Source: a bacterium (GTDB lineage Bacteria; Babelota; Babeliae; Babelales; Babelaceae). From it: a stretch of DNA of 34,112 nt. How positions within the stretch are numbered: position 1 is the stretch's first letter; every line of letters begins with the position of its first letter. Shown piece after piece: positions 1 through 34,112 of the stretch. Made by a program: the position numbers and the translations under genes. The notes beneath the pieces are model-generated. The model was not told the origin of the DNA. It did no database searches and saw only the letters and a program-made list of their open reading frames with translations. The stretch covers positions 1 to 34,112 of the forward strand of contig JAKAUO010000050.1 of the NCBI GenBank assembly GCA_021827715.1. The letters run 5' to 3'.

Positions 1-1528
1 CGATCTTTGGTCTAAAATTAATGACACCTTTTGTTTCAGGTTTTCGCCAGAATTGTGAACCGGTGATCGGAAAGGCTGCTAACAATTCACCCGATGAAAT
101 GCTATCCTTAACTGATAAAACAGTAGGCGTGCCAATAGGCAATAATAAAGTATCAATGTTGAATCTTTCTTTAAAGAATTGTATATTTTTACGCGCAACA
201 TAAGGGGTATACTCATCATCCAAAATTACGTCTTTAATTTCTCGGCCCTTCATTTCTGGAGATTTGTTAGCATTTTTGATAGCAAGTAAAATTCCGGTTC
301 TGACCCTGTCTCCCATGATAAAATTACTTTTAGAAAGATCCAATGATGACCCTATATAGATTTTTTTTTCAGCAAAATTAAGGTTTTCTTGGGTGGCCGC
401 CATTTCGATGCCAACATTAATTTCAAAGCTTTTGACCATTTTAAAAGTATCCTGAGTAAAGCGATTCCTGGCAAAGAGTTCTATAAAACTTGAAGCGATT
501 TCTGATCCGAAAATAATAACCGCAAAAGCATCATCAGTTACCTTAAAAAAGGAATTAAAAAGTGTTGTTGGTGCGGAAAAAATGCGCCACACCGTTGCCG
601 CACCAACTGGCTCTAAAAGCATGAGCGGCTTGATGTTCTGCATTTTTATTGTAGGGTCAAAGTTTTGAATAAGTATAGTGGTATAAGCAAATTTGCCGGG
701 TTCATTCTTTTTCAAATTCCACATTGATACGGTATTATTTTTTAAGGTATAAAAAAAATCATCTACCTTGTTTTCATGGGTATCATAATTAAATTTTTGT
801 AAGGCGGTAATTTTTAAGAGATTATGAGGGTCTTCTTTATAATTCACATAGAATGCAGAGGGCAATATAGTAATAAATCTTTTTAAAAGCGCTATAACTT
901 TATTTTTAGATTTGCGATAAATGATATCAAGCTGTTGTATTAATTCACCGTCCAGCCAGAGCTCATCTTGGTCATAATCGCTTTTTAAATAAAATACTTT
1001 ATCAGGGTTTTGTTCCATTAAAAGAAGTATCACAAAGAGTGTTTGCAATCCATAAGCAGAACGGGCGATAACACTACCATTAAATAGTATATAATAGTGC
1101 GGATCGATAATTTTTAATGATTCATCAATAATGCCCTGTTTTTTTAATTCTTGAAGGTCCCTTATTAATGAATGAAATGCCCCTTGAATGGACCCAAAAA
1201 TAACCATTTTATCATTCTTTTTAACTTGGGTTGCCAGAATGAAGCTTCCCGTGTGATTGCGTTTTTTTTGTTGTAAGGTTACTTTCTCCAGTAATTCTAT
1301 AAAGTATGTTAGAGGAAAGTGTTTCTGTGATTTAAAAAAGAAATCAGCTATGCTTGAGCGCGATTGTTTAAAAAAACTTGAAAAATCTAAATTATCAAAA
1401 TTGTTATTATCTGGCTTAGCGTCTTCAGGATACGTTTTAGATAATGTTTGCAGGCCAAGCAGGGTAAATTTTTCAGCAGCGAGTGTGCCTATTAAAAAAA
1501 GAGCGAAAAGATATCGTTTTAGTATCAT
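1..1528 (-). CDS. Exported fusion: degenerate calcineurin-like phosphoesterase + LivJ-like periplasmic binding domain (C-terminus beyond window)
   Basis: Reading the minus strand from the ATG at 1528, one frame stays open for about 509 codons and runs off the left edge, so the gene is partial. Residues 1-18 are a signal peptide (MILKRYLFALFLIGTLAA). Residues ~108-190 follow the layout of Ser/Thr-phosphatase-type metallophosphoesterases, but the metal ligands are replaced: GSIQG for GDxHG (~112-116), NGSVIARS for GDxVDRG (~150-157) and KSDYD for GNHE (~182-186). From ~390 the sequence resembles type I periplasmic binding proteins of the Leu/Ile/Val family: YIGSSLDLS, GDRVRTGILLAIKNAN, then GREIKDVILDDEYTPYVA and LLLPIGTPT. 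It starts 8 nt after the stop of the channel gene behind AGGGA, so the two are probably co-translated. The phosphatase part is presumably catalytically dead and kept as a fold; the receptor part should bind a small ligand in the periplasm. The domain calls come from motif reading only. Confidence 0.75.
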   Translation of the reverse strand, partial: MILKRYLFALFLIGTLAAEKFTLLGLQTLSKTYPEDAKPDNNNFDNLDFSSFFKQSRSSIADFFFKSQKHFPLTYFIELLEKVTLQQKKRNHTGSFILATQVKKNDKMVIFGSIQGAFHSLIRDLQELKKQGIIDESLKIIDPHYYILFNGSVIARSAYGLQTLFVILLLMEQNPDKVFYLKSDYDQDELWLDGELIQQLDIIYRKSKNKVIALLKRFITILPSAFYVNYKEDPHNLLKITALQKFNYDTHENKVDDFFYTLKNNTVSMWNLKKNEPGKFAYTTILIQNFDPTIKMQNIKPLMLLEPVGAATVWRIFSAPTTLFNSFFKVTDDAFAVIIFGSEIASSFIELFARNRFTQDTFKMVKSFEINVGIEMAATQENLNFAEKKIYIGSSLDLSKSNFIMGDRVRTGILLAIKNANKSPEMKGREIKDVILDDEYTPYVARKNIQFFKERFNIDTLLLPIGTPTVLSVKDSISSGELLAAFPITGSQFWRKPETKGVINFRPKI

Positions 1529-1536
1529 TTTTTTCC

Positions 1537-2631
1537 CTAGAAGAAATGAGTCCCATGGTAAGTGAAGCTTAAGATATACGAAACAATAATGATAAAAGAG
1601 CTAATAAGGAGGCCGTGTACCAGAAGTATTAATGTTTTTTTAGCCTTCATGGATACATTCATTGAAAATATCCCTATTAAAAACAATAAAGCAGCCAGGA
1701 CCAAAAAAATCAGAAAGAAATAATCTGATATCATAAAGTAACCAACTTCTGGCGACATATTTTCAATAACAAATCTAAAAGCAATAAGCCCTGATAAGCT
1801 TGCGCCATTGGCAACCATAATCGAAGAAAAATATTTATAAGGGTCGTAAGAAAAAGAAGTAAGCATAACAATAATAAAGACTACCATGGGCATTAAGAGA
1901 ATTAATGCATATTTTAATCCTGAGCGGCGATAGAGTATAGAAAATTGAACAGCAGGGTGGTAGATATTATATGATTCATTACGTGTATCGATAACTTCTT
2001 CTACATATCCGGTAAGAACTTCTTTGAGTTTTTCAATCCAGCCGAATGATTCTGTTTTTGGCCTGACAATAAATGATTGATTATGTATTTCATACATTAA
2101 TTCTTGTGGCGTAACTTTTTTATTTACAAGAATAAGCTTGATTATATGGTCATCAACAGGAAAGAGTTTATAATTTAATTCTGTTTTAAATCTGACAAGT
2201 ATATCGTAAAACACAAGGAGCCGATTTTTATTCAAGCGACTTCTGGGTGATGATTTATGGATGATATCACCTTTTTCAAATTCAAATTCTGATACGGTAT
2301 CAATGGAAATGGTAGATGGGTCAAATTCAAACCAGATGGTGCCCTCAAATTCATACGTAGCATTTAACATATCAAAGATTCGGTAATTATAAATAGAAAG
2401 GCCCGTTTTTATGGGAATCGGCGCATTATTGGTATTGATCATAGAAGGAATCAATGATTTTATTGAAAATTCTTCTTCGACAGGTGTGGGTTGTTCCACG
2501 GTTATTTTAATTGACAATAACGCTATAGCGCAGGTAATTGATATGGTTATAATATGAAAAAGAAGGCTTATTGGCTTATGCTTTGGGCTTACGTCAGCAA
2601 TAGAAGGGGAAGGTGATTTTTTTTCTTCCAT
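1537..2631 (-). CDS. Pentameric ligand-gated ion channel (Cys-loop/Pro-loop) homologue
   Basis: This 364-residue membrane protein has the pLGIC layout. An N-terminal hydrophobic anchor (~21-43) is followed by a beta-rich extracellular domain (~65-235) containing the Pro-loop signature FPVD at 157-160, without flanking cysteines as in prokaryotic members. Four membrane segments follow: M1 ~239-258 with its conserved proline (LLMPMV), M2 ~266-289, M3 ~301-324 and M4 ~333-355. The M2-M3 stretch IAFRFVIENMSPEVGY matches the pattern of the Gloeobacter channel GLIC (IAFNILVETNLPKTPY) closely. Family knowledge: these form homopentameric cation or anion channels gated by protons or small ligands. The start is supported by AAGGA upstream, embedded in a 12-nt palindrome (2639-2650). 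The next gene downstream encodes a periplasmic-binding-like protein, suggesting a shared sensory role. The N-terminal anchor before the ligand domain is unusual. The ligand is unknown. Confidence 0.8.
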   Translation of the reverse strand: MEEKKSPSPSIADVSPKHKPISLLFHIITISITCAIALLSIKITVEQPTPVEEEFSIKSLIPSMINTNNAPIPIKTGLSIYNYRIFDMLNATYEFEGTIWFEFDPSTISIDTVSEFEFEKGDIIHKSSPRSRLNKNRLLVFYDILVRFKTELNYKLFPVDDHIIKLILVNKKVTPQELMYEIHNQSFIVRPKTESFGWIEKLKEVLTGYVEEVIDTRNESYNIYHPAVQFSILYRRSGLKYALILLMPMVVFIIVMLTSFSYDPYKYFSSIMVANGASLSGLIAFRFVIENMSPEVGYFMISDYFFLIFLVLAALLFLIGIFSMNVSMKAKKTLILLVHGLLISSFIIIVSYILSFTYHGTHFF

Positions 2632-2705
2632 AAAACTTATCCTTAAGGATGCGGTGTGCTTTTAAGACTGACGTTTTTTTGTTTCTCTTGTCAAGAGGTT
2701 TTGTG

Positions 2706-3071
2706 CTATATCGTTTCTAGTATTAATTTTTGTTTTTTAATATCGCCAGTGTAGCGTATTTTTATTGTTGTATGACAAACAGAACTCAAGCTTGCCGTTT
2801 GTGCCGTTGTTAATGCTTTTACTACAATAGTATCAAGACAATCATCATTGTTTGTAGCCATTTTCTGCTTGCCTAATGCAGGAAGGGTAAACGAGCCCCC
2901 TTTTCCGGTAAGAGTATTTTTAATGCCGCCGCCACTTTGCCACGAAACTTCCATAATTTCTTGAGTGGTATTAATAACAGTGTAATAGGTAAATTGATTC
3001 CATAATATCTTTTTCGAATAGTGAGTGTTAAAAAAAAGAAGCAAAGCGAGCGCGTAATATATTTTTTTCAT
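2706..3071 (-). CDS. Small secreted protein, tandem paralog A
   Basis: A 121-residue protein with a signal peptide (MKKIYYALALLLFFNTHYS). No known family was recognised. The mature part looks like a small beta-rich domain with an N-T pair, WQSGGG, an NDDC motif and a second cysteine, suggesting one disulfide. The same landmarks recur in the gene just upstream on the strand (NDT, WKSNG, HDNC, then C), so the two are diverged tandem duplicates. Its ATG overlaps the stop of that neighbour by 4 nt (ATGA) and is preceded by AGGAGAG, so translation is probably coupled. The channel gene starts 74 nt downstream. Confidence 0.7.
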   Translation of the reverse strand: MKKIYYALALLLFFNTHYSKKILWNQFTYYTVINTTQEIMEVSWQSGGGIKNTLTGKGGSFTLPALGKQKMATNNDDCLDTIVVKALTTAQTASLSSVCHTTIKIRYTGDIKKQKLILETI

Positions 3072-3436
3072 AAACTCTCCTGAGGTGCTTCTAGTTTTTC
3101 AAAAGTGATTTTTAATCTTTTATCTAAAGAAATGGTAATAGTAGACGCATCACAAAAAGGCTTTGAGCGAATTTTATATTTTCTTTGTGAATTTATGGGA
3201 TCAAATGCCTCAATAAATAAAATATGTACGCAATTATCGTGATGTGTTTCAATGCATCCTGTGCAGTGACCCCCTGGCAGAAGATCAAAGACGCCACTTT
3301 TGCTTTCTGATGCAAGCCCATTACTCTTCCAGGTAATGCGCAATGGTAAATCCGTGTCATTTACTATATTAAAATTTTTTGAATATGCACCTGCCATGAT
3401 ACAGAATAGAATACTCGTATAGATTGCTTTCTTCAT
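3068..3436 (-). CDS. Small secreted protein, tandem paralog B
   Basis: A 122-residue protein with a signal peptide (MKKAIYTSILFCIMAGAYS). The frame is open 8 codons further upstream, to 3460, but the ATG at 3436 is chosen because AAGGGGGG lies 3-4 nt before it and the signal peptide begins there. The mature protein has a beta-strand pattern and four or five cysteines (CTGC, HDNC, a later C). It shares the W-K/Q-S-N/G, D-x-C and C landmarks with the 121-residue product that follows it, so they look like tandem duplicates. The function is not recognised. It begins 46 nt after the racemase stop, so a common transcript is likely. Confidence 0.7.
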   Translation of the reverse strand: MKKAIYTSILFCIMAGAYSKNFNIVNDTDLPLRITWKSNGLASESKSGVFDLLPGGHCTGCIETHHDNCVHILFIEAFDPINSQRKYKIRSKPFCDASTITISLDKRLKITFEKLEAPQESL

Positions 3437-3482
3437 GATCCCCCCTTTTGAACCAGTCATGCTCAGTATCGCATATAGTATT

Positions 3483-4277
3483 TCAATTTGTCGATACTTT
3501 AAATGATCTTTTTACCAGTTCATTGGCAAGAATTTCCAAAGTGTCCAGTACATGGATCTTTTTTGTTTGATCACAAAGAACTTCTAAGGAATGCGCCTCG
3601 TGTAATAAGGGTAATTCTGTGCAGCCTAAAATAACTCCATCAATGTCATGGGATTTGGCGTAAGAGGCAATAATTTCTCTTAACTGCTGCGCATCGGATA
3701 ACAAAGTATTACCTTCAAGAATATTGTTGATAATGTTGTTAATAGTAACCTGATCGGCAAAGCTTGGTATGATACTTTCAATTGACGAATATGAATAGAG
3801 GTTAAGTCCCAAAGTTGTTTGAGTTCCTAGAATTAAAAGCTTTTTCAGTTTGTTTTCTTTGGCAAAAGCATAGGTATTTTCAGCAATATGTGCAAAACGT
3901 AAAGTAGGCTTGATGCCATCTGGAAGCAAAGTATGGAGTGTATTGCAAGCTATAGCTGAAATTTGTATATTTCCTGAAGAAAACCTATCAAAGCACTGTT
4001 GCAGTTCATTATGGAGCTTTTTCCCATTAATAGTGCGGTCGCTAACAGTTAGCATATCACTAAAGGGATAGCTTATAATAACTATTTCAGGAAAATCTTT
4101 ATCATCTTTGCAGTTATATTTTTTTTGGCATATTTTAATAATTTTTTCATAGAGCTTGCAGCCTGCCATAGGACCGGCCCCACTGACAATGCCAATTTTT
4201 TCGGGTTTAATGGGGCCATGAGCATTACTATTTAAACCCAAGCCAAGTAAGACTATTGTTAATAAAGAACGTATCAT
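3483..4277 (-). CDS. Exported aspartate/glutamate racemase family protein
   Basis: This 264-residue member of the Asp/Glu/hydantoin racemase superfamily interconverts L and D forms of acidic amino acids by a two-base cysteine mechanism. Both catalytic cysteines are present: AIACNT (C111) and LGCTE (C219). The N-terminal IGIVSGAGPMAG is the usual first strand and glycine-rich turn. What is unusual is a signal-peptide-like leader before the domain (MIRSLLTIVLLGLGLNSNAHG). That would place the enzyme in the periplasm, where free amino acids rather than cell-wall precursors would be the substrate. It begins 2 nt after the dehydrogenase stop. The exact substrate (Asp, Glu or a related acid) cannot be told from sequence. 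Confidence 0.85.
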   Translation of the reverse strand: MIRSLLTIVLLGLGLNSNAHGPIKPEKIGIVSGAGPMAGCKLYEKIIKICQKKYNCKDDKDFPEIVIISYPFSDMLTVSDRTINGKKLHNELQQCFDRFSSGNIQISAIACNTLHTLLPDGIKPTLRFAHIAENTYAFAKENKLKKLLILGTQTTLGLNLYSYSSIESIIPSFADQVTINNIINNILEGNTLLSDAQQLREIIASYAKSHDIDGVILGCTELPLLHEAHSLEVLCDQTKKIHVLDTLEILANELVKRSFKVSTN

Positions 4278-4279
4278 TT

Positions 4280-5317
4280 CTATTGCCTGACAATGTTCAT
4301 TGGTTTATTGTTTATAAAATTAATAATATTCTGCGCTGTTATAGAGAGTACCGACTTGGCTGCATCAATTGAATGATAGGCAATATGAGGAGTAACAATA
4401 ACATTTGGCAAACCTATCAACTCATGATTTAATGAGGCTAACTCCCCAGAGGTATCTAATTGATGTTCACATTCTAAAACATCGAGCCCAGCTCCAGCAA
4501 GAGTGCCATTTTTAAGAGCTTCTAGGAGTGGTTTTGTAGCTATAAGCTCGCCCCGAGCAGTATTGATTAATACCGCTTTTTTCTTCATAAGTTCCAGCTT
4601 TTTCTCATCAAGAAGATGATGAGTGTCTTGAGTAAGGGCAGTATGCAGAGTAACTATATCTGACTTTTGCAATAATTCTTGCAGTGGTACATAGGTAACG
4701 CTGTTTTTAGCAGCAAAATCATCATCTGTATTTCGTGAATGGGCAAGAATTTGCATTTGAAAGGCTTGGGCGATTTTAATGACATTTTTGCCTATATTTC
4801 CGGTTCCAATAACCCCAAGCGTTTTTCCTTTTAGATCAAACCCTGGCAGAAGGGTAGCATTAAAGTCTGGTTTTTCAATAAGCGCACGATTATGTTCACG
4901 TATCTTACGGGAAAGATTCAAAATTAACCCGAAGGTAAGTTCTGCAACACTTTGGGACGCATAATTTGGTACGTTTGCAACTGCAATATTTTTTCCGCGG
5001 GCATGCGTATGATCAATATGATCATAGCCCGTTGATCGCGCAGCGATCAATCTAAGGTTTGGTAATTTATCAATTATCCCTGAGGGAACCAGAGAAAAAG
5101 AAACTGAAATGACCTCAGCTGATTCATAGCGCGAAACATTTGAATCATTTAACTTTTCAGAGCTAAAGGTTAATGTTGTGCCAGTTTCTTTAAAATAGCC
5201 TCTAAAAGTATCAACCTCTTCTTGATTTGTTTCAAAAAAAACTATTTTCCCGCTTTCTTGAGCAGAAAGTGATGCTATTGATAATACATTTACGAGCAAT
5301 TGCTTTTTAGCGTTCAT
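4280..5317 (-). CDS. D-isomer-specific 2-hydroxyacid dehydrogenase with export-like leader
   Basis: A 345-residue member of the D-2-hydroxyacid dehydrogenase family, which uses NAD(H) to interconvert 2-keto acids and D-2-hydroxy acids such as D-lactate. The Rossmann motif GTGNIG is at 171-176. The catalytic arginine is R255 (NTARGE), the glutamate probably E284 in LDVLECEH, and the histidine H311 (TPHIAYHS). The fold normally starts at the first strand, here GKIVFFE at ~23; the 22 residues before it (MNAKKQLLVNVLSIASLSAQ) look like a signal peptide. An exported NAD-dependent enzyme would be odd, so the leader could instead be a cytosolic extension, but no other start codon is available near the domain. 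It is the first gene of the minus-strand cluster and diverges from the gene at 5478. Confidence 0.85.
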   Translation of the reverse strand: MNAKKQLLVNVLSIASLSAQESGKIVFFETNQEEVDTFRGYFKETGTTLTFSSEKLNDSNVSRYESAEVISVSFSLVPSGIIDKLPNLRLIAARSTGYDHIDHTHARGKNIAVANVPNYASQSVAELTFGLILNLSRKIREHNRALIEKPDFNATLLPGFDLKGKTLGVIGTGNIGKNVIKIAQAFQMQILAHSRNTDDDFAAKNSVTYVPLQELLQKSDIVTLHTALTQDTHHLLDEKKLELMKKKAVLINTARGELIATKPLLEALKNGTLAGAGLDVLECEHQLDTSGELASLNHELIGLPNVIVTPHIAYHSIDAAKSVLSITAQNIINFINNKPMNIVRQ

Positions 5318-5418
5318 ATTTTACCTATTTTTAACTTGCATAATGGAAGGTTCATGGGTGCCATTTATAATTATATTACGCCAATAAGAGTTCCAAGTCA
5401 AATATATTTATTGACAAT

Positions 5419-5446
5419 TTGAAATTATATATTTTAAACTTATAAT
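5419..5446 (+). promoter_or_regulatory. Sigma70-type promoter for the 5478 gene
   Basis: TTGAAA (5419-5424) and a perfect TATAAT (5441-5446) are separated by 16 nt in the AT-rich divergent gap. They would start transcription about 25 nt before the ATG at 5478, which has AAAGG 5 nt upstream. A nearby TTGACA at 5411 is badly spaced for the same -10. Confidence 0.6.
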
Positions 5447-5477
5447 TAAGTAAATATAGTTACATTAAAAGGTTTTT

Positions 5478-7622
5478 ATGGAATTAATTAAACATTTTAT
5501 CTGGTTATTTGTGGTACTATGTCCTCTTTTGGCAAATTTTCACCTTGCTTCTATGCAAAGAGCGGCAAATTCTGTGCCGCGGCTTAGCAAGCAGGTCTCG
5601 CGACTTGCGCAGCCTGCTGTTCTGGGGGGTTCTCCTGGGCAAGGTATGAAACCTGTTCTTAAAGGAGCTTCTGTAGTATCTGTTGCAATGCCTGAAAAGG
5701 CAAGTGTGGCCGCACAGCGTTCTGGGTTGGCCGGCATGCGTAATTATACCGATTACCCGAGCTTAACTGCAGTTGATATGCTTACAGAAGAGGCTCCTGA
5801 AAAAGAGACTCTTTCCCGAGCCGCAGTGGCCCTATGGCGCACAACGCAACAAAAAAATGGTCCTGAAGCAGAAATCATAGAGATTGAAGCAAGGCTAAAT
5901 CGCTTAAAGGGGTATCTTGATGCAAAAATTAATATAAAAGAGGAACTTGAAAACATAAAAACAGGATCCGATTTGTATAATTTTTTTACTATGATCAGAG
6001 ATCGGTATTGGAATCGCGGCTCGTATGAAATTTTTACCCCACATGATCTAGTGGCTACCTTGGATTATTTAAAAAATAATAATGAAAAAACAGTTTTCTT
6101 AAATATCTTTAATAATTTATTTGAAAGTCTTAATAAAGTAACTACCACTTATAATGGCACCGTTGAAAATGGCACATTTTTTGGCAAAGATTTAAAAAAA
6201 GAATTAACCGAATGGTTTGTGAAAAATCCGGACTATTCAGTTGCTTTTATACAAACGCTTCCAGGTTACCTATATTCTGATAATTATTCTGAAGACTTTA
6301 TTTTATCGGTGATAGATTGCGTATTGCCATCGTGTGAAAAGTTAATTAATCACAATAATCATAGAGAAGAAATTCTTAATTTTTTTGAAATGCTTACCCA
6401 TTTAGCGCAAGGCAACAAGCATCTTCTTCAAGAAATAACATTAAAACTTAACCCCCAAGAATACCCGGCTATTGTTAAACAGCTTAAAGATTTTAATCAA
6501 AGTCTACCAGCGAAAGAACTTTTATTTATTCGTCATGAATATGAAAAAGAATTGGATGAATTAAAAAAAATGCATGAAAGAAATAAAGAAAAATTACATG
6601 AACATATGCAAAATCCATTGGTGATATCAAGTCGCCATTTTCACAAACTATATGCTCGCGCGCCAGAAGAAATTACAAAAATTAAAAATTCAGAGAGTTA
6701 TAATCAACTTATTGATGCATTGGAAGCTGCAGTTTCTTTGAATAATCATGGATATTACACGTTCTTCCATGGTCAGCAAAATGGATATGCTCTTTTAAGT
6801 GATATAGGAACAGAGCTTCTCTATCGATTAGTCGAATTGCCAAAACCTACTGATTTTAACTTTTTGCGCTTCAGGAAAAATGATTTCAAGAGAACAGAAG
6901 TATCTTCTGAAGATGCTGTTTCTTCAACACTGCAAGAACAGCGTCAACTTATGCAGTCACAAAACTCAGGAATGGGTGAAAACTTCATGGCGCTTAATCT
7001 TTTTGCCTTTGCAGGTTTTGGAGTAAATGGCACCTATATTCCAGAATATCTGGAATCAAAATATAATGTACGGCCATTTCATCTAGATTTATTCGATTCA
7101 GCTTTGTCAAATTTAGATATTCCAGATGATATAACCAATAAAGTTGCCCCTTTATTTAAAAAACTCTTAGAAAAAAATGAAAGGGCGCATCCTACGGGCA
7201 GACTTATTCTTGTCGCGGTTCCTTCTAATATTGTTAATGAACGGTTATATCTTTTCAAATGGGTGGGTAACTTTATTGATAGTATGAGACTTCCTGAAAC
7301 TATCGATAAAAAAATTGAAAGTCTTTCAACCAAGCCGAACCAGACATTTGAAGATCTTAATAACTTTCATTGCGTAATGCCCATGACGCCAGCTGGAGCA
7401 CTTAATCCCTACAATGATATCAAGGTTTTAAATTTTGATAGTCCTATACCCGCAAGCCTTTCAGAAGAAATTAAAACTATGAAGCAGAAATTGATTAATG
7501 AGATCATTAATGGACTAAAAAAAGAGGGCAAGTTTGAACAAGTAAGCAAACGAGCGCGTGATTATTTCAACTTTTTAAAAGAAGTTCACGAGTCGGAAGA
7601 AAAAGAGCTTACCCGTAAGTAA
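5478..7622 (+). CDS. Large secreted protein of unknown function
   Basis: A 714-residue protein with a signal peptide (MELIKHFIWLFVVLCPLLANFHLA). It is not assigned to a family. A Ser/Ala/Pro-rich linker (~25-90) leads into a mostly alpha-helical region with charged helices (~130-400, e.g. EYEKELDELKKMHERNKEKL). A more globular part begins around the landmark GYYTFFHGQQNGYALL (~425) and has FNFLRFR shortly after. The end is again lysine/glutamate rich. The YTFFHGQ landmark loosely recalls the first strand of some ADP-ribosyltransferase-like folds, but no catalytic triad could be traced, so this is not claimed. It stands alone behind its own promoter and converges on the amidase gene. A role as an exported effector or surface factor is inference only. 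Confidence 0.75.
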   Translation: MELIKHFIWLFVVLCPLLANFHLASMQRAANSVPRLSKQVSRLAQPAVLGGSPGQGMKPVLKGASVVSVAMPEKASVAAQRSGLAGMRNYTDYPSLTAVDMLTEEAPEKETLSRAAVALWRTTQQKNGPEAEIIEIEARLNRLKGYLDAKINIKEELENIKTGSDLYNFFTMIRDRYWNRGSYEIFTPHDLVATLDYLKNNNEKTVFLNIFNNLFESLNKVTTTYNGTVENGTFFGKDLKKELTEWFVKNPDYSVAFIQTLPGYLYSDNYSEDFILSVIDCVLPSCEKLINHNNHREEILNFFEMLTHLAQGNKHLLQEITLKLNPQEYPAIVKQLKDFNQSLPAKELLFIRHEYEKELDELKKMHERNKEKLHEHMQNPLVISSRHFHKLYARAPEEITKIKNSESYNQLIDALEAAVSLNNHGYYTFFHGQQNGYALLSDIGTELLYRLVELPKPTDFNFLRFRKNDFKRTEVSSEDAVSSTLQEQRQLMQSQNSGMGENFMALNLFAFAGFGVNGTYIPEYLESKYNVRPFHLDLFDSALSNLDIPDDITNKVAPLFKKLLEKNERAHPTGRLILVAVPSNIVNERLYLFKWVGNFIDSMRLPETIDKKIESLSTKPNQTFEDLNNFHCVMPMTPAGALNPYNDIKVLNFDSPIPASLSEEIKTMKQKLINEIINGLKKEGKFEQVSKRARDYFNFLKEVHESEEKELTRK

Positions 7623-7628
7623 GCTCTT
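7603..7628. terminator. Bidirectional-looking stem-loop between convergent genes
   Basis: A perfect 10-bp inverted repeat (AAGAGCTTAC / GTAAGCTCTT, 6-nt loop) overlaps the TAA of the plus-strand gene. It lies just past the stop of the minus-strand amidase (7635). Read on the minus strand it is followed by TTTTCTTC, a passable U-tract; on the plus strand the tail is only AATAAATTA. Confidence 0.5.
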
Positions 7629-7634
7629 AATAAA

Positions 7635-9038
7635 TTACTTAACCGTCAGTTCCTTTCTGACATTATACTTGATAGGGCCTTTATCTGATGGCCAAATATC
7701 AAAGTTAAAGATATCCGTTGGAATTGCAAGAGATGTGCATGCATTTGGAATGTCAACAATCGCTTTAATATTTCCCTCAACAGGAGCGGCGCTCAATAAA
7801 ATGCACACCTGTTCACCGGTATACCCAAATTGTTTAAGGTAATCAATTGCATTCAGACAAGCGCGCCTGAACGACATACTCGCGTCCATGTAATACTGCT
7901 TATCGTTTTCATCAACAGAGAATCCTTCAAAAACGATATAATTGGAGTACTTTGGTTGCGGTTCTGCCGATTTGTATATAGGTTGTTTCAGGTTATATTT
8001 CTTTGCGCCCTGCTTGATAACATCTATTTTTAACTCTATCCAGCCAGCCATTTCAATTGCTCCGCAAAATGATATTTCTCCATCGCCCTCTGAAAAATGT
8101 AAATCGCCAACAGATAAGAGCGCGTCTTTAACATGCACGGGAAAGTAGATACGAGAACCCCGTGTAAATGAATTTATATCAGTGTTTCCACCATTTTCTC
8201 GAGGTGGCACTGTGCGGCAGCCTTCCCGCATAACACGTTCAGCATCACGGCCCTTAAGCTTGCCTACCACAGCGCTACGGGGATCTGGTGGGCAGGCAAG
8301 AGGAGGAACTCGATTAGGGTTCGTTTTGATAAGATCCTTTTCGCGCTTATTCCAACGTTTAAGCAGATCTCGTGATGGAGCCACGCCTATTACGCCCGGG
8401 TGAGCAATGCCTGAAAACCTCACCTCTGGTATATGTCTTGATGTGGCATAGACGCCATCAAAATCCCAGATAGCTTTTGCCGCATAGGGAAAATGATCAG
8501 TCAAAAAACTTCCACCATTTTCTTTTGCAAAGATACAGGTATAACCCCATTCATTGCCCTGTAGTGGCCCAATATCAATGATATCGACAACTAAAAGATC
8601 ACCGGGTTCAGTGCCGCGTACGGCAACAGGACCGCTTAAATAATGCACCTGATTAAGGTCAACGTTCTTGATATCAGTAGCATCGTCATTATTTTTTATT
8701 TGTCCGCCGGTCCAATCCAAGCACTCTATACGGACAGTTTCGCCAGGATCTATCATTGCTGTTGCTGGAATATCAGGGTGCCAACGATTATGTAAAGGGA
8801 ATGGTTGTTCATCTGCTTTTTTAGTAAGGTCAACAGAGATAATTTTTTTTGCCTTAACAGCAGTTCCTTTTTTATGACAATGCTGAGTCAATTTGTCTTC
8901 GGTTTTTATTTCATTATATATATTTTTTTGTTCTTTTTTTGAACTTTTTGCTTTACTTGCCCTACCACATAATGTCCCCTGTAAAGATGCGCTTAACAGC
9001 AATGTTGCTGCAAGCATCACATATATATTTTTCATCAC
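7635..9038 (-). CDS. Exported acetamidase/formamidase family protein
   Basis: A 467-residue member of the FmdA/AmdA family, metal-dependent amidohydrolases that split formamide or acetamide into ammonia and the acid. Family landmarks are HNRWHPDIPA, DPGETVRIECLDWTGGQI, LSGPVAVRGTEPGDLLVVDI, GVIGVAP and GNTDIN, and the overall length is normal. The protein starts with a signal peptide (MMKNIYVMLAATLLLSASLQG) and a lysine-rich linker of about 45 residues before the domain, so the amidase probably works outside the cytoplasm; family members are usually cytosolic. The ATG is preceded by AAGGAGAAGAAG. It has no obvious operon partners. A 24-nt palindrome lies about 70 nt upstream and may be its operator. 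The natural amide substrate is not known. Confidence 0.85.
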   Translation of the reverse strand: MMKNIYVMLAATLLLSASLQGTLCGRASKAKSSKKEQKNIYNEIKTEDKLTQHCHKKGTAVKAKKIISVDLTKKADEQPFPLHNRWHPDIPATAMIDPGETVRIECLDWTGGQIKNNDDATDIKNVDLNQVHYLSGPVAVRGTEPGDLLVVDIIDIGPLQGNEWGYTCIFAKENGGSFLTDHFPYAAKAIWDFDGVYATSRHIPEVRFSGIAHPGVIGVAPSRDLLKRWNKREKDLIKTNPNRVPPLACPPDPRSAVVGKLKGRDAERVMREGCRTVPPRENGGNTDINSFTRGSRIYFPVHVKDALLSVGDLHFSEGDGEISFCGAIEMAGWIELKIDVIKQGAKKYNLKQPIYKSAEPQPKYSNYIVFEGFSVDENDKQYYMDASMSFRRACLNAIDYLKQFGYTGEQVCILLSAAPVEGNIKAIVDIPNACTSLAIPTDIFNFDIWPSDKGPIKYNVRKELTVK

Positions 9039-9107
9039 TTCTTCTCCTTAATGTTAAAAAAATAACTGTCATAAGCATACACAATTGTTTATAGGGGAAT
9101 GCAATGT

Positions 9108-9131
9108 ATAATTTTGTAATTACAAAATTAT
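9108..9131. promoter_or_regulatory. 24-nt perfect palindrome, possible operator
   Basis: ATAATTTTGTAA at 9108-9119 is followed immediately by its exact complement, TTACAAAATTAT (9120-9131). It lies between acpS and the exported amidase, in an otherwise featureless 214-nt gap. With no loop it is a better candidate for a dimeric repressor site than for a terminator. Confidence 0.4.
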
Positions 9132-9252
9132 GCATATTTAAGTCGATATGAGCTAGAGATGTTTTAGAGTACTTGGATAAATGTCTCGATCTCATGCTGA
9201 CCAATGAAGATGATGTCTATGAGGAAAATTCTAAATCATAAATTTGTTCAAT

Positions 9253-9645
9253 TTAGCGTTTAAGAATGTTTTTTTGAAAAATAACAATTGCACATGCAAT
9301 GTTTTTTGTATGAGTAAGGCTTACTAATACGTGAGTTTGCCGCAGTTCTGAAATCGGCAGAGTAATAGTTATTATCGGTACATTATTTATTTTTCCAATT
9401 TCACAAAAGGGCGCTATAGAAATAAAATTTAATTTTATATGGGGATATGCGCTTGATAACGCTTTGAATGCGGCCTCTTTTGCTGCAAATCTTACGGCAA
9501 ACCGCTCGGCACTTTTGGCAGGTTCTGCAAGGCAGTAGTTTATTTCTTCAGATGAAAATATGCGGCCCAGTTTTTGGGGGGTATACGCATACCATTTTTT
9601 AAATCGAGCTATCTCTATGGCGTCTATGCCGATACCTAAAATCAT
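9253..9645 (-). CDS. acpS: Holo-[acyl-carrier-protein] synthase
   Basis: A 130-residue AcpS, the usual length. It transfers 4'-phosphopantetheine from CoA to the serine of acyl carrier protein, activating fatty-acid synthesis. The metal-binding GIGIDAIEIARF (D8) and AAKEAAFKAL (E57) motifs are intact, and the C-terminal VSLTHTKNIACAIVIF strand pair is recognisable. It follows comM by 87 nt on the same strand, so the two may share a transcript. The ATG at 9645 begins the conserved first strand, leaving little doubt about the start. Confidence 0.93.
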   Translation of the reverse strand: MILGIGIDAIEIARFKKWYAYTPQKLGRIFSSEEINYCLAEPAKSAERFAVRFAAKEAAFKALSSAYPHIKLNFISIAPFCEIGKINNVPIITITLPISELRQTHVLVSLTHTKNIACAIVIFQKNILKR

Positions 9646-9732
9646 AGTATGAGTTTCATATTATTTTTCATATCTTTTTTGAGTATCTGCTTCTTTTGTG
9701 CGCATGAGGTCCATTCCTGCTTGCGCATTTCT

Positions 9733-11265
9733 TTATAATACATTAAGTGACTTATCAATAGAACGGTACATAAGCGCTTCTTGTACATGTTTAGGTAATA
9801 TTTCATCAGAGTCTTCTAAGTCTGCAATAGTACGTGAGATTTTTAGAAGTTTATGGTACCCACGCATGCTTAAATGCAATGTTTCAAATGCTTTTTTAAT
9901 AAGTTCTTGTGATGCAGCCGTGACCTTGCAATGTTCTTCTATCATTTCAGGTGTCATATACCCATTGCAGAGCGCTTCGTTATTATTAAAACGTTTTAAT
10001 TGCCGTTGACGCGCACATTCTACTTTTTTAAATAGTTCAGCAGATGAAAGTGAAGGTGCTGCTTGTTGCGTGTCATCATACGTTACATGGGGTAAATATA
10101 CTTGTAAATCTATACGGTCCAAGAGTGGTCCTGATAGTTTCTGCATATAGGAATATATCTGTTGTTTTGTGCATGAGCATTCCTTGCGCGTATCACCATA
10201 ATATCCACAAGGGCATGGGTTAAGTGCCGCAACAAGTAAAAAAGATGAGGGAAATGTGAGTGTTTGCTGTGCGCGTGAAATAGTTACCTTGCGTTCTTCA
10301 AGCGGTTGGCGCAAAGCTTCTAATGTTGGGCGGCGAAATTCAGTAAACTCATCAAGAAAAAGAATACCATTATGCGCTAGACTTATCTCGCCCGGTTGTG
10401 GCGTTGAACCGCCGCCAACCAAGCCAGGTGAAGATATCGTATGATGTGGTGACCGGCACGGGCGCTGAGTAATTAATTGTTCTGCAGGAAGTTTGCCACA
10501 AATAGAATAAATCTTACTCGTTTCAAGCATTTCATTAAATGAAAGTGGCGGCATAATAGTAATCAGCCGCTGCGCAAGCATAGTTTTACCTGATCCGGGT
10601 GATCCAACAAACAAAAGATTATGTCTTCCGGCAGCAGCAATTTGTAATACGCGCTTTGCTTGAGTTTGTCCTTTTACCTGTGCCAAATCTAAAAGATGCT
10701 GCGCGTGCGCATTGGTTATTTTTCTTATTTGAAATGGTATGGCCAATGTTTCCTTACGCATAATACTGACAATTTCAGTCAGATGCGCAACGGGAATAAT
10801 CTCTAAACCTTCAATAAGCGCAGCTTCTGGCGCATTTTCAACAGGCAATATAATGCGTTTTACCCCGAGTTTAAGTGCGTCAAAGGCGATAGCCAATACG
10901 CCTAGCACGGGTTTAATGCGGCCATCAAGCGCCAGCTCACCAATAAAAAAAGTCTCTTTAAGGTAATCTGCATCATAATCACATAGTTTTGCTGCATAAA
11001 TGATCCCTAAAGCTATAGCAACGTCAAAAAGACAGCCCTCTTTTTTAATATGTGCCGGCGCTAAATTAACGGTGATTTTTCTTTCTGGCAACGTGTAACC
11101 ACAATTTTTAAGCGCGGTTATAACCCGTTGTTTACTTTCCTTAACGGCAAGGTCAGGCAACCCCACAAGAAAAAATTGAAGCATGCCAAATGAAAGGTCC
11201 ACCTCAATTTCAATTTTATGTGCATGAATACCAATAACTGTTGCAGAATAGATTTTTGTGTGCAT
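9733..11265 (-). CDS. comM: YifB/ComM-family Mg-chelatase-like AAA+ ATPase
   Basis: A 510-residue ComM homologue, full length. In naturally competent bacteria ComM is a hexameric helicase that helps branch migration during integration of incoming DNA. The domains in order are an N-terminal Lon-protease-like domain (1-~170, with PERKITVNLAPAHIKKEG), the AAA+ module with Walker A GSPGSGKT (221-228) and Walker B ILFLDEFTEF, the cysteine motif CPCGYYGD, and the C-terminal Mg_chelatase_C region (MRGYHKLLKISRTIADLE). All key residues are present. Together with radA and the pseudopilin operon in this window it is consistent with DNA uptake or recombination, but none of these is diagnostic of competence. 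Confidence 0.95.
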   Translation of the reverse strand: MHTKIYSATVIGIHAHKIEIEVDLSFGMLQFFLVGLPDLAVKESKQRVITALKNCGYTLPERKITVNLAPAHIKKEGCLFDVAIALGIIYAAKLCDYDADYLKETFFIGELALDGRIKPVLGVLAIAFDALKLGVKRIILPVENAPEAALIEGLEIIPVAHLTEIVSIMRKETLAIPFQIRKITNAHAQHLLDLAQVKGQTQAKRVLQIAAAGRHNLLFVGSPGSGKTMLAQRLITIMPPLSFNEMLETSKIYSICGKLPAEQLITQRPCRSPHHTISSPGLVGGGSTPQPGEISLAHNGILFLDEFTEFRRPTLEALRQPLEERKVTISRAQQTLTFPSSFLLVAALNPCPCGYYGDTRKECSCTKQQIYSYMQKLSGPLLDRIDLQVYLPHVTYDDTQQAAPSLSSAELFKKVECARQRQLKRFNNNEALCNGYMTPEMIEEHCKVTAASQELIKKAFETLHLSMRGYHKLLKISRTIADLEDSDEILPKHVQEALMYRSIDKSLNVL

Positions 11266-11406
11266 TTTGTAACTTTTTATTTTTTATAAAATTGTATTTT
11301 ACTCAAAGATTAAATATAGCCTAAAATTTATGGAATTTAAATAGCCAAAAAAAGGGACTCGAGGTACTCTATGCTATAAGTTTTGTTGAATCTTAAAAAA
11401 ATAGCC

Positions 11407-11448
11407 GCTCGGTGGGCCTGCCCACCAGAGCCTTGGCGTAGGTGGGTC
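11407..11448 (+). repeat. GC-rich hairpin element covering the Shine-Dalgarno region
   Basis: GCTC-GGTGGGC (11407-11417) pairs with GCCCACC-A-GAGC (11420-11431). A second GGTGGG at 11441-11446, just before the ATG at 11450, can pair with the same CCCACC (11421-11426) instead. The GC content is far above the flanking AT-rich DNA. From memory it resembles short dispersed palindromes found in several bacterial genomes, but no second copy was seen in this window. Confidence 0.55.
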
Positions 11449-11449
11449 T

Positions 11450-14170
11450 ATGCGTATCAGACATTTTCTTTTATATCTGTGTCTCTTGAATAGTAATCTC
11501 CAGGCGGGCACTCTTTTTAATCTTCCAAACCCCATAAGTGCGACAGCTTTCGGAAAATTGAGTGGCCTCTTTTTTGTAGGCTCGGCAATACCTAGTACAG
11601 ATTCTGCTGCGGTATATGCATTAGCTATTGCAGGGCGTAATGACACCAGTTTTACAGGAATTGCACCTCAAGAAATTTTTATCAATGGTGTATCGCAGGT
11701 AAATCCTTTGTATGGAGCGCAGATAGATCTTCTTGTTACCACCGGCCGTTTTGCGCAAATAGCAGCAAGCCAAACTGATTCATTGCCTGCGTTAACGCTT
11801 GCCAATGACCCGAATCATGTCTATGTAGTAACTTCTTATACGGCAGGAAGCAATCCTACATTGCTTATATCGCCTACGTTACTTGATACTTCAGGTAATG
11901 CTGCAAGCAGCATTGATTCATTGGCAGGATCCGTGCAAGGAGTTGTCTATGCTGCAGTCGGCCCGCAGGGTGGCGTATTTGGCCAACCAGGAAGCGGTAT
12001 TGCTGATGCGCAATTGGTTACACAAACTACAGGATTGAGTCTGACCTTCGGACTTCCTGCATCAATTGATGTCGCCAGCCCCCTTGTTGCTTTGGGTGGT
12101 CCATTGCAATCGCTCACTGACCCTACGTTGTATGTTTCTAATTATAAAACCATACGTAATGGTGACGAAATAAATGTCGGAACGCTTTTTGCAGGATTTA
12201 ATCTTGTTGGTGGTTCTGGTGCTTCTGATGGTGGCATCGCTGTTGTTTCTACCCTGGGTAATGTGGGTGCTCCCTTAACGCTTTTGCAAATTACTCCTGC
12301 CACCGCAGTCACTACTGATTCGATTATTGCAGCAACTGGCACGAACACACAGATACATGTTTTTTTTCTTGGTACTTTGTTTCCTTCGGTGGGCACACAA
12401 TATTTAGTAGTTGTTGGTGGCGTAGGTGATGCCAATGCTGATCCGCTGAATGTCTATGCGATGCCATTAACCGTAAGCGGACTTTTAGCAAACGTAAATG
12501 CAGCGCCCACGGTGGTGCCTGCAACAGGGCTTTTTATGCAGCGCGAGTTTACTATACCTGCAGTTGCGCCAGGTGATTTGTACAGTTCCTCCAATGTGCA
12601 GGCCCAGGTAGGTGGCGGCGCTGCACCGGGAACTATTACCTCATTGTATACTTCTGGAGACTCAGTTATAATCACGGTACAAGAATCGGCAACGCAGTCT
12701 CCCGGCATCTTTTATTCTCAAGCAATTTTTGATATAACGCCAACAATTATTGGATGGACACCCTGGCAACGTGCGGTTCAAACAGAGGGGCAAGCGCAAA
12801 CTTCATTATATGATCCGGTAAATGTGCAATTCTGGTATACGACCGCATTGACCAGTACAGTGCAATCTGTAGTGCGAACTGCATGGAATGAAAATGAGAC
12901 CCCATTGGTACAATTGCTTAATAATGCCTTACCTCTTGATCAGGGCGGTATACAGGGAATTACCGATCTGGTTGCAACATCCTCATTGTTTTCTCAAGTG
13001 AGTGGCAACCGCATCAGCGCGACAATTTTTACTGGCTTTAAAACTATTGTTCTTGCTGAAACGGCAGTAGCCAATAGTGGTATTCTTACCCCGATAACTT
13101 CATATCCCCAGGCTCAGATGTTTACAGATGGAACGCTTCAAGGCTTTACGCCACCTGCGCAATATATCAGTATGACTGGCGGCGCTTTGGCCGATTTATC
13201 AGCAATTATTGCAGCTACCGTAGTAAATGACGGAACACAATCGTGGATCGTCGTAGGCGGTAATGGTGGGTTGGCGGTTCTTGCTCTGCCAGATGGCAGC
13301 GGCATTCTCAATGGGAGCATCACTCAAAATTTCAACGGGATTTCACCTGACCTGGCATGGCAGCCGTTAGGAAACTATAGCAACGTACGCAAGCTTGTTT
13401 GCCAAAATGGATTTTTATATATTTTAACTGATACCCTTTTTGAACGGGTAGAACTTACTTTTGATCTGATAAGCGGTGTAACGCCCTTTAATGCTACTAA
13501 TTTGGCAACGGCCGGCACATTATCGAATAAACTCTATCTCTTTTTTTCTGATGTTATAGTATCTGAGCCTTTAGTGGTTTTAGCAACCAGTTCCGGGTTA
13601 ATACGAGGTGGTAACGGTGTCTCTGTGCAAGATGCGGCATCTGCGCAAGAAATGAATTGGACCGAAGTGGTAATGCCAGAAACTACCGGGTGCGCAACAC
13701 GCTTATTAGCTATTACCCAAACGGGGCAAGAGACAGATTTGTATCAAGAACCACCGGGAGTTTCTGGAAATCTCTATGTGCTTTCAGGAAATGTAAGTTT
13801 GGATCAAGCGCGTATATACCGGTATGTGGTTACCTATTCAAGTTCTGGTATCAGTGACACTACCTTCCAATTGTTTAATGATTATTTTGTGATAGGGGAA
13901 CCGACATTTTTTATCAATATGGGCTATTATCGTAACTTTTTTTACACCGATGGGCTGTTATGGTCAACATCAAGAAGCCGTTATATACTAGAAAAATTGT
14001 TTGTACAATCATTACCCGTACCCTTTATAAGTGGTTCGCGTGCACGGGTTGCCAAAAATGGGGGATTTTTTACTGATGCTGCGGCACATTCAGTAGGGTT
14101 AGTAAAACGTCTTTCGGGCCTTGGTTCGTGGGTGATCCCCGGTGATTTTGGATTGGTAGTGCATCAATAA
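11450..14170 (+). CDS. Large secreted beta-rich protein (possible beta-propeller surface protein)
   Basis: A 906-residue protein with a signal peptide (MRIRHFLLYLCLLNSNLQA). It is low in charge and rich in Gly, Ser, Thr, Val and Ala. Short strand-turn-strand units alternate throughout (for example LLVTTGRFAQIAAS, VYVVTSYTAG, QSWIVVGGNGGLAVL, GFLYILTDTLFERV), which suggests a beta-propeller or similar extracellular beta fold; no specific family is recognised. Base composition is visibly richer in GC than the neighbours. The only start compatible with the signal peptide is 11450, and its ribosome site (AGGTGGG) lies within the hairpin element before it. The outer-membrane-type gene 23 nt downstream suggests the pair forms a surface or secretion unit. 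Confidence 0.75.
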   Translation: MRIRHFLLYLCLLNSNLQAGTLFNLPNPISATAFGKLSGLFFVGSAIPSTDSAAVYALAIAGRNDTSFTGIAPQEIFINGVSQVNPLYGAQIDLLVTTGRFAQIAASQTDSLPALTLANDPNHVYVVTSYTAGSNPTLLISPTLLDTSGNAASSIDSLAGSVQGVVYAAVGPQGGVFGQPGSGIADAQLVTQTTGLSLTFGLPASIDVASPLVALGGPLQSLTDPTLYVSNYKTIRNGDEINVGTLFAGFNLVGGSGASDGGIAVVSTLGNVGAPLTLLQITPATAVTTDSIIAATGTNTQIHVFFLGTLFPSVGTQYLVVVGGVGDANADPLNVYAMPLTVSGLLANVNAAPTVVPATGLFMQREFTIPAVAPGDLYSSSNVQAQVGGGAAPGTITSLYTSGDSVIITVQESATQSPGIFYSQAIFDITPTIIGWTPWQRAVQTEGQAQTSLYDPVNVQFWYTTALTSTVQSVVRTAWNENETPLVQLLNNALPLDQGGIQGITDLVATSSLFSQVSGNRISATIFTGFKTIVLAETAVANSGILTPITSYPQAQMFTDGTLQGFTPPAQYISMTGGALADLSAIIAATVVNDGTQSWIVVGGNGGLAVLALPDGSGILNGSITQNFNGISPDLAWQPLGNYSNVRKLVCQNGFLYILTDTLFERVELTFDLISGVTPFNATNLATAGTLSNKLYLFFSDVIVSEPLVVLATSSGLIRGGNGVSVQDAASAQEMNWTEVVMPETTGCATRLLAITQTGQETDLYQEPPGVSGNLYVLSGNVSLDQARIYRYVVTYSSSGISDTTFQLFNDYFVIGEPTFFINMGYYRNFFYTDGLLWSTSRSRYILEKLFVQSLPVPFISGSRARVAKNGGFFTDAAAHSVGLVKRLSGLGSWVIPGDFGLVVHQ

Positions 14171-14193
14171 GTAAGACACAATAGGTAGTGAAT

Positions 14194-15429
14194 ATGAATT
14201 TTCGTTATTACATACTCTTAATAATATGCGTTACTGTGGGTGACTTGCGTTCTATTTTTAAAACAAACGTATTGCAGCCTTATAATATTGCACTTCAACC
14301 AGACCCTTTACGGGAAACGCATTTTAGTTTTCAGCTTGGGTACGAAGGCATTCTTTCAGCCGCAGCGTTCACTCCCCGTATTGATGGCTCAAGAAACGTT
14401 TTGCAATTGTACCAATGCAACCAAGATGCCATTGCAGCGTTCAAAGGTTTTGCTCCCGAAACTATGCCCGGTCAATATGCGCAAGTTTTTAACATAGATG
14501 ATGACAATGGAACGCATGGCATTTTTACTCCGCGTGGACATCTTATTGTTCCTTTGAATGGTATGTTAGGTATGCAAGTGCGTCTGGCGCATAATGTCAT
14601 GCTCCATGGCTATGTGCCGTTTTTGTATGCAGAATTAAAAGATATCTATTGGTGCGAAAAGAATGAACATGTTGAATTTGAAGATAATAATTTACCGAAT
14701 ATTCTTTCTGTTATTTCAAAGTTAGGTAACATTGATCTGTGCAGTGGGTGGAAGCGACTTGGTTTTGGCGACACGGTGATATTTGTAAAATGGCAGAATG
14801 ATTATTGGCAAATGAAACCTATTTTACGCAATGTACGGTTAAGCCTTCGGGGTGGCCTCAATTTCCCTACGGGTAAAAAAGAAGATATTAATGAACTTTT
14901 GGCATTGCCTTTCGGGTACGATCAAGGATACGGTGTCTATTTTGCAGGGTTTCTTGCATTACATTTTATTCGTGACTGGCGCTTTATGATTGATTTGGAA
15001 TTTATACAACTTTTTGGGAACACTAAAACCAGAAGAATAAAGACAGACAATGAACAGACTGATCTATTACTTATTGCGCGCGAGCGTGTCTTTGTTGACC
15101 CCGGTTTTACACAGCAGTACACTTTTATGTTACAAAAACGAGGCTTTTTCCGTGGTCTGAGTGCAGCACTTTATTATCAATATTTTAAACATAATGATGA
15201 CACCTATTATCCTCTGAATAATTTTGGTAATTTTTCCATTATTAATGATGCAGAAAGCGTTCAGGAATACACCACGCATCAATTTCTTTTCCAGCTTAAT
15301 TATGAATTTAATCAGCATGAAGAATGTGGCTCGCGCCCAAACCTGATGCTCTTTGGTAAGTATGGTTTTAATGGCAAACGAGCTATTTTAACAAGCTCAA
15401 TCGGTATGCAATTTACTTATGCTTTTTAG
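14194..15429 (+). CDS. Predicted outer-membrane beta-barrel protein
   Basis: A 411-residue protein with a signal peptide (MNFRYYILLIICVTVGDLRS). The ATG at 14194 is preferred over the in-frame GTG at 14188 because AGGT ends 7 nt before it. The mature protein has alternating hydrophobic strands with aromatic girdles (FSFQLGYEGIL, VRLSLRGGLNFPTG, YTFMLQKRGFFRG, FLFQLNYEFN) and ends in IGMQFTYAF. A terminal phenylalanine in an alternating strand is the usual Bam-targeting signal. It follows the 906-residue secreted gene by 23 nt, so the two are probably co-transcribed and may act together at the cell surface. The exact transport or adhesion role is unknown. Confidence 0.75.
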   Translation: MNFRYYILLIICVTVGDLRSIFKTNVLQPYNIALQPDPLRETHFSFQLGYEGILSAAAFTPRIDGSRNVLQLYQCNQDAIAAFKGFAPETMPGQYAQVFNIDDDNGTHGIFTPRGHLIVPLNGMLGMQVRLAHNVMLHGYVPFLYAELKDIYWCEKNEHVEFEDNNLPNILSVISKLGNIDLCSGWKRLGFGDTVIFVKWQNDYWQMKPILRNVRLSLRGGLNFPTGKKEDINELLALPFGYDQGYGVYFAGFLALHFIRDWRFMIDLEFIQLFGNTKTRRIKTDNEQTDLLLIARERVFVDPGFTQQYTFMLQKRGFFRGLSAALYYQYFKHNDDTYYPLNNFGNFSIINDAESVQEYTTHQFLFQLNYEFNQHEECGSRPNLMLFGKYGFNGKRAILTSSIGMQFTYAF

Positions 15430-15456
15430 TTTTTTTTCTTGAAATTAAGATTCAAT

Positions 15457-15486
15457 TTGTGCTAAATTGGTAGTTGAGTATACAAT
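15457..15486 (+). promoter_or_regulatory. Weak candidate promoter for the AAA ATPase gene
   Basis: TTGTGC (15457-15462) and TACAAT (15481-15486) are 18 nt apart and end 25 nt before the ATG at 15512. The -10 is a good match; the -35 is poor. Confidence 0.35.
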
Positions 15487-15511
15487 CCGCACAAGTTTTA
15501 AGGAAAAAATA

Positions 15512-16699
15512 ATGATTTTCAAACGTGATCTTACCCCAGTCTTGAAAAGGTTTGCTAAGTTTCCTGTGGTGGTTTTACTAGGACCGCGCCAGTCAGGGAA
15601 AACTACTCTTGTTAAAAATACTTTCAAAGAGCATACCTATGTTACTTTAGAAGATCCTGAAATATTAAGCTATATTATTAATGATCCTAAGGGTTTTTTA
15701 CGTGAACATGAAAATAAACATGGTATAATATTTGATGAATTTCAACACGCGCCACAACTGCTTTCTTATATACAAATAGAGTCTGATGAAAAAGATCGTC
15801 CAGGGTATTTTGTATTAACGGGCTCCCAAAATTTTTTGATGAATCAAGCGATTACTCAATCTCTTGCAGGAAGAGCTGGTATTTTGCATTTAATGCCACT
15901 TTCGATTCATGAACTTGAACATAATAAGCGCTTGCCAGATTTTTTTGATACGTTAATTATTCAGGGTGGCTATCCGCGTATTCATGCCAAAAATTTTTTA
16001 CCGGAAGAATTGTTTCCCTCATATATCCGCACGTATGCTGAGCGAGATGTGCGTCAGCTTATTAATGTTGAAAATCTCACTATCTTTCAAAAATTTATGA
16101 TGCTTTGTGCAGGCAGAGTGGGACAAGAATTAAATATCAATGATATTGCTACAAATTGTGGCATCAATAGAAAAACTGCAGATAGTTGGATTTCTATTCT
16201 TGAAGCAAGTTATATAATTTTTTTATTAAAACCCTATTTTAATAATTTTAATAAACGTATTACAAAAACTCCAAAATTATATTTTTATGATACGGGGTTG
16301 ACGTGTTCTTTGCTGGGCATTCGTTCTGTTGATGTATTAACTAAAAGCCATTTTAGAGGGGCATTATTTGAGAATTTGATTATTGCTGATTTTTATAAGC
16401 AATTTTATAATCTCGGCTTGAATCCATCATTATATTATTGGCGCGACCAAAATGGACGCATTGAAATTGATTGTTTAATTGATAAGGGAACAATGTTATT
16501 TCCCGTTGAAATCAAATCAGGCGAAACTATTGTGAGTGATTTTTTTAAAAACATACAATCGTGGTCAGAAATCGCTCATGTTACCCCAGATTATGCTCAC
16601 ATTGTATATGGAGGGCAATCCCGTCAGGCCCGTTCAGCTGGCACGGTGATAGGCTGGAAAGCTGCCGGTGGTTTTATTACTAAGCTTGAAAAAATGTAA
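15512..16699 (+). CDS. AAA_14/DUF4143-type ATPase
   Basis: A 395-residue member of a widespread family in bacteria and archaea that pairs an AAA_14 ATPase with a C-terminal DUF4143 (nuclease-like fold). Walker A is LLGPRQSGKTTLV (~25-34), Walker B is GIIFDEFQHAP, and sensor-1 is FVLTGSQNF. The arginine-rich RTYAERDVRQLINVENL segment and the late IEIDCLIDKGTMLFPVEIKSG are typical; the latter resembles a PD-(D/E)xK core (D...E-x-K). The frame extends 15 codons further upstream, but AAGGA lies just before the ATG at 15512 and the conserved domain begins there. The cellular role of the family is poorly known; such genes are often mobile between genomes. Confidence 0.9.
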   Translation: MIFKRDLTPVLKRFAKFPVVVLLGPRQSGKTTLVKNTFKEHTYVTLEDPEILSYIINDPKGFLREHENKHGIIFDEFQHAPQLLSYIQIESDEKDRPGYFVLTGSQNFLMNQAITQSLAGRAGILHLMPLSIHELEHNKRLPDFFDTLIIQGGYPRIHAKNFLPEELFPSYIRTYAERDVRQLINVENLTIFQKFMMLCAGRVGQELNINDIATNCGINRKTADSWISILEASYIIFLLKPYFNNFNKRITKTPKLYFYDTGLTCSLLGIRSVDVLTKSHFRGALFENLIIADFYKQFYNLGLNPSLYYWRDQNGRIEIDCLIDKGTMLFPVEIKSGETIVSDFFKNIQSWSEIAHVTPDYAHIVYGGQSRQARSAGTVIGWKAAGGFITKLEKM

Positions 16700-16720
16700 A
16701 AAACTAAAAATTAAATATTT

Positions 16721-17071
16721 CTATGGAGCAACTTGATCGAGGACTTTTTTAAAAAGTTTGATATATTCTGGAATATCCTCCAACAGCTCTTCTATGGTAT
16801 CTTGTGAATAAATATGGGCAGCTGTATTACGACCATCAGTGGCGTTACTCAGCCTTTCTGCCTGTTCATCTGTAATAATCTTTTGCTGTCTGCTGAGCTC
16901 AAAGACGCCTCGGGGACTACTGGGTACTTCACCGATACCCAATGAATCTTCTAAATAAAATTTTAAATATTTCCATAACGTCTCATAACTCAATTCAAAC
17001 GATTTAATTGTTGCTGTTTGTAGACCCTGGTGAATAATCGATTCTTTATTTTTAAAGATATATTTAATCAT
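16721..17071 (-). CDS. Orphan HepT-like HEPN protein (HI0074 family)
   Basis: A 116-residue protein of the HI0074/HepT family ("nucleotidyltransferase substrate-binding"). The family core KSFELSYETLWKYLKFYL and SPRGVFELSRQQKII is followed by RNTAAHIY, an intact RX4HXY motif (R81, H86, Y88). In MntA-HepT toxin-antitoxin modules this motif forms the RNase active site and carries the tyrosine that MntA modifies. No MntA/HI0073 nucleotidyltransferase gene lies next to it, so it is an orphan here. The N-terminal helix is shorter than usual. Its ATG lies inside the radA tail (8-nt overlap) immediately after a terminator-like hairpin, so expression probably depends on read-through and coupling to radA. 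Confidence 0.8.
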   Translation of the reverse strand: MIKYIFKNKESIIHQGLQTATIKSFELSYETLWKYLKFYLEDSLGIGEVPSSPRGVFELSRQQKIITDEQAERLSNATDGRNTAAHIYSQDTIEELLEDIPEYIKLFKKVLDQVAP

Positions 17072-18413
17072 TAAAAAGCTCCAGAAGTTGAAAAATCGAA
17101 TTCAACTTCTGGAGCTTAATAGCAGTTTGTGGGAGTTTCTGGTTGCGTGCAATAAAAAGTTGGTTAATGCCAAACTTTTCTATTTCATGGATATGTTGTC
17201 CAATATGATTAATCGGTTTAAGTTGGCCCGTTAAACTCAGCTCCCCCAATGCAATACATTTTTCAGGTAAGGGTTTTTGAAAGTAGCTTGAAAGTAATGC
17301 CAACGCAATACCCAGATCAAGATTACTTCCTTTGATTTTAAAACCGCCGCTTACTTTAAAAAATATGTCCTGCGTGCTTAATTTAACCTTAAGATATTTT
17401 TCTAAAATTGCCGCAATAAGAACCACTTGTGCAGATTCTAGGCCACTAACCACTCGTTGCGGCATGCCATACTTTGATGCAATAGTAAGCGCTTGCAGCT
17501 CAAGCAAAATTGGCCGTGTGCCTTCAAGATGGCTCACCAGCATTGACCCGGGCGAATGGGAAACTTCTTCTAAAAGATGCTGGTTAATATTGGGCATTTC
17601 TTGCAGCCCAGATTCCTGCATTTCAAAAAAACCTATCTCATTAACGGTACCGAATCTATTTTTTACGCCGCGCAATACGCGTGTCTGCCAACGGTCCTCA
17701 CCCTGCAGATAAAAAACAGCATCAACCATATGTTCAAGTGTCTTGGGGCCGGCCATAAAACCATCTTTGGTAATATGTCCGCTGAGCATCACGGTAATAG
17801 TGTTTTCTTTGGCAAGGCGCATCAGTCTGAAGGCAGACTCTTTAAGTTGCCCAATAGAGCCGGGAAGCGCCTGGGTGTCTGATGAATAGCAATTTTGTAT
17901 AGAATCAATAATAACCAAATGAGGTTTATAGGAAAGCGTGGTTGCAATAACTTCATCAAGGTTTGCTTGATCTGAAAAGAGTAATTTTTCATGGATGCAG
18001 CTGAGCCGTTGTGCACGCTGTTTTACCTGCTCAAGGGATTCTTCAGATGAAAAATATAATACATTATAGGTATGCGCAAGATGAAAGGCAACCTGTAACA
18101 AGAGTGTCGATTTACCTATTCCTGGATCACCCGTTACAATAATAAATGAACCGGGCATGAGCCCGCCACCGGTAACACGGTCCCATTCATTAATGCCGCA
18201 GGCCATCCGCTTATGGCTGGTTGTTTGTACGTCATCAAGCTTTTTCATAGGGATAACACGTGCGCTGACCGCTTTTTGAACGTGGGGTGTTACTGCCGAG
18301 ACAGCACCTTGTTCAAAGGTGTTCCATTGCTTGCATTCCGGACATTGCCCGAGCCACTTAACGGTTTTAAAATCACAATTTTGGCAGTGAAAAAAGCTGT
18401 GTGTTTTAGCCAT
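17064..18413 (-). CDS. radA: DNA repair/recombination protein RadA (Sms)
   Basis: A 449-residue full-length RadA, a RecA-like hexameric ATPase that unwinds DNA during branch migration in recombination. The N-terminal zinc finger has C10, C13, C24 and C27. Walker A is GDPGIGKS (95-102), the RadA-specific KNRFG motif is in GVKNRFGTVNEIG, and the C-terminal Lon-like domain includes GGFKIKGSNLDLGIALALLSSYF. All motifs are intact. The stop codon lies 3' of a 17-bp perfect hairpin encoded by the last codons, and the hepT gene begins inside the end of the frame. The MazG-like and tdk genes lie immediately upstream on the same strand. Confidence 0.96.
   Translation of the reverse strand: MAKTHSFFHCQNCDFKTVKWLGQCPECKQWNTFEQGAVSAVTPHVQKAVSARVIPMKKLDDVQTTSHKRMACGINEWDRVTGGGLMPGSFIIVTGDPGIGKSTLLLQVAFHLAHTYNVLYFSSEESLEQVKQRAQRLSCIHEKLLFSDQANLDEVIATTLSYKPHLVIIDSIQNCYSSDTQALPGSIGQLKESAFRLMRLAKENTITVMLSGHITKDGFMAGPKTLEHMVDAVFYLQGEDRWQTRVLRGVKNRFGTVNEIGFFEMQESGLQEMPNINQHLLEEVSHSPGSMLVSHLEGTRPILLELQALTIASKYGMPQRVVSGLESAQVVLIAAILEKYLKVKLSTQDIFFKVSGGFKIKGSNLDLGIALALLSSYFQKPLPEKCIALGELSLTGQLKPINHIGQHIHEIEKFGINQLFIARNQKLPQTAIKLQKLNSIFQLLELFND
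17073..17117 (-). terminator. 17-bp perfect hairpin plus U-run inside the end of radA
   Basis: On the minus strand AAGCTCCAGAAGTTGAA (17117-17101) is followed by an 8-nt loop, its exact complement (17092-17076) and then TTTTAA. This is a textbook intrinsic terminator shape, but it lies in the last codons of radA and directly before the hepT start at 17071. Confidence 0.65.
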
Positions 18414-18419
18414 CTGTTC

Positions 18420-18770
18420 TTAATATTCTGTGTATTTCTGTGAATTATTTTTTGCTTTCTCTATCGGATATTTTTTTCTATTAAGTTCCATTTTTCGTTC
18501 AAATACCTGCACTAAATCTATGTTGTTTTGAGCTGCGAAATTAAGTACCCAATAGAGAATATCCACTAATTCATATTCAACATCTTGCCGTTTTTCTTCA
18601 AGTGTTTGTTTTGAGGTAGAACTTTCGCACCAGAGAAAATGTTCCATTAACTCAGCAGCTTCTAAACTTAAATACATGCTCATGTTTTTAGGTGTTTGAA
18701 ATTGGCGCCAATTGCGTTCGTCAACAAATTCTAAAACGGTTTTTTGTAAATCTTTTATTGTTTTTTCCAT
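18420..18770 (-). CDS. MazG-like nucleotide pyrophosphohydrolase (dCTPase type)
   Basis: A 116-residue single-domain all-alpha NTP pyrophosphohydrolase of the MazG/RS21-C6 group, which cleaves (d)NTPs to NMP and pyrophosphate and often cleans up dCTP or modified nucleotides. The metal-binding helices are visible as LSLEAAELMEHFLW (E37, E40) and EYELVDILYW (E67, D70). The opening ERNWRQFQTPKNMSMYLSLEAAEL is characteristic of the subgroup. It sits 5 nt after tdk and 6 nt before radA on the same strand, so a nucleotide salvage and housekeeping transcript is likely. Substrate preference cannot be read from the sequence. Confidence 0.88.
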   Translation of the reverse strand: MEKTIKDLQKTVLEFVDERNWRQFQTPKNMSMYLSLEAAELMEHFLWCESSTSKQTLEEKRQDVEYELVDILYWVLNFAAQNNIDLVQVFERKMELNRKKYPIEKAKNNSQKYTEY

Positions 18771-18775
18771 AGGAC

Positions 18776-19372
18776 CTACGCCTGCACTTGGGCAAGAGAA
18801 TTATACGTAATTTCAAAACAATTTCTACACCGTGCCTGGTAGCATTCTTGAGCGCCAACCAATATAAGCGGGTCGTTAAAATCTGCCGGCTTTCCAGAAA
18901 CAAGCCGTTGTGTATGGTGCGCATCTGCCCCGCATTGATTACAGACTGCTTTCAGTTTAGTGATGCTGTCTGCGCGGGAAAGCAAGTCTGGCATGCAACC
19001 AAACGGAATGCCGCGAAAATCTAGATCAAGCCCGGCAACAATAACACGTTTGCCAAGTGTTATTAATTTCATACATATATCAATAATAGATTTGTCAAAA
19101 AATTGTATTTCATCAATAGCGATTACCATACTTTCTGGTAATAAAAAGTTTTCTATTGCTTCTGCATTTTCTGCAGCTATCGCCGGATAGTTATAGCCGC
19201 TGTGTGCATTTATATGTTCAATAGTTTTTCGGTTATCAAGGCTATGTTTAAATACTTGAACGGGAAGTTGTGCAAACTCTACACGCCTAATACGGCGGAT
19301 AAGCTCTTCAGACTTTCCTGAAAACATGGAACCGCAGATAACCTCTAATGATCCTTTATGAAAATTTTGCAT
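18776..19372 (-). CDS. tdk: Thymidine kinase (type II)
   Basis: A 198-residue thymidine kinase that phosphorylates thymidine with ATP for salvage of dTMP. Walker A is GSMFSGKS (14-21) and Walker B lies in VIAIDEIQFFD. GKRVIVAGLDLDFRGIPFG and the lasso-domain zinc cysteines (CNQCG and CRNC) are intact. The start has AAGGGG 7 nt upstream. It heads the tdk, MazG-like, radA run. Reliance on thymidine salvage fits a host-dependent bacterium, though tdk is also common in free-living species. Confidence 0.96.
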   Translation of the reverse strand: MQNFHKGSLEVICGSMFSGKSEELIRRIRRVEFAQLPVQVFKHSLDNRKTIEHINAHSGYNYPAIAAENAEAIENFLLPESMVIAIDEIQFFDKSIIDICMKLITLGKRVIVAGLDLDFRGIPFGCMPDLLSRADSITKLKAVCNQCGADAHHTQRLVSGKPADFNDPLILVGAQECYQARCRNCFEITYNSLAQVQA

Positions 19373-19393
19373 ATATTCCCCTTATCATCTTTA

Positions 19394-19421
19394 GTGTCAT
19401 CCCGGACTCGATCCGGGATCT
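19394..19421. repeat. Dispersed hairpin repeat, intergenic copy
   Basis: ATCCCGGA (19399-19406), a CTCGA loop and TCCGGGAT (19412-19419) form an 8-bp perfect stem inside a 28-nt unit, GTGTC...GGATCT. A second copy with the same length, loop position and flanks lies inside trmH at 26779-26806. The differences between copies include two compensatory base-pair changes. This copy lies in the tdk leader and, on the plus strand, is followed by TTTT. Confidence 0.8.
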
Positions 19422-19519
19422 TTTAAAGATTATCAAAAACGATATCCGTTGTCTTTTTAAAAAAACAAATTAGACTTAACCTTGATTATTCCATAAGTTT
19501 TTTAAAAAAAGGAATTCCT

Positions 19520-19960
19520 ATGAAAAAACTATTTTTGCCGTTGGCATTGCTCTCGTTAACAGTCTGTGTTGCTGAGGTTATGAATGCACCACAACCTGAA
19601 CTTACTCCTGAACAACTTGAAATGCAAAGAGCATATTTGCAAAATGCAGGTGCACTTGTATTTGATAAATTGCTCCAAAACGAAGCTATAAAAAATTGGT
19701 TTGCTACCGCTTCTGATGAAGACAAAATGGCATTTGCTAACTTGTGTATAAAAAATGCAACATTAAATATTATTGTTGTTGAGCAAAATAAAGGCTTCTA
19801 TGACCAGCTATTTACTGATTTTACTGAATTAACGGGACTTGATGGATGGTATGCGCAGCTACAATTTATGTCTAAAGAACTTGCTGCTTCGTATCAAGCA
19901 CAACAATATGCTCAACAAGGTTCAGAAGAATTTAACGACGAATCTGACGATTTAGAGTAA
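19520..19960 (+). CDS. Small secreted protein of unknown function
   Basis: A 146-residue protein with a signal peptide (MKKLFLPLALLSLTVCVAEV). No family is recognised. The mature protein is alpha-helical and acidic, with glutamine-rich stretches (PQPELTPEQLEMQ, SYQAQQYAQQGSEE) and a DESDDLE tail. The start is supported by AAGGA 7 nt upstream. It is a single-gene unit ending in a strong terminator, which suggests it is separately and perhaps abundantly expressed; a periplasmic chaperone-like or adaptor role would be speculation. Confidence 0.75.
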   Translation: MKKLFLPLALLSLTVCVAEVMNAPQPELTPEQLEMQRAYLQNAGALVFDKLLQNEAIKNWFATASDEDKMAFANLCIKNATLNIIVVEQNKGFYDQLFTDFTELTGLDGWYAQLQFMSKELAASYQAQQYAQQGSEEFNDESDDLE

Positions 19961-19971
19961 TTTTTTTTATA

Positions 19972-20000
19972 TATGGCCGCGAGAGCGGCCATAGTAATTT
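19972..20000 (+). terminator. Intrinsic terminator of the 19520 gene
   Basis: A 9-bp stem, TATGGCCGC / GCGGCCATA (19972-19980 and 19985-19993), with a GAGA tetraloop is followed by GTAATTTTTTC. It lies 11 nt past the stop at 19960. Confidence 0.85.
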
Positions 20001-20005
20001 TTTCT

Positions 20006-20974
20006 TTATAGTATATTCGATTTACTTATCTCTATTGCTGCTATGCATTCCCAAATAACATATTTTAAATGTTCTTTTTTAGGAGTTAACATCTCTTCAG
20101 TTTCAGGTATATCAAGCCATTGTTGTTGGCCTCCAGCAAGATCATTTTTGATATAATCAAAAAGTTTTTCATTAATAATATCTTTAGTTGAACGTAAGAA
20201 GTAGCAGTAGCGATATATAAGCGACCAATATAAGTGGTTAACCGTCTTAGAAGAAGGAATAATGCCACAGGTGTGTAAATAGGTAATTTGTTCTGCAAGC
20301 ATGCATACAGAGTCCCACGTATCTTCTTGAGTATGCGGGTTCCATACTATTTTTTCCACAGCGCTTTCAATAAAGCGACTTACGATATTTTGTAAATCGG
20401 CCACAGGTCTTTTTTGTGTCGCTTTGGTTACTAATTCAGAAATTTCCAACGCCGTCGGGTTAATTACTTCATCCATGGTGCTTAAAAAGGTATCAAAGGT
20501 GTTGATGCCATCCATAGGGTTTTGTGAAAACTTAGTAAAGCGGGAAATAAACCGTTTATACAGAATATCTTTTATGGTAGCAGTAAGTTCTTCGTGTTCT
20601 TTTTGCATGCATAATTGCTGAATATAGCGGGGTAGCTGGTCAAGCAATAAACTAAAAGAAAGCGCATTCACCCAATGGCAATCTTTCATGCGAGTATGGA
20701 AAATATCGAACACAGTCAGTACAAAATCATATGGTTCGGCAATAGTGTTGCTAAAGTGCAAAAAGTGTGCCATGTGGCCAAAATGAGAAGGTAAAATATG
20801 TTCTGTGTAGCCAGGCATATTAAATTGCTCTATAAAAAAAAGCTCTAAACCGGCTTTATTAAAGATAATGGGACGCGTGAGCGTTTCAAATGAAGTTTTA
20901 TTTAATGGTGCTGCGTGCAAAGGGGTCGTCACAAAAAATATAGATAAAAAATAAAAGTGATTTTTGTGTATCAT
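20006..20974 (-). CDS. Secreted alpha-helical protein of unknown function
   Basis: A 323-residue protein. The frame is open to 21073, but the ATG at 20974 is chosen because a clear signal peptide starts there (MIHKNHFYFLSIFFVTTPLHAAP). The mature part is almost entirely alpha-helical, with many aromatic and aliphatic positions and several scattered cysteines. No catalytic motif or known family is recognised. It converges on the small secreted gene at 19520 and diverges from gspF, from which it is separated by about 120 nt that must hold promoters for both directions. The shine-dalgarno is weak (GAAAG). Confidence 0.7.
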   Translation of the reverse strand: MIHKNHFYFLSIFFVTTPLHAAPLNKTSFETLTRPIIFNKAGLELFFIEQFNMPGYTEHILPSHFGHMAHFLHFSNTIAEPYDFVLTVFDIFHTRMKDCHWVNALSFSLLLDQLPRYIQQLCMQKEHEELTATIKDILYKRFISRFTKFSQNPMDGINTFDTFLSTMDEVINPTALEISELVTKATQKRPVADLQNIVSRFIESAVEKIVWNPHTQEDTWDSVCMLAEQITYLHTCGIIPSSKTVNHLYWSLIYRYCYFLRSTKDIINEKLFDYIKNDLAGGQQQWLDIPETEEMLTPKKEHLKYVIWECIAAIEISKSNIL

Positions 20975-21095
20975 ACGCGTGCTTTCGTTATAAATTAAGA
21001 TAATTCTTTTATCGGTGCGTAAAAAATGGTACCATACAAAAGTGAGTTTCTTCAAGATACCAAGAAAATTCAACTAAATGTATATGTGGTGACCT

Positions 21096-22319
21096 ATGCC
21101 CCTTTATTATTATAAAGCACTTTCTAAAGATGGAAAAAAAATATCGGGAACTATCGATGTTCTTTCTGTCGCTCAAGTGCGAGAGGTTTTGGTAAAGCAG
21201 GGTCTTTATCCGGTTATTATCACTGCAGGCGGTGAACAAAAAAATGTTCTTGATATGTTCAAGGGCCTGTTTGAAAAAAGTGTCGATTTAAAAGATTTAA
21301 TATTTTTTACCAAGCAACTTTCTGTGCTGCTTAAAGCAGGGGTCCCGTTACTGCAGGCCCTTGAACTTCTTGTTGAGCAGACAGAAGGGCAACTCAGTAC
21401 TATTGTTATCCATTTAAAGGATGCCATCAAAGAGGGCAAGTCCCTGGCTGAAGGGTTGAGCCAATACCCAAAGATTTTTTCTAATACCTACATCCAGCTT
21501 GTTAAGGCAGGTGAGGCAAGTGGTAAGTTAGAAACTATTCTCGATCGGCTTACTTTATATATTGAGCGTACTGAAAGCTTGCGTAAAAAGATACGTGGGG
21601 CATTAGTGATGCCTGCTATTCAGCTTTCTATTGCGCTGGGTGTTGTAGTATTAATGCTCATTGTAGTCATACCCGGGATAAGTGAAACATTTAGTTCAAT
21701 GAAAATCGAGCTTCCCTTTGCCACTCGGTTTTTGATGAGTCTTTCAACCTTTTTTTTGAACTATTACCTTTTTATTGTGGCAGGAATCGGTATCATAACG
21801 GCAAGTTTTATCGCGTGGAAAACTAGTGACGCTGGTTCACGTGTGTGGGATAGATTAATTCTTAAGGTGCCGGTTGCAGGTTATTTTGCGCGCATGAACG
21901 CGGTGGTGCAATTTAGTAGCACACTCGGAATGCTCATGGAAGGGGGCGTTAATTTAGCTGAAGCGCTTACTATTGTCGCCACTATTGTTAAAAATAAAAT
22001 TCTTGTTGATAAACTTCAGCAAGCGCGCGATAGCATTATTAAGCAGGGAAAGATTGCTCAGTATCTTAAAGAAACGCAAATGTTTCCCGCTGTTGCTATC
22101 TATCTGATAAAAACTGGTGAAGAAAGTGGCACATTGCCCGATATGTTGTTGCAGGTGGGCAGTTATTATGATGCTGAAGTAACAGAATATGCAGACGGTC
22201 TTGTTGAAAAATTAAGCCCTATCATGACTATTGTTATGGGGGCAATTGTTGGTGTTATTGTTATGGCCGTTGCGGGCCCTATGATGAATATGACCCAAGT
22301 GGTGGGTGAACTCAGATGA
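21096..22319 (+). CDS. gspF: Type II secretion / type IV pilus inner-membrane platform protein GspF
   Basis: A 407-residue GspF/PilC protein, the inner-membrane platform around which the pseudopilus is assembled. It has the usual opening MPLYYYKALSKDGKKISG, and two copies of the T2SSF domain (~60-185 and ~265-390). Copy 1 includes FTKQLSVLLKAGVPLLQALELL and copy 2 FSSTLGMLMEGGVNLAEAL. Membrane segments lie at ~165-190, ~222-245 and ~378-400. It is the first gene of the F-G-H-I-J-K cluster; GspE, GspD and the L/M proteins are not in this window. GGTGA lies before the ATG. Confidence 0.93.
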   Translation: MPLYYYKALSKDGKKISGTIDVLSVAQVREVLVKQGLYPVIITAGGEQKNVLDMFKGLFEKSVDLKDLIFFTKQLSVLLKAGVPLLQALELLVEQTEGQLSTIVIHLKDAIKEGKSLAEGLSQYPKIFSNTYIQLVKAGEASGKLETILDRLTLYIERTESLRKKIRGALVMPAIQLSIALGVVVLMLIVVIPGISETFSSMKIELPFATRFLMSLSTFFLNYYLFIVAGIGIITASFIAWKTSDAGSRVWDRLILKVPVAGYFARMNAVVQFSSTLGMLMEGGVNLAEALTIVATIVKNKILVDKLQQARDSIIKQGKIAQYLKETQMFPAVAIYLIKTGEESGTLPDMLLQVGSYYDAEVTEYADGLVEKLSPIMTIVMGAIVGVIVMAVAGPMMNMTQVVGELR

Positions 22320-22347
22320 TGAGTGTTTTTTACATAAGGAGTTTTTT

Positions 22348-22749
22348 ATGATGCATATGCGTACAATGCAGCCCGGTTTTTCGCTTACCGAGTTGATGGT
22401 ATATTTGATGATTGTAGGTATTTTAGCAGGTGGTATATTTGGTATCACTAAATTTATTGGGCGTGCGCGTCGCAGTACCACAGAAAGTGTATTACGAACG
22501 GTTAATAGTAATATTATTATGTACCGTGATGATACGGGTATGTATCCTAACACCTTGGATGATTTAGCGGTAAACCCGGGCGTGAAAAATTGGAAGGGCC
22601 CTTACTTAGATAATGGCAACCCAAGAGATGGTTGGGGCGAACCGATTGAATATATTTTAAAATCTCAAAAGGGCAAAGATGCCTATGATCTTTTCTCGTA
22701 TGGTCCTAATAAAGAAGGTAGTCCAGAGCAAGAGTGGATAAGGGCTTGA
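22348..22749 (+). CDS. gspG: Major pseudopilin GspG
   Basis: A 133-residue protein. The frame is open to 22306, overlapping gspF, but AAGGAG 6 nt before the ATG at 22348 fixes the start. It has a short leader ending in PG, a cleavage site before FSLTELMVYLMIVGIL with the conserved E+5, and a long hydrophobic N-helix. The C-terminal family signature YPNTLDDLAVNPGVKNWKGPYL and DGWGEPIEYI is clear. GspG forms the body of the pseudopilus that pushes substrates through the secretin. It overlaps the next gene (TGATG). Confidence 0.95.
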   Translation: MMHMRTMQPGFSLTELMVYLMIVGILAGGIFGITKFIGRARRSTTESVLRTVNSNIIMYRDDTGMYPNTLDDLAVNPGVKNWKGPYLDNGNPRDGWGEPIEYILKSQKGKDAYDLFSYGPNKEGSPEQEWIRA

Positions 22750-23267
22750 TGCTACACGTACGTGGATTTAGTTTATTAGAACTTATGGTGGTCATTGCCA
22801 TTATTGGCATTATGGCCACCCAAGTTCCGCGTCTAACGCGCTTTAATTATAGCAAGCAGGAAAAGCTTGTTTCAAACCTTAATATGCTTGCCCGTAACGC
22901 GTATACTCATGCATTAGTAAGCGGAAGGGTTACTCAACTTTTTTTTGATTTTTCTGTAACGCCAGCACAAGTTACCATTCAACAAGAGACAGAAAAAAAA
23001 GATGGCGCACAGAATAAAACTGTTTTTGAAACCGTGCAATCAGAGTATGGGCATGATTCTTTTGTATGGGACGATACCATTAAAGTACAAAAATTTATTA
23101 TCGAAGAAAAAGATGAAGCCTCTGGCGGAAATCTTAAAACCATTTGGATATACATTATGCCCGATGGCGTCGCTCAACAAGCCACCATGGTACTTTTTGA
23201 TGATAACACGCAGCAGCAGTTTTCTGTGCAGCTTAATCCCTTTTTTGTGCAATTCAAGGTGGTGTAA
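22749..23267 (+). CDS. gspH: Minor pseudopilin GspH
   Basis: A 172-residue type IV pilin-like protein with the prepilin-peptidase site RG/FSLLELMVVIAIIGIM, including E+5. The ATG at 22749 overlaps the gspG stop (TGATG) and has AAGGG upstream, so it is preferred over a GTG 15 nt earlier. The C-terminal globular part is divergent and beta-rich (TIWIYIMPDGVAQQATMVLFD). It is assigned as GspH from its position between gspG and gspI and the pilin-like length; the sequence alone only says minor pseudopilin. Confidence 0.82.
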   Translation: MLHVRGFSLLELMVVIAIIGIMATQVPRLTRFNYSKQEKLVSNLNMLARNAYTHALVSGRVTQLFFDFSVTPAQVTIQQETEKKDGAQNKTVFETVQSEYGHDSFVWDDTIKVQKFIIEEKDEASGGNLKTIWIYIMPDGVAQQATMVLFDDNTQQQFSVQLNPFFVQFKVV

Positions 23268-23677
23268 TGAAAATTATGCAGGCAGGATTTTCGCTTATTG
23301 AAGTTTTGGTGGCCCTTGTTATGATAAGCATTACCTTGCCGGCGTTGATTTCCCTGCAAAGCGTGCTTTCAAAAATGTTGTATAGTGACACCATGCAGTG
23401 GCACGCAGAACAGCAAGCGTTGTCTCTGTTTGCAGAAGTTGCCAAAAAAGAAACAGTTGAAGTAAACAAGCCTTTTGAGCGTGACCATGAAGGGTTCAAA
23501 GCAGTGTATCTACTTTTAAAGCCAGAAGATAAAACATCACTCGGGGAAATTAAAGATATTTTTATTGAAAAGGTCACGGTGTCATGGACGCGTTTGCTCC
23601 GGGCAGAGGCTGCAACGTTTATGCGGATTGCGTATCGCCCAGAAAATAAAGCTCCAGCCAAAGGGGTGACTCCGTGA
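23267..23677 (+). CDS. gspI: Minor pseudopilin GspI
   Basis: A 136-residue short pseudopilin with the peptidase site AG/FSLIEVLVALVMISITLPAL (E+5 present). GspI, J and K form the tip complex of the pseudopilus. The start codon overlaps the gspH stop by one base (TAATG). After the N-helix there is a short mixed alpha/beta domain (SLFAEVAKKETVEV, IFIEKVTVSWTRLLRAE). The family identity relies on the length, the SLIEVLVAL signature and gene order. Confidence 0.85.
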   Translation: MKIMQAGFSLIEVLVALVMISITLPALISLQSVLSKMLYSDTMQWHAEQQALSLFAEVAKKETVEVNKPFERDHEGFKAVYLLLKPEDKTSLGEIKDIFIEKVTVSWTRLLRAEAATFMRIAYRPENKAPAKGVTP

Positions 23678-24591
23678 TGCGGCCGGGGTTTAGTCTTGTA
23701 GAAATTATTATCGCGCTTGCAATCAGTGGTTTTGTGATGACCATAGTATTTAATACCATTTCTTTATTGCAGCGCTCTTCAAAGAATTACAATGAATTAA
23801 TAACCATTGATAGTCAGCAGGAACTTTTGTTTGGGCAGTTACAAAAAGATATCTCTGGCATGGTTATCCCGTTATTTGGTTTTGTAGCCAATAGTAAGCA
23901 AAAATCTGAAGAGCAACAAAAAAAGCAAGAAGAATATAATGCTCGGTTTGGCTTGCAGATTGAAATTGAACAGGAGCGTTTAAAAAGTTTAAGTTTTGTT
24001 ACTACTTCAGTTTTAGCAAGCTATGGAACTACTAAGCCTCGATTAGCGCGCGTGCGCTATATGTTACTCACTGAACCTGCTCAGCCAGCATCTTTTATGC
24101 TCATACGCCAAGAATCATCTGAGTTAGCGTTGGCAGATTTTGAAGCTGATATGCAGAAAAATAGTAATGGCTCTTATACTATTGGCACCGGTTTTAAAAC
24201 CTGTGCGATATCATGTATCATTATAAGTCAGAAAGATGATAAGAAAAAAGTAGAGGAAGTTTCTTCGTGGTCGTTTGCAGAGCAGATAAAAAAACAGCAA
24301 TCAGAAAATTCTGCAGGGCAACGTGTTGAGAAAAAAATTGAACTACCACAGATTATTACGCTTAAAGGAAGCTTAATTGATGAAACTTCTGGCCATGAAT
24401 ATGCTTTTGACTATTCATTTTTTGTACCGTTAGATACACGCGTGAGCAAAAAGCAGGAACAAAAACCTGAAGAAAAGGCTCCTGAGGGCAAGCCTAAGAC
24501 CTCCCAAGCACCCTCTGCACCAGGAATGGGAGCAACAAAGCCAATGGTTAATCTCCCAAAATTTAACTTTCCCACCGGGATGAAAAAATGA
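23677..24591 (+). CDS. gspJ: Minor pseudopilin GspJ with Pro/Lys-rich tail
   Basis: A 304-residue protein with the pseudopilin site PG/FSLVEIIIALAISGFVMTIVF. The ATG at 23677 overlaps the gspI stop (TGATG); an adjacent GTG at 23674 is the less likely alternative. The long globular domain is consistent with GspJ (RYMLLTEPAQPASFMLIRQES). Two departures from the family are a charged insertion (SKQKSEEQQKKQEEYN) after the N-helix and a C-terminal extension of about 45 residues rich in Pro, Lys and Glu. The tail may be a flexible contact at the pseudopilus tip; that is inference. Confidence 0.8.
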   Translation: MRPGFSLVEIIIALAISGFVMTIVFNTISLLQRSSKNYNELITIDSQQELLFGQLQKDISGMVIPLFGFVANSKQKSEEQQKKQEEYNARFGLQIEIEQERLKSLSFVTTSVLASYGTTKPRLARVRYMLLTEPAQPASFMLIRQESSELALADFEADMQKNSNGSYTIGTGFKTCAISCIIISQKDDKKKVEEVSSWSFAEQIKKQQSENSAGQRVEKKIELPQIITLKGSLIDETSGHEYAFDYSFFVPLDTRVSKKQEQKPEEKAPEGKPKTSQAPSAPGMGATKPMVNLPKFNFPTGMKK

Positions 24592-32600: not shown

Positions 32601-33129
32601 TTACTTTATTATCCTGGTTCAGCGCCCGGTTAAAATAGGTGATTTAATTCAAATTAATGATGAGGTTATTGGCATTGTGCGTCATATTACCCCACGCTCT
32701 GTGGTGCTTCGTCGGCGTAATAGTGTTACGGTGATTGTGCCTAATTCACAGATTATTTTAAACCCGGTGGTAAACTGGAACTATTCACGCAGCTATTTTG
32801 CGTTTAATGATATTATGCTTACCGTTTCGTATACTCAGGACCCGCAAAAAGTAAAAGATATTCTTTTGAATGTTTTGCACGATAATTATATGATTTTAAA
32901 ATCACCCGCGCCTATTGTGTGGCTGCATGATTTTGTTGATAATGGGTATCAGTTTTTAGTGCGTGGATACCTTACGGCAGACAAAGTGCTTGAACAGTGG
33001 GAAATAAGTTCTCAGGTTCGCTTGGAGCTTGTCAGAAAGCTGCGCGAGAATGGCATTGAGGTGGCGTTCCCTACACGGATTGTACGTGTATCTTCGCCTG
33101 ATAGGGACGATAAAAATATGTTATCGTAA
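29584..33129 (+). CDS. Large MscS/MscK-type mechanosensitive channel
   Basis: An 1181-residue membrane protein. A signal peptide (MVKKIVILSLVWCASLYSLG) leads into a very long charged coiled-coil periplasmic region (~40-545, e.g. KLQTDIDRYTKSIEQLQGEI). About ten membrane segments follow from ~588, then the MscS pore and cytoplasmic domain (~970-1165). The pore helix reads LTTKFAIIIGGLSFALQEPL, and the beta domain has VQRPVKIGDLIQI and the VIVPNSQIILNPVVNW motif. The layout is that of MscK/KefA and plant-type giant MscS relatives, which open under membrane tension to release solutes. It starts inside the preceding gene (26-nt overlap, GGAG upstream), and its last codons overlap the convergent gene by 9 nt. 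Confidence 0.92.
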   Translation: MVKKIVILSLVWCASLYSLGIDTFVNVFSSAKAPVVVTYSNKEAQDFLSEYHDFLKQQETSSYQKDIEKITADIQIQKDHLMRATNTHEKEIITKEISFLNQLLQTLVDRDAVAQQLKGVYEEMKKIFDGIASDPEFNKFKVEPRASYSYEELTQLNQKRNDIKNRQAEAKSNAQKLQTDIDRYTKSIEQLQGEIREKVRQQKNYSQQPQPDMLEGDLIDIQSRLLTQRKELLQLKLKEAEARFALAQLQMNVAKNQLDILDREYIRVKSATVIPHKYVKKAESALEEKKDKSLAERDSLRQEKLEFIVKLQADIKKKIDEIVSHYNLTASDLEALRDWNFQPKTITQWGILTAIYPLLMQDALTEASKEYIQARIDLLKAEFKRESIEVDIIKSWYKFMSRKFRSENDRDIDNSIKDYEATKNELITQLRTISDSRDSAIISLQRLNKSLESIKGLMETLKDQRRSIFKDNDTAFQESQKSLKEAEEYIRQKIDSTAKLIEKYQATVTVIDDSLKKVTSMLSELTTKGFWKRSEQSIEWFQIKNIIPDLQRFAHGVYVTGIEYITVAHVTLAFSGLVDYLKDPLYLIMFLINTILVCIIYMLLRLFLPDLYQFLHAGTSGAGFIAYLRLWAALCIKFIMIHMTGLFMWSFLYLLLASHIIQDTYLCLIIELFSIPYLLYIVHQFMAFILVENKYRNYSIINKSYERRFFTVISIVLSSLVILYFLRNAISLDYPGLSTILLALMFIVIQIGAISLIGKKQVLTIIPDNTPLWQWIKEHVQKYYYVFLVAVVAIIVMSNPYVGYGRQVLYILSRFFLTLLIIPLFLWIHSRLKRMSSNLFFYYEEGESMRERFSSGRLWYGIFIIVSFVIFIIGLVFAVGSIWGYGIGFHDIVDFLHRELTAIKDETGRAIPVTLFSLLQIILFILGGIFLNYVINQFVLKRVFDPFLVGVGVQNTISAFTKYAIILLAIFIGLSNAGLEGLTTKFAIIIGGLSFALQEPLRDFFSYFIILVQRPVKIGDLIQINDEVIGIVRHITPRSVVLRRRNSVTVIVPNSQIILNPVVNWNYSRSYFAFNDIMLTVSYTQDPQKVKDILLNVLHDNYMILKSPAPIVWLHDFVDNGYQFLVRGYLTADKVLEQWEISSQVRLELVRKLRENGIEVAFPTRIVRVSSPDRDDKNMLS

Positions 33130-34095
33130 GTTTAAAACCATTTTTTGGATGTTTCGATGGAAAAAATCTCTATAGACTGGTTTAAATCCAAATTCTTTTA
33201 AAAGGGGGATACGAGGTTTTAAATCTTCGGTGTAGTCTATTGTTAATGTTGTGCCTCCTAAAATTTTTGTGAAGGCGATAGCAACCATAATTGCAATTTT
33301 TTCTTCGTCATAATAAAAAGGACATACTTTTTTATTTTCATAATCTGTAAAATCACATATTTCTAGGGTGTCGCCATCTACGCTTTTATATAATAACATT
33401 CGGTTATGTCTTGTATCTATAGTAACCTGCTCTCTATGCGAATCATAATAAAAACGAAGAGGAAATTTCTTTTCTGGATCAGCTTGCGCAATGACATCTT
33501 GAAAAGTCTGTAATAATTTATTCAGTTTATCTTGCATCTGTTGTTTTTCTAATCTACATATTCTTTCTTTTTTAATATCCTCTAAAAAACTTATAGGCAA
33601 TCTTAATACATCTAATATCTTTTTCTCAAGTTGTTCATATTCAGGCAGTATCCGTATCCAATCACGCGTCCAAGGCTCAGTCATTTCTTTAAAGGGCTTG
33701 CGGGCCTTTTCTTCAGGCGTTAATGATGGATCGGTACTATTAATTAATGGCTGACAGGAGCCGTCATTCAAGCTTTCAACGGTGCAGTTCAATTTTTTAG
33801 CTAATTTTCTTTGTGCGATACTTTGAAGATTAGCCATAAGATTATCCCCCTTAAATCGCTTAAAAGGGATGCCCTTCTTTGAATCAACCACTTGCTCTAT
33901 CAAATCTTTATACTTAATTTCTTGCGGGGTATCTAAGCTTGCAATAACCACTTTTCTGATATCATCGAGAGCCTCGTAATAGTTCGGTAAAGCTCCCGTA
34001 AAATAGTACAAGTCTAAAGTAGAATTTAGTAGGTTTAAAAAACGAAAGGTTCTACGATGAAAAGATCGAAATTTACAGAGAAACAGATATTGCAA
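33121..34095 (-). CDS. Unknown protein, 5' end apparently replaced by an IS element
   Basis: The frame is open for 324 codons on the minus strand, but the first ~30 (MQYLFLCKFRSFHRRTF) are antisense to the IS orfA leader at 34057. The native sequence therefore probably begins near GALPNYYEALDDIRK (~33995) and its true start, likely with a signal peptide, has been lost. The remaining ~290 residues are helical and charged in the middle (KKERICRLEKQQMQDKLNKL). The end is mixed alpha/beta, and IAIMVAIAFTKILGGTTLTI followed by LLKEFGFKPV faintly recalls the end of a GNAT acetyltransferase. No family is claimed. The 3' end overlaps the channel gene tail-to-tail by 9 nt. Confidence 0.55.
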   Translation of the reverse strand: MQYLFLCKFRSFHRRTFRFLNLLNSTLDLYYFTGALPNYYEALDDIRKVVIASLDTPQEIKYKDLIEQVVDSKKGIPFKRFKGDNLMANLQSIAQRKLAKKLNCTVESLNDGSCQPLINSTDPSLTPEEKARKPFKEMTEPWTRDWIRILPEYEQLEKKILDVLRLPISFLEDIKKERICRLEKQQMQDKLNKLLQTFQDVIAQADPEKKFPLRFYYDSHREQVTIDTRHNRMLLYKSVDGDTLEICDFTDYENKKVCPFYYDEEKIAIMVAIAFTKILGGTTLTIDYTEDLKPRIPLLKEFGFKPVYRDFFHRNIQKMVLNLR

Positions 34096-34112
34096 ATTCT
34101 GCGAGAATTTGA
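34005..34112 (+). mobile_element. Left end of an IS3-family insertion sequence
   Basis: An IS3-type orfA begins at 34057, and the ~50 nt before it have no relation to the interrupted minus-strand gene. The exact left boundary cannot be set: no TG terminal dinucleotide is visible between about 33985 and 34056, and the right end is outside the window. Confidence 0.6.
34057..34112 (+). CDS. IS3-family transposase OrfA (N-terminal fragment at window edge)
   Basis: The frame from the ATG at 34057 reads MKRSKFTEKQILQILREF and runs off the right edge. This is the characteristic opening of IS3-family OrfA proteins (IS407/IS2-like groups), the first helix of the helix-turn-helix that binds the element ends. 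AAAGG lies 7 nt before the start. In complete elements a -1 frameshift joins OrfA to the DDE-containing OrfB. Confidence 0.8.
   Translation, partial: MKRSKFTEKQILQILREF

What the first reader, a model, noticed from the sequence alone, without database searches (positions are those of the whole stretch)
1..1528. Catalytically erased calcineurin-like domain fused to a type I periplasmic binding domain
Every metal-binding motif of the phosphoesterase is altered in place (GSIQG, NGSVIARS, KSDYD) while the surrounding helices and strands remain. A LivJ-like domain follows. I do not know this domain combination. It looks like an exported enzyme repurposed as a binding or scaffold module.
Basis: partly seen in the sequence, partly recalled or inferred. 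Interest (0 to 1): 0.75.

Follow-up and report, generated by a model that had tools for sequence, protein, structure and literature searches.

The report
Dead phosphatase–binding-protein partner of ion channel
In a phylum of bacteria that live inside protists, a phosphatase-like domain that has lost its catalytic metal-binding residues is fused to a nutrient-binding domain and encoded beside a relative of our neurotransmitter-gated ion channels, which suggests an uncharacterised way for these parasites to sense small molecules.

Summary
The gene at 2–1528(–) encodes an exported protein: a calcineurin/PPP-type phosphoesterase domain with all six scored metal/catalytic positions replaced in place, then a LivJ-type periplasmic binding domain (PBP) cut by the contig end. 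The rest of the gene is on another contig of the same genome. Two full-length paralogues exist. The only PPP-type paralogue with intact motifs is truncated next to a transposase.

The gene 8 bp upstream (1537–2631) is a divergent pentameric ligand-gated ion channel (pLGIC) relative. Channel, pseudo-phosphatase and PBP form a cassette strongly matched in 54 of 101 genomes of the phylum (Babelota/Dependentiae); all 54 have the channel. The parts occur as three adjacent genes, as channel plus fusion, or with 2–5 PBPs in one protein (up to 2,386 aa). None of 89 aligned phosphatase domains keeps all six ligands.

Most likely this is a periplasmic chemo-electrical receptor: PBPs bind ligand, the dead phosphatase couples them to the channel, the channel gates ions. 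Homology and gene linkage are strongly supported; coupling, gating and ligand are inferred. PBP–pLGIC association was known; the phosphatase-derived component and PBP arrays were not found in the papers searched.

The parts
2..1528 (-). Gene for the exported pseudo-phosphatase-PBP fusion (P0001), truncated by the contig end; continues on contig C37 (17143 down to about 16322, P0004)
   Evidence: 126-bp identical overlap C11:7-132 = C37:17020-17145
1475..1528 (-). Putative Sec signal peptide (MILKRYLFALFLIGTLAA)
   Evidence: sequence inspection; hydrophobic N-terminus also in paralogues
419..1465 (-). Degenerate PPP/calcineurin-like phosphoesterase domain
1181..1195 (-). Motif 1 position: GSIQG in place of GDxHG (D->S, H->Q)
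1058..1081 (-). Motif 2 position: NGSVIARS in place of xGDxxDRG (D->S, second D->A, R kept)
971..985 (-). Motif 3 position: KSDYD in place of RGNHE (N->D, H->Y)
800..814 (-). Motif 4 position: KITAL where less eroded relatives have ISH (H->A)
566..580 (-). FSAPT, resembling the C-terminal SAPNY loop of PPP phosphatases (resemblance recalled from memory, not tested by alignment); a W and an S of this region are invariant in 89 homologues
8..361 (-). N-terminal part of a type I periplasmic binding domain (Peripla_BP_6)
1537..2631 (-). Divergent pentameric ligand-gated ion channel (Cys-loop/Pro-loop) subunit, 8 bp upstream of the fusion gene
2146..2163 (-). Pro-loop FPVDDH of the channel extracellular domain
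1543..1917 (-). Four-helix transmembrane region of the channel (M1-M4, predicted helices)
   Evidence: helix limits from a low-confidence model
2706..3460 (-). Two small exported proteins upstream of the channel, with homologues beside the cassette in two genomes of the same genus; membership of the system uncertain

Best explanation
The gene encodes the soluble periplasmic half of a three-part receptor. A PBP domain binds a small solute, plausibly a hydrophobic amino acid given its nearest solved relatives. A PPP-type phosphatase domain, stripped of its metal centre and kept for its surface, acts as an adaptor that docks the PBP on the extracellular domain of the pLGIC encoded just upstream. 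Ligand binding would then gate an ion flux across the inner membrane. Strongly supported: family assignments, operon-like gene linkage, loss of all scored metal ligands in this genome's three copies, conservation across the phylum. Inferred: export (from the signal-peptide-like N-terminus), physical contact between PBP, adaptor and channel, direction of signalling, ion conduction, ligand identity.
For: Channel: the profile of 73 homologues matches GLIC at 4e-15 from the Pro-loop through the TM region, with invariant Pro in the Pro-loop and M1. Even a low-confidence model returns only pLGICs among the 50 Foldseek hits listed. Linkage: 65 of 70 clusters that hold pseudo-phosphatase or PBP have a channel on the same strand; most channel-to-pseudo-phosphatase junctions overlap or abut. 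All 54 genomes with strong fusion matches (E<1e-30, counted) have the channel versus 9 of 47 others, Fisher p 1.5e-19 (genomes are related, so p is only indicative). The parts occur separately (PBP-channel-phosphatase, 17 loci) or fused, the pattern expected of interacting proteins. No LivH/M-type permease (PF02653) in this genome and in only 18 of the 54 cassette genomes. Pseudo-phosphatase: 0 of 89 domains keep all six ligands scored, the window copy keeps none, and changes number at least 9-18 per position on the tree. dN/dS about 0.2 with open frames argues for constraint. Precedent: bacterial pLGICs fused to PBP-I or operonic with PBP-II (PMC549065).
Against: No structure of the complex and no usable model of the fusion (mean pLDDT 31). 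Six loci have PBP plus channel without the phosphatase domain and eight loci have a channel alone, so the adaptor is not always needed. Some relatives keep five of the six scored ligands (17 of 89), so residual metal binding or activity outside this genome is possible. dS is saturated, so the selection estimate is rough. Two fusion genes (L111, L113, both from genome G093) have no channel nearby.
Confidence: 0.58

Rival explanations
1. The fusion is an ordinary solute-binding protein for an ABC amino-acid transporter; the phosphatase remnant and the adjacent channel are incidental.
For: The PBP domain is closest to LivJ-type substrate-binding proteins; 36 of 101 genomes of the phylum have a PF02653 permease.
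Against: No PF02653 permease in this genome and in only 18 of 54 cassette genomes. No permease or ATPase recurs beside the cassettes, whereas the channel does in 65 of 70 clusters.
Confidence: 0.1
2. The phosphatase-like domain is still a metal-dependent enzyme or a metal sensor (for example Ca2+-responsive, as DeCLIC is), with the fully eroded copies being specialised branches.
For: 17 of 89 domains keep five of the six scored ligands; many of these keep D, D, N, H, H with motif-1 H->Q. [quoted passage not shown]
Against: All three copies in this genome have lost every scored ligand, and the two same-genus relatives sampled are eroded at the same motifs. None of the 89 keeps the full set; changes are repeated on the tree.
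Confidence: 0.2
3. The channel-like protein is only a membrane anchor or receptor without ion conduction, and the cassette is an adhesion or host-interaction module.
For: The channel is very divergent (no Pfam hit for the window copy; only 2 of 73 match Neur_chan_memb). PBP arrays of up to five domains in one protein resemble display modules.
Against: The Pro-loop, M1 proline and M2-M3 region are among the best conserved parts and match GLIC through the TM region.
Confidence: 0.12

Closest known systems
Bacterial pLGICs with periplasmic binding protein partners (Tasneem et al. 2004, PMC549065)
   Same: pLGIC core with a PBP sensory module, fused or in the same operon; proposed chemoreceptor role
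   Different: Those fusions put the PBP-I on the channel protein itself, and the operonic partners were stand-alone PBP-II. Here the PBP-I is on a separate exported protein, joined to or encoded beside a dead PPP domain, multiplied up to five times, and spread across an intracellular phylum
DeCLIC (pLGIC with N-terminal domains; 6v4a, 9ftg)
   Same: Best single-sequence PDB hit of the window channel (3e-5); extra periplasmic modules modulate gating
   Different: DeCLIC's extra domain is part of the channel chain; no relation of it to PPP phosphatases was seen or tested here
PPP-family phosphatases (PP2A, PP1, PP5)
   Same: Pseudo-phosphatase domain aligns through motifs 1-3
   Different: Metal ligands and catalytic His lost in the window copy; apparently exported; fused to PBP
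LivJ-type substrate-binding proteins (4kv7, 3lop)
   Same: PBP domain homologous over nearly its full length (2e-23)
   Different: No PF02653 permease in this genome; fused to a dead phosphatase and next to a channel

Membership tests
Calcineurin-like / PPP metallophosphoesterase | Sequence homology to the PPP fold | tested here: met
   55/89 homologues match PF00149; profile to PP2A 9e-11; window protein to intact-motif paralogue 4e-10
Calcineurin-like / PPP metallophosphoesterase | Conserved metal ligands and catalytic His (GDxHG, GDxxDRG, GNHE, motif-4 H) | tested here: not met
   window copy keeps 0 of 6 scored positions; none of 89 keeps all; motif 5 not scored
Calcineurin-like / PPP metallophosphoesterase | Phosphatase activity | not testable with these tools
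   needs enzyme assay
Type I periplasmic binding protein (Peripla_BP_6) | Full-length domain match above the curated cut-off | tested here: met
   paralogue P0002 1.6e-31 over 1-335 of 343; C37 remainder of the window gene 1.9e-19; the window piece alone is below the cut-off
ABC transporter substrate-binding protein | Cognate permease in the genome | tested here: not met
   no PF02653 in own genome; no transporter gene recurring nearby. Other permease families were not tested
Pentameric ligand-gated ion channel | Extracellular domain with Pro-loop, M1 proline, four TM helices | tested here: met
   Pro-loop P and M1 P invariant in 73 sequences; alignment to GLIC from Pro-loop through TM region 4e-15; number of TM helices rests on a low-confidence model
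Pentameric ligand-gated ion channel | Pentamer and ligand-gated ion conduction | not testable with these tools
   needs cryo-EM / electrophysiology

The most novel reading that the evidence does not exclude
Dependentiae have built a multi-component receptor family in which exported pseudo-phosphatases carry one to five ligand-binding domains onto pentameric channels, so that intracellular bacteria read host metabolites electrically: a phosphatase fold turned into a channel co-receptor.
Probability: 0.4. Interest if true: 0.88.

Novelty: new variant of a known kind. Interest (0 to 1): 0.74.

Why it matters
The natural ligands and roles of prokaryotic pLGICs are largely unknown (own knowledge). 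Here the gene linkage names probable partners for a large channel family and gives a testable receptor in a phylum of protist parasites. It is also an apparently clear case of an enzyme fold losing its active site repeatedly while staying under constraint, probably as a protein-protein adaptor. If correct it would be the first soluble multi-PBP co-receptor for a Cys-loop-type channel that I know of (own knowledge, limited literature search).

Tried and rejected
AlphaFold2 on the fusion (2-sequence alignment, mean pLDDT 31) was unusable; only window and L069 sequences were allowed, so no deep alignment could be used. The channel model (pLDDT 49) was used only as weak support. Chance origin of the motif resemblance was rejected by homologues that keep the motifs. 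'Decaying pseudogene' was rejected: open frames, dN/dS about 0.2, phylum-wide conservation. The intact-motif paralogue P0005 ends after motif 4, abutting an IS630-like transposase ORF, so its activity is doubtful. The other PF00149 proteins in the genome read, by inspection, as SbcD-like, YmdB-like and purple-acid-phosphatase-like sequences. Searching for recurring extra partners found only local synteny. tblastn of a family domain against plasmids gave nothing.

Full report
What was checked. The window is contig C11 of a ~1.0 Mb, 54-contig genome, 94% complete. The nearest named relative of the fusion gene is from a Candidatus Babeliaceae MAG (lineage Candidatus Babelota), so the genome belongs to the phylum also called Dependentiae or TM6, whose described isolates are parasites of protists (PMC6561590, PMC4378268). 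The gene at 2-1528(-) is cut by the contig end. Its remainder is at the end of contig C37: bases 7-132 of the window equal C37:17020-17145, and the C37 piece (273 codons, part of them overlapping) completes the PBP domain. The first six window bases, CGATCT, do not match C37 and look like a sequencing-adapter remnant. The join is an inference from overlap plus homology. It implies a tandem array: channel, fusion, channel, fusion, channel.

The protein. P0001 starts with a signal-peptide-like stretch, then a domain aligned to the genome's one PPP-type phosphatase with canonical motifs (P0005: GDLHGD, GDLVDRG, RGNHE). Each motif is changed in place: GSIQGA, GSVIARS, KSDYD, and motif 4 has ITA where less eroded relatives have ISH. 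The C-terminal half is a Peripla_BP_6 domain. Paralogues on C37 (745 aa) and C12 (746 residues as translated) have the same architecture and the same loss.

The family. Searching the 101 genomes held of the phylum with the three-sequence alignment gave matches in 72, of which 54 are strong, E<1e-30 (the 54 were counted by eye from that table). I fetched loci around these and other channel matches and mapped domains. Three layouts recur: PBP-channel-phosphatase as separate genes (17 loci, six of them touching a contig end); channel followed by the fusion; and channel followed by fusions with two to five PBPs, up to an open frame of 2,386 aa (L112). The phosphatase domain of 55 of 89 members matches PF00149 individually, and the family profile hits PP2A, which settles the family assignment. 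Scoring six ligand positions (motif 1 D and H, motif 2 D, motif 3 N and H, motif 4 H), none of 89 keeps all, 17 keep five and 19 keep none; parsimony needs at least 9-18 changes per position. Motif 5 was not scored because its alignment is uncertain. The tree is a quick one with many weak nodes, so the counts are approximate and do not tell gain from loss.

The neighbour. The gene 8 bp upstream of the fusion has no Pfam match but matches NCBIfam LGIC_1 at 1.7e-5, below its curated cut-off, and DeCLIC at 3e-5. The 73-member profile matches GLIC at 4e-15 from the Pro-loop through the transmembrane region. Foldseek with a low-confidence model listed only pLGICs among the top hits, at low TM-scores. 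A channel lies on the same strand in 65 of 70 clusters. Of the five exceptions, one is resolved by fetching further sequence (L126), two sit at contig ends (L055, L106), and two remain (L111, L113), both in G093. All 54 strong genomes have the channel against 9 of 47 others. PBP-channel pairs without the phosphatase domain exist (6 loci), so the phosphatase domain looks like an addition to a PBP-channel core.

Mechanism. The genome has no PF02653 permease and most cassette genomes lack one, so a transport role for the PBP is unlikely. The parsimonious reading is a receptor in which PBPs sense a solute, the dead phosphatase is the adaptor, and the channel is the output. Nearest PBP structures are annotated as leucine/isoleucine/valine-binding, so an amino-acid ligand is a lead, not a result. 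Selection estimates (dN/dS 0.09-0.28) suggest constraint on both halves, but dS is saturated.

Known and new. Tasneem et al. (PMC549065) reported bacterial pLGICs fused to PBP-I and operonic with PBP-II and proposed chemoreception. No paper in the held library pairs Dependentiae with ligand-gated ion channels or with periplasmic binding plus channel, and term searches in two isolate genome papers found no ion channel of this type and no phosphoesterase. The phosphatase-derived component, the PBP arrays and the phylum-wide expansion appear undescribed. Because subscription papers are largely missing from the library, this is not proof of novelty.

Limits. No usable model of the fusion, no complex prediction, no survey outside the phylum beyond one close-relative scan and a plasmid search.

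Noticed in passing
window 1-6: CGATCT at the contig start does not match the overlapping contig C37 and looks like an Illumina adapter end.
   Followed up: partly
L009 (G000:C4) 22-1328: The only PPP-type phosphatase with intact motifs 1-4 (P0005) stops after motif 4 where an IS630-like transposase ORF begins on the opposite strand; probably cut by an insertion.
   Followed up: partly
L112 and L126 (G093:C5): Two adjacent ORFs of 2324 and 2386 aa each carry one dead phosphatase and five PBP domains; five equals the subunit number of the neighbouring channel type, possibly coincidence.
   Followed up: partly
L128, L129, L130: Channel genes paired with a PBP but no phosphatase domain have very long basic/hydrophobic N-terminal extensions (up to ~1180 aa) of unknown nature.
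   Followed up: no
L087, L089, L091: Channel proteins with about 220 extra N-terminal residues that look like several transmembrane helices; no Pfam match for two of them.
   Followed up: partly
L077, L079-L085: In one group of triad-type genomes a large exported-looking protein of unknown function lies within 4 kb on the same strand in 8 of 8 loci.
   Followed up: partly
window 2706-3460: Two small exported-looking proteins upstream of the channel are conserved beside the cassette in two genomes of the same genus.
   Followed up: partly
window 3483-5317: An Asp/Glu-racemase-like protein with a signal peptide and a 2-hydroxyacid-dehydrogenase-like gene lie upstream on the same strand (names by inspection); no homologues beside other cassettes.
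   Followed up: partly

Follow-up and report, generated by a model that had tools for sequence, protein, structure and literature searches.

A CAGG-tagged, REP-like palindrome present in many bacterial phyla probably provides the ribosome site of a 906-residue protein gene

The palindromic sequence at positions 11411-11446 of the window (the whole stretch of 34,112 nucleotides of bacterial DNA analysed here) belongs to a dispersed family of small hairpins with a covarying stem. The leaders of the same-genus orthologues of the downstream gene, which encodes a 906-residue protein, have no such element, and copies in the window's own genome (G000; relatives are numbered from G001 onward) prefer the ends of tRNA and tmRNA genes. 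We consider it likely that the sequence is an inserted copy of a REP-like palindrome shared by many phyla, and that it acts as a passive replacement Shine-Dalgarno (SD) sequence, not as a switch.

The copy was placed with covariance models R1 and R2 and reads CCCACC-TAC-GCC-AA-GGC-TCT-GGTGGG-CAGG-CCCACC on the minus strand, its parts following from 11446 down to 11411 in the order arm 1, head, arm 2, tag and arm 3. Arm 1 (11441-11446) is CCCACC on the minus strand and GGTGGG on the plus strand, where it forms, together with A11440, the SD-like sequence. The head (11427-11440) is TAC-GCCAAGGC-TCT, a GCYAARGC core with a TNC/TNC internal loop, although its 3′ triplet, TCT, deviates from the TNC consensus. 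Arm 2 (11421-11426; GGTGGG on the minus and CCCACC on the plus strand) is able to pair with either arm 1 or arm 3, the latter (11411-11416) being a repeat of arm 1 and again GGTGGG on the plus strand. The tag CAGG (11417-11420; CCTG on the plus strand) lies between arms 2 and 3. An earlier note on this DNA had given the positions of the three arms and of the ATG at 11450, all of which were exact when checked by inspection of the sequence. With up to three mismatches allowed, the three-arm pattern occurs once in the window, as compared with a mean of 0.01 in 100 dinucleotide shuffles; the layout is not a product of chance.

A DNA search of the own genome with 66 bases around the hairpin returned the site itself, one 17-base match and nothing else convincing, and GGTGGGNNNNCCCACC is unique to this site in the whole 1.006-Mb assembly. 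An abundant exact repeat was rejected, as there was no full second copy of the 66 bases; the family escapes exact search because it is visible only when the stem is allowed to vary. With one mismatch allowed, the head NGNAGCYTTRGCGNAGN is found at 17 places in the assembly versus 2 for the reversed pattern. Most of these 17 places share one plan, in the minus-strand orientation: CCnnnC, TNC, GCYAARGC, TNC, GnnnGG, CAGG and often CCn again; a few, such as L019, L024 and L025, do not fold to it. Model R1, which was built from ten other copies of the same genome with the window copy omitted, matches the window at 11448-11413 on the minus strand with 40.3 bits (E=2.6e-8; runner-up in the window, 7.5 bits), and model R2 scores the window copy at 45.4 bits. 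The side remark in the earlier note, that a GC-rich dispersed palindrome had possibly been inserted here, was right. At the gathering score, Rfam has no match in the window and only tRNA and tmRNA in eight element loci. Elsewhere in the window, an imperfect long palindrome (CTTGCCTACCA…TGGTGGGCAGGCAAG) lies at 8255-8300, inside a formamidase gene (7635-9038, minus strand). It has GGTGGGCAGGC in common with the element (R1, 7.4 bits, E=5.7) and is possibly a decayed copy or a chance resemblance.

The family is defined by a variable 6-bp stem of CC…/…GG form that covaries, the TNC/TNC internal loop, the GCYAARGC head and the CAGG tag, and its 36-position model falls within the 20-40 bp size range of REPs. 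In the ten R1 copies, 92.5% of the cells of the stem are paired, a value reached in none of 500 shuffles; among 58 copies (51 from other genomes and 7 from the own genome) it is 96.4%. Double-sided changes in the 58 copies amount to 89 cells versus 30.1 in shuffles, none of 500 being as high, and pairing falls to 25-55% when the partner is shifted by one to three columns. The left arm lay outside the search pattern used for other genomes, yet in 103 of 114 sites it matches arm 2 at five or all six positions of the helix. The innermost pair likewise covaries between C-G and T-A, though the pattern let either base vary independently. Stem variants are therefore kept by complementary changes, as in REPs. 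The stem begins with CC in 113 of 115 sites, and the tag is CAGG in all 115. The pattern fixed both the head and the tag, and conservation of those letters in the set that it found is by construction; own-genome copies found without the tag constraint keep CA(G/T/A)(G/A), with one having CGGC. In the window's group the head is sometimes longer, with an extended inner stem, and the flanking TNC triplets are mostly kept. Tandem arrays of elements with a 30-31 base period and no spacers were seen in L120 (4635-4726) and L090 (2293-2359).

Species-genome contigs with the pattern CTNCGCYAARGCTNCGNNNGGCAGGC number at least 114 (115 distinct sites), a figure to be taken as a minimum and not as the result of a survey, whereas about 0.5 matches are expected by our own arithmetic in 257 billion bases at even base composition. 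Phyla were assigned from record titles, which name Patescibacteria, Opitutus, Kiritimatiellae and other Verrucomicrobiota, Phycisphaerales, Omnitrophota, Dependentiae/Babeliales, Acidobacteria, Bacteroidota, Cloacimonadota, Elusimicrobia, a cyanobacterial bin and Dehalococcoidales. Named isolates of Geomonas and Bradyrhizobium also carry the element, which argues against a binning artefact. With up to 150 candidates scored per genome, model searches found copies in all 18 pattern-positive genomes searched (1-70 each). Within the own genome and 18 relatives, R2 found copies in 10 of 19: 23 matches in G000, 28 in G005, 29 in G006, 9 in G012, 5 in G004, 3 each in G011 and G016, and one each in G002, G008 and G014. 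Copies of the window's group resemble those in records titled Dependentiae or Babeliales, and on this ground the group is probably Babeliales-like. In a rough census of 117 sites, 9 are no more than 30 nt away from an ORF start, 16 are equally close to a stop and 61 lie inside ORFs, the last being an upper figure because the ORF picker was crude and elements may extend ORFs. A phage source was rejected: the phage collection gave one weak match to the 66 bases around the hairpin (E=0.1), and viral contigs held few occurrences, 23 stretches counted as matches to the core pattern.

If the element were a REP moved by a RAYT (a Y1 transposase, PF01797), only with a tag other than GTAG, then its size, the position of the tag beside an imperfect palindrome and the covarying stem would all be accounted for. 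The same holds for the 12 pairs of neighbouring copies less than 300 bp apart among the matches listed, many neighbours being in opposite orientation. PF01797 was sought in 49 element-bearing genomes out of those behind the 114 loci and found in 35, and in locus L290 a Y1 ORF has a diverged copy on each side (two in all; 14.4 bits, E=0.46), at a distance of about 100-130 bp. However, PF01797 was not found in G000, G004, G005, G006 or G012, all of which bear the element, and 33 Y1 loci had no R2 match below E=0.4. The nearest copy and Y1 gene start 1.66 kb apart among the matches listed (150 copies and 113 Y1 genes in 18 genomes), and the loci and genomes examined showed no Y1 gene with typical copies on both sides. 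We regard RAYT as an unlikely mobiliser, given its lack in several element genomes and the distance of the closest pair among the matches listed. At L290 (1240-2100), a Parcubacteria Y1 gene is enclosed by a repeat block in two direct copies, and this block contains a diverged form of the element.

The copies in the window's own genome have a preference for tRNA and tmRNA ends. Contexts were read in fetched loci only (26 copies in G000, 25 in G005 and 23 in G006), using 88 of 90 rows after two were dropped as the same place. In G000, tRNA genes called by ARAGORN account for 14 of 26 copies, each of which begins precisely at the CCA of the gene, and one more begins on the CCA of the tmRNA, for a total of 15, while two further copies follow a tRNA-like tail without a called gene. 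In G005, 8 of 25 copies are on tRNA ends and one is on the tmRNA; in G006, 2 of 23 are on tRNA ends. In the Val-Asn-Asp tRNA cluster, G000 has an element after each tRNA, whereas G003 and G008 have none. After tRNA-Asp, G003 reads CCA-CTTTTTAT, whereas G000 reads CCA, the element and then CCA-CTTTTCC, an arrangement that would fit an insert with a CCA repeat at either end. The G001 genome yields no match to the model, but its stem-like sequences downstream of tRNA-Asn and tRNA-Val resemble decayed copies. The tRNA-end copies of G005 at L230, L234 and L235 share the same long inner head insert (~30 nt extra), as if a sub-type had spread among the tRNA genes of this genome. The tmRNA genes of two different genera, in G000 (L205) and G005 (L235), both bear the element on the CCA end.

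This preference raises the question of whether the element is a functional trailer hairpin of tRNA and tmRNA genes, with a role in 3′ processing or termination, the other copies, including that in the window, being strays. The 15 of 26 fetched copies placed exactly on CCA ends with stem pairing kept speak for such a role, as do the sequences after tRNA-Val and tRNA-Asn in G001, which are decayed yet stem-like. On the other hand, G003 and G008 do without the element after the same three tRNAs, the remaining nine of the 19 genomes have no match at all, and beyond the window's group only 8 of the 117 sites in the census are on tRNA ends. A trailer function of this kind is improbable. For the window copy, a role as a terminator was rejected since no intrinsic terminator (a GC stem followed by a T run) was found in 11150-11560. 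We return to our preferred reading, an inserted REP-like copy, and suggest that the element may spread by a route that favours CC(A) sites.

The 906-residue gene (11450-14170, plus strand) lies downstream of the element and outside it, as does its divergent neighbour, a YifB-family AAA ATPase (9733-11265, minus strand). The protein has no match in Pfam or NCBIfam, but of the 12 genomes searched within its family 11 have the gene, with identity down to 29%. Its N-terminal start resembles a signal peptide. A pattern search of species-genome contigs for further relatives of the protein matched 22 stretches, of which none was confirmed. In the same genus, G001 (64% identity) and G002 (59%) each have an orthologue with the divergent YifB-side sequence upstream and an ATGCGTA start, which supports the start at ATG 11450. 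Their leaders have neither the element nor such a hairpin; of the three lineages, then, G000 alone gained the element or retained it. The presence or absence of this single copy was judged against genomes that are 59-64% identical at the gene, and the exact ends of the insert are for that reason not fixed. It should be noted that leader length differs among the orthologues for reasons besides the element.

In the G000 lineage the element would thus have come to lie where it is now, 3 nt before the start codon. Arm 1 is the best anti-SD match ahead of ATG 11450, its anti-SD duplex having a predicted energy of -7.7 kcal/mol versus -3.3 and -4.0 in the two orthologous leaders. As this is the strongest match of the three leaders, the inserted element probably supplies the present ribosome site of the 906-residue gene. 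Among the 15 own-genome copies for which ORF context was tested, the window copy is the sole one that lies up to 50 nt upstream of an ORF start (ORFs of at least 80 aa).

The earlier note had also proposed that two mutually exclusive hairpins form a translational switch for the 906-residue gene. In such a switch, hairpin A (11411-11416 with 11421-11426, the tag doubling as its loop) and hairpin B (11421-11426 with 11441-11446) would exchange, upon a signal, a choice of start site or cleavage, to free or hide the SD. The two pairings are indeed mutually exclusive, since both hairpins draw on arm 2, and either can form, but folding of both alternatives gave a lopsided rather than a balanced pair. 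Pair probabilities within 11380-11499 are 0.985-0.998 for A and about 0.001 for B, A being favoured because GCTC at 11407-11410 pairs with GAGC at 11428-11431 outside the arm 3/arm 2 helix and extends the hairpin to 11407-11431 on the plus strand. The ensemble energies are -31.85 kcal/mol for A and -27.61 kcal/mol for B, a cost of 4.2 kcal/mol for forcing B and not the two states of similar free energy expected of a switch, and the alternative structures are not conserved in the orthologous leaders of G001 and G002. The 91-nt region as a whole has no exceptional stability (z -0.71): 47 of 200 shuffles gave folds as stable or more so, and the site would not have stood out on this measure by itself. 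For RNA starting at 11372, 11380 or 11400, A has a probability of 0.954-0.997 at all lengths tried and B of at most 0.038, whereas in RNA that starts at 11417 or 11421 and reaches 11446 or beyond B attains 0.954-0.998. With a long leader the SD should accordingly be accessible for the most part, whereas it would be concealed only if the RNA began, or were cut, within hairpin A. The number of promoter-like matches in 11150-11560 is what chance would give (2 versus 1.3 expected).

The structure is also not confined to this gene. In 18 of 114 copies from other genomes, five or more of the six bases of arm 2 can pair with the sequence that follows CAGG, as compared with a mean of 5.8 and a maximum of 12 in 2000 shuffles, and hence the three arms belong to the element family everywhere, which argues against a gene-specific switch. 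By the earlier note's own account, its proposal would be refuted if copies were numerous and unrelated to start codons, and this is what the census gave for the copies in other places. We conclude that a switch is very improbable. Our preferred reading is that, in a leader starting at or before 11400, hairpin A would form first and hold, leaving the SD-like arm 1 mostly available, although part of the SD region is base-paired in the fold predicted for 11380-11499; the element would then act as a passive replacement SD. Its effect on translation may depend on where the transcript starts or on cleavage.

An element of about 30 bp that keeps one head and one tag in many phyla, including Patescibacteria and Verrucomicrobiota and, among isolates, Geomonas and Bradyrhizobium, is either very old or very mobile. 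Its exact seat on CCA ends in the window's genome and in some relatives amounts to a target rule and supplies collections of filled and unfilled sites by means of which the mobiliser could be sought, and the window copy illustrates how such a repeat may donate an SD sequence. We tentatively speculate, with less confidence than we have in the reading of the window copy, that these hairpins form a third bacteria-wide superfamily of tiny, CAGG-tagged mobile elements, in which the arms match the place of insertion, the hairpins of some lineages specifically colonise tRNA and tmRNA genes at their CCA ends, the mechanism is possibly tRNA-primed or CCA-recognising, and new ribosome-binding sites arise as a by-product. 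Six forms of the element core were not found in a full-text literature search, and literature searches turned up no paper that describes the element in its title or the start of its abstract.

Most REPs have been sorted into the GTAG and CGTC superfamilies (Di Nocera et al. 2013, PMC3733652), from which the element is set apart here by their text descriptions in the parts of that account drawn upon. Like GTAG REPs, the element is a palindrome in the 20-40 bp range with complementary stem changes and a tag at one end, occurs in clusters and dimers, and has some copies inside genes; like GTAG-3 REPs, it has non-complementary di- or trinucleotides between the stem and a GC-rich loop (PMC3733652). 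Unlike them, its tag is CAGG (CCTG on the other strand) and not GTAG, GYAG, GYRG, GTRG, GTMG or GTGG, copies sit on tRNA and tmRNA genes at the CCA end, a location that does not figure in those parts of the account (PMC3733652), and a RAYT with typical copies on both sides did not turn up in the loci and genomes examined here. With the CGTC REPs, which include RPE-4, RPE-6 and dRS3, it shares an occurrence in several phyla, no known dedicated transposase and CCA-like tails; however, these are described there as having a CGTC tag, 8-9 bp stems starting with AT and loops of 4-5 bases, whereas the element has 6-bp CC…GG stems, the TNC/TNC internal loop and the CAGG tag (PMC3733652). The use of tRNA genes as places of insertion recalls the tRNA-gene-targeting retrotransposons of Dictyostelium and yeast, which, in the portion of the source consulted (PMC5006619), are large and eukaryotic, while the element is a bacterial hairpin of about 30 bp that starts on the CCA itself. 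Overall, judged from its sequence features, the element is of a REP-like kind in its size, covarying stem, tag, copy number and opposite-orientation neighbours, and carries neither a GTAG nor a CGTC tag.
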